DNA of 64,000 nt from Rodentibacter heidelbergensis (GTDB taxonomy: Bacteria; Pseudomonadota; Gammaproteobacteria; Enterobacterales; Pasteurellaceae). The translations under genes were made by a program, and so were the position numbers. The stretch's first letter is position 1. The number at the start of each line of letters is the position of its first letter. Of this stretch, positions 1 through 64,000 are shown one piece after another. The stretch covers positions 1 to 64,000 of the forward strand of contig NZ_MLHH01000003.1 in assembly GCF_002000125.1 (NCBI RefSeq). Direction: 5' to 3'. The notes beneath the pieces are model-generated. The model saw nothing but the letters and a program-made list of their open reading frames with translations. It was not told the DNA's origin and ran no database searches.

Positions 1-511
1 CTTTTCCCGGAATGACCGTTAGCACCAGCATGCCTGAACGTAAATCCTGTGGTTCAACCAGTACTCGGGTGGTGATATAACCAAAATCAATCAAGCGATT
101 TTGAATACGGCGCAATAAAACATTAATCCCCTCTGCCCCAATACAAGCCGGTAAGGCAAAATCCCTTTCTGCATAAACTGCATTTAATGCCCAATGAAAA
201 CGACTCGGCTGGATGAGTTTTTTATTCTCGTTATTCTCATCAAAATCCGTCAATACCAATTGATGAATAGGAAAACATTGTGCCTCTTGCTGAGGAAAGC
301 CATGGGTTTTCGTTTTTTCGGCTTCGAATCTGACATTTGGTGATTGTACTTGCTGGGATTGGATTTCACTGTTGAGGTCTGTTTGTTGCTGTTGTTGGCG
401 GGAAATAATCTGTTTTTCAGTCTCTGTTGGAGGACGATTCTGCACCGCTTGCACAAAAGAAGGGAAAAGAAAAAGGGTGGTTAAAGTCAAATAAGAAAAT
501 GGGACTTTCAT
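1..511 (-). CDS. ShlB/FhaC/HecB-family (TpsB) outer-membrane transporter, N-terminal part
   Basis: Partial gene running off the left edge; about 170 N-terminal residues are present. Reading back from the ATG at 511 gives a Sec signal peptide (Lys-2, a hydrophobic stretch, cleavage likely after VQA near residue 22), then a Gln-rich linker with a run of five Gln, then a segment matching a POTRA_2 domain (a cysteine pair, Arg-rich NVLLRRIQNRLIDFGYITTR, and a closing LVLTVIPGK). This arrangement is typical of TpsB transporters, which secrete large TpsA haemolysins or adhesins across the outer membrane through a 16-strand barrel. The barrel lies outside the window, so the substrate is unknown; a tpsA partner would be expected further left. 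The ribosome binding site is weak. Family assignment is fairly sure; HxuB (haem/haemopexin) or adhesin type cannot be decided. Confidence 0.8.
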   Translation of the reverse strand, partial: MKVPFSYLTLTTLFLFPSFVQAVQNRPPTETEKQIISRQQQQQTDLNSEIQSQQVQSPNVRFEAEKTKTHGFPQQEAQCFPIHQLVLTDFDENNENKKLIQPSRFHWALNAVYAERDFALPACIGAEGINVLLRRIQNRLIDFGYITTRVLVEPQDLRSGMLVLTVIPGK

Positions 512-663
512 AGAAAATATACGATCTTTATTCAATTGTGTTTTCTAATAAGCGCTGAGAATATTTGATAAAAAAGAAAAATTCAAGGAAAAATAAGCAT
601 TAGTAAGGTTCAAACAAATAAAGATCCGATTTGTTATTGAGCTGTTTAACTAAAATTCATTTC

Positions 664-715
664 TTCAAAAAATTTTCTCAGTCATCTATATTTTTTTGTA
701 CTAGTGTAGTAGTAT
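664..715 (+). promoter_or_regulatory. trpBA promoter with TrpR operator
   Basis: GTACTAGTGTAGTAGTAT at 698-715 matches the TrpR operator consensus GTACTAGTTAACTAGTAC at 14 of 18 positions and keeps the two-fold symmetry. A plausible sigma-70 promoter lies just upstream: TTCAAA (664-669), 17-bp spacer, TATATT (687-692), which puts the start site on the operator. The only downstream genes are trpBA. The operator match is seen directly; the -35 choice is weak. A second TrpR-type site lies in front of aroG at 61596-61613. Confidence 0.75.
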
Positions 716-752
716 GGCGAACATTCTCATCATTTAATAAAAAGGAAACCCC

Positions 753-1949
753 ATGGCAGACACATTATTAAATCCCTATTTTGGTGAATTTGGCGGGATG
801 TATGTACCGGAAATTCTTGTACCGGTACTTCAGCAATTGGAAAAAGCCTTTGTTGAAGCCAAGGATGACCCTAAATTTCAGCAAGAATTTCAAGATTTAC
901 TGAAAAATTATGCTGGCAGACCAACCGCATTAACCCTTTGTCGTAATCTGACAAAAGGTACAAAAGCGAAAATTTATCTCAAACGTGAAGATCTTTTACA
1001 TGGTGGAGCGCACAAAACCAATCAGGTGCTTGGGCAAATTTTACTGGCAAAACGGATGGGGAAAACCCGTATCATTGCTGAAACCGGTGCCGGTCAGCAT
1101 GGTGTCGCAACAGCCCTTGCCTGTGCGATGCTTGATATGCCCTGCCGCGTTTATATGGGGGCAAAAGATGTAGAACGCCAATCGCCTAATGTATTTCGAA
1201 TGCGTTTAATGGGGGCTGAGGTTGTACCGGTGCAAAAAGGCTCTTGTTCCTTAAAAGATGCCTGTTGTGAGGCCATGCGTGATTGGTCTGCCAACTATGA
1301 AACCACCCATTACTTATTAGGTACTGCGGCAGGCCCTCACCCTTTTCCTACCATTGTGCGTGAATTTCAAAAAATGATTGGCGAAGAAACAAAGCGCCAA
1401 ATCATAGAAAAAGAAGGTCGCCTACCGGATGCGGTAATTGCTGCTGTGGGCGGCGGATCTAATGCCATTGGTATGTTCAGTGATTTTATTGATGAGCCAA
1501 ATGTCCGTCTAATCGGCGTAGAACCGGCAGGAAAAGGAATTGAAAGTGGTGAGCATGGCGCACCTTTAGGCCATGCTAGAGTGGGTATTTATTTCGGTAT
1601 GAAATCGCCTTTAATGCAAACAGAAGATGGACAGGTGGAAGAGTCTTACTCCATTTCTGCAGGGTTAGACTTCCCTTCTGTCGGCCCGCAACATGCTTAT
1701 TTGCAAAGTATCGGTCGGGCGGAATATCCTTCCATTACCGATGATGAAGCCTTAAATGCCTTTCAAGCCCTTGCAAAACACGAGGGAATTATTCCTGCTT
1801 TAGAAAGCTCACATGCCCTTGCACAAGCGCTTAAAATGATTCATCAAGAACCTGACAAAGCGCAAATTCTTGTGGTGAATTTATCCGGGCGTGGTGATAA
1901 AGATATTTTCACCGTGGACAATATTTTAACTGAAAAAGGAATGAAATAA
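753..1949 (+). CDS. trpB: Tryptophan synthase beta chain
   Basis: PLP-dependent beta subunit that condenses indole with L-serine to give L-tryptophan, working as an alpha2-beta2 complex with TrpA in the cytoplasm. 398 aa, full length. Visible signatures: the PLP-lysine segment HGGAHKTNQ near residues 83-91, the phosphate-binding loop GGGSNAIG near 230, and the C-terminal SGRGDKD. A good ribosome binding site (AAGGAAACC) precedes the ATG. Its stop overlaps the trpA start by one base, so the two are translationally coupled. trpBA stands alone here, without trpEGDC, as is usual in Pasteurellaceae. Transcription is probably repressed by TrpR through the operator upstream. Confidence 0.98.
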
Positions 1950-2761
1950 TGAGCCGTTTTAATCGTCAATTTGCGACACTCAACGCAAAAAATGAGGGAG
2001 CTTTTGTTCCTTTTGTCACCCTATGTGATCCAACATTTGATCGCTCTTTCGAGATTATTTGCACACTTGTTGATAATGGGGCGGATGCCCTTGAATTAGG
2101 TTTTCCTTTCTCTGATCCGCTTTTAGACGGCCCGGTTATTCAAGCCGCCAATAATCGTGCGTTAGAGGCCGGACACAGCACAGAAGATAGCTTTAAATTA
2201 CTTGAAAAAGTGCGGTCAAAATATCCAGAAATTCCTATCAGTTTACTCCTTTGTGTAAACCTGATTTTTGCAAAAGGGCTTGATGCCTTTTACCAACGTT
2301 GTGCAGAAGTGGGCGTGGATGCCGTATTGGTGGCAGATATTCCATTATTGGCAAAAGAAGATTACATCAATGCGGCCAAAAAACACGGTATTCAACCGGT
2401 GTTCATTTGCCCGCCAAATGCTGATGCGAAAACTATCCAAGGTGTAGCCGAAAACAGCGAGGGCTACACTTATTTGGTTTCCCGTGCCGGTGTCACCAGT
2501 GCGGAGAACCAAACACATGCCAAAAATCTGGATACATTGATAGAACAATTGAAAGCACATAATGCCCCGCCTATTTTACAAGGCTTTGGGATTGCTCAAC
2601 CCAATCAGGTAAAAGAAGCCTTACAATTGGGGGCGGCAGGGGCAATTTCCGGCTCAGCCACGGTGAATATTATTGCTTCAAATTTAGACAATCAGGCAAA
2701 ATGCCTAGCTGAATTAGCTGAGTTTGTGAAAGCGATGAAAGCCGCCACAAAACAACATTGA
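1949..2761 (+). CDS. trpA: Tryptophan synthase alpha chain
   Basis: Alpha subunit of tryptophan synthase: cleaves indole-3-glycerol phosphate to indole and glyceraldehyde-3-phosphate, and passes indole through the tunnel to TrpB. 270 aa, a TIM barrel of usual length. The catalytic Glu lies in [18 protein letters not shown] (residues about 48-65) and the catalytic Asp in VLVADIPL (about 129). The start codon shares a base with the trpB stop. A USS core (AAGTGCGGT, 2218-2226) lies within the gene. Confidence 0.98.
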
Positions 2762-2788
2762 TAAGATAGGTTTGAGCAAATTTAAAGC

Positions 2789-2818
2789 AAAAGTGCGGTG
2801 ATTTTTCACCGCACTTTT
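2789..2818. terminator. Bidirectional terminator made of an inverted uptake-signal pair
   Basis: AAAAGTGCGGTGA (2789-2801) and its exact complement TCACCGCACTTTT (2806-2818) form a 13-bp stem with a TTTT loop and T/A runs on both sides. It lies between the convergent trpA and tyrA genes and can serve both. Confidence 0.85.
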
Positions 2819-2857
2819 GGCTTTTTAGTATGGATAACAGATATGTTGTATTTCGTC

Positions 2858-3982
2858 TTACCCTTGCTTCAGATCATTAGCTTGTTGTAGCAATTGATGG
2901 CTTTCTTTTAAAAATTGCTCGGAATAGTCACCAAACCATGCTCTCACCTGATGAAAGGCCTCAATAAACCCTTGTCGATCATGATTTTCAAAGAATTTCA
3001 GTGCGTCCTCATAGGTTTGTTTTAGGCTTTCAATCACTTCAAGATTTTCCGGTTTATCCATAATAATATCCGCATAAAGCTCGGCATCTTGTGCGAATAA
3101 ACGGCCAATCATTGCCAACTCTAAGCGATAAATCGGCGAAGAAAGCGCCAGTAAATTCGCTAAATTGACCGGTTGTTTAGAAAGATGTAAACCATTCGCA
3201 AAGGTCGAAAAGTGACGTAAAGCTTGCACATAAGTCATATGGTGATCATGTTCAATGGCATCGGTTTGATGAATTTTCGCTCCCCAAATTTGAATTTGTT
3301 CAAGTAACCATTCATAACGTTCAGGAAAACGTCCTTCACAACACACCACCACCTGTTTTGCCATACTGGCAATATCCGGCCCAAACATCGGGTGCAGGCC
3401 CACCACTGCTCCTTGATGAATTTCCAACATTTTTGCCAAAGGCTCACGTTTCACCGAGGTGAGATCCGCCAACAGCATATTTTCTGTTAAATAAGGTTTT
3501 AAACGCTCAATGGTTTCAAGTGTATTGGCAATTGGCACAGAAACAATCACCACATCTGCATTGGTAAGAATACGCTCTGCTACATTCCAATCATCACGTT
3601 CTAAAACAGAAATTGGATAGCCGGAGGCACGCAGATAGCGGGCAAATAATCCACCCAGTTTTCCATATCCCCCTACAATCACAATTTTTTTAATGTTGGG
3701 ATTGACGGTTTTAAAACCAAATTGATTTTCATTGGTGTAGGATTCCCGCATAAAGCGGCGTAGTACATCTTCAATTAAATCCGGTGAAATCCCCGCTTTT
3801 TCGGCTTCTAAACGGCGAGCTTGCAACATAGAAATTTCACGGTCGGGGGCATAGATAGGGAGGCCATGTTGATGTTTCACTTTGCCGACTTGTGAAACCA
3901 GTTCAAGGCGTTTAGAAAAAAGTTGAATGAGTTCGCGGTCGAGCGAGTCAATTTCGGAACGTAAATTGTTGAGCGCTTCCAT
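2858..3982 (-). CDS. tyrA: T-protein: chorismate mutase / prephenate dehydrogenase
   Basis: Bifunctional enzyme of tyrosine synthesis. Residues about 1-90 are an AroQ-type chorismate mutase (ALNNLRSEIDSLDRELIQLF, then RREISM-type helix residues). Residues about 98-374 are an NAD-dependent prephenate dehydrogenase with the Rossmann loop GGYGKLGG near residue 104 and the catalytic-region motif HPMFGPD near 197. 374 aa, equal to the enterobacterial T-protein. AGGTGG precedes the ATG. It is convergent with trpA and stands alone. No TyrR box was recognised upstream. Confidence 0.97.
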   Translation of the reverse strand: MEALNNLRSEIDSLDRELIQLFSKRLELVSQVGKVKHQHGLPIYAPDREISMLQARRLEAEKAGISPDLIEDVLRRFMRESYTNENQFGFKTVNPNIKKIVIVGGYGKLGGLFARYLRASGYPISVLERDDWNVAERILTNADVVIVSVPIANTLETIERLKPYLTENMLLADLTSVKREPLAKMLEIHQGAVVGLHPMFGPDIASMAKQVVVCCEGRFPERYEWLLEQIQIWGAKIHQTDAIEHDHHMTYVQALRHFSTFANGLHLSKQPVNLANLLALSSPIYRLELAMIGRLFAQDAELYADIIMDKPENLEVIESLKQTYEDALKFFENHDRQGFIEAFHQVRAWFGDYSEQFLKESHQLLQQANDLKQG

Positions 3983-4070
3983 AATCCACCTGTAATTTTT
4001 TATTTACATAATTTGTAAGAAAATAATTACAGGCAAGATTACTGGAATTTATCAGGAAAGGCAAATGAAA

Positions 4071-4991
4071 TTAGGGGGATTGTGTGATTAATCGCTGTGG
4101 GCGAATGACATTGCCATCAATCAACGCCACCCCCAAAAACATATTCTCCGCTGAAAATAACCGCACTTGGCCTTGTAATTGCTGATCGTTGGCAAATTTT
4201 ACACGCTGGCCAAAACCAATCCCACGGCTTTGTGTTTCATTCAAATGCAATGCGGGCAATTTGTTCACCGCTGTATCCGTTGGTAATAAATACTGATCCA
4301 GCAAGGCTAAATCCTGCTGCGCTGCGAGGTTTTGCAACTCATCCCAGCTCATCATTGCCTCAACAGGATAATCTGCCACCGCTGTTCTGCGTAACATCGT
4401 CACATGGGCACCACAGCCTAACGTTTCGCCTAAGTCATCTACCAAAGTGCGAATATAAGTGCCCTTGGAGCAATGCACTTCCAAGGTTAAATAAGGGGCT
4501 TGATATTCAATAAAGTTCAGTTCAAAAATAGTAATCGGGCGGGCTTCACGTTCTACGGTGATGCCTTGGCGAGCATATTCATACAAAGGTTTTCCCTGAT
4601 GTTTTAAGGCCGAAAACATGGTCGGCACTTGTAAAATATCGCCCCGAAATGGCTCAAGTGCGGTCAAAATTTGGGATATTTCCACATTCACTGCTCGCCT
4701 TTCCACGATCTGCCCTTCTGCATCGGAGGTATCCGTACGTTCGCCTAATTTTGCCGTCACCAAATAACGCTTATCCGCATCCAACAAAAATTGCGAAAAT
4801 TTGGTGGCTTCACCTAAACAAATAGGTAACATGCCTGTTGCTAAGGGGTCGAGCGCCCCAGTATGTCCGGCTTTGTTTGCTTGGAAAAGGCGTTTGACTT
4901 TTTGCATAATGTCATTAGAAGACATCCCTTGCGGTTTATCCAATAAAAACACGCCGTCAATATCCCGCCCCCGCTTGCGTGGTCTTGACAT
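4071..4991 (-). CDS. truB: tRNA pseudouridine(55) synthase
   Basis: Makes pseudouridine-55 in the T-loop of all elongator tRNAs. 306 aa. The motif [19 protein letters not shown] (residues about 42-60) holds the catalytic Asp; [13 protein letters not shown] (about 178-190) and a short C-terminal PUA-like part are also visible. The start overlaps the rbfA stop by one base (TAATG), so it is coupled to rbfA. It is the last gene of the rimP-nusA-infB-rbfA-truB cluster. Confidence 0.97.
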
Positions 4992-5377
4992 TATGCCTCT
5001 TCCTCAACGTGTTTACGTTCATCTTCACGCACCACGTTCGTCACTAAATTGGACATTCTCATACCTTCGACTAAGGATTGATCATAGATAAAACGAATTT
5101 CCGGCACAATGCGTAACCGCATGGCTTTGCCAAGTAAGGTACGAATATAAGGCGCGGCTTTTTCTAACCCTTTCATTCCCTGTTCAATCGCACTTTCATC
5201 ATGATCGAACAAAAAAGTGACAAAAATTTTGGCATACGCCAAATCGCTGGACACTTCCACATCGGATACGGTTACCATACCAATACGGGGATCTTTTACC
5301 TCACGCTGCAAAATCACTGCAATTTCTTTTTGGATTTCTTGCGCCACACGGTCGCTACGTTTAAATTCTCGAGCCAT
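4991..5377 (-). CDS. rbfA: 30S ribosome-binding factor A
   Basis: Late 30S maturation and cold-shock factor that binds near the 5' end of 16S rRNA. 128 aa from the ATG at 5377. Two in-frame ATGs exist six bases apart (5383 and 5377). The second is preferred because AGGAA sits about 7 bases before it, and because it gives the [20 protein letters not shown]-terminus normal for the family. KH-like type-II fold residues include [17 protein letters not shown] and LRIVPEIRF. It has its own extended -10 promoter upstream, because nadV separates it from infB. Confidence 0.95.
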
Positions 5378-5416
5378 TTTCATTTCCTATTTTCAAAATG
5401 CGTTTCAAAGCGGGGA

Positions 5417-5425
5417 ATTATAACA
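5417..5425 (-). promoter_or_regulatory. Extended -10 promoter for rbfA-truB
   Basis: On the minus strand TGTTATAAT (an extended -10, TGnTATAAT) lies 40 bases before the rbfA ATG at 5377. No good -35 is present, as is common for extended -10 promoters. It lets rbfA-truB be transcribed independently of infB and nadV. Confidence 0.6.
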
Positions 5426-5488
5426 AAATTTATTCCCCAAAAGTGAAAAGTGCGGTGGTTTTTGGCAGTATTTTTGAGTACAAATAAA

Positions 5489-5521
5489 GTGAGCGATATA
5501 TCAAACACAATAAAGGCTCAC
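5489..5521 (-). terminator. Possible weak terminator after nadV
   Basis: GTGAGC (5489-5494) and GCTCAC (5516-5521) form a 6-bp stem with a 21-base loop, followed on the minus strand by TTTATTTG. It lies in the 176-base gap between nadV and rbfA, which also holds a USS core at 5448-5456. The stem is short, so termination is uncertain. Confidence 0.3.
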
Positions 5522-5553
5522 CGTTAAATGCGTTAAATAGCGATAATTTTCTC

Positions 5554-7032
5554 CTAGAAAGCATTAAGTACATTTTGTCTAATTTGATCAAAATCCGTTC
5601 GGCGTAGCAGTTTACCGTCTTCAAAGAGTATTTCTAATAAATCATCACTAAAATCATCTTTGGCGGTTAAGCCGTCAATATAGGTATCATAAGAAAGGAC
5701 TTTAACACGACCTTTTTGGGATTTTTTTAACCCGTTGTCGGTTTTAGGGTTTTTAAAGATCGCTTTTTCTTCCCCATTAATCGTGATAGCGGTGGCTTTT
5801 ACGGCAAATCCTAAGGTATCACGCGTATTACGCTGATAGGTTTGCGCTCCAACACCAAACACAATATTGCTGGAAGCAAAGCCTTTGGCTTTTAGCCCCT
5901 CTAAAATTTTCACCATTTTTTCATAAGTCACGCCATCACCATAAATTGCGCCGATATGAGGATCGAGAACTTTGTAACCTTTCTGATTTACCTTACCACC
6001 AAAAATATCCCATAAACAATCAATTAGCCCTTTACGTTCATGCTCGGTATCCGCCGTTGGATCGCCACAAATAATCGCAAAAAAATCACCACTATCAGGA
6101 CGAATAACCAAACGGGCATTTTCAGGTCTTGCCATAATTTCCGCCTTTAATAAAGGTAAATTAACGGTAATGTTATGCCAAAAATCTGTCGTATCCGACA
6201 CAATAGATAACATACTATTCGGAAATTTTGCCATTAAATAACGGAAGGTGGGCAATTCATCAATACCATGTGAACTCATCACCGAGTGTTCTGATGCTGG
6301 GATTGATGTACCAATTAACCCCTTTGAACCATAATAGGTTTCAATGAAAGAGATCGCAGGGATCGTATCCGTACCTAAAAAAGCAGTCAAATGACCGGCG
6401 CCTGAGGTTTCCGCTGATTCTAAAGAACCCATACCCCGCATTGAGAAATCATGAGATTGAAATGGAACCTGATCTTGGTTATCACAGGTTTCCTCTGCAA
6501 ATTTAACTAATGCACTCCGATAAGCAAATGCCATAGAAGCTGAGGTCATCGGTTGCCAGAGGGAGACATTAATGAGGGTTTCTAAATAGTTAGTCAGCCA
6601 AAAGAAATCAGGATGGGTGTTTTCAATCGTCATCACCGGGACTTTAATTGCCACGGTTTTTCCTTCAGGAATGGCTTTAATTCGGATGGGTAAGTAACCT
6701 AGCTCGTGTAACTGTTTAATATGTTCTCCAGTGTCGTCCAACCGCAGTGTTTTTTTAATAAAAGCTGAATATTCAGACACAATGTCATCTTTATCCCGGG
6801 AAAAGAAGTTATCATTAAAATAATGGATTAAATATTTAATAATAAATGCTTGAAAACCAAAGGATACAACCCTTGTTAAATAGGGTGCTTGTTTATTACT
6901 ACGAGGCGTAAATGTACTATAAAGAATTTGTGAACCTTCAGGGTACATTATTCGATGGGAGGTTTTGTAAAAATCACATAACAATGATGGTATAGCACTG
7001 GCACGACTATAATGATTTACTAAATTATCCAT
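5554..7032 (-). CDS. nadV: Nicotinamide phosphoribosyltransferase
   Basis: Converts nicotinamide and PRPP to nicotinamide mononucleotide, giving NAD by salvage and hence V-factor independence in Pasteurellaceae. 492 aa from the ATG at 7032. The reading frame is open up to a GTG at 7107, but that codon lies in the loop of the infB terminator; starting at 7032 gives the MDNLVNHYSRASAIPSLLCD N-terminus expected from Haemophilus ducreyi NadV (recalled, not aligned). Family residues seen: FYKTSHRIMYPEG near 22-34, the catalytic His in SHDFSMRGMGSLESAETSGAG, and RPDSGDFF in the phosphoribosyl site. The gene is inserted between infB and rbfA in a normally contiguous cluster. A possible promoter (TTCACC, 17 bp, TGTTAT) sits in the 50 bases before the start. 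Strong assignment. Confidence 0.96.
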   Translation of the reverse strand: MDNLVNHYSRASAIPSLLCDFYKTSHRIMYPEGSQILYSTFTPRSNKQAPYLTRVVSFGFQAFIIKYLIHYFNDNFFSRDKDDIVSEYSAFIKKTLRLDDTGEHIKQLHELGYLPIRIKAIPEGKTVAIKVPVMTIENTHPDFFWLTNYLETLINVSLWQPMTSASMAFAYRSALVKFAEETCDNQDQVPFQSHDFSMRGMGSLESAETSGAGHLTAFLGTDTIPAISFIETYYGSKGLIGTSIPASEHSVMSSHGIDELPTFRYLMAKFPNSMLSIVSDTTDFWHNITVNLPLLKAEIMARPENARLVIRPDSGDFFAIICGDPTADTEHERKGLIDCLWDIFGGKVNQKGYKVLDPHIGAIYGDGVTYEKMVKILEGLKAKGFASSNIVFGVGAQTYQRNTRDTLGFAVKATAITINGEEKAIFKNPKTDNGLKKSQKGRVKVLSYDTYIDGLTAKDDFSDDLLEILFEDGKLLRRTDFDQIRQNVLNAF

Positions 7033-7080
7033 AAAATTTATTACCCGATAACAATCTAATTTCGTTTTGTGGTGAACACC

Positions 7081-7123
7081 AAATAAAAAGCGGTTACTTC
7101 TTATCACAGAATATAACCGCTTT
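7081..7123 (-). terminator. Intrinsic terminator downstream of infB
   Basis: On the minus strand AAAGCGGTTA and TAACCGCTTT (arms at 7114-7123 and 7087-7096) form a 10-bp stem followed by TTTTATTT. It lies 41 bases after the infB stop and 54 bases before the nadV ATG, so nadV is unlikely to depend on infB readthrough alone. Confidence 0.8.
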
Positions 7124-7164
7124 CAATATTTAGCAGAATTGTTAGACAAGCTACTGCCTAATCA

Positions 7165-9684
7165 TTAAATGGTGCGTTTCACTTCAACCACTTCAAAGAC
7201 TTCAATTTGGTCGCCCACTTTGACATCATTGTAGTTTTTCACGCCGATACCACATTCCATATTGCTACGCACTTCGGCCACATCATCTTTGAAACGACGG
7301 AGGGATTCCAATTCACCTTCAAAAATAACCACGTTGTCACGCAACACACGGATTGGGTTATTACGTTTAACAATTCCTTCTGTCACCATACAGCCGGCAA
7401 TCGCACCAAACTTCGGATGACGGAAGACATCACGCACTTCGGCCAAGCCAATGATTTCTTGTTTGAATTCAGGCTGTAACATACCGCTCATGGCCGCTTT
7501 GATTTCGTTAAGCAATTCATAAATGATGGAATAGTAACGTAAATCAATATTTTCGCTTTCAATCACACGGCGGGCTGACGCATCGGCACGCACGTTAAAA
7601 CCAACCATAATTGCATTGGAGGCGGCCGCTAATGTGGCATCGGTTTCTGTAATACCACCCACACCGGAACCGACCACTTTCACTTTGACTTCGTCTGTTG
7701 AAAGTTCGTGTAAAGCTTGAACAATGGCTTCCACCGAACCCTGTACGTCCGCTTTGACGATGACATTCAATTCTGCCACATCGCCTTCCGTCATATTGCT
7801 AAACATATTTTCAAGTTTCGCTTTTTGTTGACGGGCAAGTTTGACCTCACGGAATTTACCTTGACGATATAACGCTACTTCACGCGCTTTTTTCTCATCA
7901 CGCACAACCGTGGCTTCATCACCGGCAGCCGGTACACCGGAAAGCCCAAGTACTTCCACTGGGATAGATGGGCCTGCTTCCTCAATTTCTTTACCATTTT
8001 CATCACGCATTGCACGCACACGGCCATATTCGAAACCACAGAGTACAATATCGCCTTTGCGTAACGTACCGGATTGCACCAAAATGGTGGCCACCGGGCC
8101 ACGCCCTTTATCAAGGTAAGATTCAATCACCACACCACTTGCCATACCGTCTTTTACAGCGGTTAATTCAAGTACTTCAGATTGAAGAAGGATGGCATCT
8201 AACAATTCATCAATACCAAGGCCTTGTTTTGCAGAAACCGGCACAAATTGAACATCACCACCGAATTTTTCTGAAATCACCTCATGTTGGAGCAATTCTT
8301 GCTCAACACGATCCGGATTGGCTTCCGGTTTGTCAATTTTGTTTACCGCCACCACTAATGGTGCACCTGCGGCTTTGGCGTGCTGAATCGCTTCAATGGT
8401 TTGAGGCATCACACCATCATCAGCCGCCACCACAAGTACTACAATATCAGTCACTTTCGCACCACGAGCACGCATTGAGGTAAAGGCAGCGTGTCCCGGT
8501 GTATCAAGGAAAGTGATCATTTTGCCATCGTCCATTTCCACATGGTATGCACCGATGTGTTGGGTAATGCCTCCCGCTTCACCGGCTGCCACTTTCGCTT
8601 TACGGATATAGTCAAGTAAAGAGGTTTTACCATGGTCAACGTGGCCCATAATGGTCACCACCGGTGCACGGGTCACTTTTTCTGCATTCACATCACGATC
8701 GCCAAGTACTGCTTCTTCCAGCTCATTTTCATTACGAAGAATCACTTTATGACCAAGTTCTTCTGCCACTAATTGTGCGGTTTCTTGATCAAGCACTTGG
8801 TTAATGGTAACCATTTCACCCATTTTCATCATCATTTTAATGATTTCAGTGGCTTTAATCGCCATTTTGTTGGCAAGCTCTGCAACGGTAATGGTTTCGC
8901 CAATTACCACATCAGCTTTAGCCACTTGAACCGGTTTGGTGAACGCCTGTTGTAATGCCGCCCCTTTCTTACCGTTTTTACCTTTACCTAATTTTCCTTC
9001 TTTTTGGTTTTTACGGTTAGATTCACGCTCATTTCGATTATTTTTGCTGTTATCATCATCACGACCGCCTTTTTTCGCTTTAGCGACTTTATTTTTTCCA
9101 CGACCACGATTTTCATTGCGGCGCTCTTCTTCATCTTCCGCTTCAAGGGCATATTTTGAGCTTAAATGATAATCTGAATAATCTTCTGAAGAGGCATCAT
9201 TTTCATCCTCTTCCATTTCGGCATAGCGTTTAGCATCTTCCGCAGCTTGACGAGCTTGCTCTTCTGCTTTTTGACGAGCCATTTCTTCTGCTTTACGGCG
9301 TAATTCGGCCTCTTCTGCTTTGCGTTTCTCTTTTTCCACATCAACAGATTTAGGCTTCGTTTCGACCGCACTTTTCGCTGCTTTTTCGGCTTTTACTTTT
9401 TCCGCTTCCGCTTTGGCTTTTTCTGCTTCTAAGCGTGCTTTTTCTTCTGCGGCTTTCTTTTCAGCGGCTTTTTTGGCTTCCAACTCTTGTTGTGCTTTTA
9501 ATTTTGCCGCTTCTTCTGCTTTCTGTGCCGCATCGGTTTTCACCGTTCTTTTTTTACGCACTTCCACTTGAACCGCTTTGCTTTTACCCGCTGTTGTGGT
9601 GCTGCTCACCGTGGTTTTGGTTCTGCGTTGAATACTTAGTTTTTTCGGCGCTTCACTCTCGGCTTTTTTTACTTCATCTGTCAT
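7165..9684 (-). CDS. infB: Translation initiation factor IF-2
   Basis: GTPase that delivers initiator fMet-tRNA to the 30S subunit and promotes subunit joining. 839 aa. In order: a short IF2_N segment ([20 protein letters not shown]), a long Lys/Glu/Ala-rich coiled-coil linker (about 60-170), an Arg/Lys/Gly-rich stretch (about 180-245), a second IF2_N domain (about 255-310), then the G domain with GHVDHGKT (near 347), DTPGHAAF (G3) and NKIDKP (G4), then domains II-IV. The initiator tRNA it uses is encoded at the head of the same cluster. It follows nusA by 12 bases. Confidence 0.98.
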
Positions 9685-9696
9685 TATTCATTCTCC

Positions 9697-11184
9697 TTAC
9701 TCTTCGCTGAACCAACAAATATTACGCGCAGCCATAATCAACTCTGCGGCCTGTTCAGCGGTTAATTCTTCAATATCCGCTAAATCATCAACACCTTGTT
9801 CAGCCAGTTCCTCAAGAGTCGTAATTTGTTTTTCGGCTAATTTGAAAGCAATATGGCGGTTCATTCCTTCCAGATTTAATAATCTTTCTTCAATATTGGC
9901 TTTTTTCAGCGCTTCTTCTTCCGCCACGGCTGCTGCTGTAATCGCATTTTTTGCACGGGTTTGCAGTTCTTCAACAAGATCTTCATCTTCTAAGCCGTCA
10001 ATCGCCGTTAATTCATTCACTGAAACATAAGCGATTTCTTCCAAATTGGTAAAGCCTTCCTCCACAAGAATTTGGGCGAATTCCTCATCAAGCTCCAACG
10101 CATTCATAAATAAATTTAATGCTTTATTATCTTCTGCTTGATGTTTTTCATTAAGCGCTTCGGTACTCATGACATTTAACATCCAGCCGGTTAATTGCGT
10201 CGCTAAACGAACATTTTGCCCATTGCGTCCGATGGCTTGTGCAAGGTTCGCCTCATCAACGGCAATATCCATAGAATGAGTATCTTCATCTACAATGATT
10301 GAGGTCACATCTGCCGGCGCCATGGCATTAATCACAAACTGTGCAGGGTTGTCATCCCAAAGAACGATATCAACACGTTCACCACCAAGCTCATTAGTAA
10401 TCGCTTGAACCCGTGCGCCACGCATACCCACGCAAGCACCAACCGGATCAATACGCTTATCATTTGATTTCACCGCAATTTTCGCACGAGAACCCGGATC
10501 ACGGGCTGCACCACGAATTTCAATCATCTCTTCGCCAATTTCTGGAACTTCAATACGGAATAATTCCACTAACATTTCCGGTTTGGCTCTGGTCACAAAT
10601 AATTGTGATGTTTTGTTTTCAGGTGCCACTTTATAAAGCACACCACGCACACGGTCACCCGGACGGAAATTTTCACGAGGCAGCATATCTTCACGCAACA
10701 TCACCGCTTCCGCTTTATGGCCTAAATCTAAAATAATGCTTTCACGGTTAACTTTTTTCACCGTGCCGGTAACGATTTTGCCTTCCTCTGAGCGGAACTG
10801 ATCGATCACTTTAGCACGCTCCGCTTCACGAATTTTTGTGCTGATCACCTGACGTGCTGTCTGCATTGCAATACGATCAAAGGTAATGGATTCTATTTGA
10901 TCTTCAACATAATCACCCAATTGAATATTCGGATCTTCAAATTGTGCCGCTTCTAAGGTGATTTCTTTTGTTGGCACTTTGATTTCATCCACCACTAACC
11001 AACGGCGAAATGTATCAAACTCACCGGTTTTTGGGTTGATTGAAACACGGATTTCCGTTTCATATTCATATTTTTTCTTTGTTGAAAGGGCTAATGCACT
11101 TTCTAATGCTTCAAAAATTTTTTCACGCGGCAATAATTTTTCATTAGAAACCGCTTCAGCGGCTAATAAAATCTCTTTACTCAT
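9697..11184 (-). CDS. nusA: Transcription termination/antitermination protein NusA
   Basis: RNA polymerase-associated factor controlling pausing, termination and antitermination. 495 aa, as in E. coli. The N-terminal polymerase-binding domain ([16 protein letters not shown]) is followed by S1 (about 135-200), two KH domains ([14 protein letters not shown] near 253 and [13 protein letters not shown] near 317), and two C-terminal acidic repeats ending in ICWFSEE. It lies 18 bases after rimP and 12 bases before infB; one operon. Confidence 0.98.
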
Positions 11185-11202
11185 TTTTCTGTTCCTCCTT
11201 AT

Positions 11203-11658
11203 TTAGAATTTTGCAATCACATTGGCTTTTTGAATATTGCCAAATACAAAAACTTGCTCCTGACCATCAACGACTAAGATCAGCATATCATTTTCAATGC
11301 GTTCCAATTTACCTTGCCATTTGCGGCGATCCATTACCGGAATACGCAAATGAATAGCAATATCCTGTCCAACATAGCGTTCGTATTGATTTAAAGTAAA
11401 TAATGGGCGATCTAAACCCGGTGAAGAGACTTCAAGATTGTATTTATCGGCAATCGGATCTTCTACATCCAAAATAGCACTCACTTGACGGCTTACATCA
11501 GCACAATCGTCAACGGTAACGCCCCCCTCTTTATCAATAAATAAACGTACTGTCATAAACCGACCGGCACGCTGACATTCAATGCCCCAAAGTTCGCAGC
11601 CTAAATCTTCTACTGCCCCTTCAAGCATCGTTTTTAAATTTTCTTCTAATGTCGCCAA
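11203..11658 (-). CDS. rimP: Ribosome maturation factor RimP
   Basis: Needed for late maturation of the 30S subunit. 151 aa. N-terminal alpha/beta domain ([24 protein letters not shown]), the conserved [19 protein letters not shown] and [13 protein letters not shown] motifs, and a C-terminal Sm-like domain. First protein gene of the nusA cluster, placed after the tandem terminators that follow tRNA-fMet. Confidence 0.97.
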
Positions 11659-11737
11659 TTTTCTACTCCTGTTAGCGGAATTACGCCATGGTTACAATGT
11701 TTTTATCCATCAACCGTTTACATTGAATTTTAGGCGT

Positions 11738-11770
11738 AAAAAAAGGGTTAGGTTCATTGAACCTAAGCCC
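11738..11770 (-). terminator. Second terminator after tRNA-fMet
   Basis: On the minus strand GGGCTTAGGTTCA and TGAACCTAACCC form a long, nearly perfect stem (arms 11757-11770 and 11745-11756) followed by seven T. It lies between tRNA-fMet and rimP, 80 bases before the rimP start. Confidence 0.85.
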
Positions 11771-11790
11771 AGTTTTTAAATTTCTCGTAC

Positions 11791-11813
11791 AAAAAAACCC
11801 CAAATTTGGGGTT
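11791..11813 (-). terminator. First terminator after tRNA-fMet
   Basis: AACCCC AAATTT GGGGTT (11796-11813) folds into a hairpin followed on the minus strand by seven T (complement of 11791-11797). It is 20 bases after the tRNA 3' end. Together with the next hairpin it makes a tandem terminator that rimP expression must either read through or start beyond. Confidence 0.88.
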
Positions 11814-11833
11814 CTTTTTACTGAACTTTTTAT

Positions 11834-11910
11834 TGGTTGCGGGGGCCGGATTTGAACCGACGGCCTTCGGGTTATGAGCCCGACGAGCTACCAAGCTGCT
11901 CCACCCCGCG
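11834..11910 (-). tRNA. metY: Initiator tRNA-fMet (anticodon CAU)
   Basis: 77 nt including an encoded 3' CCA. Diagnostic initiator features can be read: an unpaired C1 opposite A72, three G-C pairs closing the anticodon stem (GGG CTCATAA CCC), and the CAU anticodon. The sequence is almost that of E. coli tRNA-fMet. In E. coli metY also heads the rimP-nusA-infB operon, so the arrangement is conserved. Confidence 0.97.
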
Positions 11911-11927
11911 TCCGAAAGATGTGGCGT

Positions 11928-11955
11928 ATTATAGTGAACTCTCTTGAAAGATCAA
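11928..11955 (-). promoter_or_regulatory. Promoter of tRNA-fMet
   Basis: Minus strand TTGATC (-35, 11950-11955), 16-bp spacer, TATAAT (-10, 11928-11933). The expected start is about 7 bases further, giving a leader of roughly 10 bases before the tRNA 5' end at 11910. A consensus -10 suits a stable RNA gene. Confidence 0.8.
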
Positions 11956-12004
11956 GCTTTTTCTCAAAAATCTTAAAATACTTGAAATTTCAACCGCACT
12001 TTAA

Positions 12005-12142
12005 CTAAAAACCAAATCCGGTGCCAAGCCCCACGCCCATACCAACGCCGTTACTTCCGCCCCCAACGCCAATACCGCCACCCACAGAGCAAGCACCGAT
12101 AAAAATAGACATCGATAAAACTAAGAGAATTTTTTTCATCAT
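12005..12142 (-). CDS. Small glycine-rich lipoprotein
   Basis: 45-codon gene with the double start ATGATG (12142 or 12139); AAAGGA in front suits the second ATG slightly better. The N-terminus is KKILLVLSMSIFIGAC, a clear lipobox (IGAC) for lipidation at Cys about 18. The mature part is only about 28 residues, almost all Gly, Val and Ser in GGGIGVGGG-like and GVGMGVGLG-like repeats, ending TGFGF. No Asp follows the Cys, so an outer-membrane location is likely. The function is unknown. It lies between tRNA-fMet and the kinase-like gene on the same strand, 12 bases after the latter. Confidence 0.65.
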   Translation of the reverse strand: MMKKILLVLSMSIFIGACSVGGGIGVGGGSNGVGMGVGLGTGFGF

Positions 12143-12154
12143 TTTTTCCTTTAA

Positions 12155-12868
12155 TTAACGTAATAATTCAAATAAACGATAAATTGCCACAAGATCTCTT
12201 TTCGCAATCGGTTTAAAAGGCAATAAAAGATAATAAAGCCAGCGAAAACGAGATAAACAATTTTGCATAAGCTGCCAATTTTTGGGATGACAATGGGCTT
12301 GATAATAAGCCGCCGTGTCTTTCACTAAGCTATCCGAAATGGTTTCTTCACGACACAAGCTATGAAAGAAAAGCAACATATCCCGCACAATCAACCAATC
12401 TTTATTTTGGCTATTGGAACGTGATTCAAAATCCAAAAAAATAATTTTCCCCTCGTTCCATACGATATCCCGCACAGCAGGGCGTCCATGCACCAATCCC
12501 TCTTTATGTAATCCGATTAATGCTTGGCTTGCATCGGCTAAAATCAAAAATTTTTGTTCTTCTGAAACGCCTAAGCCATTAAACCAATTCGAAATACTGT
12601 GCCCTGCATCTTCCAAAATAAAAAAATCCTTTCCATAACAAACCACTTGAGGGACCGGCACATTTTGTTTTGCTAATGATAAAAGCGTTTTCAATTCATT
12701 ATCAAATGATTTTTTAGGATGAGGTTTTAAAAGCAACCAAACACCTGAAAGCTTCTCCGGTTGTTTCAGCCAATAGTCCTTTCCGCCTTCACTAAATTTA
12801 ACAATGCGTTCTCCTTTGTATCTTTCTAAAATAGACTTAATATTCATCTCTATGTGGGTATTTGTCAC
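12155..12868 (-). CDS. Lipopolysaccharide-kinase-like (Kdo/RfaP/InaA-type) protein
   Basis: 237 aa, protein-kinase-like fold of the family that includes Kdo and heptose kinases. Kinase landmarks: K35 in DYWLKQPEK as a candidate ATP lysine, E58 as a candidate helix-C Glu, and DFE (146-148) as the metal-binding motif. The catalytic loop reads HGRPAVRDI (127-135) instead of the usual HGDL-N pattern, so the Asp after HG is replaced by Arg. The C-terminus is helical and basic (KNWQLMQNCLSRFRWLYYLLLPF), suggesting membrane contact. The start is a GTG with GGAGTAGAG in front; an ATG 21 bases further in (12847) is also possible. The substrate is unknown; a sugar of the LPS core is one possibility. 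No LPS genes are adjacent. Confidence 0.6.
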   Translation of the reverse strand: MTNTHIEMNIKSILERYKGERIVKFSEGGKDYWLKQPEKLSGVWLLLKPHPKKSFDNELKTLLSLAKQNVPVPQVVCYGKDFFILEDAGHSISNWFNGLGVSEEQKFLILADASQALIGLHKEGLVHGRPAVRDIVWNEGKIIFLDFESRSNSQNKDWLIVRDMLLFFHSLCREETISDSLVKDTAAYYQAHCHPKNWQLMQNCLSRFRWLYYLLLPFKPIAKRDLVAIYRLFELLR

Positions 12869-12980
12869 ACTCTACTCCGATTAATTCGTTTTATACTAGA
12901 GGTTTTGTGGTATAGTGCCACCACAAAAAAGCCACACATTCTACGGCTTTATTCAAATCCTTTCAACTTGTAGGTGTTTT

Positions 12981-13541
12981 ATGAAAAATTACACTCGCTT
13001 TTTAACGTTATTATTGGGTTTCTCTGTTTTTTCCACAGTGCAAGCCTCGCCTTTTAGTGTTACCGAAGAACAAATCAACCAATATCTCTCAGAAAAAGCC
13101 ACAATCCAAGATAAATTCAGTTTTCCCGGGTTATTTTCGTTAGATTATCAATTAAAAGATCTCCGCACCCAAATTGGGCGTGGTGCAGAAAAGCGTGTTG
13201 AAATAAGCGGTATTGCGGAAGGATTATTCAAACTGGGCAATAAACAGTTTCCCGCTAAGTTAAACCTGACATTTGATACCATTCCCTATTATGAACCGGA
13301 AAAAGGGGCGGTTTACCTGCGAGATTTGCGCATCCTACGTTGGTCCGGTGAACCTAATGAATACATGGAGCAATTGCAAATTGCCATGCCGTTTTTAAGC
13401 GAAAGCATTTCCTCATTGCTTTCAACCATTCCTATTTATACCCTTGATGAAAGCAATATTCGGGATGTTTTAATTAAGAAATTTGCTAAAGGGATTAAAA
13501 TTGAACCGGGTATATTAGAACTGGAAGCCAATATTTTATAA
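12981..13541 (+). CDS. DUF1439 family protein, YceB-like
   Basis: 186 aa from the ATG at 12981 (TAGGTG ribosome binding site). The frame is open 66 bases further upstream, but the signal peptide fixes this start: KNYTRFLTLLLGFSVFSTVQA, cleavage before SPF. No Cys at the cleavage site, so unlike E. coli YceB it is not a lipoprotein. The mature part has the YceB pattern: VTEEQINQYLSEK at the N-terminus, a beta-rich SMP/BPI-like body (amphipathic strands such as LDYQLKDLRTQIGR), and YTLDESNIRDVLIKKF near the end. A lipid-binding periplasmic role is suggested by fold only. It has its own terminator and diverges from the kinase-like gene. Confidence 0.7.
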   Translation: MKNYTRFLTLLLGFSVFSTVQASPFSVTEEQINQYLSEKATIQDKFSFPGLFSLDYQLKDLRTQIGRGAEKRVEISGIAEGLFKLGNKQFPAKLNLTFDTIPYYEPEKGAVYLRDLRILRWSGEPNEYMEQLQIAMPFLSESISSLLSTIPIYTLDESNIRDVLIKKFAKGIKIEPGILELEANIL

Positions 13542-13563
13542 ACCCTAATAGTCTATAAATCAT

Positions 13564-13595
13564 CGGGGCGAACCTGAACAATCCGCCCCGTTTTT
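13564..13595 (+). terminator. Terminator after the YceB-like gene
   Basis: CGGGGCG (13564-13570) pairs with CGCCCCG (13584-13590), followed by TTTTT. GC-rich 7-bp stem with a 13-base loop, 23 bases after the stop. Confidence 0.8.
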
Positions 13596-13633
13596 GATTC
13601 AAGCTTTCTCTTTTCACTCTTTGCCCATCATTG

Positions 13634-14551
13634 CTAAATCGGGATACTTGAAAATAGCACCAATAAAAGCGGAGGGAGAATATTGGTGACAAATCCAAAG
13701 GAAATCGCGATAGGTACCACTTCGATGCCCCCTGATTTTTGGATGATCGGCAAAGTACAATCCAATGCAGTTGCCCCAGTGATACCAATTGCCGTTGAGC
13801 GAAAATGTTGCATAAAAAGCGGGACGATAAATAAACTGATTATCTCTCGAGATAAATCATTAAAAAATGCAATACTCCCCTGCACCGGCCCCCAAGCATT
13901 TGTCAGCACCACACTGGATAACGAATACCACCCCATTCCTGAAGCAAAGGCCAATCCCTGCGTGATCGGCATCGTTAAAACCCAGCTTGCCACCATTCCG
14001 CCAACTAAAGAAGTGAGAGTAAACACAATACCGGTTTGAAAGCCCCGTTGATTAAATAGTGCCTCTTTTAGCGAAATACCATTATTACGCAACTGAATGC
14101 CCACGAAAAAAATTAATACAATCAATACATAAAGATTAATCCCCGTGGGTAACACAAGATAGGCATTAAATAACCAACCGCATAACGTCCCTAAAATCAC
14201 CGTGCCGGAAAGTTTGAAAGAATCAATCAACGAATGCCAACGAGAAGGGAGCTTTCCTTGAGGTTTGAGCAATGGCGCCGGGTGCAATCGATCATAAATC
14301 ATTAATCCAATCATATTTGAGGTGAGAATAATCACCGAAAGTACCGTTGCAGTTTTACCGATAATCGGAAGTTTTGTTTCCAGATCATCAAGCTGACCGA
14401 GTAAATACCCCATTAAAAACAAGATGATATACAGTAAAAACATCACCATTTGATTGATTTTAGTGATGTAATCCTGCTTTTTAATTTTGATTAAGTAGCC
14501 TAAAAACATCGGTATTAAAACAATAAATAGGCCACTGATGATTTCTTGCAT
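13634..14551 (-). CDS. lysO: Lysine exporter LysO family
   Basis: 305 aa integral membrane protein (DUF340 / YbjE family) with about eight hydrophobic segments. Characteristic motifs: GLAFASGMGWYSLSSVVLT near 195-215, NDLSREI near 230, and GATALDCTLPIIQKSGG near 260-276, which carry the acidic residues needed for L-lysine export in E. coli LysO. The N-terminal half has the paired GYLIKIKK...GYLLGQLDD segments. It is a single gene, convergent with the YceB-like gene. In E. coli the gene is controlled by ArgP; no such site was recognised here. Confidence 0.88.
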   Translation of the reverse strand: MQEIISGLFIVLIPMFLGYLIKIKKQDYITKINQMVMFLLYIILFLMGYLLGQLDDLETKLPIIGKTATVLSVIILTSNMIGLMIYDRLHPAPLLKPQGKLPSRWHSLIDSFKLSGTVILGTLCGWLFNAYLVLPTGINLYVLIVLIFFVGIQLRNNGISLKEALFNQRGFQTGIVFTLTSLVGGMVASWVLTMPITQGLAFASGMGWYSLSSVVLTNAWGPVQGSIAFFNDLSREIISLFIVPLFMQHFRSTAIGITGATALDCTLPIIQKSGGIEVVPIAISFGFVTNILPPLLLVLFSSIPI

Positions 14552-14723
14552 TATCCCTCCCTTTCAGTTCAGACCCTGCTTAGCATACTTTATTCGTTAC
14601 GAGGATCAAGTGATTTCAATTAACATTTCATTAACACAAATAGATTTACCGAGAAAACCCAAAATAAGGAATGAATAATAAAAATGGGAGAGCGAATAGT
14701 TGGGAGTGAGAAAGGATCTATTG

Positions 14724-14746
14724 GGGCAGAAAGCTGCTCTGCCCCG
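14724..14746. terminator. Hairpin at the pepN 3' end, possible terminator
   Basis: GGGGCAGA and TCTGCCCC form an 8-bp GC-rich stem 9 bases after the pepN stop. There is no U-run in the pepN direction, and only GTTCTTTTC on the plus side, so it may act as a 3' stabiliser rather than a true terminator. The rest of the 203-base gap to lysO (14552-14754) shows nothing else recognisable. Confidence 0.45.
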
Positions 14747-14754
14747 TTCTTTTC

Positions 14755-17364
14755 TTATTGCAATGCTTTTTCAATCTTCTCAAATAAATCTTTGGAAAGA
14801 TTTTCAACGCTGCTTAAACGTTCCAACGCTCGTTTCATCAGGGTTTGACGTTGGGCATCGTAGCGGGCGAAACGGATAAGCGGTTCGACTAAACGTGCCG
14901 CCACTTGTGGGTTGGCTTCGTTAAGTCGAATTAACACATCCGTTAAGAAACGATAGCCTGAGCCGCTGATTTCGTGGAAAGCCTTCAGGTTTTGATTGGC
15001 AAAACTGCCCACCAATGCACGCAGGCGGTTCGGATTGTTGAAATTAAAACTCGGGTGATCCATCAGGTGATGGACAATTTCCAACACATTATCATCCGGT
15101 CGGGTGGCTTGTAAGGCAAACCATTTATCCATCACGAGCCCATCGTGTTGCCATTTTTGCTCAAAATCCGCAAGCAAGGTATCACGACACGGAAGAGAGG
15201 CTTTGGTTGCCGCTGTAAGTGCTGCAAGCGTATCTGTCATATTATTTGCTGCATTGTAATGCTTATGAACAAGGTTATTGCCAAGGGAAGTGTAAGCCAA
15301 ATAATTTAAGCAAAGGTTACGCATGGCACGCAAAGCAATATCTTGTTGCGTGATACGGTATGCTTCCAAACGAATATGATTATAGGTTTTAAGCAAGGAT
15401 TCTTTGAGATATTCGGCAATGGCTCGCACAATAAATTCTCGTGCAGCGACAATACCGTCGGGATCAATCGTTTTGAAACTTTCGGCAAATTCAATTTCTC
15501 TTGGCAAGGTAAGAATTAAGGTCGCCAACTCAATATCTGCTTCATAATTTTCTAACACTTGTAAAAGTGCGGTCAAAATTTGAGGTGAAATTTCAAAATC
15601 TTCTCCCTGCTGAAAATGGCTAACGTTACGACGTAACTCATTCGTCAATAACATTTGTGCCGCATCCCAACGTACAAAGGCATTATCGGCAAATTTCAAT
15701 AACGTAAGAAGTTGTTCGGTGGTGTAATCATAGTCTAATTTCACCGGGGCAGAAAAATCTTCTAACAAAGCAGGAACCGGGCGACCATAAATACCGTGAA
15801 ATTCAAACACTTGATCTTTTTCTGTGATATTGAGTACACCACTTAATGCTTTGCCGTCATATTGAAGCATTTGTTTTGTGCCGTCTTGGGCATATAACGC
15901 CATTTTTAGCGGAATATGTAAATTCACTTTTTCCATTTGATCCGCTGTCGGTGGGGTGGATTGAGAAACGGTAAGGCGATAAGTGTGGGTTTGTTCATCA
16001 TAAGCATCCGTAATTAATAATTCCGGTGTGCCTGATTGACTATACCAACGGCGGAATTGGGTTAAATCCAGCTCGTTGGCACGTTCCATGGCTGAAACAA
16101 AATCTTCACAGGTGGCGGCTTTGCCGTCATTTTCTGCAATATATAATGCCATGCCTTTTTGAAATCCCGCTTCGCCCAATAAGGTATGCAACATACGGAT
16201 GATTTCTGCGCCTTTTTCATACACCGTCACTGTATAAAAGTTATTCATTTCAATCACTTTTTCCGGACGAATTGGATGTGCCATTGGGCCAGCATCTTCG
16301 GCAAATTGCGTGGTGCGTAAGAATTTCACATTATTGATACGATTGACCGCACGAGAGCCGGTATCAGAGGAAAACTCTTGATCACGGAAAACGGTTAAAC
16401 CTTCTTTTAAACTTAATTGGAACCAATCACGGCAAGTAATGCGGTTACCCGTCCAGTTATGGAAATATTCATGGGCAATCACACTTTCGATAGCAAGATA
16501 ATCCTCATCTGTTGCGGTTTGTGGGTTCGCCAACACAAATTTGGAGTTGAAGATATTCAATCCTTTATTTTCCATCGCCCCCATATTGAAGAAATCTACC
16601 GCCACAATCATATAAATATCCAAATCGTATTCAAGATTAAAGCGTTCTTCATCCCATTTCATGGATTTTTTCAGGCTTTCCATGGCCCAGCCGGCACGAT
16701 CAAGATTGCCTCGATCCACATAGAGTTCTAAGGCCACTTCCCGACCGCTTTGGGTGATAAATTTATCTTGTAATAAATCAAAATCCCCTGCCACTAAAGC
16801 AAACAAATAGCTTGGCTTCGGGAAAGGATCATACCATTCAACCCAGTGGCGACCGTTATCTAATTCGCCTTCAGCAATGCGGTTTCCGTTGGAAAGTAAA
16901 TAAGGATATTTCGTTTTATCTGCAGTAATTTTGGTGGTGTAACGGGCCAATACATCGGGGCGGTCTAACATATAAGTGATTTGACGGAAACCTTCCGCTT
17001 CACATTGGGTACAAATGCCTTCCCCCGATTGATACAAACCTTGTAACGAGGTATTTTTGGCAGGGACAAGAATGGTAACGATTTCTAGCTCAAATTCAGC
17101 GGCAGGTTGTTCCCTTAAATCTAAGGTTAAACTTTCACCGTCTTGCTGATAAGCGGTAAAAGGCTTACCGTTAAATTGAATAGAAGAAAACTGGAAACTG
17201 TGACCGTCTAAACGCAAATGGGTAGCTTCATCATTTAAACGTTGGAATTTGGTGGTTGCAGTGACAATGGTGTGATTTGGATCGAGTTGAAAATCCAAAT
17301 AAATGTCTGTCACCGTAAAATCCGGCTTTTTATAATCTTTTCGATATTTTGCTTTGGCTAACAT
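14755..17364 (-). CDS. pepN: Aminopeptidase N (M1 family)
   Basis: Zinc aminopeptidase removing N-terminal residues from peptides in the cytoplasm. 869 aa, the same size as E. coli PepN. Substrate-anchoring GAMEN near residue 262; zinc motif HEYFHNWTGNR with the downstream Glu (LKEGLTVFRDQEF) near 298-325; then the barrel and the long helical C-terminal domain. No signal peptide. Single gene; the intergenic region it shares with purE carries the PurR site, which faces purE. Confidence 0.97.
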   Translation of the reverse strand: MLAKAKYRKDYKKPDFTVTDIYLDFQLDPNHTIVTATTKFQRLNDEATHLRLDGHSFQFSSIQFNGKPFTAYQQDGESLTLDLREQPAAEFELEIVTILVPAKNTSLQGLYQSGEGICTQCEAEGFRQITYMLDRPDVLARYTTKITADKTKYPYLLSNGNRIAEGELDNGRHWVEWYDPFPKPSYLFALVAGDFDLLQDKFITQSGREVALELYVDRGNLDRAGWAMESLKKSMKWDEERFNLEYDLDIYMIVAVDFFNMGAMENKGLNIFNSKFVLANPQTATDEDYLAIESVIAHEYFHNWTGNRITCRDWFQLSLKEGLTVFRDQEFSSDTGSRAVNRINNVKFLRTTQFAEDAGPMAHPIRPEKVIEMNNFYTVTVYEKGAEIIRMLHTLLGEAGFQKGMALYIAENDGKAATCEDFVSAMERANELDLTQFRRWYSQSGTPELLITDAYDEQTHTYRLTVSQSTPPTADQMEKVNLHIPLKMALYAQDGTKQMLQYDGKALSGVLNITEKDQVFEFHGIYGRPVPALLEDFSAPVKLDYDYTTEQLLTLLKFADNAFVRWDAAQMLLTNELRRNVSHFQQGEDFEISPQILTALLQVLENYEADIELATLILTLPREIEFAESFKTIDPDGIVAAREFIVRAIAEYLKESLLKTYNHIRLEAYRITQQDIALRAMRNLCLNYLAYTSLGNNLVHKHYNAANNMTDTLAALTAATKASLPCRDTLLADFEQKWQHDGLVMDKWFALQATRPDDNVLEIVHHLMDHPSFNFNNPNRLRALVGSFANQNLKAFHEISGSGYRFLTDVLIRLNEANPQVAARLVEPLIRFARYDAQRQTLMKRALERLSSVENLSKDLFEKIEKALQ

Positions 17365-17445
17365 AATTGCCCCTTTTCAAGGAAAAATTGCCCATTAGGA
17401 TATGATTTTACCACCAAAGTTGCAATGGAATTTTCTCCCCTAACG

Positions 17446-17488
17446 CCCAAGCAAACGTTTGCTTGGGTGAGTTGAATTATGCTATTCT
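17446..17488 (+). promoter_or_regulatory. PurR operator and promoter of purE
   Basis: AAGCAAACGTTTGCTT (17449-17464) is a perfect palindrome matching the PurR consensus ANGCAANCGNTTNCNT; three further bases pair on each side (17446-17467). It covers a candidate -35 (TTGCTT, 17459-17464) with an 18-bp spacer to TATTCT (17483-17488), so purine-bound PurR would block polymerase. purE begins at 17523. Confidence 0.88.
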
Positions 17489-17522
17489 ACGCACCGTTTT
17501 TAATTTCATTCAAGAGTAAAAA

Positions 17523-18020
17523 ATGTCTGTAACACAAGCACAAATTGCCATTGTGATGGGCTCCAAAAGTGATTGGGCAACCATGCAAGAAAGCACACAA
17601 ATTTTAGATGAACTCAATGTGCCTTACCATGTTGAAATTGTTTCTGCCCACCGCACCCCTGATAAACTTTTCACCTTTGCTGAAAATGCACAGAAAAACG
17701 GTTATAAAGTAATTATTGCCGGCGCAGGCGGTGCGGCACATTTACCGGGCATGATCGCCGCAAAAACCCTTGTTCCCGTGCTCGGTGTGCCGGTGAAAAG
17801 CTCAATGCTAAGTGGTGTGGATAGCCTTCATTCTATTGTGCAAATGCCAAAAGGCATTCCTGTGGGCACCCTTGCTATCGGCCCTGCCGGTGCAGCCAAT
17901 GCGGCATTACTTGCAGCACAAATGTTGGCAACTTGGGATCAGGATTTACTTTCCCGTTTACAGGCTTTCCGTAAAAAACAAACGCAAGCCGTATTGGATA
18001 ATCCCGATCCGCGCGTATAA
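17523..18020 (+). CDS. purE: N5-carboxyaminoimidazole ribonucleotide mutase
   Basis: Class I PurE, converting N5-CAIR to CAIR in de novo purine synthesis. 165 aa. Motifs: [11 protein letters not shown] near 11-21, SAHRTPD (about 40-46, catalytic His), [11 protein letters not shown] near 67-77. It works with PurK, encoded just downstream, but the two genes are 249 bases apart here with a REP-like pair between them, instead of overlapping as in E. coli. Confidence 0.98.
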
Positions 18021-18100
18021 AACGCAAGAAAACTTGACCGCACTTCTAATAAGGTTCGGCATTATGTAGCGGTTTTACAAATCTGATTTTGGACTTTCTC

Positions 18101-18176
18101 GTAGGGACACACTGCGTGTGTCCGCTATATTAAAATACATTTGATTTCATAACGGACACACGCAGTGTGTCCCTAC
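18101..18176. repeat. REP-like inverted pair between purE and purK
   Basis: GTAGGGACACACTGCGTGTG begins a 24-base unit at 18101-18124; its exact reverse complement occupies 18153-18176, with 28 AT-rich bases between. Each unit can itself fold (GGACACAC, TGC loop, GTGTGTCC). Units beginning with GTAG and holding an internal stem are the hallmark of REP elements mobilised by RAYT (TnpA-REP) transposases, and paired inverted units resemble BIMEs. No transposase lies in the window. Confidence 0.75.
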
Positions 18177-18269
18177 ATTTTGCTGAAACGCCTGTTTTTG
18201 TGCATTTTTTACATAATGCCAATAATAAAGTGCGGTTGTTTTTTCGATTATTTTTTGATGAGAAATAAA

Positions 18270-19358
18270 ATGCAACAATCCTCTCTCTACCCAAGGGTTT
18301 ATGTACTCGGCAATGGTCAATTAGGCAGAATGCTCCGTTATGCCGGTGCGCCTTTAGATATTCAAGTAGAACCTTTAGCTTTCAATGCCCCTGTTTTTGA
18401 TTTACCAAAAGATGCGGTGATCACCGCAGAAATCGAACGTTGGGAAAATACCCCCCTCACTGAATTACTCGGTAATCACTCGAATTTTGTCAATCAAAGC
18501 ATTTTTGGCTTATTGGCAGATCGTTTCACCCAGAAATCTCTTTTAGATGAATTAGGGCTTTCCACCTCCCCTTGGTGCTTGTTAGAAAACAAAACGCAAT
18601 GGCAAAGCCTATTCCAAAATGTGGGTGAAAAAGTGGTGGTGAAACGCCGTACCGGTGGTTATGACGGACGAGGCCAATGGATCATCACCAAGGAAAACCC
18701 AAACGAAATCAGCGACGATTTATTCGGTGAAGTGATTGCGGAAAAATTTATTCCTTTTGATAGTGAAGTTTCGCTGGTAGGCGCCCGTTTCAAAAATGGT
18801 GAAAAACGCTTTTACCCTGTCACACACAATCTTCAACAAAATGGTATCTTGCGTTATAGCGTAATGGATAGCGCTTTCCCACAACAAGCCACCCAACAGC
18901 TTCAGGCAGAAGAAATGTTGGGAAAAATTATGGATAGGCTCAATTATGTGGGCGTGATGGCGATGGAATGTTTTGTGGTAGGCGATAAACTGCTGATCAA
19001 TGAACTGGCCCCACGAGTACATAACAGTGGGCATTGGACACAGCTTGGTTGTTCCATTAGCCAATTTGAATTACATTTGCGTGCGTTGTTGGATTTGCCT
19101 ACCCCTGATTTGGAAACCTTTGCGCCGAGTGTGATGGTGAATTTAATTGGTACCGAACATCAGCCACAGTGGCTAAATCTAGCATTTACACAACTTCATT
19201 GGTATGGCAAAGAAGTTCGCCCCGGGCGGAAAGTCGGTCATATTAATCTTTCTCACCCGGATAAAGCGATTATCATTCAGCAACTGGAAAAACTTCGTCA
19301 TCGCTTACCGGAAGATTATCAATCCGGTTTAGATTGGACGCTCGCAAAATTAAAATAA
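18270..19358 (+). CDS. purK: N5-carboxyaminoimidazole ribonucleotide synthase
   Basis: ATP-grasp enzyme carboxylating AIR to N5-CAIR with bicarbonate. 362 aa from the ATG at 18270. The frame is open to 18165, but those codons read through the REP unit, and the homologous start (MQQSSLYPRVYVLGNGQLGRM, recalled from H. influenzae) is at 18270. N-terminal LGNGQLGRML, ATP-grasp loop KRRTGGYDGRGQ near 150, and NELAPRVHNSGHWTQ near 250 are seen. A USS core lies in the leader at 18228. Confidence 0.96.
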   Translation: MQQSSLYPRVYVLGNGQLGRMLRYAGAPLDIQVEPLAFNAPVFDLPKDAVITAEIERWENTPLTELLGNHSNFVNQSIFGLLADRFTQKSLLDELGLSTSPWCLLENKTQWQSLFQNVGEKVVVKRRTGGYDGRGQWIITKENPNEISDDLFGEVIAEKFIPFDSEVSLVGARFKNGEKRFYPVTHNLQQNGILRYSVMDSAFPQQATQQLQAEEMLGKIMDRLNYVGVMAMECFVVGDKLLINELAPRVHNSGHWTQLGCSISQFELHLRALLDLPTPDLETFAPSVMVNLIGTEHQPQWLNLAFTQLHWYGKEVRPGRKVGHINLSHPDKAIIIQQLEKLRHRLPEDYQSGLDWTLAKLK

Positions 19359-19368
19359 ATTCATTTTT

Positions 19369-19412
19369 AACCGCACTTTTTGATGTCATTTTCAAAATAA
19401 AAAAGTGCGGTT
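19369..19412 (+). terminator. Terminator after purK, inverted uptake-signal pair
   Basis: AACCGCACTTTTT (19369-19381) and AAAAAGTGCGGTT (19400-19412) form a 13-bp stem with an 18-base loop, then TATTTTTAT. Ten bases after the purK stop. Confidence 0.75.
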
Positions 19413-19497
19413 TATTTTTATGGTGTTTTTACTTGCTAAACCTCAAGGGTTGCAGTATAAAACGATTGATTTCATCCCACACAAAGAGGAAAACACT

Positions 19498-20688
19498 ATG
19501 TTCGAAAATATCAAAACGGCCCCTGCCGATCCTATTCTTGGCTTAGGCGAAGCATTCAAATCCGAAACCCGTGCGAATAAAATCAACCTTGGCATCGGCG
19601 TCTATAAAGATGCACAAGGTGCGACACCGATTATGCGTGCGGTCAAAGAAGCAGAAAAACGCTTACTGGAGAAAGAAAACACCAAAAATTACCTCACCAT
19701 TGACGGTATCGCAGAGTATAACCGCTTAACCCAAGTGCTGCTTTTTGGTGCAAACAGTGATGTGGTGAAACAACAACGTGCCAGAACCGTGCAAAGCCTC
19801 GGTGGAACCGGTGCATTACGCATTGCAGCGGAATTTATCAAACGTCAAACTAAAGCACAGAATGTGTGGATCAGCACACCAACTTGGCCAAACCATAATG
19901 CAATTTTCAATGCGGTGGGGATGACCATTCGTGAATACCGCTACTATGATGCAGAAAATAAAAAGCTTGATTGGGACAATTTAATCGCTGATCTCAGCCA
20001 CGCCAACGAAGGGGATGTGGTGCTTCTTCACGGTTGCTGCCACAACCCGACCGGTATCGACCCAACGCCGGAACAATGGAAACAACTGGCGGATCTTTCT
20101 GCTAAAAATGGCTGGCTACCTTTATTTGATTTTGCCTACCAAGGTTTAGCAAACGGCTTAGATGAAGATGCCCTTGGCTTACGCACCTTTGCCCAAAATC
20201 ACAAAGAATTGCTTGTCGCCAGCTCTTTCTCTAAAAACTTCGGTTTATATAATGAACGGGTAGGTGCTTTCACCTTAGTGGCGGAAAATTCAGAAATTGC
20301 TTCAACCGCATTAACTCAAGTGAAATCCATTATCCGTACCCTCTACTCTAACCCGGCCTCTCACGGTGCGGCAACAGTGACACAAGTATTAAGCGATCCG
20401 CAACTTCGCCAATCTTGGGATGATGAACTCACCGAAATGCGTGAAAGAATTAAAAAAATGCGTCATTTATTTGTACAATTATTGAAAGAATTTGGCGCAG
20501 AACAGGATTTTAGTTTTATCATTGAACAAAACGGTATGTTTTCTTTCAGTGGATTAACCGCAGAACAAGTGGATCGTTTAAAAGACGAATTTGCAATTTA
20601 TGCAGTGCGTTCAGGTCGCATTAATGTGGCTGGCATTACTGAAGACAATATTCGTTATTTATGTGAAAGCATTGTAAAAGTGCTTTAA
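19498..20688 (+). CDS. aspC: Aspartate (aromatic) aminotransferase
   Basis: PLP enzyme moving the amino group between aspartate and 2-oxoglutarate. 396 aa, the same length as E. coli AspC/TyrB. The ATG at 19498 follows AAAGAGGAAAAC; an upstream extension of the frame is not needed. PLP lysine in [15 protein letters not shown] near 245; [11 protein letters not shown] near 180; DFAYQG near 210 (PLP pyridine Asp). AspC and TyrB cannot be separated by eye; it could also serve as the final transaminase for Tyr and Phe, next to TyrA and AroG activities in this window. Single gene with its own terminator. Confidence 0.94.
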
Positions 20689-20699
20689 TTTGCCTCCAA

Positions 20700-20738
20700 G
20701 TCAAAGGTGCATCGCCGTGCACCTTTGACATTTAATTA
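20700..20738 (+). terminator. Terminator after aspC
   Basis: GTCAAAGGTGCA (20700-20711) and TGCACCTTTGAC (20718-20729) form a perfect 12-bp stem with a 6-base loop, followed by ATTTAATT. The U-run is weak but the stem is strong. The AT-rich gap that follows (to 20891) must hold the urease operon promoter; no unambiguous -35/-10 pair or NikR site was found. Confidence 0.75.
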
Positions 20739-20891
20739 ACCCCATCACATTTGGATAAAATTTAAAATAAATCAGATATTTTAAATAACATATAAATCCA
20801 TTGCACCTTGTTAAGAAATAATTAATTAAAACTTCAATTTTTGTTAAATCTCTTTTAAATTATCGGCTTCTTATTTTTGAAAGTATTTTTT

Positions 20892-21791
20892 ATGCGATTT
20901 ATCAAAATTTCCCTTGTGGGTATCGGACAAATTTTTTTACAAGAAAATGGCTTATCGGGACTGATGATCTGCATCGCCATGTTTTTCAGCCACTGGACCT
21001 TGGGCGTAGGTTGTTTATTGGGTTCAATCATCGGCACATTAACTGCCATTAAACTTCATTATCCCAAAGAAGAAATCAAACAAGGCTTATACGGTTTCAA
21101 CGCCAGCCTTGCTTTTATGTGCACCATGTTCACCTTTGGGTTAAATGGCGTTTCAATTCTTATCTTCTTATTGGGCATTATGAATGCGATTATCGCTACT
21201 TTGGTGATGCGGGAATTTACCAAAAGAAATTGGGTGGCCTATACTTTCCCTTTTGTTCTCACCTGTTGGATTTTTTGCTGGGGCATCGCACAAATTGGCT
21301 TATTTGGTTTGTGGCAAACCACACCGGCACTCGCCGATCACACTGCGACCCTAGAATCCATCAAACAACCCTTTTATGCTTGGGCAGAAGTAAACTTTGG
21401 CGGAAGCCTCATTACCGGAATTTTGCTATTTATTGCGATAGCCATCAGCTCACCAACCGTGGCCATTTGGGGAATGGCCGCCACGATTATCAGTTCTGCT
21501 TTGGCTGATTATCTGTTTGATATCGAACCCAATGAACTGGCAAACGGCATTTATAGTTTCTCTGCTATTTTGGTTGCCTGTGCCTTTTCCGGTAAACGTT
21601 TCCGAGATTTTGTTTATGTCATTATTGGCATTACACTTTCTATTTTTATCCAATTTGGCGTGGCAAAAACGGGCTTAGCGCCTTATACTATCGGCTTTAT
21701 TGTGGCGGCTTGGCTAGTACTATGGATTAAAAGCAAAGTCGATCACCACAAAGTCAGCGCAGAAAAATTCAGTAATTTATTTAATCCATAA
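20892..21791 (+). CDS. utp: Urea channel (UT family)
   Basis: Inner-membrane urea channel feeding the urease encoded downstream. 299 aa from the ATG at 20892 (a TTG 15 bases upstream is a less likely start). About ten hydrophobic segments in two homologous halves; each half has a urea-transporter signature region ([21 protein letters not shown] near 20-40; [21 protein letters not shown] near 170-190) and a [10 protein letters not shown] or [12 protein letters not shown] segment. The same family as the Actinobacillus pleuropneumoniae channel ApUT, where utp also precedes ureA. 20 bases before ureA. Confidence 0.92.
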
Positions 21792-21811
21792 TAAGAGAAA
21801 AGAAGGTCACT

Positions 21812-22114
21812 ATGCATTTAACATCAAGAGAACAAGAAAAGCTGATGCTTTTTCTTGCCGGTGAGCTTGCAGCAAAACGCAAAGCCCGTGGAGTAAAATT
21901 AAACTATCCGGAATCCATCGCCTACATTGCCAGCCATTTACAAGAAGCGGCTCGTGATGGCATGACGGTCGCAGAAGTGATGGAATATGGCGCAACCCTT
22001 TTAACCATCGATGATGTGATGGAAGGCATCCCTGAAATGGTAGATGAAGTACAAATTGAAGCCACCTTTCCTGACGGCACAAAACTGGTGACAGTACATA
22101 ACCCGATTAGATAA
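21812..22114 (+). CDS. ureA: Urease gamma subunit
   Basis: 100 aa small structural subunit of the nickel enzyme that hydrolyses urea to ammonia and carbamate. [26 protein letters not shown] at the N-terminus and VPEM-type [20 protein letters not shown] at the C-terminus are the family pattern. AGAAAAGAAGG lies before the start. Unusually, it is followed by a 179-base gap with three hairpin repeats before ureB. Confidence 0.97.
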
Positions 22115-22122
22115 CAACAACT

Positions 22123-22239
22123 AATCCCCTCTTTCATAAAGAGAGATTAGGAGAGATAACTGCTCTCCTTCTTTCGTAAAGAGGGGTTATGGGAGATGGC
22201 AGATCCCCCTCTTTCGTAAAGAGGGGTTAGGGGAGATTT
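22123..22239. repeat. Three tandem hairpin repeats between ureA and ureB
   Basis: Three copies (22123-22157, 22162-22197, 22201-22239) of a unit built from CCCCTCTTT, a 2-4 base loop, AAAGAGGGG, then TTAGGGGAGAT; a decayed fourth half-copy follows at 22241-22256. The copies differ by point changes in both arms. The same unit occurs, in the opposite orientation, at 27387-27426 and twice at 58452-58531. Each copy can fold into a 9-10 bp stem in the mRNA. Confidence 0.8.
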
Positions 22240-22293
22240 AGTCCCTCCTTTCAAAAAACATTCAATACAATATTTAAATAAGGATTTAATCAA

Positions 22294-22599
22294 ATGATCC
22301 CAGGTGAATATAAATTAGCAAACGGTGATATTCACGCCAATGTTGGGCGAAAAACCGTGAAAATTGATGTGGTGAATAAAGGCGATCGTCCTATTCAGGT
22401 CGGCTCTCATTATCACTTTTTTGAAACCAATAATGCCCTTGAATTTGACCGCACTTTAGCACGAGGTATGCGTTTAAACGTACCCTCAGGCAATGCGGTG
22501 CGTTTTGAACCCGGTGAGGCGAAAACCGTGGAATTAGTCGCATTTGGCGGAAACAATATAATTTATGGTTTCCATAACAAAATTGACGGCAAATTATAA
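22294..22599 (+). CDS. ureB: Urease beta subunit
   Basis: 101 aa structural subunit. [20 protein letters not shown] at the N-terminus and the conserved [14 protein letters not shown] near 34-47, [17 protein letters not shown] near 71-87. AAGGA lies about 12 bases before the ATG. 14 bases before ureC. Confidence 0.97.
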
Positions 22600-22613
22600 A
22601 GGAGTAACCAACA

Positions 22614-24332
22614 ATGGCATTAACCATTCCAAGATCTCAATATGTTGCCACATTCGGCCCTACTGTTGGCGATAGCGTGCGTTTAGGTGATACTGATTTA
22701 TGGGCAACCATTGAAAAAGATTTACTCACGAAAGGTGATGAATGTAAGTTTGGGGGCGGAAAAAGTGTGCGTGACGGCATGGCGCAATCAGGCACCGCAA
22801 CCCGTGATGATCCTAATGTATTAGATTTTGTTATTACTAATGTGATGATTATTGATGCCAAACTTGGCATTATCAAAGCAGATATCGGTATTCGTGACGG
22901 ACGTATTGTGGGAATTGGTCAGGCGGGTAACCCTGATACAATGGATGGCGTTACCCCAAATATGATCATCGGTGTGAGTACTGAAGTGCATAATGGCGCT
23001 AATTTAATCGCTACCGCAGGCGGAATTGATACACATATCCATTTTATCTGCCCACAGCAAGCCCAACACGCCCTTGAAAATGGCACGACCACTTTGATTG
23101 GCGGCGGAACAGGCCCAGCAGATGGTACGCACGCTACCACCTGTACACCGGGTGCATGGAATTTACAACGCATGTTCCAAGCCGCAGAGGCATTACCGGT
23201 CAATGTGGGCTTTTTTGGTAAAGGTAACTGCTCCACCCTTGAACCCTTAAGAGAACAAATTCGTGCCGGTGCACTGGGTTTAAAAATTCATGAAGACTGG
23301 GGAGCCACACCGGCGGTGATTGATGCCGCATTAAAGGTTGCCGATGAAATGGATGTGCAAGTGGCAATCCATACAGACACCCTCAACGAAAGTGGTTTCT
23401 TAGAAGATACCATGAAAGCCATAAACGGACGTGTTATCCATACCTTCCATACAGAAGGCGCAGGCGGTGGACACGCCCCTGATATTATTAAAGCCGCGAT
23501 GTATTTCAATGTCCTTCCGGCCTCGACCAATCCAACCCGTCCGTTTACCGTCAACACCATTGACGAACATTTGGATATGTTGATGGTTTGCCACCATCTA
23601 GATAAACGTGTACCGGAAGATGTTGCCTTTGCCGACAGCCGTATCCGTCCTGAAACCATTGCCGCAGAAGATATTTTGCATGATATCGGTGTGTTTTCCA
23701 TTATGAGTTCCGACTCGCAAGCCATGGGGCGTATTGGTGAAGTCGTGACTCGCACTTGGCAAACGGCAGATAAAATGAAAGCACAACGGGGGGAATTAGG
23801 CAGCGAGGGCAATGATAACTTTCGCATAAAACGCTATATCGCCAAATATACGATCAACCCGGCTATTGCTCATGGTATCGCGGATCATGTTGGTTCATTA
23901 GAAGTGGGTAAAATTGCCGATATCGTGTTATGGAAACCCATGTTTTTTGGTGTGAAACCTGAAACCGTCATCAAAAAAGGCGTGATCAGTTATGCCAAAA
24001 TGGGCGACCCAAATGCCTCGATTCCAACGCCACAACCGGTATTCTATCGCCCAATGTTCGGTAACCAAGGTAAAGCGACTGCTAAAACCGCTGTTGTTTT
24101 TATCTCTGAGGCCGCTAAACAAGCAGATATTCAAAGGCAATATGGCTTAGAAAAAGAGCTAATTACGGTGAAAGGTTGTCGTAATATTGGCAAAAAAGAT
24201 TTGGTTCATAATGATGCCACCCCTGAAATCACTGTTGATCCCGAACGTTACGAAGTACGGGTAAATGGTGAACTTATCACCTGTGAACCGGCAGAAAAAG
24301 TGCCCTTGGCGCAGCGATATTTTATGTTCTAA
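22614..24332 (+). CDS. ureC: Urease alpha subunit (catalytic)
   Basis: 572 aa, carries the dinuclear nickel site. All key residues are present: H141 and H143 (DTHIHF), carbamylated K224 and H226 (GLKIHEDWG), H253 (AIHTDTLN), H279 ([14 protein letters not shown]), the general-acid His in VCHHLDK near 327, and D367 (SSDSQAMGR). Intact and full length, so the urease should be functional. AAAGGAG in front of the ATG. Followed by a hairpin and then dinD instead of ureE. Confidence 0.98.
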
Positions 24333-24369
24333 CACCACCTCAGCGCCAAAAGGGCTGAAACGGTCGGTA

Positions 24370-24395
24370 ACCAAGGGTAACTTGTTACCCTTGGT
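24370..24395 (+). terminator. Strong hairpin after ureC, possible attenuator
   Basis: ACCAAGGGTAAC (24370-24381) and GTTACCCTTGGT (24384-24395) are exact complements separated by TT; realistically an 11-bp stem with a CTTG loop. It is followed by AGAAAGTTTG, not a U-run, so it may slow or partly end transcription, or protect the ureABC message 3' end. It marks the upstream side of the dinD insertion. Confidence 0.5.
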
Positions 24396-24498
24396 AGAAA
24401 GTTTGTGACCTCACTCGAGAAAACAAAAGTTTTTTCTGATTTTGAATATCACTTTTTATTACGATGTTGCATTGTTTTACATTTAAAGAGGAATAAAC

Positions 24499-25365
24499 AT
24501 GGATCCGCAATTACAGTTATTACAATCAACATTAGAAAGTCTTGTACAACGGTTAGATCAACATATCGAGTTTTGGTATGCCAGAGATTTACAGCCCTAC
24601 CTCGGATACACTCGTTGGGAAAATTTTAAAGTGGCAATTCATCGAGCCATAGATTCTTGCGAAGCCAGTGGCTATAAGGCTTCAGATCATTTTCGTGGCG
24701 TCACGAAAATGATCGATATTGGCAAAGGTGGGCAGAGAAAAGTTGAAGATTTTATGCTTACACGTTATGCCTGCTATTTAATTGCTCAAAATGGTGATCC
24801 AAGAAAACCTGAAATTGCTTTTGCACAAAGCTATTTTGCGGTGCAAACCAGAAAACAGGAATTGATTGAAGAGAGAATGCAGCTGTATGCTCGTTTAGAG
24901 GCCCGTGAACGATTAAGAGAATCCGAAAAAATCCTTTCACAAATTCTTTATGAACGAGGTGTTGATGATGCCGGATTTGGTCGTATTCGTTCAAAAGGCG
25001 ATTATGCCCTTTTTGGCGGATTTTCCACTCAAGCAATGAAAGAAAAATATGAAATGCCGAAAGGCAGGGCATTAGCCGATTTCTTACCAACACTCACCAT
25101 TGCCGCCAAGCAACTTGCGACAGAGATGACAAATCACAATACGCAGCAAGCTAATTTACAAGGTGAAAATGAGATTACGATTGAACATGTACAAAACAAT
25201 AAAACCATTCGGGAAATGCTTGGACAGCGAGGTATAAAACCTGAAGCGTTACCTGCTGAACCTGATTTACAAAAACTAGAGCGAAAAGTAAAACGAACAG
25301 AAAAACAATTAGCCGAAAAAGTTAAAACATTACCTAAAATAGAAGACAGAAATGAAAATCCTTAA
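24499..25365 (+). CDS. dinD: DinD-family protein (DNA damage-inducible D)
   Basis: 288 aa, closely resembling E. coli DinD, which inhibits RecA-mediated strand exchange. Family stretches: KMIDIGKGGQRKVEDFMLTR near 75-94, RYACYLIAQNGDPRKPEIAF near 94-113, IRSKGDYALFGG near 165-176, and the closing MLGQRGIKPEALPAEPDL, then a charged helix KLERKVKRTEKQLAEKVK. The N-terminal YARDLQPYLGYTRWENFKVAI resembles the BRO-N fold. AAAGAGG precedes the ATG. No LexA box is visible upstream, so it may follow urease transcription or a weak local promoter. Its last codons and stop lie over the ureE start in another frame (14-base overlap). It has no known urease role. Confidence 0.88.
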   Translation: MDPQLQLLQSTLESLVQRLDQHIEFWYARDLQPYLGYTRWENFKVAIHRAIDSCEASGYKASDHFRGVTKMIDIGKGGQRKVEDFMLTRYACYLIAQNGDPRKPEIAFAQSYFAVQTRKQELIEERMQLYARLEARERLRESEKILSQILYERGVDDAGFGRIRSKGDYALFGGFSTQAMKEKYEMPKGRALADFLPTLTIAAKQLATEMTNHNTQQANLQGENEITIEHVQNNKTIREMLGQRGIKPEALPAEPDLQKLERKVKRTEKQLAEKVKTLPKIEDRNENP

Positions 25366-25909
25366 CCCAATCCTCCCTATCATGGAAAATATTTTGGGAA
25401 ATTTAACCGCACTTCGTGAGGCGGGTAAAATAACCCATCAAAAAATAGATTATGTTTCGCTGCAATGGTACGAAAGCGAACGCAATATTCTACGAAAAAC
25501 CACCCACAGTGGGCGTGAGGTGGCATTTCGTTTGCTCAAAGAAGGACAACGTTTAAAACATGATGATGTGGTGTTTATCAGCGATGAATTGGTGATCGCC
25601 ATTGAAATTTTGCCAAGCGAAGTGATTGTGCTTTCACCAAAAACCCTACCGGAAATGGCTCGAGCCTGTTATGAAATCGGCAACAAACATTCACCGCTTT
25701 TTTTAGATGGCGATGAGGTCACACTGCCTTATGACAAACCAATGTTCGAATGGTTACAAGCCGCCGGTTTTCATCCGCAAAAAGCTGAGCGCCGTTTAAG
25801 CCAAGCGTTGCGAGCCAATTCCGCACAAGGACATTCACACAGCCATTCACATAGTCATGATCATCACGGCTATCATCACCATGGAGATGGGAATTGGCAC
25901 CAACATTAA
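25352..25909 (+). CDS. ureE: Urease accessory protein UreE (nickel chaperone)
   Basis: 185 aa metallochaperone handing Ni(II) to the UreDFG-apourease complex. The N-terminal domain begins MKILNPILPIMENILG, matching H. influenzae UreE as recalled, which supports the start at 25352. The C-terminus is a nickel-binding His tail (HSHSHSHSHDHHGYHHHGDG and HQH). The start lies inside the end of dinD and has only a weak ribosome site (GAAG), so translation is probably coupled to dinD. The end overlaps ureF by 16 bases. Confidence 0.95.
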   Translation: MKILNPILPIMENILGNLTALREAGKITHQKIDYVSLQWYESERNILRKTTHSGREVAFRLLKEGQRLKHDDVVFISDELVIAIEILPSEVIVLSPKTLPEMARACYEIGNKHSPLFLDGDEVTLPYDKPMFEWLQAAGFHPQKAERRLSQALRANSAQGHSHSHSHSHDHHGYHHHGDGNWHQH

Positions 25910-26601
25910 ACCGCTCTTTAGCTGATTTAGGCGCTCTGCTTCACTTGGTCGATCCCACTTTGCCCATTGGCGGATTTAATCATTCCAACGGTTTGGAAAC
26001 TTTCGTCCAACAAGGCATTGTCGAAAGTAAAATAACCCTTGAAGACTATGTGCAAACCCAGCTGTTACAAAACTGGATCTACAATGATGGGGCCTATCTT
26101 TCCCTTGCTTTTGATGCGATGGAAAATCACGATTTCGAGCGTTTATGCGAATTGGATTGGACGCTTTCCGCCACCAAAATAGCGCGTGAAAGTCGCGAAG
26201 GGAGCTTTAAATTGGGCGTGCGGTTGCTGAAAATTTTCATTCGCTATGAAAACCACCCGATGCTCACCACTTATCAGCAAGCCATCACTGAAAAACGAGT
26301 TCAAGGCTACTTCCCCATCGTATTTGCTATGGTCGCTCAAGCTATGGGGCTAAGCAAGGCCGATACACTCTATGCTTTTTATTACAATTCGGCGGTGGGA
26401 GCGATCACCAATGGCGTAAAACTCATCCCATTAAGCCAAATGGATGGACAGGATATTTTATTCCGCTTACGTCAGCCATTACAAAAAGCAGTAGCATTAA
26501 GCCTATCGCCTGATTCCGATTGGCTTGGGGCAGCAACACTTGCCAATGATATTCGGGCTATGCAACACGAACAGCTTTATACAAGGCTTTATATGTCCTA
26601 A
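25894..26601 (+). CDS. ureF: Urease accessory protein UreF
   Basis: 235 aa helical chaperone forming the UreDFG activation complex. Start is a TTG at 25894: GGAG lies 7 bases upstream and no ATG is available in this frame before LVDPTLPIGGFNHSNGLE (about 18-35), the family signature. Other landmarks: SREGSFKLGVRLLKIF near 92-107 and LANDIRAMQHEQLYTRLYMS at the end. Overlaps the ureE His-tail by 16 bases. Confidence 0.93.
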   Translation: MAPTLNRSLADLGALLHLVDPTLPIGGFNHSNGLETFVQQGIVESKITLEDYVQTQLLQNWIYNDGAYLSLAFDAMENHDFERLCELDWTLSATKIARESREGSFKLGVRLLKIFIRYENHPMLTTYQQAITEKRVQGYFPIVFAMVAQAMGLSKADTLYAFYYNSAVGAITNGVKLIPLSQMDGQDILFRLRQPLQKAVALSLSPDSDWLGAATLANDIRAMQHEQLYTRLYMS

Positions 26602-26746
26602 AACTATCTTCTTGGGAGGAGATAAACGGAAACTGCATTAGGCAATTTTCGTCATAAAGGGAAAGTGCGGTCATTTTTCAAAAAGATTTTGTTATCCCCT
26701 CTTCCTGTCAATGGGAGTGAAAAACGATTAGAAAAAGGAAAGAACA

Positions 26747-27382
26747 ATGCGTAACTATATTAAAATCGGTGTGGCCGGCCCTGTTGGGGCAGGTAAAACA
26801 GCGTTAATTGAAAAACTTACTCGTGAAATCGCCAGCAAATACAGTGTGGCAGTCATCACCAATGATATTTACACGCAAGAAGATGCAGAATTTTTAACAA
26901 AAAATAGCCTGCTCCCACCCGAGCGGATTATGGGGGTGGAAACGGGCGGTTGTCCACACACCGCCATTCGTGAAGATGCCTCAATGAACTTGGAGGCTGT
27001 CGATGAAATGGTGGCGCGTTTTCCTGATGTGGAAATCGTTTTTATCGAATCGGGCGGCGATAATCTCTCCGCCACCTTCAGTCCGGATTTAGCGGATGTC
27101 ACCATTTTCGTGATTGATGTGGCGCAAGGCGAAAAAATTCCACGCAAAGGCGGCCCGGGGATTACTCGTTCAGATTTATTGGTGATTAATAAAACCGACC
27201 TAGCTCCATTTGTAGGGGCCGATTTAAGCGTGATGGAACGCGATGCCCGCCGTATGCGCAATGGTCAGCCTTTCATTTTTACTAACCTTATGAAAAAAGA
27301 AAATTTAGAGGGCGTGATCGGTTGGATTGAGAAATATGCCTTACTAAAAAACATAGAAGAACCAAAAGCATTAGTGAGATAA
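26747..27382 (+). CDS. ureG: Urease accessory GTPase UreG
   Basis: 211 aa SIMIBI GTPase driving nickel insertion. P-loop GPVGAGKT (11-18), the invariant metal-binding CPH in [16 protein letters not shown] near 68-83, ESGGDNL near 101, and [13 protein letters not shown] near 152. RBS AAAGGAAAGAAC. A 145-base gap with a USS core separates it from ureF. Confidence 0.97.
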
Positions 27383-27386
27383 AAAA

Positions 27387-27426
27387 CAAATCTCCTCTTT
27401 AGCAAAGAGGGGCAAAGGGAGATTTG
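27387..27426. repeat. Hairpin repeat copy between ureG and ureD
   Basis: CAAATCTCC (27387-27395) and GGAGATTTG (27418-27426) flank an inner CTCTTT-AAAGAG hairpin. Same family as the three copies between ureA and ureB and the two at 58452-58531. It starts 5 bases after the ureG stop. Confidence 0.75.
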
Positions 27427-27513
27427 GCAGAGGAAAATCGACCTCATAAGTCATTTAATATTGAAATTAAATTTCCACCTCTCCCTTTTGAAAAAGATCC
27501 TAAGACCTAAACA

Positions 27514-28335
27514 ATGAACAGTAAACTCAGACTTTCCACCAAACTTTCCCCAACAGGCAAAACCCAACTTGCCGACTATTTTGCTACCCCGCCTTTTAAA
27601 GTGATGGTGTTGCCTCATTATTCGGGCATTTGGTCGGAAGGATTAAATGCCATGCAAATGTCCTCCTCGCCCGGTGTACTGGCAGGCGATCGCTTGGATA
27701 TTCAAATTTCACTGGCAAAATCCACCGCACTTTCACTGCATACACAGGCTTTCACCCGTGTGCAAGCGATGAATGAAAATGAAAGTGCCGAACAGAGCAC
27801 ACAAATTCATTTGGCAGAAGGAAGCCGTTTATTCTATTTGCCACATCCCTTAGTGCTACATAAAGACGCCGCATTCAAACAGAAAACCCTCATTGAAATG
27901 CAGCCAAACAGCGAGTTAATTTACGGTGAGATTGTTGCCATTGGGCGAGTCTTAAATGATGAACGCTTTGCTTTCCGCCAATTTTCATCTCATTTGAATA
28001 TTTATGGCTTGCAACATGAGGGCAAAAAATATCCCCTTTTGTCAGATTGTATTCAATGGTACCCCACAACAATGAACCTTACCGCATTGAGCCAAATGGA
28101 AAACTATTCCCATCAGGGATCATTAATCTATCTAAATCGAGGGAAAAGTGCGGTCGAATTTAAAGGGATTTTACAGCGCATTCACATCCATATTGCAGAG
28201 GAAAAAACTATGCTGGTTGGGGCTTCCCTTTTAAATTGCGATGGGATTATCGTGCGGGTTTTGGGACACCGTGCCGAACCTATTCAAAATCTGTTTCATC
28301 AGCTTGCCCGCTATTTCCAAGAGGAAAATCAATAA
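27514..28335 (+). CDS. ureD: Urease accessory protein UreD (UreH)
   Basis: 273 aa beta-rich scaffold of the UreDFG complex that binds apourease. Landmarks: MSSSPGVLAGDRLDIQI near 50-66, LHTQAFTRVQAM near 75-86, and LPHPLVLHKDAAF near 110-122. In Haemophilus nomenclature often called ureH. Last gene of the urease operon; a USS core at 28146 lies near its end, and cdd follows in the opposite direction after 26 bases with no clear terminator. Confidence 0.94.
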   Translation: MNSKLRLSTKLSPTGKTQLADYFATPPFKVMVLPHYSGIWSEGLNAMQMSSSPGVLAGDRLDIQISLAKSTALSLHTQAFTRVQAMNENESAEQSTQIHLAEGSRLFYLPHPLVLHKDAAFKQKTLIEMQPNSELIYGEIVAIGRVLNDERFAFRQFSSHLNIYGLQHEGKKYPLLSDCIQWYPTTMNLTALSQMENYSHQGSLIYLNRGKSAVEFKGILQRIHIHIAEEKTMLVGASLLNCDGIIVRVLGHRAEPIQNLFHQLARYFQEENQ

Positions 28336-28361
28336 AACGGGCAGATTGCACTGCCCTACTT

Positions 28362-29240
28362 TTATCGCACGATATATTCTAAAACAGGCAAATTCAGCTC
28401 TCGTAACAGTTGCTCTGTCATAGATTTATGGCTTAATTTTGTCGGTTTTTCCACCATCACAATCCGATCAATATCCGTTAATTTTTTGTTATTTAAATAG
28501 GCAAAATTCAATGCGGTTTGTAATGCCGGTAAACTAGGATTAAAGGCGGCATTTTCCGCATATCGTCCGGTAATGATTTCGCCATTTTTGAACAGTATTG
28601 CGATGCCGTGTGGGCTTTCAGAATAAGGACAATGGGATTGGTTTGCCGCTAAAATCCCTTGATTAATCAATTCATCCGCATGATCGGCAATCAAATTATG
28701 CGATTCTTTTGCTAATAAATGCGCAGTAATATCAAGATCTTTTGGCCCAAAAGAATTGGGTAAATAATGATGTAGAGATTGATTTAAAGCTTCAGGCAAA
28801 TGAATTTTTAACTTATCTGCCCCTTGCAATTCATTCATAAATTGGCGGCAATGGCCACAGGGTGTGTAATTTACCACCATATGCGCAATGCGACTTTCCC
28901 CCCGTAACCAAGCATGGCTAATCGCACTTTGTTCGGCATGAATCGTTTGTTGAATCTCTACCTTAGCAAATTCTTGATTGGCGCCGAAATAAAAATCCCC
29001 TTTTTGCCCAATGGCGATAGCGCCAACGTTAAAATGGGAAATATCCGTATGGCTATAACAAGCAGCGACAGGAAGGAGGTACAAAGCCAATTGTGGGGGA
29101 TCGAATGTAAAATCTGCACAGAGCTGTTCAACTTGCTGAGCACTCAAAAAGCCTGCCCAATTCCCTGCTTCTAATGTGTTGAGAATCGCCCGGTTCAAAG
29201 GATCATTTTGTGGTAATGCCTGTTTGATTAATGCTTGCAT
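28362..29240 (-). CDS. cdd: Cytidine deaminase
   Basis: Deaminates cytidine and deoxycytidine to uridine forms for pyrimidine salvage. 292 aa, the long E. coli-type dimeric enzyme with a catalytic N-terminal and an inactive C-terminal domain. Zinc motif: HAEQSA near 103-108 and PCGHCRQF near 130-137; the C-terminal relic is [20 protein letters not shown] precedes the ATG. A consensus CRP site lies 86 bases upstream of the start. Confidence 0.97.
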
Positions 29241-29325
29241 TGCTTCTCCTTTAAAAATACTTAAAAATTTAACCGCACTTATTGTAGCTCAAAACCTATC
29301 TCATCCCTCGCTTATTTATAGCATT

Positions 29326-29341
29326 TGTGAGAAGGATCACA
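29326..29341 (-). promoter_or_regulatory. CRP-binding site upstream of cdd
   Basis: TGTGAGAAGGATCACA is a perfect TGTGA-N6-TCACA half-site pair flanked by T/A bases. It lies between the divergent cdd and dps genes, 86 bases from the cdd ATG and about 120 bases before the dps -10. Distance and known biology (E. coli cdd is CRP-activated) assign it to cdd. The palindrome itself has no strand. Confidence 0.85.
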
Positions 29342-29378
29342 GTTTAGAAAATGTTTTTTGTTACTTCATCATTAAAGA

Positions 29379-29463
29379 TTGATAAACATTAATTTTGATA
29401 TATAAAACCTATCAGTTCTATCTTAGAAAAGTGGGTTTATTCCCTACTTTTATTGTGTATAAT
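29379..29463 (+). promoter_or_regulatory. dps promoter with possible FNR-like and OxyR-like sites
   Basis: A consensus TATAAT (29458-29463) with a poor -35 (TTTATT) sits 67 bases before the dps start. Upstream are TTGATAAACATTAA (29379-29392; one mismatch in five to the second FNR half-site) and ATAT-N7-CTAT (29398-29412), like one half of an OxyR site whose second half (ATCT, GTGG) is poor. The -10 is solid, the activator sites are tentative. Confidence 0.45.
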
Positions 29464-29529
29464 AGCCGCACTTTGAAGCAAAGTGGCTTTCGCTCCAAAA
29501 ATTCATTCATCATATAGAAGGAAAAGACT

Positions 29530-30018
29530 ATGTCAAAAACATCAATTGGATTAGATACTCAACAATCTGCAGAATTAGCAAACAAATTAAACGAGTTACT
29601 CGCTAGCTATCAAGTTTTCTATACGAATGTGCGTGGTTATCACTGGAATATTAAAGGGGTAAATTTCTTTGAATTACATGCAAAATTCGAGGAAATTTAC
29701 ACTGATTTAATCACTAAAATCGATGAACTCGCAGAGCGTATCCTCACCTTAGGTCATACGCCTAACAATGCTTACAGCCAATATTTAAAAGTTTCCCGTA
29801 TTCAAGAAGATATCGCGGTAAGCGGTGCGCAAGAATGTTTATCCGGCACCCTATCCGGTTTAAAAGTGTTACTTGAGCAACAACGTGAAATCCTTGCCCT
29901 TGCAGGTGATGCCGATGATGAAGGCACAGCTTCACAAATGAGTGATTACATCAAAGAGCAAGAAAAATTAGTGTGGATGTTCCAAGCTTCAGCGGCTTGC
30001 CAAAATTGCCATGCATAA
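29530..30018 (+). CDS. dps: Dps-family ferritin-like DNA-protection protein
   Basis: 162 aa, forms a 12-mer shell oxidising and storing iron and protecting DNA from peroxide. Ferroxidase ligands at the dimer interface: YHWNIKG (His near 38), the D/E cluster FELHAKFEEIYTDLITKIDELAERI near 47-71. The N-terminus is short, without the Lys-rich DNA-binding tail of E. coli Dps, so DNA binding is not assured. The C-terminus ends ACQNCHA, with a CxxC pair. GAAGGAAAAG precedes the ATG. Single gene. Confidence 0.92.
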   Translation: MSKTSIGLDTQQSAELANKLNELLASYQVFYTNVRGYHWNIKGVNFFELHAKFEEIYTDLITKIDELAERILTLGHTPNNAYSQYLKVSRIQEDIAVSGAQECLSGTLSGLKVLLEQQREILALAGDADDEGTASQMSDYIKEQEKLVWMFQASAACQNCHA

Positions 30019-30038
30019 TTAAAAACGATAAAAAACAA

Positions 30039-30063
30039 AACCTGCCGATTGGCAGGTTTTTTG
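30039..30063 (+). terminator. Terminator after dps
   Basis: AACCTGCC, GATT loop, GGCAGGTT, then TTTTTT. Textbook 8-bp stem, 20 bases after the dps stop; convergent with the end of grxB. Confidence 0.93.
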
Positions 30064-30067
30064 TTGA

Positions 30068-30715
30068 TTAAATCGCCTTATCAAAATACAAATCCACACC
30101 ACTTTGTTTAGACATTGTCTTTAAATAGGCGGCCACTTCCGCTGGGAATTGAATATCTCGTACACAGGTTAAATTACGTAGCATAGGGAAAACCATAATA
30201 TCCTCCAAAGACAGCTTGCCGTTTAATGCTGAGGCGGATTTTATTAATTGCACAAGGCTTTCAAGATCTTGATGTAAACGAACAAGATAATTGCCTGTTT
30301 CATCTAAATTTTGTTGAAAATCCCCAATGGCTTCTGTTTTCTTCTTAATGAAATAATCCACCGCACTTTGGGTTTGAAATTCCGCCAGCGCCATTTTTAC
30401 AAAACGTGGAATGAGCAAATGATTATAGTAACGCCCCACTGTTTTTACCCATTCCTCCACTTCAGGGCGAAGTTGCTCAGAAAGGATTTTTTCACCAAAA
30501 TGCTCATCCACATAATGAACAATATCTAAACTTTCCGGCATTGCCGTGCCGTCTTCTTTGATTAAAATCGGGACGACCTTTTTCCCCACCAAACCGATTG
30601 GGGTGGCTTCATCATCATTGGCAAGCATAACGAGTTCAAAGGGCAGATTTTTTAACCCAAAGATCATTCTTGCTCGCACACAAAACGGACAATGATCATA
30701 AGCATATAATTTCAT
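30068..30715 (-). CDS. grxB: Glutaredoxin 2
   Basis: 215 aa GST-like glutaredoxin reducing disulfides and mixed glutathione disulfides. N-terminal thioredoxin fold with the dithiol active site CPFC (9-12) in YAYDHCPFCVRARM, the cis-Pro loop KKVVPIL near 48, and a helical C-terminal GST domain. It begins one base after the recD stop, so it is the last gene of a recB-recD-grxB operon. Confidence 0.94.
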   Translation of the reverse strand: MKLYAYDHCPFCVRARMIFGLKNLPFELVMLANDDEATPIGLVGKKVVPILIKEDGTAMPESLDIVHYVDEHFGEKILSEQLRPEVEEWVKTVGRYYNHLLIPRFVKMALAEFQTQSAVDYFIKKKTEAIGDFQQNLDETGNYLVRLHQDLESLVQLIKSASALNGKLSLEDIMVFPMLRNLTCVRDIQFPAEVAAYLKTMSKQSGVDLYFDKAI

Positions 30716-30716
30716 A

Positions 30717-32657
30717 TTAATCTCCTATTTGAGTGAAATTCTCTAATAATTTACCTAAGCCACTTTGCCGTTTTACCGTTTGACGCACCGCTATTTTCCA
30801 GATTTTTTCATCGGCAAAAACATGAAGTGATTTTTTCGCACGGGTCACCCCGGTAAAGACCAATTCTCGGGAAAGCACCGGGTTCGGCTCTGTGGGTAAT
30901 ACCATAAAAGTATGATCAAATTCCGAACCTTGCGATTTATGAATCGTCATCATAAAGGCCGGTTCATGGGCAGGAATACGGCTACTTAGCACCTCACGAT
31001 TACCAAACCACACTTTGCCCTTTGCCAAACACAAGCCGATATCCCCATTATATAAACGCACATTGTGATCGTTTTCAGTGATCATAATCGGCTTACCAAG
31101 ATACCAATCTTGCTCATTTCTAAACCAAAGCAAATGCTCCCGCCGCAAAGCTAAAGCGATTTCTTTATTCAGATTCTCCACACCCAATGGACTGTTGCGA
31201 AGTGCGGTCAAAAATCGAATTGAATTAAAACGGGCTTGGATGACCTCTGCATAGGTTTTCCCTTCTTCATTCAATTGATGAAGCTCCACACCCTGCTGTT
31301 GTAACGCCCGCAATTCCATTAAATAGAGGCGATAATTTTCAACCGCACTTTTCACCACTTGTTGCACCCAGTCTGTTTCATTTTGTTCGCTCTCAAAGCG
31401 ATTAAAATACAATTCTTGAGGAAAGGTGGAAAATAATCTAAGGCTTTCTTCCCCATGCCCACGTTGAATTTGTTCAGCCAATTTTCCAATACCCGAATCT
31501 TTATCAAACCGACGGCTGAAAGTGAGATGACATAAACTATCACGCATTGGATTAGCAACAGAGGTACTTGGCACAAGATAACCGGTGGTTTGGTGTAAAT
31601 AATCTGCTTGCTCCTCACTATAAGGTGCTTCAACCCATTGCGCCAATTCGCCTAACACCGCTCCCGCTTCCACCGAAGCAAGCTGAGCTTGATCGCCTAA
31701 TAAAATCAAACGGCTTTCCGGTTTTAAGGCATTAATCAATTTTGCCATTAAGGGAAGATCAATCATCGAGGTTTCATCCACCACGAGGACATCAAGTTGT
31801 AATGGATTTCTACTATTATAATGAGTGTGATCGTTGAAAGCATTCACCCCAAGCAAACGATGTAATGTTTCCGCTTTTTGCGGAATAGATTGCACTAATG
31901 CTTCGGATAATCCCATAGATTGTTGTAAAAAAAACAAAGCATTTTGAATGGACTCTTCCAATCGTGATGCCGCTTTACCGGTCGGGGCAACTAATTTAAT
32001 GTGTAATCTATGCTGATAAAGTTCTTGTAACACGAGCAACAGCCTTGTTACCGTGGTGGTTTTTCCCGTACCGGGGCCGCCGGTAATCACTGTGAATGGA
32101 CTTTTAATCGCAGTTGCCACCGCCACTTTTTGCCAATCAATTTCTGCCGATTTTTGAGGAAAATACAAGGCTAATTTTTCTTTAATTTCATCGGGAGAAA
32201 AGGCCAAAGTGCGGTGATTTTTTAAGGTGTTTTTAATATATTGTGCAACACGGTATTCATCTTGCCATATGCGGTAAAAATACAAGGCATTAAACTGAAA
32301 CGCCATGGGGGCGATATGTGAAATCGGTTCTTGTGTAAAAGCAGGATGGCCTCGTAGGTGAGCTTGCCACTGTGCTACCGGTAAAAAATCGATTTTTTGA
32401 TAAATTTCCCCCAAATAATCCACTTCTGTGGCACGATAGCCCAAACCGAATAAATTTCGTTCTAATGCTGTATCCAATTCCACACAGGTGTTCCCTTGTG
32501 CATAATGCCAACTACAAACTGCCGCCAGCAAAATGGCTAAATTTTTCGTGGCTTCAGGAAGCGTATCTGGCTGTTTATCTGCAATCAATTTGGCAAAATA
32601 ATAATCGCCTAAACTGATGAGGTTATGCTTCTTCAATGCGTGTAAAATCCCCAACAT
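30717..32657 (-). CDS. recD: Exonuclease V (RecBCD) subunit alpha
   Basis: 5'-3' helicase subunit of RecBCD, which resects double-strand breaks and degrades foreign linear DNA. 646 aa. Walker A GGPGTGKTTT near 190, Walker B VVDETSM near 295, LLGDQAQLASVEAG near 320, and the C-terminal MTIHKSQGSEFDH and VFTGVTRAKKSL helicase motifs. The ATG shares a base with the recB stop (TAATG). recC is not in the window. Confidence 0.97.
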   Translation of the reverse strand: MLGILHALKKHNLISLGDYYFAKLIADKQPDTLPEATKNLAILLAAVCSWHYAQGNTCVELDTALERNLFGLGYRATEVDYLGEIYQKIDFLPVAQWQAHLRGHPAFTQEPISHIAPMAFQFNALYFYRIWQDEYRVAQYIKNTLKNHRTLAFSPDEIKEKLALYFPQKSAEIDWQKVAVATAIKSPFTVITGGPGTGKTTTVTRLLLVLQELYQHRLHIKLVAPTGKAASRLEESIQNALFFLQQSMGLSEALVQSIPQKAETLHRLLGVNAFNDHTHYNSRNPLQLDVLVVDETSMIDLPLMAKLINALKPESRLILLGDQAQLASVEAGAVLGELAQWVEAPYSEEQADYLHQTTGYLVPSTSVANPMRDSLCHLTFSRRFDKDSGIGKLAEQIQRGHGEESLRLFSTFPQELYFNRFESEQNETDWVQQVVKSAVENYRLYLMELRALQQQGVELHQLNEEGKTYAEVIQARFNSIRFLTALRNSPLGVENLNKEIALALRREHLLWFRNEQDWYLGKPIMITENDHNVRLYNGDIGLCLAKGKVWFGNREVLSSRIPAHEPAFMMTIHKSQGSEFDHTFMVLPTEPNPVLSRELVFTGVTRAKKSLHVFADEKIWKIAVRQTVKRQSGLGKLLENFTQIGD

Positions 32658-35600
32658 TAAAACACCTCCTCTAATTCATTGATAAGCTGTACACTTGGAC
32701 GATCAAAAAATACCCCTGATTGAGGGTCACCATTCATTCCCCTCAAGAAAAGATAAAAGACACCGCCGAAATCACGCTCGTAATCATAATGGCTATCCAC
32801 GTTTTTTAAATAACGATGTAACGCCAAAGTATAAAGCAAATACTGCCAATCATAATGATGATGTAACATAGCTTTTTCTAACTGATGAGGTGCATAATCC
32901 GCCCAACTTTCCCCCAGAAAATTCGATTTATAATCCAACAAATAATACTTCCCCTGATGACGGAAAACCAAATCAATCGTCCCCCGTATCATGCCCTGAA
33001 TATCTTCAAATTGCAGCAGTTCACTTGGTAAATGATGATGGGTTTGCAAGGCTTGATTAAAACCTGACACATCAAAATTGTCCCGAATGGATAAATAAAA
33101 AGCCATTTCTTTTATACAATCGGATTTTGCCAACGCTATGAGTTTGATCCCCGAAGAGGCAGATAAAGGCGTTTGCACGATTTGCTCAAACCAGTGCTGT
33201 AATGGGGTGATAAACGCCACATCCATCTGCAATTCTTGGCAAAGCTTTTCAAGGGCGACCTCATTCGCCAACCCGCTAAACTCATTTTTTTCGAAATAAC
33301 GATGGAGCACGGTGCCTACTTGTGTCCCCCGAGGAAGCGCAGACATCATCGGTTCTTGTTCACGAGGAAATTCGCTTAATATTTCCGGAGAAGAGACCTC
33401 AGACGATGGACTGTCATAATCTTTTGCTTCATCAAAAACAACGCTTTTTTCAACCGCACTTTCATTGAAATACTGAATTCTGCGGTGCTTTTGTTCAATG
33501 CCGGTAAAACTGGTGATATGCCAATTTTGTTCAATATTCCCTTGAAATTTTGCCACAGAAAGCACCGTTTGTGATGAAGAAAAAGCCAGCGGAGGCAATG
33601 CAATGAATGATGTCGAAGGTTCAATAGTAACACTGGTTATATCTGGCACATTCGCTTTAAATTCATTAAGCAGCGAGTGGGCTGAATAGGTTTGTGACAG
33701 GGTTGAATTTTTGCCAATTTCGCCACGACTTAGCACATAAAGCAACGGGTTCCATTTTTTATCAAATTGTGTCGGTAAGACAAAGGCCATTTGATATTTC
33801 GCCCTGGTTAACGCCACATAAAGCAAACGCAATTCTTCGGCAAAGCTTTCCTCTGTTAATTTATCCAAATGGCGATTTTCCATATCCCATAACACCGCCT
33901 CTTTATCCTCTGAGTAATAGAGGTTAATTTGAGCGGATTGATTGGGATCACGGCTTGGTAACGCTAAAAACGGTAGCCAAACTAAATCATATTCCAACCC
34001 TTTGGATTTATGAATGGTGACAATTTTGACTAACTGACGCTCGCTTTCCAAACGAATCTGTGCCTCTTGTCTTCCCTCCCCTTGAATTTGTTTTTCAAAC
34101 CAACTCAATAACGCCGCCTCACTATTATTTAGTGCAGAGGCTTGCTGTAAAATTTCCGCAAGGTGTAAAAAATCCGTTAAATCACGTTCACCGGTCGATA
34201 AACTTAACAAACGCTCAGCGATACCTTGTTCAAGTAAAAGTTGATGCAACATAGGTAAGATACCTTGTCGTTGCCAGGTTTGCTGATAGCCTGCAAAGCT
34301 ATCCGCCCAGCGTTGCCAATCTTGTTCATTATGATGAATTTGGTGAATTTCAGCTGCCGTCAAACCGAAAAGTGCGGTAGCAATGGCATTTAAAATAGGG
34401 CGTTCTGCCACACTCAAACAGGCCTTTAGTACCAACACTAATTCTTTTGCGACACGACTATCAAACACGCTACTTTGATCGGAAAGAAACACCGAAGTAA
34501 TGCCCCGTTGTTGTAATGCATTTTTCACTAGGGCGGCTTCATTTCTATCTCGCACCAATACGGCTATATTGGCTGCTTGTAAGGGTTGGCAATCCTTCTC
34601 CCCCTCGCCCTGAAAAACGGCCTGATTTTCAGCCGCACTTTTTAACCAATGTTGAATGGAAAGGGCACAAGTTTGGGCAAGGGCGGTTTTATCTATTTTA
34701 CCCTCTTTTTCTTCTGTCAAATAAAAACGATAGGCAGGTTCCAATTCCCCTTTCAAATAAAACTGGCGATGATCTGTTCGGGCTGCAACCGATGTAAATC
34801 CAATATTGTCATAAATAAAAGGCGATTGAGGAAAATTGAATAATTGGTTTACCCCCTGTACAAGCCGTTGTTCGGAACGGTAATTTTTCATTAAATTAAA
34901 ACGCTCATCGGCCTGCTTTGCTGCTTTCAGATAAGTAAAAATATCCGCACCACGGAAACGATAAATCGCCTGTTTAGGATCACCAATCATAATAAAACCG
35001 GTATGATTCCATTGATTATCTTGGTAAATCTTAGAAAAAATGCCATATTGCAGGGCATCGGTATCCTGAAATTCATCGATCATCGCAAAAGGATATTGAA
35101 AGCGGATCATTTCAGCCAGTTGAGCCCCCTGCTCATTGTGTAAGGCTTCATAAAGTAATCGCAATAAATCATCAAAGGACTTTTCCGGGTGATTATGTTT
35201 ATATTCAAGCAGTTTTTGTTGAATACCTTGGCGATAGTGAAACAGGATCAGTTTTCGAAGTAAATCAGGGGAAATAGTTTGCTGAAATTCGCTCACGCCT
35301 TGATCCAATTTTTCTAAAATGGGGGATTGATTAGGCTGTTTTCCGGCTGCCGCATTGGCATTCACCGCAGATTGCGTGAAATATTTAACAATATCTTCGC
35401 TTAATGAATGGCTTGTTTTATTTTTTACCCAGTCCGCAACACGGGCATAATAACCGGGCAAATGATTCGATCGATATTTATTACCGTTTAATCGTTTATT
35501 TTGCAGTTCTTGTGCAATGAAATCCTTAATATCCACCTCATTTTCTTGCCATGTTTGTTTTAACTGTTCAATGATCTGATGCTGTTCCCTCACCTTTTCA

Positions 35601-36286
35601 AAAAGGCTTTCAAGGGGTAAGCTGAGTAGATGAGGGTCTTCCAACTCGGCCTCGAAATCTTTACCAAGATCATTTTTTATCAGAGCTAAGACACTCTCCG
35701 GTGATTTCAATGTTTGAGCAATAAAATTCGCCATTTCAAAAGGCTGCGGATAAAAATGCTCCCGCCAAAATTCATTGGCAAATTGTTTGAGTAAATCCGA
35801 CTGGTCTTTCATTAATTCTAAATTAAAATGAACCCCGGAATGAAAGGCATACTGCATCAACATTCGGCGGCAAAAACCATGAATAGTAAAAATCGCAGCA
35901 AGATCCATATTTTGTTCTGCCAATTTTAATCGCTGAATGGCAAGGGGGATATCATCAATATGCTGAGAAAGTGTTGTCAGAAACTCATCATTTTTAAAGG
36001 CACTGTCCGATTGTGTTTCCTCATAAGCCGATAATTTTTGAATAGCATCGGTGATGCGTTCTCGGATTTTTTGCTTTAGCTCTTCTGTCGCCATTTCTGT
36101 AAAGGTTACCACCAAAATTTCTTCCACATTTAACGGGCGTGAAAAGTGATTTTCTCCTGCTTGTAACAAGAGGCGAAGATAAAGCGAACCAATCGTATAG
36201 GTTTTCCCTGTTCCGGCGGAGGCTTCGATCAAACTCACTTGACTCAAAGGCAATGAAACAGGATTAAGCGGTGTTGATGTTCTCAT
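32657..36286 (-). CDS. recB: Exonuclease V (RecBCD) subunit beta
   Basis: 3'-5' helicase and the only nuclease of RecBCD. 1209 aa. Walker A EASAGTGKTYTIG near 21-33, Walker B AMIDEFQDTD near 405, GDPKQAIYRFRGAD near 437, VTIHKSKGLEYD near 755, and the C-terminal nuclease motif GTIDLVFRHQGKYYLLDYKSN near 1105-1125 (catalytic Asp-Asp-Lys). Domain order and length are normal. Confidence 0.98.
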   Translation of the reverse strand: MRTSTPLNPVSLPLSQVSLIEASAGTGKTYTIGSLYLRLLLQAGENHFSRPLNVEEILVVTFTEMATEELKQKIRERITDAIQKLSAYEETQSDSAFKNDEFLTTLSQHIDDIPLAIQRLKLAEQNMDLAAIFTIHGFCRRMLMQYAFHSGVHFNLELMKDQSDLLKQFANEFWREHFYPQPFEMANFIAQTLKSPESVLALIKNDLGKDFEAELEDPHLLSLPLESLFEKVREQHQIIEQLKQTWQENEVDIKDFIAQELQNKRLNGNKYRSNHLPGYYARVADWVKNKTSHSLSEDIVKYFTQSAVNANAAAGKQPNQSPILEKLDQGVSEFQQTISPDLLRKLILFHYRQGIQQKLLEYKHNHPEKSFDDLLRLLYEALHNEQGAQLAEMIRFQYPFAMIDEFQDTDALQYGIFSKIYQDNQWNHTGFIMIGDPKQAIYRFRGADIFTYLKAAKQADERFNLMKNYRSEQRLVQGVNQLFNFPQSPFIYDNIGFTSVAARTDHRQFYLKGELEPAYRFYLTEEKEGKIDKTALAQTCALSIQHWLKSAAENQAVFQGEGEKDCQPLQAANIAVLVRDRNEAALVKNALQQRGITSVFLSDQSSVFDSRVAKELVLVLKACLSVAERPILNAIATALFGLTAAEIHQIHHNEQDWQRWADSFAGYQQTWQRQGILPMLHQLLLEQGIAERLLSLSTGERDLTDFLHLAEILQQASALNNSEAALLSWFEKQIQGEGRQEAQIRLESERQLVKIVTIHKSKGLEYDLVWLPFLALPSRDPNQSAQINLYYSEDKEAVLWDMENRHLDKLTEESFAEELRLLYVALTRAKYQMAFVLPTQFDKKWNPLLYVLSRGEIGKNSTLSQTYSAHSLLNEFKANVPDITSVTIEPSTSFIALPPLAFSSSQTVLSVAKFQGNIEQNWHITSFTGIEQKHRRIQYFNESAVEKSVVFDEAKDYDSPSSEVSSPEILSEFPREQEPMMSALPRGTQVGTVLHRYFEKNEFSGLANEVALEKLCQELQMDVAFITPLQHWFEQIVQTPLSASSGIKLIALAKSDCIKEMAFYLSIRDNFDVSGFNQALQTHHHLPSELLQFEDIQGMIRGTIDLVFRHQGKYYLLDYKSNFLGESWADYAPHQLEKAMLHHHYDWQYLLYTLALHRYLKNVDSHYDYERDFGGVFYLFLRGMNGDPQSGVFFDRPSVQLINELEEVF

Positions 36287-36423
36287 AGTTTCGCAAATGA
36301 AGAATAAAATATACGGCTATTTTAGGGGGGAATTATCCCTTTGGCTATGTCTTAACATGATTTTTTAATCACGATGATTTCGGTTACAATAGCGTGCGAA
36401 ATAAACAAAATAATTGAGGAAAT

Positions 36424-39159
36424 ATGCGAAAGGGTCGCCGTTGCGCTGTATTGGCGTTGATGCTTTTAATTGGGGTAATTTCTTTGCCGTGGTGGATTTC
36501 ACCAAAGCAGATTGAACAGGCGATAAATTATTTCCTCCCCTCGGATTATTCTGTGCAACTTGCCGATAATTGGAAGATAAATACCCAAGGTTTCAGCCTC
36601 CCTCGGTTACAAGTCAATTCAGAAAAATGTACGCTGGCCGATCTCTATGATATTCAGCTTGAGGGTTGGCTTTCTCCCCATTTAGTGGTGGAAAAAGCGG
36701 TGGTTGATTATGCCTGTATTCAGGCAATGCCTGCAAATCATGATAAAACACCGATAAAATTGACCGCACTTTTTGCCACCATCCCCACCTTTGAAATGCA
36801 GGTGAAGCAATTTCAACTCTCAAAGGCAAGTGTTCTTGTTCCCTCCATGTTTCAAGATATTCTCAATGCCGATATTTCCGCCACGGCAAATCGTCATGGG
36901 GATCAATTCCAACTCAATTTATCCGCCCAAAATGACAAAGGATTCGCATTACAACATCAATCTACCCTTTTCCCTCAAGATAATCAGTTTATTTGGCAGG
37001 GAACACTCCATTACCAAGCGGAAGAAAACCAAGCTTATCAGTCCCATTTTACTGTTCAATTAAATGATGAAATTCAACAATTACAGCCTAAAGGCGAGAT
37101 AGCCCTCAGCTGGCAAAATCCTCATTTTTCCGTCAATCACGGCGAGGCCACCTTATCTTGGGAAGGGGAAAATGGTGTGATTAAAGCACAAGATCTCACA
37201 AGAAATTCGCCATTATTAGACGTTCCCTTTATTTTTACTCAAAACGGACTGGAGATTTCATGGGGAACCTTCTATTGGACCTTTGATGGTTATCAACCCA
37301 TTAAAGGATTTTTCGGCTTGTCATTACACAGGCCACAAAAAGGTTGGCTTCCCTTAGGGATTGACACCAATATCATCGTACAAACCTTTGGTGAATATGG
37401 TAAAGGCGAAATCGTCATATCCGGTGAAAATGGCGAAATTGGCGGGGGAGAAAAGCAAGATCAGATCCGCTTTAATTTAAAAACCCGTGGTGATTTACGC
37501 TATAACAATACGGTGGCTCACACCAATTTAACCTATCATCTCGGCGGCACCTTCGATGATCCTTTACTTCGCTTTAATAGCGGATCTATTTTTAAAATGG
37601 ATAATCAACAGCAGGATTCAAACATTCACCTACGGCTGCCTTTAGATAATGTACAAATCACCCAATATGGATTGGACGGTCGATTGCTGGCGACATTACA
37701 AGGCAACACCGCACAATTTTCCAATATTGATCTTACGCTTGATGGACAAGCGGACGAATTTATTGCCGGGATTAAAACCGTATTTGAATTACAAGATCCT
37801 CAACAAAAATTACAAAATACAGAAAAAAAGGCCAATAACCGATGGGATTGGACAATTAAGGGTAATGCTTATTGGCATACCCTAAAAACCCCAATCAACC
37901 TGCAAGGGGTGGGATTTTGGCAAGGCCATTATATTGAACTTAATCAACTCACCGCCTCTTCAAATAAGGTGAATACCAACGGTGTGAGTATGGCGCCCCT
38001 TTCTTTGCAGCTGAAAGATCGCCTACGCTGGGATTATGAAAAATCCCATATTCGTGGTTTATTACAAGCCAAAACCGATTGGATTGCCTTTGATTATGGC
38101 GGACGTTTTAACAAACCTGTTTTTGGTGTTGGTATTGATGGCGAAAGCATTGGGCGTTTTAACGTAGCAGGCGATTTAAAAGCCGGCTCCCTTGGCCCGA
38201 TTGATTTACTCGCCCGCTATGAAAATCAAACCCTGAAAGGGGAAATCAGCTGGAAAAAACAATCCGCTAAGGTTTTCCAATCCCTTTTTCCTCAGCAATG
38301 GGGCTGGTTAATTCATCGGGGAGAAATCAAAGGCACGGGCAATTTTCATATTGATCAGGAAGGGATCGGTATGCAGGGGAATTTACATCTGCATAACGCG
38401 AATATTTCCTTTCCGGACGGAGAAATTGAAGATTTAGAAATTGCCTTTCCCCTCAATTACCAACAAAACCGCCTACAAAATTCAAGGAAAAACCCTATTA
38501 AGGTTTCCATTCGTAATATGAGAAAAGGGGAATTATTCCTCACCAATGGCGAATTTCAGCTATCCGGTCGCTATCCTTATAGTGCGAAAACACCGCTTAC
38601 CTTGAGCAAAATGAAAATCGGTCTATTTGGTGGAGAATTAACCCTTGATAAACTCAATTTTCCACAAAATGAAATTGCCACCATTAAATTACATCGCATT
38701 GATCTAAGCCAACTGATGGCAATGGCACAATATCATCAAGTCCATTTAACCGGGCGAATGAATGCCACACTTCCCTTTTGGCTGAATCATCCCGCTTGCC
38801 TGATTTGCAATGGCAGGTTACAGCAAAGTGATAAAATGCGGATAAAATTGGACGATGAAGTGGTAAACGGATTAAAAAAAGGGGGCTGGACTGAAAGCCT
38901 GATTGTGGATTTATTAAAAGAAATGGAACTTGAAGAGGCTTATGCCGCTCTGAACCTCGCCGCTAACGGGCAAATGAATTTACAGGCTACAATCAAAGGA
39001 TTTAATGTGAATACCCCTACGCACCACCCCATCACATTAAATTATCATCATCAAGAAAATATGTTTGAACTGTGGAATATGATTGACTACGGTGCACAAT
39101 TTGAACAAAATTTACAGTATCGACTTTATCAACACTTAGAACATGAAAAAACTCCTTAA
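36424..39159 (+). CDS. ydbH: AsmA-like intermembrane lipid transport protein YdbH
   Basis: 911 aa. One N-terminal membrane anchor (basic MRKGRRC then ALMLLIGVISLPWW), followed by a very long beta-rich periplasmic body typical of bridge-like AsmA/TamB proteins. In E. coli YdbH, with TamB and YhdP, carries phospholipids to the outer membrane, and needs the outer-membrane lipoprotein YnbE. The next gene, overlapping by 17 bases, is ynbE, which supports the call. GAGGAAAT leads the start; a USS core is at 36763. Confidence 0.85.
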   Translation: MRKGRRCAVLALMLLIGVISLPWWISPKQIEQAINYFLPSDYSVQLADNWKINTQGFSLPRLQVNSEKCTLADLYDIQLEGWLSPHLVVEKAVVDYACIQAMPANHDKTPIKLTALFATIPTFEMQVKQFQLSKASVLVPSMFQDILNADISATANRHGDQFQLNLSAQNDKGFALQHQSTLFPQDNQFIWQGTLHYQAEENQAYQSHFTVQLNDEIQQLQPKGEIALSWQNPHFSVNHGEATLSWEGENGVIKAQDLTRNSPLLDVPFIFTQNGLEISWGTFYWTFDGYQPIKGFFGLSLHRPQKGWLPLGIDTNIIVQTFGEYGKGEIVISGENGEIGGGEKQDQIRFNLKTRGDLRYNNTVAHTNLTYHLGGTFDDPLLRFNSGSIFKMDNQQQDSNIHLRLPLDNVQITQYGLDGRLLATLQGNTAQFSNIDLTLDGQADEFIAGIKTVFELQDPQQKLQNTEKKANNRWDWTIKGNAYWHTLKTPINLQGVGFWQGHYIELNQLTASSNKVNTNGVSMAPLSLQLKDRLRWDYEKSHIRGLLQAKTDWIAFDYGGRFNKPVFGVGIDGESIGRFNVAGDLKAGSLGPIDLLARYENQTLKGEISWKKQSAKVFQSLFPQQWGWLIHRGEIKGTGNFHIDQEGIGMQGNLHLHNANISFPDGEIEDLEIAFPLNYQQNRLQNSRKNPIKVSIRNMRKGELFLTNGEFQLSGRYPYSAKTPLTLSKMKIGLFGGELTLDKLNFPQNEIATIKLHRIDLSQLMAMAQYHQVHLTGRMNATLPFWLNHPACLICNGRLQQSDKMRIKLDDEVVNGLKKGGWTESLIVDLLKEMELEEAYAALNLAANGQMNLQATIKGFNVNTPTHHPITLNYHHQENMFELWNMIDYGAQFEQNLQYRLYQHLEHEKTP

Positions 39160-39337
39160 AAATCGACCGCACTTTTTTATGGCTTTATTTTCCCTTAACT
39201 TATTAGCGGGCTGTACACCGACTATTCAACTGGATACGCCCAAAGAAGGGATCACTATCAATATGAATGTGGTGGTCGATCACAATATTCATGTGACAAT
39301 GGACGAAAAAGCCAAAGCGGCCATAGAAAATAAATAG
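39143..39337 (+). CDS. ynbE: YnbE-family outer-membrane lipoprotein
   Basis: 64 aa lipoprotein: signal peptide FMALFSLNLLAGC with lipidation at Cys about 24, then TPTIQLDTPKEGITINMNVVVDHNIHV, which is the YnbE core; it augments the C-terminal beta-strands of YdbH to complete a bridge to the outer membrane in E. coli. Starts 17 bases inside ydbH. The third E. coli gene, ydbL, does not follow: a terminator and an opposing gene come next. Confidence 0.85.
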   Translation: MKKLLKNRPHFFMALFSLNLLAGCTPTIQLDTPKEGITINMNVVVDHNIHVTMDEKAKAAIENK

Positions 39338-39352
39338 AAAATAAAAAATAGA

Positions 39353-39394
39353 GAGAAAATAAATGGCTTACTTTTGTAAGCCATTTATTTTCTC
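39353..39394. terminator. Perfect 19-bp hairpin between ynbE and the DsrE gene
   Basis: Arms 39353-39371 and 39376-39394 are exact complements (GAGAAAATAAATGGCTTAC and partner) around a TTTT loop. It sits 15 bases after the ynbE stop and 1 base past the opposing gene's stop, so it can end both transcripts. Confidence 0.85.
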
Positions 39395-39395
39395 G

Positions 39396-39752
39396 CTAGA
39401 AATTCAGCACTTTATCTGCCTCAACTGTCCAATCGGCAAGCTCAACCAATGTGCCGATTTCCACCCCTTCCGCCAAAGGTAAATCCGTGATCCCCCGTGC
39501 GTTAGTACAGGTTTTGCAAAGTTTTACCACCGCACCTTGTGCTGTTAGAATTTCCAGCATTTGTTGTAAATGATAGCCTTCTGCCGGATTTTGTTTCGCT
39601 AACCCACCACTCACCGCATCAGACATTAAAAATAACTTCAAATTGACCGCACTTTTATGCTGTTCCTGCAATTGTAATGCCAAGCGTAACGCACTGAAAA
39701 AATGCTCATCACCATAAGGTGAGGAATGAATAATAAAAAGAATGTTTTGCAT
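39396..39752 (-). CDS. DsrE/YchN-family protein
   Basis: 118 aa from the ATG at 39752 with AGAGGAC in front; a longer frame reaching 39857 would run into the permease gene and is not supported. MQNILFIIHSSPYGDEHFFSALRLALQLQEQ is the DsrE/YchN start; KLFLMSDAVSGGLAKQNP and LKCTNARG-type KTCTNARGIT (Cys near 83 and 86) follow. Members form hexamers and are linked to sulfur-relay chemistry; the exact role is not known. It lies 56 bases downstream of the permease gene on the same strand. Confidence 0.8.
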   Translation of the reverse strand: MQNILFIIHSSPYGDEHFFSALRLALQLQEQHKSAVNLKLFLMSDAVSGGLAKQNPAEGYHLQQMLEILTAQGAVVKLCKTCTNARGITDLPLAEGVEIGTLVELADWTVEADKVLNF

Positions 39753-39808
39753 AATATGTCCTCTTCTCTTTAAATGTGAAAAGGGCGAACTTTCGATCGC
39801 CCATAAAA

Positions 39809-41104
39809 TTATCCCACCCAAACAAATTTCGCAATAAATAAAAGGGAAACCACCCAAACCGGGGCGTTGATTTCTTTAATGCGGCCGGTGCAGGCTTTCA
39901 TAATACAATAGCTGATAAAGCCAAAGGCGATGCCTTCTGTGATGGAGTAAGTGAAAGGCATCATCGCCGCAGTGATAAATGCCGGAGTGGCCTCCGTTAA
40001 ATCATCCCATGACACACGAATAAGGCTGGATGCCATTAAAATCCCCACATAAACCAATGCACCGGCCGTGGCATAAGTTGGCACAACAGCAGTGAGCGGC
40101 GAGAAAAAAATCGTCAGTAAAAATAGCACACCCACGGTCACCGCCGTTAAACCGGTACGCCCGCCCACAGAAACGCCTGCCCCACTTTCAATATAAGTAC
40201 TGATAGCTGAAGTTCCGATATAGGAACCGCCCACGGCACTCATACTATCCACCAGTAAGGCTTGTTTCATTTTAGGAAAGCGACCTTGTTCGTCACTAAT
40301 GCCGGCTTTATCGGTGACGCCTAATAAAGTACCGGAAGAATCGAATAAATTGACTAATAAAAATGAAAAAATAATGCCAAGCAATGCGGTGTCTAACGCA
40401 CCGGCAATATCCACTTTACCCACCACCGTATCTAATGCCGGGGGCAGAGAAATAATGCCATTAAACATCACATTATCATCTAACCAAAGGGCAAGCCCGG
40501 TGACCACTGCAATAGAGATCAATACCCCTGAAAAAATATTGCGGGCAGCTAATACCACAATAATAAAAAAGCCCAATACACCCAGTAGCACTTTAGGATC
40601 GTGTAAATCCCCCAGTGCCACTAATGTGGCAGGGTTGGCGACCACCAATCCCATATTTTTAAAACCAATTAATGCGATAAAAAAGCCAATTCCCGCACCA
40701 ATTCCCACACGAATACTCAAAGGGATAGAGGCCATTAGCCAATAACGCACTTGCAACAGGGTAAGCACCAATAATCCGACCGATCCCCAGAAAATCGTCC
40801 CCATGCCAATTTCCCATGAGTAGCCTAATTTGCCTACAACCACATAAGCAAAAAAAGCATTCAACCCCATTGCCGGTGCAAGGGCGATAGGCAGATTACT
40901 GAATAACCCCATCGCCATTGTCCCTATACCAGCAATTAAACAGGTCGTCACAAACACCACTTGTTTGTCCATACCGGCATCGCCTAATATGGATGGGTTG
41001 ACAAAGACAATATAAACCATGGTAAAAAAGGTGGTGATCCCGGCGATAATTTCGGTTTTCGGGTTCGACCCTTTTTCACGCAATTTGAAAAGTCGTTCTA
41101 ACAT
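39809..41104 (-). CDS. NCS2 (AzgA-type) purine permease
   Basis: 431 aa, about 13-14 transmembrane segments. AzgA subfamily signs: ALAPAMGLNAFFAYVV near 73-88, the substrate motif LFDSSGTLLGVTDKAG near 255-270, and GTSAISTYIESGAGVSVGGRTG near 297-318. Related E. coli proteins AdeP/AdeQ and GhxP/GhxQ move adenine or guanine/hypoxanthine with protons; the residues visible do not decide which. Lies 16 bases after usg on the same strand, so likely co-transcribed. Confidence 0.88.
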   Translation of the reverse strand: MLERLFKLREKGSNPKTEIIAGITTFFTMVYIVFVNPSILGDAGMDKQVVFVTTCLIAGIGTMAMGLFSNLPIALAPAMGLNAFFAYVVVGKLGYSWEIGMGTIFWGSVGLLVLTLLQVRYWLMASIPLSIRVGIGAGIGFFIALIGFKNMGLVVANPATLVALGDLHDPKVLLGVLGFFIIVVLAARNIFSGVLISIAVVTGLALWLDDNVMFNGIISLPPALDTVVGKVDIAGALDTALLGIIFSFLLVNLFDSSGTLLGVTDKAGISDEQGRFPKMKQALLVDSMSAVGGSYIGTSAISTYIESGAGVSVGGRTGLTAVTVGVLFLLTIFFSPLTAVVPTYATAGALVYVGILMASSLIRVSWDDLTEATPAFITAAMMPFTYSITEGIAFGFISYCIMKACTGRIKEINAPVWVVSLLFIAKFVWVG

Positions 41105-41120
41105 AGTTGTTCCTTAAAAA

Positions 41121-42074
41121 TTAATAACCTTGATGATAAATGGCTTCTAATAACTTCACTGAAAGCTGTGCGAGATGAAAACGTTGATCATCGCCTACCG
41201 TCCAAAATTCAATCCCATTTTCCACCGCATTGACTTGGCTGATATGCAGTTTCACCTGGGAAATCTCACTCTCAATCTCACCACTTATCACGGGCGTGAT
41301 AAGCTTTTCATGATACTGTACGAATTCGCTTTCTTGAGGTTGGAAATCGATCTCATAATCTGAAAGTGCGGTCACTTTTTGTGCCATACCATAAAATACC
41401 GGTACTTGAACAGCATGAAATACCACGCTATCGATTTGAGGGAAAATTTTTCTAAATTGCTGTGATAACGATGAGCTATGCTGCGGATGAACATCGAATG
41501 CCAAGCGGGTTTCCGTTTCCTCCAAGGGAATACCATTAAGCAATCGTGCCGTTTGCCCTGCAAGCTTTGTCACCGTTTCGGCGTTCTGATAGGAAGCAGG
41601 AAGTAACGAAGTAGCAAAAATACCTGTAAGCTGGCCGGTTTGTAATAAAGGATAAACCGCTAAAGCCAGTTGGCTAACTTGAGGATCCGGTAAGCTCACA
41701 ATATGACGTTGTCTTAATTCAACAAGATCCACTTCGTTAATACTTGGCACCACTACCGGCACATCAGAAAGCGTACTACAAACCCCTTTCATATCAATAA
41801 CAATGCAACCCTGCTCTGCGGCATCGGCGATATGGGCGGCCTGCTCCACAGCGCCTGCGAAAAAGAGATAATCCACCTCACGCCAATCCATTTCCGTTGG
41901 AGAACATTGTGCAACAGCTTTATTTTTAAAACGAATGCCTTGTTCTTCTTCAAAAGGATAAATTTCTACAATCAATAATTTTTCAATTGCCAGTTCGCTT
42001 TTTTCAAGGGTTTCGGCAATTTTCTCACACAATTCAAATTCTGCCGCAATGGCAATATTTAGGCTTGCATCCAT
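41121..42074 (-). CDS. usg: USG-1 protein (aspartate-semialdehyde dehydrogenase paralogue)
   Basis: 317 aa, aspartate-semialdehyde dehydrogenase fold: a Rossmann start ([20 protein letters not shown]), then a dimerisation domain with [12 protein letters not shown] and [17 protein letters not shown]. The active-site Cys of true dehydrogenases is missing: where SNPNCTT-like sequence is expected, near residue 130, the protein has [14 protein letters not shown]. This matches E. coli Usg, a non-catalytic paralogue of unknown role. Precedes the purine permease. Confidence 0.82.
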
Positions 42075-42131
42075 TTTTTTCTCCGCTATAAAATAAGCGA
42101 TCCATTCTACAAAAAAAGGGATAGAAATAAA

Positions 42132-42608
42132 ATGACACCGGCAATTGATTTACTTAAAAAACAGAAAATTCCTTTTATTCTTCACACCTATGATCACGAT
42201 CCTAACAATACCCATTTTGGTGATGAGGCGGCGGAAAAACTGGGAATTGATCCACATCGTTCTTTCAAAACCTTACTGGTGGCGGAAAACGGTGATCAAA
42301 AGAAACTTGCCTGTTTTGTTTTACCGACTGCCAATATGCTCAACCTGAAAAAAGCTGCCAAAGCCATTGGGGCTAAAAAAGTGGAAATGGCAGATAAAGA
42401 TGTTGCTCAAAAAAGCACGGGATATTTAGTGGGGGGAATTAGCCCGCTCGGCCAAAAGAAACGGTTAAAAACAGTGATCCATTCAAGTGCACTCGACTTT
42501 GAAACGCTCTATGTTTCAGGGGGAAAACGAGGATTAAGTGTGGAACTCTCTGCAACGGATTTAGCGAAACTATTAGGTGCTGAATTTGTGGATATCGTGG
42601 ATGAATAA
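42132..42608 (+). CDS. ybaK: Cys-tRNA(Pro)/Cys-tRNA(Cys) deacylase YbaK
   Basis: 158 aa editing protein that hydrolyses Cys-tRNA(Pro) made by prolyl-tRNA synthetase. Family residues: [12 protein letters not shown] near 14-25, [11 protein letters not shown] near 47-57, the catalytic Lys region [19 protein letters not shown] near 73-91, and [14 protein letters not shown] near 98-111 with the GxxPx loop. The H. influenzae orthologue HI1434 has a known structure. Single gene, divergent from usg. Confidence 0.95.
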
Positions 42609-42786
42609 CCCTAGCCTTCTTTGCCACCAAATAGCAAAATTGAATAAGCGAAAGAGAAGAAATCATACTACACCAAATATAAAAATGCCTTTCACAAGCA
42701 ACGTTGGAAAGGCATTAAGGAAAGCGATAAGACCAATCGGTTTGACATCATTAAAATATTGGTATTTTTGACCGCACTTTGATGGA

Positions 42787-43392
42787 TTAATCCCCCTGTT
42801 TTTTCGATTTTCTCCACTTCCAAACCAAAAACAGCGCCACTGCGGCGATAAGCACATAAATAACCATTTGTCCCCGTTGAATTTGCTCATGTAACCAATC
42901 TAAATTTTTGGCACCAAATTCCCCAAGATAAACCCAAATAGGCACGGAAATGATGGCGGCACAGAAATCAATAAAAACAAAACGGGTGTAGCTCACACGG
43001 CGTGTAATCCCTGAAACCATATAAATCGGTGCGCGTAATCCCGGTAAAAAACGGGCAATAAATAACACCCGATTGCCATATTGTGCAAATTTTTCACGCA
43101 CCATTTTTAAGCGTTTTAACGTCACGATTTTTCGCATTAAGCGAAAGCGTAAAATCTTTGTGCCATAGATGCGTCCAAGCCAATACATACAGGAATCGCC
43201 GGCTAAAACACCAAACATACTCACCAACAACATCATATGAACATTGATACTTTCAGGATAAAGCCCGGCGATAACGCCGCCTGAAACGAGGGTAATATCT
43301 TCAGGAATCGGCACACCAAAACCGCAGATAATTAAAACAAAAAGTACCGCCCAATAACCGTAATCAGTAAAAAAACTAATAAGAAATTCCAT
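42787..43392 (-). CDS. DedA-family membrane protein
   Basis: 201 aa from the ATG at 43392 (AGAGGC in front; a TTG at 43419 is less likely). DedA/VTT signatures: VPIPEDITLVSGGVIAGL near 31-48, the conserved Gly/Arg motif FIARFLPGLRAPIYMVSGITRR near 115-136, GDSCMYWLGRIYG near 64. Proteins of this family act as undecaprenyl-phosphate or phospholipid flippases/transporters; the substrate here is not determined. Single gene facing rplY. Confidence 0.9.
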   Translation of the reverse strand: MEFLISFFTDYGYWAVLFVLIICGFGVPIPEDITLVSGGVIAGLYPESINVHMMLLVSMFGVLAGDSCMYWLGRIYGTKILRFRLMRKIVTLKRLKMVREKFAQYGNRVLFIARFLPGLRAPIYMVSGITRRVSYTRFVFIDFCAAIISVPIWVYLGEFGAKNLDWLHEQIQRGQMVIYVLIAAVALFLVWKWRKSKKQGD

Positions 43393-43475
43393 TTGCCTCT
43401 GCTCTGTTAATTTTCTCAAAGGATAAAAACTGTGGGCTATTCTAATCTTTTCCTGTTCAATATCCTAGAAAAAGT

Positions 43476-43504
43476 TTGCCTTAATAATGGGGATCTTTTA
43501 TAAT
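43476..43504 (+). promoter_or_regulatory. rplY promoter
   Basis: TTGCCT (43476-43481), 17-bp spacer, consensus TATAAT (43499-43504). Predicted start near 43511, at the head of the structured leader. Confidence 0.8.
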
Positions 43505-43510
43505 CTGCGC

Positions 43511-43601
43511 CCTCAAAGTTTGGACTTTGAGCCAAGTTAGGAAAATTGCTGGGTCGCCTGCAATTTTTTAAGATTAAACATGATTTAAAGAGAACATTAA
43601 C
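43511..43601 (+). promoter_or_regulatory. Structured rplY leader, likely L25 autoregulatory element
   Basis: About 90 bases with two stems: CTCAAAG/CTTTGAG (43512-43518 with 43525-43531, TTTGGA loop) and AAAATTGC/GCAATTTT (43542-43549 with 43560-43567, ten-base loop). In E. coli and relatives, rplY translation is repressed by L25 binding its mRNA 5' leader. Two hairpins at this place fit such a leader; no detailed match to the known structure was made. Confidence 0.6.
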
Positions 43602-43889
43602 ATGGCATTTAAATTTAACGCTGAAGTTCGTTCAACGCAAGGTACGGGTGCGAGCCGCCGTCTGCGTCACAATGGTCAAATCCCTGCGATTGTTTACGGT
43701 GGTAAAGAAGCACCGGTTTCAATCATCTTAAACCACGATGAATTAAACAACGCACAAGTTCACGATACTTTCTATTCTGATGTGATCACCTTAGTGATTG
43801 ACGGTAAAGAAGTGGCGGTGAAAGTACAAGCAATGCAACGTCACCCGTTCAAACCAAAATTGGTTCACATTGACTTCAAACGTGTCTAA
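43602..43889 (+). CDS. rplY: 50S ribosomal protein L25
   Basis: 95 aa, the short 5S rRNA-binding form without the CTC C-terminal domain, as in E. coli. [20 protein letters not shown] start, [14 protein letters not shown] near 20-33 and [19 protein letters not shown] near 73-91. AAAGAGAAC precedes the ATG. Own promoter, leader and terminator. Confidence 0.97.
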
Positions 43890-43938
43890 TTAAAGGGGAA
43901 TGCCAAAATACGAAATTTTGGTTAGCCTAGTCAAAATA

Positions 43939-43965
43939 AACCCGCTGTTTTTAGCGGGTTTTTTG
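43939..43965 (+). terminator. Terminator after rplY
   Basis: AACCCGCT (43939-43946), GTTTTT loop, AGCGGGTT (43953-43960), then TTTTTG. Textbook intrinsic terminator 49 bases after the stop. In the rest of the gap to kdsD an imperfect repeat AATATCC/GGATATT (44082-44088 with 44102-44108) lies just before the kdsD start. Confidence 0.92.
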
Positions 43966-44129
43966 TTATTCAAAGCAAGTGTTTTCACCTCAATCCCCTA
44001 CTCTTATCCTACACAGGGTGTCATCGCTAATGAATATTAAATAGCCTATCAGATGAAATATTATACTTTTGTAAAATGATGAATATCCGTTAAAATTAGC
44101 GGGATATTAACCGCACTTTAGGAATATTC

Positions 44130-45065
44130 ATGAACTATCTGCAAATTGCACGAGATACCCTTTCCGTAGAAAGTCTTGCCCTCACTCAATTAAGCCAACG
44201 TTTAGATGAAAATTTCAACCAAATTGTTGAACTGATTTTGGCTTGTCAAGGGCGTCTTGTCATTGGGGGCATTGGTAAATCCGGTTTAATTGGTAAAAAA
44301 ATGGTCGCTACCTTTGCCTCCACCGGTACGCCAAGTTTTTTTCTTCACCCAACTGAGGCGTTTCATGGTGATTTGGGAATGCTCAAGCCAATTGATATTG
44401 TCATGCTGATTTCTTATAGCGGTGAAACCGATGATGTCAATAAACTCATTCCAAGTTTAAAAAACTTCGGTAATAAAATTATCGCCCTCACCAGCAATAA
44501 ACACTCAACCCTTGCCCGCCATGCGGATTATGTTCTAGATATTACGGTTGAGCGTGAAGTTTGCCCGAATAATCTTGCACCAACCACCTCGGCGCTGGTC
44601 ACCTTGGCATTAGGCGATGCCCTTGCGGTATCCCTTATCACGGCGAGAAATTTCCAACCTGCTGATTTTGCTAAATTTCATCCGGGTGGTAGCCTCGGTC
44701 GCCGCCTACTTTGCCGGGTAAAAGATCAAATGCAAACCCGCTTACCGATCGTTTCCCCTGAAACGAATTTCACTCATTGCTTAACCGTGATGAATGAGGG
44801 GCGAATGGGCGTGGCATTGGTGATGGAAAAGACACAATTAAAAGGCATCATCACCGATGGGGATATTCGCCGTGCTCTCACAGCCAATGGTGAAGCCACC
44901 CTGAAGAAAACCGCACAGGATTTTATGACAAGTTCACCAAAAACGATCAATCAAAACGAATTTTTAGCGAAAGCAGAAGATTTCATGAAAGAGAAAAAAA
45001 TTCATTCTCTTGTGGTGGTTGATGATGAAAACAACGTTGTCGGCTTAATCGAATTTTCAAGCTAA
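44130..45065 (+). CDS. kdsD: D-arabinose-5-phosphate isomerase (KdsD/KpsF family)
   Basis: Interconverts ribulose-5-phosphate and arabinose-5-phosphate, the first step of Kdo synthesis for LPS. 311 aa: SIS domain with GGIGKSGLIGKKMVATFASTGTPS near 46-69 and HPTEAFHGDLGM near 73-84, then two CBS domains (about 200-311). AGGAATATTC leads to the ATG. kdsC follows after nine bases, so the two Kdo enzymes form an operon. KpsF or GutQ forms are sequence-similar, but this context favours KdsD. Confidence 0.93.
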   Translation: MNYLQIARDTLSVESLALTQLSQRLDENFNQIVELILACQGRLVIGGIGKSGLIGKKMVATFASTGTPSFFLHPTEAFHGDLGMLKPIDIVMLISYSGETDDVNKLIPSLKNFGNKIIALTSNKHSTLARHADYVLDITVEREVCPNNLAPTTSALVTLALGDALAVSLITARNFQPADFAKFHPGGSLGRRLLCRVKDQMQTRLPIVSPETNFTHCLTVMNEGRMGVALVMEKTQLKGIITDGDIRRALTANGEATLKKTAQDFMTSSPKTINQNEFLAKAEDFMKEKKIHSLVVVDDENNVVGLIEFSS

Positions 45066-45074
45066 GGACAGCCC

Positions 45075-45617
45075 ATGCAACAAAAACTCAAAAAAATTAA
45101 ATTGGTGATTACCGATGTGGACGGGGTGCTTACTGATGGACTGCTCCACTATGACGCCCATGGCGAAGCTATTAAAAGCTTCCATGTGCGTGATGGTTTA
45201 GGCATTAAAATGTTAATGGAAGCGGGAATTCAAGTTGCGGTGCTTTCCGGTAGAGATTCGGCAATTTTACGCCGCCGCATTGCGGATCTTGGCATCAGCC
45301 TATTCTTTCTTGGTAAATTAGAAAAAGAAAGCGCCTGTTTTGAATTAATGAAACAAGCCGGTGTCACCCCTGAAGAAACCGCTTATATTGGCGATGATAG
45401 TGTAGATCTCCCTGCTTTTGCCGTCTGCGGGCTTTCTTTTGCGGTGGCTGATGCCCCTGTTTATGTAAAAAATACCTCCAACTATGTGCTTTCCCTCGGT
45501 GGGGGGAAAGGGGCATTTCGTGAAATGTCGGATATGATTTTAACCGCTCAAGGTAAATCGGCGGTCTTTGACAGTGCCCAAGGGTTTCTAAAATCCGTTA
45601 AAAATATGGCGCAATAA
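45075..45617 (+). CDS. kdsC: Kdo-8-phosphate phosphatase
   Basis: Small HAD phosphatase (180 aa, cap-less C0 type, tetrameric) releasing Kdo from Kdo-8-phosphate. Motif I DVDGVLTDG near 15-23, motif II VLSGRDS near 57-63, motif III Lys in GKLEKESAC, motif IV YIGDDSVDLPAF near 104-115. Follows kdsD directly. Confidence 0.96.
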   Translation: MQQKLKKIKLVITDVDGVLTDGLLHYDAHGEAIKSFHVRDGLGIKMLMEAGIQVAVLSGRDSAILRRRIADLGISLFFLGKLEKESACFELMKQAGVTPEETAYIGDDSVDLPAFAVCGLSFAVADAPVYVKNTSNYVLSLGGGKGAFREMSDMILTAQGKSAVFDSAQGFLKSVKNMAQ

Positions 45618-45631
45618 AATATTTCTTGGCT

Positions 45632-45659
45632 AAAAATCCCTCAAAACTGAGGGATTTTT
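45632..45659 (+). terminator. Terminator after kdsC
   Basis: AAAAATCCCTCA, AAAC loop, TGAGGGATTTTT. 12-bp symmetric stem with a U-run, usable from both sides; the opposing lipoprotein gene ends 13 bases later. Confidence 0.92.
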
Positions 45660-45671
45660 CTCATTATTTTC

Positions 45672-46361
45672 TTACCAGCAAAACCGTTCATTGACATGAT
45701 TTTCTAACCGCTCTTGTTGCCATTTTTCTTTATTTTGGGGATCGGCGAAAAATGCCTCCTGCTCCTTCAAACGAACCTTTAATTTGGCTTCCGCCTCTTT
45801 TAAAGCGCTATGTCGATCTTGAAATTTAGAAGGTAAAGCTTTCAGCAAAACAATTTCATAGGGATGCGCAATCGTCCAATTTATCGCATCTTCTGCCAAT
45901 TGACGCTGTTTGTTCAGATCACAAAAGGCATAAGGATTGATAAATTGCCCCACGATTTGGCTAAAGCCTGTATTTTCCGCTACGCTCGCCTTAGGCAAAT
46001 CCAAAACATACAATGCAGTAATTAAACGATTTTGTCCCCGATAAAACCATTTCACCGCCTCATCACGCAATCCAAAATCATAGGCTCGAGCCGATAAGGT
46101 AAACAATGTGATCGGAGAAATGCGGGCTGAATTTTCTTCCACAAATTTGACCGCACTTTGATACCCTTTTAAGCTATTTTCCCGTAAAAGCGCATCAAGT
46201 TGCTTATGCACGAAAACATTTTGGGCTTTGCCTTTTTCTGCGGAATAATAAGGTTTGACATAAATATCGATAGATTTGACCGGCGCTTTGCTCATCGTCG
46301 TGCAAGCAGTTAGACCAAGTGCGGCAAACATCATCGCTATTTTTAAGATTAATCTCATCAT
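45672..46361 (-). CDS. Hypothetical lipoprotein
   Basis: 229 aa. N-terminus MMRLILKIAMMFAALGLTAC is a lipoprotein signal peptide with lipidation at Cys 20. The mature part is helical, with SEL1/TPR-like spacing (LFTLSARAYDFGLRDEAVKWFYRGQNR) and a charged coiled-coil end (ALKEAEAKLKVRLKEQEAFF) closing in ENHVNERFCW. I do not recognise a named family. Convergent with kdsC and divergent from yfaE. Confidence 0.75.
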   Translation of the reverse strand: MMRLILKIAMMFAALGLTACTTMSKAPVKSIDIYVKPYYSAEKGKAQNVFVHKQLDALLRENSLKGYQSAVKFVEENSARISPITLFTLSARAYDFGLRDEAVKWFYRGQNRLITALYVLDLPKASVAENTGFSQIVGQFINPYAFCDLNKQRQLAEDAINWTIAHPYEIVLLKALPSKFQDRHSALKEAEAKLKVRLKEQEAFFADPQNKEKWQQERLENHVNERFCW

Positions 46362-46468
46362 ACCTCCATCAAAAAATCATGGCTTGTTGCATAAAAGTGC
46401 GGTGGATTTTAACAGAGTTTTCTCTTTTTCCTATATAATGACGCCATACATTGACGATGAAACAGAAA

Positions 46469-48168
<1,700 letters not shown>

Positions 48169-48169
48169 T

Positions 48170-48655
48170 TTATCTCCACATTTGAATTAAGAAAATCACA
48201 GCGACCCCATAAATTGCCGCCAATACATCATCTACCATAATGCCGAAACCGCTTTCTAATTTTTTATCAAAAAATCGGATCGGGAAAGGCTTGAGAATAT
48301 CAAAAAAACGAAAGAGGATAAATGCCGTTAAAATCCAAAGCAAAGATAAGCTTGGGATTGCGGCAAGCACGATAAACACACCGACAAACTCATCCCACAC
48401 AATCGCCCCGTGATCATGCACGCCCATATCCTCAGCGGTTTTTTGACATAAATAACAGCCGAAAACAAAGCAAAGTACGGTCAAAATTAAGAAGGTTTTT
48501 GTTCCCAAAAGGGCGAGTAAGATAACGCCTAATAGCGTGCCAAGGGCACTACCCCAAGTGCCGGGAGCCGGATGAAGCAAACCGGAACCGAACCCCACCG
48601 CAAGCAAATGAATGGGATTTTTTAAACTAATTCGTTTTAATGGATTATCTTCCAT
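48170..48655 (-). CDS. pgpA: Phosphatidylglycerophosphatase A
   Basis: 161 aa inner-membrane phosphatase making phosphatidylglycerol from its phosphate. FGSGLLHPAPGTWGSALGTLLG near 22-43 (the PAPGTxGS motif), DHGAIVWDEFVGVFIV near 81-96, and FDILKPFPIRFFDKKLESGFGIMVDDVLAAIY near 118-149 carry the catalytic residues. Two bases after thiL. Confidence 0.95.
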   Translation of the reverse strand: MEDNPLKRISLKNPIHLLAVGFGSGLLHPAPGTWGSALGTLLGVILLALLGTKTFLILTVLCFVFGCYLCQKTAEDMGVHDHGAIVWDEFVGVFIVLAAIPSLSLLWILTAFILFRFFDILKPFPIRFFDKKLESGFGIMVDDVLAAIYGVAVIFLIQMWR

Positions 48656-48657
48656 GC

Positions 48658-49662
48658 TTATTCCTTGAAATGATCGAAACCAAGATTTGCTAAATAGTCG
48701 ATCGGCTCACCGTCACGCAAAAAACGGATGGAAAACTGACCGCACTTTTCCTTTTCTAATTTTTCTTCAAAGGCAGGCACAATACGCCCGATACAGGTGC
48801 AAGGGACATCAAGATTTTTTAATCGGCTTTCGAACAAAGGCTGATTTTCAGGTGGAATAGTAAAACACAATTCATAGTCTTCCCCACCGCTTAAAGCGAA
48901 TTGCTCGGCTTGTTTACGATCATAGCGGTTTAACAATGAGGAAGAAAAAGGCAAACGGGCAAGATCAATTTCCGCCGCACAATGACTGCGTTTAAGAATA
49001 TGCCCAAGATCAGAATACAATCCATCGGACAGATCAATTGCTGCATGGGCAACACCAATAAGGGATTTGCCAAGAGCAATGCGTGGTGTGGGGCGAAGAT
49101 GGCGTTGTTGTAAAAATTCTTCGTCAAAACCAATCGCACTTTTGCCCGATAAAATCTGTTGCAAACCGGCAGCACTATCGCCCAATGTGCCGGACACATA
49201 AATTAAATCTCCGACTTTGGCTTGATGACGGCATAGCGCCTTTCCTTTTTCCACCAGCCCTTGCGCCGTAATGGTAACAGATAGCCCACCTTTTGTGGTG
49301 TCACCACCAATTAATGTGACGTTGTAATCTTTCAATGTCTGTAACAAACTTTGGCTAAATAGCGCAAGCCAATTTTCATCTACTTTCGGTAAGGTTAAGG
49401 CAAGAGAAACCCATTTAGGCTCTGCGCCCATGGCGGCTGAATCGCTTAAATTCGTTGCCACCGCTTTATAGGCTAAATCTTCCGGGCTAATGGAAGGCAG
49501 AAAATGGGTATGTTCCACCATGGTGTCAGTGGTGATTGCAACCCAGTTATTTTCAGGAACCGTGACTAACGCACAATCATCACCAATGGATAAATGAACC
49601 CTATCATCCCTTTCCATTTGGGGCTGCTCAAAATAACGCTTGATTAAATCAAATTCACCCAT
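48658..49662 (-). CDS. thiL: Thiamine-monophosphate kinase
   Basis: Phosphorylates thiamine monophosphate to thiamine pyrophosphate. 334 aa, PurM/AIR synthetase fold: N-terminal GEFDLIKRYF, SIGDDCALV near 26-34, TTDTMVEHTHF near 44-54, GGDTTKG near 119 and AIDLSDGLYSDLGHI near 207-221. No TPP riboswitch is seen upstream. First gene after the nusB terminator. Confidence 0.96.
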   Translation of the reverse strand: MGEFDLIKRYFEQPQMERDDRVHLSIGDDCALVTVPENNWVAITTDTMVEHTHFLPSISPEDLAYKAVATNLSDSAAMGAEPKWVSLALTLPKVDENWLALFSQSLLQTLKDYNVTLIGGDTTKGGLSVTITAQGLVEKGKALCRHQAKVGDLIYVSGTLGDSAAGLQQILSGKSAIGFDEEFLQQRHLRPTPRIALGKSLIGVAHAAIDLSDGLYSDLGHILKRSHCAAEIDLARLPFSSSLLNRYDRKQAEQFALSGGEDYELCFTIPPENQPLFESRLKNLDVPCTCIGRIVPAFEEKLEKEKCGQFSIRFLRDGEPIDYLANLGFDHFKE

Positions 49663-49687
49663 TGCCGTTGCTTACACTTCCAAAAAC

Positions 49688-49713
49688 AAAAAAGCACGCG
49701 TAAACACGCGCGC
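49688..49713 (-). terminator. Terminator after nusB
   Basis: Minus strand GCGCGCGT, GTTT loop, ACGCGTGC (arms 49706-49713 and 49694-49701, one G-U pair), then TTTTTT. It separates ribH-nusB from thiL-pgpA-rhtB-like-dapB. Confidence 0.8.
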
Positions 49714-49731
49714 TATTTCCACAAACTCAAT

Positions 49732-50166
49732 TTATTTACGCCCTAATGCCGGTGCGATTTTATCTAATACACCATTAATATATTTATGGCTGTCGTCCGA
49801 ACCGAACACTTTTGCGACTTCAATAGCTTCATTAATCACCACTTTATAGGGCACATCAAGTTCAAAACGCAATTCATAAACCGCTAAGCGCAAAATCGCT
49901 TTTTCAATAGGATCAAGTTCCTCAAAGCTACGATCAATATAAGGGGTAATGGAAAAATCCACAATTTCCCTATTTTCTACTGCTTGGCGGAATAATTGAT
50001 GAAAATATGCTTTATCCACACCATTCATATCTTGATCAAGCACAAAGGCAAGTTCGACTTCTTCCGGTGTATTGCCGGAAATCGCCCAAGAATACAACGC
50101 CTGAACAGCACATTCACGCGCCCGACGACGGGCTGATGGTTTTTTCACGGGTTTCTGTTCTGCCAT
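49732..50166 (-). CDS. nusB: Transcription antitermination factor NusB
   Basis: 144 aa all-helical factor that, with NusE (S10), binds boxA in rRNA leaders. [19 protein letters not shown] near 12-30, [29 protein letters not shown] near 76-104, and [27 protein letters not shown] near 113-139 are the family pattern. Two bases after ribH. Confidence 0.97.
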
Positions 50167-50168
50167 TG

Positions 50169-50642
50169 TTATGCCGCATCAATTTGCTGAAGAAGATTGA
50201 TCATTTCAAGGGCAGTTAATGCCGCTTCTGATCCTTTATTACCGGCTTTCGTGCCTGCACGCTCAATAGCTTGGTCAATATTTTCCGTGGTTAATACACC
50301 AAATGCCACGGGAATTTCCGCTTCCATTGCCACTTTGCCCAAACCACTGCTTGCTTCACCGGCGACATATTCAAAATGCGCCGTGCCGCCACGAATTACT
50401 GTGCCTAATGCTACAATCGCATCAAACTTTTTGCTTTCCGCTAAACGACGGGCAACAAGAGGAAGCTCATAAGCCCCCGGTGCACGCACAAGGGTAATAT
50501 TTTCATCTTTCACTTGACCGATACGTTTTAAAGTATCGACCGCACCTTCTAATAAACTTTCATTAATAAAACTGTTAAAACGGGCAATCACCACGGCTAC
50601 TTTTGCTTGAGGTGCGGCAACAACGCCTTCTAAAACTTTCAT
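50169..50642 (-). CDS. ribH: 6,7-dimethyl-8-ribityllumazine synthase
   Basis: 157 aa, penultimate step of riboflavin synthesis, forming icosahedral or pentameric assemblies. The ATG at 50642 (AGGAAAAATT before it) gives [23 protein letters not shown]; the open extension to 50714 has no family residues. The catalytic His is in [14 protein letters not shown] near 80-93. No FMN riboswitch is visible. Confidence 0.96.
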
Positions 50643-50762
50643 AATTTTTCCTATGTTAATCATCCTAATAAATTGGTGGCAGATTCTAGCACAAAAATGA
50701 CTGCCTATCAGCATTTATATTGGGGCTGTGTTAAACCAAGTGCGGTCATTTTTTGAGGGGGT

Positions 50763-51203
50763 TTATTCCTCATCAATCACAAATTCAAACCAATCGATCA
50801 CGTCATTTTCATGAACGCCATTAGCAATGAAAATCCCCGCATTTTTCACCGATTGTTCATCGCCCGAAATCAGCGGATGCCAATCAGGCAAAGCTTTCCC
50901 CTCATAAAGTAGCCGATAAGCACAGGTCGCCGGCAACCAATGAAAATCGGGCAAATTCTTTTTAGTGAGTTTTGTGCAATCTTTTTCAAGGCGAAAACGT
51001 GCCGAATAATGACCGCACTTTCCCGTTTCTAAATTCAACAAATTACAGGCAATACGGGTGTAATAAAGTTTCTGCCGTTTCCCATGCCCTTGGATATATT
51101 TGCGATAACAACATTTCCCGCACCCATCACACAAGGCTTCCCATTCTAAATCATTCATTTCAAGAAGGGATTTGGTTTGCCAGAAATTAGGTTCAAATTG
51201 CAT
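50763..51203 (-). CDS. ycgN: YcgN-family cysteine-cluster protein (UPF0260)
   Basis: 146 aa. Conserved cysteines C25, C28, C31 and C32 (LCDGCGKCCYRK) plus later Cys (IACNLLNLETGKCGHY, DCTKL and PATCAYRLL) form the zinc/iron cluster pattern of the YcgN/YkgJ family. Function unknown. Single gene; a USS core at 51012 lies inside it. Confidence 0.9.
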   Translation of the reverse strand: MQFEPNFWQTKSLLEMNDLEWEALCDGCGKCCYRKYIQGHGKRQKLYYTRIACNLLNLETGKCGHYSARFRLEKDCTKLTKKNLPDFHWLPATCAYRLLYEGKALPDWHPLISGDEQSVKNAGIFIANGVHENDVIDWFEFVIDEE

Positions 51204-51217
51204 AATAATTTGTTAAG

Positions 51218-51259
51218 AAAAGTGCGGCCAAAAACGCTTGTGATTTTGACCGCACTTTT
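51218..51259 (-). terminator. Terminator after glnS, inverted uptake-signal pair
   Basis: AAAAGTGCGG (51218-51227) and CCGCACTTTT (51250-51259) form a 10-bp stem with a 22-base loop and T-run; the left arm deviates from the USS core at its last base. It lies 12 bases after the glnS stop. Confidence 0.7.
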
Positions 51260-51270
51260 GTTGATGAGAA

Positions 51271-52944
51271 CTAAAAACTTTCTTTTAGGCTAACGGTGAG
51301 GTTAAACACTAAATGTTCAGGGCGGCTGTCTTTGCTGTCTGCACAGAAATAGCCTTCACGTTCAAATTGATAGCCTTTTTCAGCGGCTGCATTGCCAAGG
51401 CTTTGTTCGACAAATCCGTGTTTTACCACAAGGGAATTTGGATTGACCACTGAACAAATGTCTTCTTCTGCCCCCGGGTTTGAAACCGTAAAGAGTTTGT
51501 CATAAAGACGAAATTCTGCCGGATGGTTATGCAGCGCCGAAACCCAATGGATCACCCCTTTCACTTTTCGACCATCTGCCGGATTTTTGCCTAATGTGTC
51601 CGGATCATAGGTACAAAAGATCGTGGTGATTTCACCCTTCGCATCCTTTTCCACCCGCTCTGCTTTAATCACATAAGCATTGCGTAAACGTACCTCTTTA
51701 CCTAACACAAGACGTTTATATTGCTTGTTGGCTTCTTCACGGAAATCCGCACGATCAATATAGATTTCTTTAGTGAAAGGCAATTGACGCTCGCCCATTT
51801 CCGGTCGATTAGGGTGATTGGGTGCAGTCAAAATTTCTTCGCCTTCAAAATTTTCGATAACCACTTTCACCGGATCAATCACCGCCATGGCACGGCACGC
51901 ATTTTGGTTGAGATCATCACGAATACAGGCCTCTAACGCACTGTATTCCACCACATTATCTTGTTTGGTGACCCCAATACGGCGACAAAACTCACGGATA
52001 GATGCCGGTGTATAACCTCTACGGCGTAAACCTGAAATAGTCGGCATACGAGGATCGTTCCAACCGTCCACAATGCCATCTTCCACCAATTTCAATAATT
52101 TACGTTTTGAGGTGAGTGTTCCTTCTAAATTTAACCGGGAAAATTCATATTGATGTGGTAATGGACGTTCAATAGAAATATTATCCAATACCCAATCATA
52201 CAAACGGCGATTATCTTGGAACTCTAATGTGCATAATGAATGAGTAATGCGTTCAAGAGCATCGGAAATGCAATGGGTGAAATCGTACATTGGGTAAATA
52301 CACCATTTATCACCGGTTTGGTGGTGTTTGGCGAATTTAATCCGATAAAGCACGGGATCACGCATCACCATAAAAGGTGAAGCCATATCAATTTTCGCCC
52401 GTAAACTGGCCTTTCCTTCCGCAAACTCACCGTTTTTCATTTTTTCAAATAAGGCTAAGTTTTCCTCAACAGTGCGATCACGGTAAGGGCTGTTTTTACC
52501 CGGCTCTGTTAGCGTACCACGATATTCACGCATTTCTTCTGGAGAAAGCTCGTCCACATAAGCTAAGCCTTTTTTGATTAATTCAATAGCATAATCATAG
52601 AGCGTATCAAAATAATCCGAGGCATAATGCACCTTACCTGCCCATTTGAAGCCTAACCATTCCACATCTTCTTTAATGGAATCCACATATTCCACGTCTT
52701 CTTTTAAAGGGTTAGTATCATCAAAACGTAAATTACATAAACCGTTATAATCTTTCGCAATGCCAAAATTCAAGCAAATGGATTTCGCATGGCCGATATG
52801 CAAATAGCCGTTAGGCTCTGGTGGAAAACGGGTGTAAACCTCTTTGTGTTTACCGCTTGCTAAATCTTCATCAATAATTTGGGTAATAAAATTGTGCGGA
52901 CGTGTATTTTCCGCATTGTCTAAACCATGTTCTGTATTGCTCAT
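51271..52944 (-). CDS. glnS: Glutaminyl-tRNA synthetase
   Basis: Class I synthetase charging tRNA(Gln). 557 aa from the ATG at 52944; a TTG 15 bases upstream is less likely. HIGH motif in [15 protein letters not shown] near 41-55; KMSKS-type loop [10 protein letters not shown] near 266-275; the GlnRS-specific [16 protein letters not shown] near 72-87; C-terminal beta-barrel anticodon domains. Single gene. Confidence 0.98.
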
Positions 52945-53140
52945 AATCTTCTCAATCAATAGAAAAATAATCCCGCTATTTTATACGTTTTGCCACTAAA
53001 AAGCGAGCTGTCAGAATAGCCCCTTTCTTTCCTAATTTTCAGCTAATTTTGCTATGTAAAAATTCATCATCAGGCTAAACCTATTAAAAGATAGCTTGTC
53101 TTATATCCAAATTTCTCGTGCAAAGCACCTGATTTATCAT

Positions 53141-53168
53141 TAAAATACACAAACTGAACAAACGTTCA
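53141..53168 (+). promoter_or_regulatory. Candidate macA promoter and palindromic operator
   Basis: TAAAAT (53141-53146) could serve as a -10, though no good -35 is seen. Just after the predicted start, TGAAC-AAAC-GTTCA (53155-53168) is a 5-bp inverted repeat, the shape of a TetR-type repressor operator. No regulator gene is adjacent. The remaining gap back to glnS shows nothing else. Confidence 0.35.
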
Positions 53169-53202
53169 TTAATTAAAATTTGATTATTGGAATAAAATCT
53201 CA

Positions 53203-54378
53203 ATGAAAAAAATTTTCGTTATACTCGGACTTTTAATTATAGGCGGCATTGCCTACGCTTTTTTAGCCGGCAATAGCCATCAACAATCCTCTTATCTCAC
53301 CGAAAACGTCATCCGTGGCAATATTGAAAAAACCGTGGTGGCCTCCGGTTCGATTAGTAGTATTAATGAAGTGGATGTCGGGGCGCAGGTTTCCGGTAAA
53401 ATCACCAAACTTTATGTCACCCTTGGGCAAGAGGTGAAAAAAGGCGATTTAATTGCCGATATTGATTCCACCACGCAAATTAACAATCTCAACACTAAAA
53501 AAGCGGCCCTTGCCAGCTATCAGGCGCAATTAAAAGCCAAAGAAACGGCTCTAACAGTGGCGCAATCCGCCTATTCCCGTTATTCAAAATTATATGGGCA
53601 AAAAGCCACTTCGCTGGATGAACTAAACAATGCCAAAAACACTTTTGATGCAGCAAAATCCGAAGTCGATGCTTTAAAAGAATCCATTAAACAAGCGGAA
53701 ATTGAAGTGAACACCGCAGAAACCAATGTGGGCTACACGCAAATTACCTCCCCTATTGATGGAACGATCATTTCCACACCGATTTCTGAAGGGCAAACCG
53801 TCAACTCCGCACAAACGACTCCAACTATCGTAACAGTCGCAGATTTAACTAAAATGCGAGTGAAACCGGAAATTTCAGAAGGCGATATCACTAAAGTGAA
53901 AGCCGGACAAGCCGTGAGTTTTACCATTTTGTCCGATCCTAACACCCACTATAAAGCGGTGATTTCCTCTGTTGATCCGGCAACCACCACTAAAAGCGAC
54001 AATACCTCCACCTCATCAAGCAGCTCAAACACCTCAAGTAGCACAACGGCGGTCTATTATTACGCCAATTTAATTGTGGATAATCCTGACCGCACTTTGC
54101 GAATTGGAATGACAACGGAAAACAATATCAAAATTGCCGATGCACAAAATGTCTTGTTGGTTTCCAATATGGCAATTCAAAAAAGAGAGGGAAAAACCTT
54201 CGTCAACATTTTGAATGAAAACCATCAACCTGAAATGCGTGAAGTAGAAATTGGCGTACAAAACAATTTTCAAACGGAAGTTAAATCTGGTTTAGCCGAA
54301 GGTGAAAAGGTGATCGTGTCACAGGTTGCCGTTGGCGAACAGGTTGGGAATAGTGGTCGTGGGCCGAGAATGTTTTAA
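53203..54378 (+). CDS. macA: MacA-type periplasmic adaptor protein
   Basis: 391 aa membrane-fusion protein joining MacB to the outer-membrane channel. N-terminal anchor (KKIFVILGLLIIGGIAYAFLAG), lipoyl half GSISSINEVDVGAQVSGKI near 49-67, long alpha-hairpin (about 95-175), second lipoyl half YTQITSPIDGTIISTPISEGQTV near 180-202, beta-barrel, and a Ser/Thr-rich insert (about 265-285) before YYYANLIVDN. MacAB-type pumps export macrolides, peptides or haem-like compounds; the substrate is not predicted. Confidence 0.92.
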   Translation: MKKIFVILGLLIIGGIAYAFLAGNSHQQSSYLTENVIRGNIEKTVVASGSISSINEVDVGAQVSGKITKLYVTLGQEVKKGDLIADIDSTTQINNLNTKKAALASYQAQLKAKETALTVAQSAYSRYSKLYGQKATSLDELNNAKNTFDAAKSEVDALKESIKQAEIEVNTAETNVGYTQITSPIDGTIISTPISEGQTVNSAQTTPTIVTVADLTKMRVKPEISEGDITKVKAGQAVSFTILSDPNTHYKAVISSVDPATTTKSDNTSTSSSSSNTSSSTTAVYYYANLIVDNPDRTLRIGMTTENNIKIADAQNVLLVSNMAIQKREGKTFVNILNENHQPEMREVEIGVQNNFQTEVKSGLAEGEKVIVSQVAVGEQVGNSGRGPRMF

Positions 54379-54394
54379 AGTGCGGTAAAATTTG

Positions 54395-56326
54395 ATGAAT
54401 ATTATTGAAATTAATCAACTCAACCGCTACTTTGGCGAAGGCGAAAATCGGGTCCATATTCTCAAAAATATTTCCCTCACGATTGAGAAAGGCGATTTTG
54501 TGGCGATTATCGGACAGTCCGGTTCGGGAAAATCTACACTAATGAATATTATTGGTTGTTTGGATACGGCAACCAGTGGCTCTTACAAAATTGACGGTAA
54601 AGAAACCCATCAACTTTCAGCGGATCAACTTTCTGATTTACGAAGCCAAAAATTCGGATTTATTTTCCAACGTTATAATTTACTTTCCAGTCTCACTGCA
54701 GCAGAAAATGTGGCATTGCCCGCTATTTATGCAGGTCAGCCTCAAACCCAACGCCTTGATCGGGCAAAGCAATTGCTCGAAAAATTAGGCTTGGGCGATA
54801 AATGGCAAAATAAGCCAAGTCAGCTTTCCGGGGGGCAACAACAGCGTGTGAGTATTGCCCGAGCTTTAATGAACGGCGGTGAAATTATTTTAGCGGACGA
54901 ACCCACCGGCGCATTGGATTCCCACAGCGGGCAAAATGTGATGGAAATCCTGCGTCAGCTCCACCATGAGGGGCATACCATCATTATGGTAACCCACGAC
55001 CGTGACATTGCCGCCAGTGCAAACCGTGTTATTGAAATTAAAGATGGCGAAATCATTGCAGATAGCCAAAAAGAAAGGGTAAAAAGTGCGGTTGAAAATC
55101 AAGTCAAAATGAAACCGCACTTTGGCTTTAGCAAAGATCAGCTTATTGAGGCGTTTCGAATGTCCGTCAGTGCCATTGTCGCCCATAAAATGCGTTCGTT
55201 GCTCACCATGCTTGGGATCATTATCGGGATCACATCGGTAGTTTCCGTGGTGGCACTCGGCAACGGTTCACAACAAAAAATCCTTGAAAATATCAAAGGA
55301 ATCGGCACCAGTACCATGACGATTTTCAATGGCACAGGCTTTGGCGATCGCCGTGCCGAGCAAATGCAAAATCTCACGGTCAATGATGCCAATGCGTTAA
55401 ATCAGCAAAGCTATGTGCAAAGCGTGACACCGAATAGCTCCTCCAGTGGTACACTGGTGTACGGCAATCAAACCTTCTCCTCTACTAGCCTAAAAGGGGT
55501 TGGTGAGCAATATTTTGACGTGGAAGGGCTAAACCTTAAACAAGGCAATCTGTTTTCTGCACAAGATGTGCTGGAAAATAATCAAGTGGCGTTAATTGAT
55601 GAAAGTGCGAAAAAAGCCATTTTTCCAAATGAATCCGCTTTAGGCAAAGTAGTGATGTTTAATAAACGCCCTTTGCGGATTATTGGTGTGGTATCTGACC
55701 GACAAATGGGCGGCGCAAGTAGCTCTTTGAATGTTTATGCGCCTTATACCACGGTGATGAACCGCATTTCCGGCAGCAAAAAAATCAGCTCTATTACGGT
55801 AAAAATCGCTGATGATGTGAATTCCACTGTGGCAGAAAAAGGCATCACCGAACTACTCAGCCTACGTCATGGCAAAAAAGATTTTTTCGTGATGAATAGC
55901 GACACCATTAAACAAACCATTGAAAGCACCACCGGCACAATGAAGCTGTTGATTTCTTCTATTGCTTTTATTTCGCTTATTGTTGGGGGGATTGGGGTGA
56001 TGAATATTATGCTGGTTTCCGTCACGGAACGCACCAAAGAAATTGGCGTGCGAATGGCAATTGGTGCTCGTCAAACCAATATCTTGCAACAATTTTTGAT
56101 TGAAGCGGTGTTGATTTGTTTAATCGGCGGTATTACCGGTATTTTGCTTTCCGGTTTAATCGGGCTGATATTTAACCTATTTATGACGGATTTCACCATG
56201 GCATTTTCCACCGCCTCGATTATCACTGCGGTGTTATTTTCAACACTTATTGGCGTGGTATTTGGCTACATGCCGGCAAAACGGGCGGCACAACTCAACC
56301 CAATCACCGCCCTTGCCCGAGAGTAG
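54395..56326 (+). CDS. macB: MacB-type ABC transporter (ATPase-permease)
   Basis: 643 aa. N-terminal ABC domain with Walker A GQSGSGKST near 41, signature LSGGQQQRVSIARAL near 145, Walker B ILADEPTGALDSHSG near 167; then four transmembrane segments (one near 260, three near 520-620) around a large periplasmic domain, typical of mechanotransmission pumps. The ATG at 54395 follows a TTG at 54392; no clear ribosome site: a USS core (54378-54386) occupies the 16-base gap after macA. Confidence 0.94.
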   Translation: MNIIEINQLNRYFGEGENRVHILKNISLTIEKGDFVAIIGQSGSGKSTLMNIIGCLDTATSGSYKIDGKETHQLSADQLSDLRSQKFGFIFQRYNLLSSLTAAENVALPAIYAGQPQTQRLDRAKQLLEKLGLGDKWQNKPSQLSGGQQQRVSIARALMNGGEIILADEPTGALDSHSGQNVMEILRQLHHEGHTIIMVTHDRDIAASANRVIEIKDGEIIADSQKERVKSAVENQVKMKPHFGFSKDQLIEAFRMSVSAIVAHKMRSLLTMLGIIIGITSVVSVVALGNGSQQKILENIKGIGTSTMTIFNGTGFGDRRAEQMQNLTVNDANALNQQSYVQSVTPNSSSSGTLVYGNQTFSSTSLKGVGEQYFDVEGLNLKQGNLFSAQDVLENNQVALIDESAKKAIFPNESALGKVVMFNKRPLRIIGVVSDRQMGGASSSLNVYAPYTTVMNRISGSKKISSITVKIADDVNSTVAEKGITELLSLRHGKKDFFVMNSDTIKQTIESTTGTMKLLISSIAFISLIVGGIGVMNIMLVSVTERTKEIGVRMAIGARQTNILQQFLIEAVLICLIGGITGILLSGLIGLIFNLFMTDFTMAFSTASIITAVLFSTLIGVVFGYMPAKRAAQLNPITALARE

Positions 56327-56401
56327 AAATAGATTTTGTAAAACCCTAAAATGCGGTTAAAATCAGCCGCACTTTTTTCACGATTTATGAAGGAAAAAAC
56401 A

Positions 56402-57769
56402 ATGTTAAAAATGAAAAAACTGACCCTTGCCATGGTAATGGCCATTACCCTTGCAGGCTGTGCCAATATTGGCGATTCTTACCAAACGAGCCTTGAGGAC
56501 TATCAAAAATATGAAGAAATCACCAAACAATTCAATGTAAAAGAAAATTGGTGGGCACTTTATAATGATGCACAACTTAACCGTGTGGTGGAACAAGCGC
56601 TATTAAACAATAAAGATCTTGCCAAAGCGGCCGTTGCCGTTAATCGAGCGCTTTATAATGCAAACTTAGTCGGTGCCAATTTAGTGCCAAGCTTTAACGG
56701 TTCCACCTCATCCGGTGCACAACGTCGTGTTGATACTTCTGCAAGTTCAACCATTTCTCACACCGGTTCATTAAACGTGGCTTATACTCTTGATTTATGG
56801 CGTCGTTTAGCGGATTCCGCTGATGCCGCAGAATGGACGCACAAAGCCACGGCACAAGATTTAGAGGCCACAAAACTTTCCTTAATCAATTCGGTGGTCA
56901 CCACCTATTATCAAATTGCTTATTTAAACGATGCTATCAGCACCACGGAAGAAAGCATCAAATATTACAATGATATCAGCAATATTATGCAACGCCGCCT
57001 AAGCCAAGGGGTAGCCGATGGGGCGAGTGTAGATCAAGCCCAACAATCGGTTTTAACCGCACGCAATAATTTGATTAGCTATCAAACCCAACGCAAAACA
57101 GCAGAACAAACCCTGCGTAATTTACTGAATTTAAAACCGGAAGAAGCCCTTAATATCACTTTCCCACATATTCTTAATGTAAAAAATGTGGGGGTGAATT
57201 TGAATGTACCGGTTTCTGTGATCGCCAATCGTCCTGATGTGAAAGGTAACCAATACCGTTTAAGCAGTGCCTTTAAAAACGCCAAAGCAACACAAAAAAG
57301 TTGGTTCCCGGAAATCACTTTGGGCGGCAGTTTAAGCTCAACGGGCAGCAAAGTAGGCAATGCGCTCCATAGCCCTGTTGCAGCCGGCACATTGGGAATT
57401 AGTTTACCTTTCCTCAACTGGAACACGGTGAAATGGAATGTGAAAATTTCTGAAGCGGATTATGAAACGGCACGTTTAAATTATGAGCAAAGCATCACCA
57501 CCGCACTCAATGATGTGGAAACCAACTATTTTGCTTTCACTCAAGCACAAAGTGCCTTTGCCAACCAGCAAAAAACCTTTAACTACAATAAACGCATCAC
57601 CCAATATTATCGTAATCGCTACAACGCTGGGGTGTCCGAATTGCGTGAGTGGTTAAATGCGGCAAATACCGAAAAAACCTCACAACTTGCTATTTTACAA
57701 GCAAAATATAGCTTAATTCAGGCAGAAAACGCCGTATATAGTTCAATGGCGGGCTATTATTCCCGTTAA
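56402..57769 (+). CDS. TolC/NodT-family outer-membrane factor lipoprotein
   Basis: 455 aa from the ATG at 56402 (AAGGAAAAAAC); upstream codons in frame are not used. Lipoprotein signal LTLAMVMAITLAGC with lipidation at Cys about 20. Two OEP repeats: WWALYNDAQLNRVVEQALLNNKDLAKAAVAVNRA near 45-78, and ARLNYEQSITTALNDVETNYFAF near 366-388; VIANRPDVKGNQYRL near 281-295 is the NodT signature. With macAB it forms a complete tripartite pump, unlike E. coli MacAB, which borrows TolC. Confidence 0.92.
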   Translation: MLKMKKLTLAMVMAITLAGCANIGDSYQTSLEDYQKYEEITKQFNVKENWWALYNDAQLNRVVEQALLNNKDLAKAAVAVNRALYNANLVGANLVPSFNGSTSSGAQRRVDTSASSTISHTGSLNVAYTLDLWRRLADSADAAEWTHKATAQDLEATKLSLINSVVTTYYQIAYLNDAISTTEESIKYYNDISNIMQRRLSQGVADGASVDQAQQSVLTARNNLISYQTQRKTAEQTLRNLLNLKPEEALNITFPHILNVKNVGVNLNVPVSVIANRPDVKGNQYRLSSAFKNAKATQKSWFPEITLGGSLSSTGSKVGNALHSPVAAGTLGISLPFLNWNTVKWNVKISEADYETARLNYEQSITTALNDVETNYFAFTQAQSAFANQQKTFNYNKRITQYYRNRYNAGVSELREWLNAANTEKTSQLAILQAKYSLIQAENAVYSSMAGYYSR

Positions 57770-57778
57770 TGATGGTTA

Positions 57779-57809
57779 AATAAGGAAGTTTTGGCTTCCT
57801 TATTTTTTT
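57779..57809 (+). terminator. Terminator after the outer-membrane factor gene
   Basis: AATAAGGAAG, TTTTGG loop, CTTCCTTATT, then TTTTT. Ten-bp stem, ten bases after the stop. Confidence 0.92.
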
Positions 57810-57825
57810 ACTCGGTTTATGAAAA

Positions 57826-58464
57826 ATGAAAAAACAACTGACTTTTTATTTTATCCGCCATGGCAGAACCCTTTGGAATGAACAGGGTTTAATGCAAGGA
57901 CATGGCGACTCGCCCCTCACGGAACAAGGCATTTTAGGCGCATAAAAAGCAGGAAAAGCATTACAGTCTATCCCCTTTGTCGCAGCTTATTCCAGCATTT
58001 TAAAACGCACCATTGATACGGCAGAATACATTATTGGCGAACGCAATATTCCGCTTTTCCAACATAAAGGGCTAAACGAACAATTTTTTGGAAAGTGGGA
58101 AGGTCAATGGGTTGAAACCTTGCGTGAGCAGGCTGAATTTAAACAAATGTTAAGCGATCCGGCAAATTACAAAGCCGAAACAAACGGTGGTGAAACCTTT
58201 GAACAACTCGCCGAGCGTGCCATGGCAGCCTTGCAGGATATCATAAAAATTCATGACAAGGGCAATATTCTCATCGTTTCCCACGGCCATACATTACGCT
58301 TACTTCTCGCTCTACTTGGCGGTGCGACCTGGCAAAATCACCGAGAAGAAGGTAAATCCGTTTCCCTGCTCAACACCGCTATTAGCGTTGTGCATTACGA
58401 CAGTGAAAAAGGATTTAGCGTTGAAAAAGTCAATGATGTGGGGCATTTGGGAAATCTCCCCTAG
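57826..58464 (+). pseudogene. Histidine-phosphatase (phosphoglycerate-mutase-like) gene with an in-frame stop
   Basis: From the ATG at 57826 the frame reads MKKQLTFYFIRHGRTLWNEQ, the RHG motif of histidine phosphatases, through GDSPLTEQGILGA, then meets TAA at 57943-57945 (codon 40), and continues in the same frame with KAGKALQSIPFVAAYSS to the stop at 58464 (212 codons in all). The later catalytic parts are intact: LNEQFFGKWEGQ, and IVSHGHTLRLLL with the second active-site His. One base change explains the stop, so decay is recent or it is an error. A restart at the ATG at 58120 would lack the catalytic RHG. Its natural 3' end is replaced by the hairpin repeat, which supplies the stop codon. 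Confidence 0.85.
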
Positions 58465-58531
58465 CCCCTCTTTGTAAAAGAGGGGGATCTGTAAATCTCC
58501 CCTAGCCCCTCTTTGCAAAAGAGGGGAAGCT
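58452..58531. repeat. Two tandem hairpin repeats at a convergent gene junction
   Basis: Copies at 58452-58490 and 58493-58531: AAATCTCCCCTAGCCCCTCT then a 4-6 base loop and AAGAGGGG. Same family as the copies in the urease operon. CTAG in the first copy gives the stop of the phosphatase pseudogene (58462-58464), and CTAG in the second gives the stop of the opposing rnm (58502-58504). Confidence 0.85.
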
Positions 58532-59347
58532 GTTCCAAATTGGTTCTACGCCCTCGGGGAGATCAAGATTTTTGCCTAATTCCACCCAACCGCAAGGAAA
58601 ATGGAAATCCGATCCCACCGAGCCGAATAAACCAAACTCATTTGCCCAGCGGGCGAGCATTTGGCGTTGGTCTTTGGTTTGGCCGTAGCCGGAAATTTCC
58701 ATGGCATCACCGCCCCAAGTTTTGAAATCAGCAATTAATTTGCGTATCCACTTTCCCGTTAGCTTGTAACGCAAAGGGTGTGCAATAACCGCCATTCCCC
58801 CTGCGGCCTGAATGGTTTCAATGGCGGTGGGAATATCCACCCACTCCGCTTTAACAAAAGCGGATTTTCCTTGTCCTAAATAGCGTTTGAAAGCCTGTCC
58901 GTCATTCGACACTTTACCAAGTTGGACTAAATATCGGGCATAATGAGCCCTTGTTACCTCTCCATTCGCCAAGGCTTTTGCGCCCTCATAAGCATTGGGA
59001 ATACCGGCTTTTTCTAATTTCTCCCCAATTTCTTGCGCTCTTTTCTCACGCAGGGCTTTTTGCTTTGCCAAAAGTGCGGTCATTTTCGGGTGCGTTTTAT
59101 CAAAATTCAGCCCCACAATATGAATTCCCCGCCCTTCCCAAGTGGTAGAAATTTCCACACCGGTAACCAATTCGATCCCCACCTCTTTTGCCGCTAAACG
59201 TGCCTCATCAATGCCGCAAACCGTATCATGATCGCATAATGCCAGCACATTTACGCCTTGCTCTGCGGCCCGTTGTACCACTTCAGTGGGGCTTAACACG
59301 CCATCTGATGCGGTGCTATGGCAATGTAAATCGTATATTTTTGTCAT
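58502..59347 (-). CDS. rnm: 5'-3' exoribonuclease of the PHP family (RNase AM / YciV)
   Basis: 281 aa. PHP metal motifs: YDLHCHSTASDGVLSP near 5-20, ALCDHDTVCGIDEA near 36-49, GVEISTTWEG near 63-72, VIAHPLRYKL near 191-200, and GSDFHFPCGW near 250-259. In E. coli RNase AM (YciV/TrpH) trims 5' ends of rRNAs and degrades short RNAs. The last residues (SFPSFAKRG) are encoded by the inserted repeat, so the native C-terminus may have been altered. Its start shares a base with the pyrD stop (TAATG). Confidence 0.92.
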   Translation of the reverse strand: MTKIYDLHCHSTASDGVLSPTEVVQRAAEQGVNVLALCDHDTVCGIDEARLAAKEVGIELVTGVEISTTWEGRGIHIVGLNFDKTHPKMTALLAKQKALREKRAQEIGEKLEKAGIPNAYEGAKALANGEVTRAHYARYLVQLGKVSNDGQAFKRYLGQGKSAFVKAEWVDIPTAIETIQAAGGMAVIAHPLRYKLTGKWIRKLIADFKTWGGDAMEISGYGQTKDQRQMLARWANEFGLFGSVGSDFHFPCGWVELGKNLDLPEGVEPIWNSFPSFAKRG

Positions 59348-60366
59348 TATTTAATGGTTTTTACTAATTCTTTCACTAATTTCGGCCCGTGATAAATTAA
59401 CCCGGAATACACCTGCAACAATTGAGCGCCGGCGGCCATTTTCTCTTGGGCATTTTGCACGCCATCAATGCCACCGCTACCAATAATCGGGATTTGCCCT
59501 TTCAATTCTTCATTTAATCGTTTAATGATCGCTGTGCTTTTCTGTTGCAACGGTTTACCACTTAATCCGCCCTGCTCTTCGGCATTTTTCAAACCGGCGA
59601 CATTTTCACGGGAAACGGTGGTATTGGTGGCAATCACCCCATCCATTTTATGACGAACCAAGGCATCGGCAATTTGCACCAATTCTGCTTCCGACAAATC
59701 CGGTGCAATTTTCACCGCAATCGGCACATATTTATTATATTGATCCGCCAAAATTGCTTGGCGAGCCTTAATGCTTTGCAATAAATCATCAAAATAATCG
59801 CCGTATTGCAACTGACGCAAATCCGGCGTATTTGGTGATGAAATATTCACCGTAATATAACCGGCATAGTTATAGGCTTTATTCAAACAGAAAATATAAT
59901 CGTCTTTGCCGTGTTCTAATGGGGTTTGTTTATTTTTACCGATATTGATGCCAATCACCCCACGATAGCGTGCTTTTTTCACATTTTCGATCAAATAATC
60001 AATGCCGTTATTGTTAAACCCATTGCGATTAATAATGCCTTCCGCTTCAATCAAACGAAATTGGCGGGGCTTCGCATTGCCATCTTGGGCAAGAGGGGTC
60101 ACCGTGCCGACTTCCACGAAACCAAATCCCAACGCCCCAAAACCATCAATGGCATCGCCATTTTTATCCGCCCCCGCTGCTAATCCAATAGGGTTTGGAA
60201 AACGCACGCCCATCACGGTTTTCGCCAAACCTTTTGGCGTGCCAATAACGGATCTCAATAGTGGCTGCAACAACGGATGACCGGCAAATTTTAAACATTG
60301 GAGGGTGAAATTATGGGCGGTTTCCGCATCCATTTGAAAAATACATTGACGGAATAATTTATACAT
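59347..60366 (-). CDS. pyrD: Dihydroorotate dehydrogenase (quinone), class 2
   Basis: 339 aa FMN enzyme at the inner membrane oxidising dihydroorotate with quinone in pyrimidine synthesis. N-terminal amphipathic helix [20 protein letters not shown] (membrane contact), [13 protein letters not shown] near 62-74, the catalytic Ser segment [14 protein letters not shown] near 175-188, NTTVSRENV near 247, GSGGIDGVQ near 296. Full length. It overlaps rnm by one base. Confidence 0.97.
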
Positions 60367-60395
60367 ACTCGTTTATCTCTCAGGATAGTTGACTG

Positions 60396-60427
60396 TAAAA
60401 AAAGTGCGGTCAAAATCAACCGCACTT
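60396..60427 (-). terminator. Terminator after aroG, inverted uptake-signal pair
   Basis: AAAGTGCGGT (60400-60409) and ACCGCACTTT (60418-60427) form a 10-bp stem; on the minus strand the distal arm is followed by a T-run (complement of 60396-60399). It lies 18 bases after the aroG stop. Confidence 0.85.
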
Positions 60428-60444
60428 TGAAGATAGGGCTGTAT

Positions 60445-61530
60445 TTATGAGTTGACTTTACGGCGTGCAATGGCCGCATCAGAAAGCTGTTTGAGTAAGA
60501 TTTCTGTATCTTCCCAGCCGATACAGGCATCGGTGATGCTCTGTCCATAGGTGGCAGCTTTGCCGTTGACTAAATCTTGGCGGCCTTCCACTAAGTGGCT
60601 TTCAACCATTACACCAAAAATCTGTTTTGATCCGCCTGCGATTTGTTGGCAGACATCGTCACAAACTTCCATTTGTTTTTTAAATTGTTTGCTGCTGTTG
60701 GCGTGGCTGAAATCTACCATCACATGAGGAATACGGCCGGTTTTCTCAATTTCAGCACAGACTTTTGCCACATCTTCGGCACTGTAATTTGGCCCTTTAT
60801 CGCCACCGCGTAAAATGATGTGGCAGTCTTCGTTACCTTTGGTTGAAACAATGGCAGAATGGCCAAATTTTGTAACCGATAAGAAATTATGAGGCGCTTC
60901 TGCCGAACCTACCGCATCTAATGCCACTTTTACGCCACCATTTGTGGCATTCTTGAACCCTACGGCACAAGATAAACCGGAAGCCAATTCACGGTGAACC
61001 TGTGATTCGGTCGTGCGTGCACCAATCGCTCCCCAGCTCATGAAATCGGCGACATATTGTGGGGTAATCATATCCAAAAATTCACCAGCTGAAGGGACGC
61101 CAAGATTATTAATATCAGAGAGTAATTTACGGGCAATGCGTAACCCGTCATTTAAACGATAAGTATCATTTAAGTAAGGATCGTTGATTAAACCTTTCCA
61201 ACCCACTGTGGTGCGTGGTTTTTCAAAGTAAACACGCATAATAATTTCTAGGCTGTCTTTGTATTTTTCACGCAAAGGTTTTAAACGATTGGCATATTCC
61301 ACGGCAGCTTTTGGATCATGAATAGAGCAAGGGCCAATAACCACTAGTAGTCTGTCATCTTTACCATGAATAATATTGTGTGCCTCTTGGCGGGTTTGTT
61401 TAACCAGTGCCGCAGCTTCTTCGCTGGCAGGGAATTTTTCTAATAAGGCGATTGGCGGTAAAACCTGATCAATCTTTTCGATACGCGTATCATCATTTGC
61501 GACAACGATTTTAACTTTTTCTTTTGTCAT
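60445..61530 (-). CDS. aroG: 3-deoxy-D-arabino-heptulosonate 7-phosphate synthase (class I)
   Basis: First step of aromatic amino-acid synthesis, condensing PEP and erythrose-4-phosphate. 361 aa, closest by eye to E. coli AroG: LLVVIGPCSIHDP near 61-73, MRVYFEKPRTTVGWKGLIND near 98-117, GARTTESQVHRELASGLSCAVGFKN near 171-195, and VMVDFSHANSSKQFKKQMEVC near 272-292. The sequence looks AroG-like (Phe-type), yet the promoter carries a TrpR operator, so the control may be by tryptophan at the transcript level. Single gene. Confidence 0.95.
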   Translation of the reverse strand: MTKEKVKIVVANDDTRIEKIDQVLPPIALLEKFPASEEAAALVKQTRQEAHNIIHGKDDRLLVVIGPCSIHDPKAAVEYANRLKPLREKYKDSLEIIMRVYFEKPRTTVGWKGLINDPYLNDTYRLNDGLRIARKLLSDINNLGVPSAGEFLDMITPQYVADFMSWGAIGARTTESQVHRELASGLSCAVGFKNATNGGVKVALDAVGSAEAPHNFLSVTKFGHSAIVSTKGNEDCHIILRGGDKGPNYSAEDVAKVCAEIEKTGRIPHVMVDFSHANSSKQFKKQMEVCDDVCQQIAGGSKQIFGVMVESHLVEGRQDLVNGKAATYGQSITDACIGWEDTEILLKQLSDAAIARRKVNS

Positions 61531-61595
61531 ACATCACTCTCTTTTATTTTTAAATATTGTGTTTGAAAATTGCAAATACTCTACACTTATTTCTT

Positions 61596-61613
61596 GTACT
61601 AGTAAACTAGTTC
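61596..61613 (-). promoter_or_regulatory. TrpR operator in the aroG promoter
   Basis: GTACTAGTAAACTAGTTC matches the TrpR consensus GTACTAGTTAACTAGTAC at 16 of 18 positions. On the minus strand it overlaps a candidate -35 TTTACT with a 17-bp spacer to TAGAGT. It is 66 bases before the aroG ATG, in the 106-base gap after lolE. The promoter boxes are weak; the operator match is strong. Confidence 0.85.
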
Positions 61614-61636
61614 ATTGTGAAATAATTTACGTTTGT

Positions 61637-62887
61637 TTAATGACTACTCAACACTCGAGCCGGTTGGAGTTTGGCTGCCCGACTTGCCGGATAAAGGCTC
61701 GCCAAAAGACTTAAGACTAACGCTGCCACTAAAACTAACAAAACATCTTGCCAATGAAGCTCGCTAGGAAGAAAATCGACAAAATAAATGCCATCCGATA
61801 GCAATTGCTTTCCGGTTAAATATTCTAAGCCTTGAATAAGCGAAGTTAAATTCAACGCTAAAATGACGCCAAGAACGATGCCTATTAAACACCCTTTCAT
61901 TCCTGCTTGCAAGCCGTACCATATAAAAATACGTTTAATAAATCCATTATTCGCCCCCAGTGTACGCATAATAGCAATGTCGCCTTGTTTATCTTTGACG
62001 GCCATAATCAATGTGGAAACGATATTGAAACAAGCCACCCCGATCACAAGCACCATTGCAATATACATGACAGTGCGGATCAGTTGAATATCACGATACA
62101 TATAACCGAATTTAGCAATCCAGTTTTGCACATAAAGCAATTGTGGATAATCGTTCAGCTCAGAATAAGTCAGTGATTGAACCCTAAAAGGATCAGCAAC
62201 TTGAATCTCTACACCACTAATTTGATCTGCCCGATAGCCCAGTAGGGCTTGTGCCTGTGGCAATGAAAGTAGGGCATAACTGTGATCAAGCTGACCGTCT
62301 AAACGCAAAATACCCGTGACTTGCACACGCTCTCGATGGGGTTGGGATAATTGTGCTTCCTCATTAGGTTGTGATATTAACAAAGAAACCCAATCGCCCT
62401 CTTTCACCTCAAGGGCTTTGGCAATACCGGAACCCAGTACTAATCCGCCCTCTTTTGCAAATTGTTGCCAGCCATTTCCCTCCACAAATTTTCCGAGTGA
62501 ACTCACTTGATCTTGTGCAACTTTATCCACCCCTTTCACTTGCACGACTTTGAGTTTGTTGCCGTTTTCAACCAATGCCGTGAAACTAACAAAAGGTGAA
62601 AGTGCGGTGATTTTTTCATTCGTTTTTAACTTTTCTGCAAGGTTTTGCCAATGATTAATGGTTTTCTCATCGGCACTTTCATTCACCGTGATTTCAGCAT
62701 GGGGAACCACCGCTAAAATACGTTGATTTAACTCCCGCTCAAAACCGTTCATGGCACTCAATCCTACAATCAATACGGCCACACCCAACGCAATGCCAAT
62801 CGCTGAGAATTTGGCAATCAGTGCCACTAAGGGATTTTTTTGCTTACCACGCTGATAACGCCAGCTAATAAAAAACGGAGTATTCAT
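61637..62887 (-). CDS. lolE: Lipoprotein-releasing complex permease LolE
   Basis: 416 aa MacB-fold permease extracting lipoproteins from the inner membrane. The N-terminus FISWRYQRGKQKNPLVALIAKFSAIGIALGVAVLIV is the LolC/LolE transmembrane start; a large periplasmic domain follows (about 45-265); the last three transmembrane segments span about 270-405 (VMYIAMVLVIGVACFNIVSTLIM). It is the third gene of lolC-lolD-lolE, one base overlapping lolD, and lacks an uncleaved lipobox. Confidence 0.93.
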   Translation of the reverse strand: MNTPFFISWRYQRGKQKNPLVALIAKFSAIGIALGVAVLIVGLSAMNGFERELNQRILAVVPHAEITVNESADEKTINHWQNLAEKLKTNEKITALSPFVSFTALVENGNKLKVVQVKGVDKVAQDQVSSLGKFVEGNGWQQFAKEGGLVLGSGIAKALEVKEGDWVSLLISQPNEEAQLSQPHRERVQVTGILRLDGQLDHSYALLSLPQAQALLGYRADQISGVEIQVADPFRVQSLTYSELNDYPQLLYVQNWIAKFGYMYRDIQLIRTVMYIAMVLVIGVACFNIVSTLIMAVKDKQGDIAIMRTLGANNGFIKRIFIWYGLQAGMKGCLIGIVLGVILALNLTSLIQGLEYLTGKQLLSDGIYFVDFLPSELHWQDVLLVLVAALVLSLLASLYPASRAAKLQPARVLSSH

Positions 62888-63570
62888 TAGATACCTTCCC
62901 TTAATACCCCATCTTGCATCGTTAGACGGCGGGATAATTTTTCTGCTAAAGCCATATCATGGGTGACTAACAAAAAAGCGATATTTTGTTCTTGATTTAA
63001 TGTTTGAATTAACTCAAAAATGCTTTCTGTGGTTTTATGATCCAAATTTCCCGTGGGTTCATCCGCCAATACTAAAGCGGGATGATTCACCAACGCTCGG
63101 GCAATGGCGACACGTTGACGCTCCCCCCCTGAAAGGGCTGAGGGACGATGAGCAATGCGATGACTTAACCCCACTGCATTGAGCATTTTTTCAGCACGAT
63201 CTTTCGCCTCTGTTTTATTTTGGCGACCAATCAACAGCGGCATCATCACATTTTCAAGGGCTGAAAAATCGGCCATTAAATGATGAAACTGATACACAAA
63301 ACCCAAATGCTGATTTCGCAATTTTGCCAACTCCGCTTCAGAGGCTTTTTGCAGTGACTGCCCTTTAATGAACACTTCCCCACTAGTTGGCTGATCTAAG
63401 CCGCCTAAAGTATGCAACAGCGTGCTTTTCCCAGAACCGGAACTGCCCACAATGGCCACCAATTCATTCGGTTGCATCGCAAAAGATACCCCTTTGAGTA
63501 CTTGAGTTTGGTTATCACCTTCTTGATAAAATTTACTGATATTTTCGCACTGTAATAGATACTGACTCAT
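62887..63570 (-). CDS. lolD: Lipoprotein-releasing complex ATPase LolD
   Basis: 227 aa ABC ATPase energising LolCE. Walker [10 protein letters not shown] near 42, Q-loop [20 protein letters not shown] near 91-110, signature [15 protein letters not shown] near 144, Walker [13 protein letters not shown] near 165. The HHLM(A)DF segment is characteristic of LolD. Between lolC and lolE. Confidence 0.97.
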
Positions 63571-63573
63571 ACT

Positions 63574-64000
63574 TTACTCATAGCGTAATGCTTCCGCCGG
63601 TTCTGTTTTTGCCGCACGATAAGCTGGATAAATGGTTGATAATAAAGATAATAAAAGAGAAAAAGCAATGACAAAGCAAATTTGCCATCCCTCTAATGTG
63701 GTGGGTAAAAATACACTATTTGGATTGATCGCAGCAATGATCGAGGTCAAATTCAGCGTAATCAACACCCCCAATAGCGCCCCAATTAAGGTTCCGACCA
63801 ATCCCACAAGCAGTCCTTGATAAATAAATATCGAACGCACTTTCGATTTTGTTAAGCCTTGGGTTTGCAAAATGGCGATTTCTCCTTGTTTATCCACCAC
63901 CATAAGGCTTAGAGAAGTGACAATATTAGAAATCGCTACCACGATAATGAGGCTAATTAATAACCCCATCATATTTTTTTCCATACGCACTGCTTGGAAA
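63574..64000 (-). CDS. lolC: Lipoprotein-releasing complex permease LolC, C-terminal part
   Basis: The right edge cuts this gene; only the last 142 codons are present, reading in from FQAVRMEKNMM. Three transmembrane segments (LLISLIIVVAISNIVTSLSLM, GLLVGLVGTLIGALLGVLI and ICFVIAFSLLLSLLSTIY) and the closing PAYRAAKTEPAEALRYE are the LolC/E pattern. Paralogue of LolE encoded two genes downstream. The real start lies outside the window. Confidence 0.92.
   Translation of the reverse strand, partial: FQAVRMEKNMMGLLISLIIVVAISNIVTSLSLMVVDKQGEIAILQTQGLTKSKVRSIFIYQGLLVGLVGTLIGALLGVLITLNLTSIIAAINPNSVFLPTTLEGWQICFVIAFSLLLSLLSTIYPAYRAAKTEPAEALRYE

Follow-up and report, generated by a model that had tools for sequence, protein, structure and literature searches.

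The urease locus of Rodentibacter heidelbergensis lies on the plus strand of the window (the whole stretch of 64,000 nucleotides that was analysed) in the order urea transporter gene, ureA, ureB, ureC, dinD, ureE, ureF, ureG, and ureD, as judged from the open reading frame (ORF) list and family matches. The structural genes ureA (21812 to 22114), ureB (22294 to 22599), and ureC (22614 to 24332) form a block (21812 to 24332), assigned by ORF list and family comparison, and are followed by an interval of 1,019 bp (24333 to 25351) before ureE (25352 to 25909), which encodes the nickel chaperone. The interval carries an intact dinD of 288 codons (24499 to 25365) behind the ribosome site AGAGGA (24487 to 24492; anti-SD energy, -6.0 kcal/mol), and the end of dinD overlaps the start of ureE by 14 nt (25352 to 25365). 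The remaining accessory genes ureF (25894 to 26601, with a TTG start in the ORF list), ureG (26747 to 27382), and ureD (27514 to 28335) extend the accessory region from 25894 to 28335, and a second overlap, of 16 nt, joins ureE and ureF. Apart from dinD, the interval between ureC and ureE contains only short or antisense frames in the ORF list, and no other same-strand ORF of at least 75 amino acids is listed there. The gene order ureC-dinD-ureE given in a preliminary description of this DNA was thus confirmed, the dinD product also passing its family model.

The dinD product matched the NCBIfam model NF008573 (DNA damage-inducible protein D, with a Bro-N domain) at 356.1 bits against a cutoff of 242, over residues 8 to 277 of 288, and so resembles known DinD over nearly its full length. 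Besides, it matched the PADLOC model PDC-S13 (PDLC04919; E value, 6.9e-114), which is a candidate anti-phage model only, and no relative of DinD was found among solved structures at an E value of 1. Unlike known DinD, the protein is encoded in a urease operon within a window devoid of exact LexA boxes and ends in a new C-terminal tail.

We compared the junction across 140 Pasteurellaceae genomes, one per species, of which 52 carry ureE and 21 some DinD relative. The ure regions of 51 genomes and of the window were compared; ureC and ureE are both present in 51 of the 52, the exception being Pasteurellaceae bacterium Pebbles2 (G089), with no ureC on its 19-kb region. When junctions longer than 150 bp were scanned for ATG-start ORFs of at least 80 amino acids, 27 of the 51 genomes, representing 7 of 14 genera, had one between ureC and ureE. 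The other junctions were almost devoid of cargo (ureA-ureB, 0/49; ureB-ureC, 0/50; ureE-ureF, 0/52; ureF-ureG, 2/51; ureG-ureD, 1/48), with one genus each at ureF-ureG and ureG-ureD, and the difference between ureC-ureE and the others gave Fisher P values of 5e-11 to 2.5e-8, uncorrected for kinship. The genes in this slot, as we call the ureC-ureE junction, belong to eight unrelated families: glutathione S-transferase (GST)-like genes (18), dinD (6), a Pyridox_ox_2 protein (3), and, in single genomes, a PhzF-like protein, a small multidrug transporter, a DUF3861 protein, a TPR protein that weakly matches Clp protease, and a protein lacking a Pfam family. Of 33 slot ORFs, two of which are the halves of one broken dinD, 32 run in the direction of the operon, and only the small multidrug transporter gene lies on the opposite strand. 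The other 24 genomes have no slot ORF of 80 amino acids or more, and three of these keep dinD remnants. The new arrangement that the preliminary description had allowed for is therefore not unique to the window, since nearly the same dinD joint occurs in Actinobacillus and other genes occupy the slot in many species.

As to the sparse cargo at ureF-ureG, another genome of the window's genus (G117, locus L103) has a PIN-domain protein of 141 amino acids (Pfam) preceded by an 80-amino-acid gene, a toxin-antitoxin-like pair lodged in the operon, and R. trehalosifermentans (G130, locus L108), with dinD in its ureC-ureE slot, has a membrane-like protein of 166 amino acids without a Pfam family. At the same junction, 10 of the Neisseriaceae loci L162 to L178 encode a protein of about 185 to 210 amino acids, which we take to be HupE/UreJ-like.

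The preliminary description pointed to an inverted repeat upstream of dinD, which might be taken as a mark of insertion. The repeat, at 24370 to 24395, is indeed perfect, with 12-nt arms separated by TT, and a repeat of this sequence would not be expected by chance (0 of 100 shuffles with up to three mismatches allowed); it lies 5' of dinD in R. rarus (G123) also, and might be read as a relic of the mobile element by which dinD arrived. However, no matching repeat was found on the far side of dinD, the repeat is imperfect in R. ratti (G124) and R. trehalosifermentans, and the interval has no second same-strand ORF of at least 75 amino acids. Between 24200 and 25600 there are two inverted repeats, one upstream of and one within dinD, and the gene is flanked neither by matching repeats of the transposon or integron cassette type nor by a pair of direct repeats. 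Since the repeat inside the dinD coding sequence is also perfect (13 nt; 24685 to 24714), such repeats are not rare in the window. A dispersed element was considered and rejected, because the 2.03-Mb genome holds a single further copy of the upstream repeat, with three mismatches. The 70 nt 3' of ureC form a strong fold (-31.2 kcal/mol; z, -5.1), and a strong hairpin (z < -2) follows ureC in 25 of 51 genomes, with differing sequences and with empty slots included. Hairpins of this strength also follow ureA (25/49), ureG (30/50), and ureF (15/52), although none follows ureB (0/50). The relatives thus already count against the repeat as the trace of a mobile element, a reading that is largely refuted and that we regard as extremely improbable. 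The repeat fits a post-ureC RNA hairpin, which was not called terminator-like and has counterparts in the same place in some relatives with empty slots.

The most frequent tenant raises another possibility, namely, that selection has paired the slot genes with urease, as with a GST acting in stress or metal handling, and that they are not random cargo. GST-like genes occupy the slot in 18 of the 51 genomes and in four genera, including all nine Actinobacillus genomes searched, and a fifth genus is added by G089, in which a GST-like gene lies directly 5' of ureE; GST so common at this place may be urease linked and not mere cargo. Outside the family, a Snodgrassella (L168) has a distant GST (27% identity) at this junction, and 17 of the Bacteroidota loci L183 to L211 have alike proteins of 206 to 216 amino acids there, with signal-like starts as judged by eye. 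Against this, the tenants come from eight unrelated families, 24 of 51 genomes do without any ORF of 80 amino acids, and dinD has no evident role with nickel or urea, so that a general partnership of slot genes with urease seems unlikely to us. The tenants shared among genomes may go back to few acquisitions. The G089 locus also stands out in its own right, because it has the order GST-ureEFGD without ureABC on its 19-kb region, i.e., accessory genes without nearby structural genes.

In the urease literature searched, which comprised titles and the beginnings of abstracts with most subscription papers outside it, no description of a variable ureC-ureE slot or of dinD there was found. That a gene can lie at this junction is already known from Actinobacillus pleuropneumoniae, for which Bosse and MacInnes reportedly described in 1997 a 615-bp ORFX between ureC and ureE. 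From its length and the GST-like gene in nine of nine Actinobacillus genomes searched, ORFX is probably the GST-like tenant and not dinD; it is thus like the window in having an extra gene at this junction and unlike it in the gene concerned. Chromosomal hotspots exchange genes through homologous recombination in their flanks, and the slot resembles them in its variable content between conserved flanks and in its mosaic identity, but differs in its one-gene scale and in lying within a working operon. In A. pleuropneumoniae JL03, the gene numbering places APJL1648 between ureC and ureE (PMC2175527).

The slot dinD was found in 6 of the 52 ureE genomes: four of Rodentibacter (the window's genome, G000; R. 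rarus; R. ratti; and R. trehalosifermentans) and two of Actinobacillus (Actinobacillus genomosp. 2, G005; and G007, in which the frame is broken by a stop), both with the order ureC-GST-dinD-ureE. With 6 of 52 genomes and one copy broken, dinD does not behave as a conserved urease accessory gene. Fourteen other genomes of the window's genus have ureE, and three relatives, R. mrazii (G120), Rodentibacter genomosp. 2 (G127), and R. pneumotropicus (G122), keep dinD remnants in junctions of 217 to 225 bp, detected by tblastn in the first two and by DNA alignment with these in the third. The junction of G121 ends in GGAAGACAAT before ureE, which is like the dinD joint but not long enough to be counted as a remnant. 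In the DinD tree, made with 14 DinD loci of a larger set and without the broken G007 copy, the five intact slot DinDs group in a single clade (support, 98/96), and their nearest relatives show 71 to 72% identity (beside hsdR) and 59% identity. Loci L060 and L251 were absent from the synonymous-divergence (dS) set owing to a motif filter; the former is in the DinD tree, and the latter, with an internal stop, was not used.

The surroundings of dinD differ outside the slot. Among nine non-slot loci read, seven have hsdR, hsdS, or hsdM adjoining dinD, four such proteins at three loci being confirmed by Pfam, and the two most distant loci (26 to 27% identity) have no type I restriction-modification neighbors. 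By contrast, the window dinD adjoins ureC and ureE, and no hsdM, hsdS, or hsdR lies next to it. In a RecB tree of 27 of 28 genomes (G001 was left out because its recB is split by a stop), a ten-species clade has dinD on early branches (G123, G124, G000, and G130), and the rest of the clade comprises three species with remnants, two with empty slots, and one with another tenant. This spread of dinD over the clade fits one gain followed by several losses or replacements. The comparison of junctions across the family thus bore out the view of dinD as an inserted gene; it also found dinD to be old in the operon of relatives and to end there in a different tail, which goes against the preliminary description.

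The joint between dinD and ureE indicates how the overlap may have arisen. The distance from the codons for LPK to the ureE ATG is 13 nt in Rodentibacter and 16 nt in Actinobacillus, with the same frame relation. The Actinobacillus dinD stops 7 nt 5' of ureE, and its next in-frame stop is the TTAA inside ureE, the one that Rodentibacter uses. Other DinDs end in LPKEN, LPNK, or LPKGNK, compared with LPKIEDRNENP in the window. The 14-base overlap of the preliminary description holds, although it covers four sense codons (N-E-N-P, with only part of the first) and the stop instead of five codons and a stop. Its suggestion that the DinD C terminus was created at the joint is supported, as the native stop is gone in Rodentibacter and the tail is read from ureE. 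Judging from the alignment and the tails of other DinDs, we infer that loss of the native dinD stop in Rodentibacter gave rise to the overlap; the frame would therefore end at the next stop, already in ureE, with the overlap as a passive product.

An overlap of this kind might also serve termination-reinitiation, in which case dinD translation would govern that of ureE and nickel insertion would depend on dinD. As first described, ureE of the window has a weak ribosome site (-1.0 kcal/mol, compared with -6.0 for dinD). All four Rodentibacter carriers retain the overlap, with a ureE site of -1.0 and a stronger dinD site of -5.6 to -6.0, and the ureE site predicted for the three remnant relatives is stronger (-5.7). 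However, ureE sites are weak family-wide (median, -2.7 kcal/mol; n = 52), those behind empty slots ranging from -7.3 to +1.7 (n = 21); the AAGG of the remnant relatives ends 12 nt before the ureE start, which is poor spacing, and these three relatives may count as one event. Furthermore, ureE is intact in the three relatives with decayed dinD, and the overlap itself can be had passively from stop loss. Local translational coupling of dinD and ureE is thus conceivable but is not required by the relatives, and we consider its functional role in nickel insertion doubtful.

Between ureC and dinD, neither a terminator-like nor a promoter-like site was detected by simple consensus. According to passages of PMC3166929, the ure cluster of Haemophilus influenzae is one transcript by RT-PCR, which makes read-through into dinD likely, and we infer that the urease promoter probably drives transcription of dinD. 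The preliminary description had also raised a coupling of urease expression to a DNA damage protein, one form of which would make dinD an SOS gene placing urease under DNA damage control. Membership in the DinD family speaks for it, and DinD is among the RecA filament regulators listed for E. coli in passages of PMC4457935. On the other hand, an exact-match search for the LexA box CTGT-N8-ACAG found none in the 64-kb window and two directly upstream of lexA in the same genome (genome-wide, this pattern shows no enrichment, with 13 exact matches versus 10 for a reversed control), and by simple consensus dinD has no promoter-like site of its own after ureC. Because the exact box is lacking, ureE outlives dinD in relatives, and weak ureE sites are common, DNA damage control of urease appears unlikely, and dinD as its SOS switch very improbable indeed.

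The dinD copies are maintained under purifying selection, with dN/dS values of 0.05 to 0.17 in six pairs among the four Rodentibacter copies, a constraint looser than that on ureC and ureG (0.01 to 0.03). Thus, dinD would be kept for a function of its own, for which RecA modulation and defense are candidates.

Sequence divergence along the operon points to exchange between species. For the two Actinobacillus carriers (G005 and G007), dS falls from 1.47 in recB to 0.30 in ureC, 0.13 in ureE, and 0.02 in dinD, and DNA identity is 97 to 99% in dinD and ureE, 90 to 99% in ureC windows, 88 to 93% in ureF, and 66 to 72% in the urea transporter gene. The operon of Actinobacillus ureae (G008; L145/L095) is likewise a mosaic: ureA to ureG, GST included, is Haemophilus-like, with 93 to 97% identity to a Haemophilus (G065), and ureD is Actinobacillus-like, with 69% identity to that Haemophilus, 88 to 91% to three congeners, and 77% to a fourth. 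Identity profiles of five genome pairs gave a clean breakpoint at the slot in one, G127/G118, for which identity is 95 to 99% as far as the end of ureC, drops to 73% in the slot, and is 83 to 84% in ureE. The pairs G005/G007 and G120/G127 are mosaics, the remnant of the latter being 99% alike between flanks of 82 to 99%, and no break stood out at the slot in G000/G123 and G120/G125. In all six pairs of the four Rodentibacter copies, dinD has a lower dS than recB and ureC, and in five of the six a lower dS than ureE; as ureB dS is in turn lower than dinD dS in four of six pairs, a low dinD dS alone proves little. Uptake-sequence words, as we presume them to be, show no enrichment in the slot (0.13/kb, compared with 0.70/kb in the window) and are dense in ureB (2.2/kb), the ureF-ureG spacer (2.4/kb), and ureD, so that natural transformation as the route of recombination is a conjecture.

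Taken together, these comparisons make it likely that the ureC-ureE junction is a permissive cargo slot and that dinD is a tenant lodged there once, inherited, exchanged, and lost, being neither a part of urease nor a DNA damage switch for it. In Pasteurellaceae operons, the slot would separate the structural genes (ureABC) from the accessory genes (ureEFGD). Single genes, nearly always operon oriented and presumably of some benefit, may lodge there, be swapped among species through homologous recombination in the conserved ure sequences on either side, and then decay. A dinD, in this family mostly found within type I restriction-modification loci, would have lodged once directly before ureE, giving the joint now seen in Rodentibacter and Actinobacillus; no integrase, donor, or mechanism was identified for this first entry. 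In Rodentibacter, loss of the native stop would then have let the frame run on to the next one, already within ureE, leaving the 14-nt overlap, and dinD would be read from the urease promoter and retained for its own function. Of the preliminary description and the readings tied to it, the inserted gene and the C terminus made at the joint are kept in this explanation, and the repeat as an insertion mark, the damage link, and the uniqueness are not.

The dinD locus is thus a real observation, reinterpreted as one tenant of a shared slot, and the place itself is the point of interest. What was an oddity of one genome becomes a countable pattern, in which a working multigene operon has one favored slot for unrelated genes across half of the genera having the operon. 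More tentatively, and with less than even confidence, the slot might act as an integrase-free cargo port, through which naturally competent Pasteurellaceae would pass single genes to one another with ureC and ureE as the sites of recombination, the position between structural and accessory genes being favored because changes of expression would be tolerated there, and DinD, a possible RecA modulator or defense gene, being one traded trait. The overlap shows how an arrangement readily read as designed translational coupling can stem from plain loss of a stop codon. The pattern also calls for caution in inferring function from operon neighborhood, as dinD and the other tenants are not urease genes by virtue of their place, and it bears on how operons acquire new genes.
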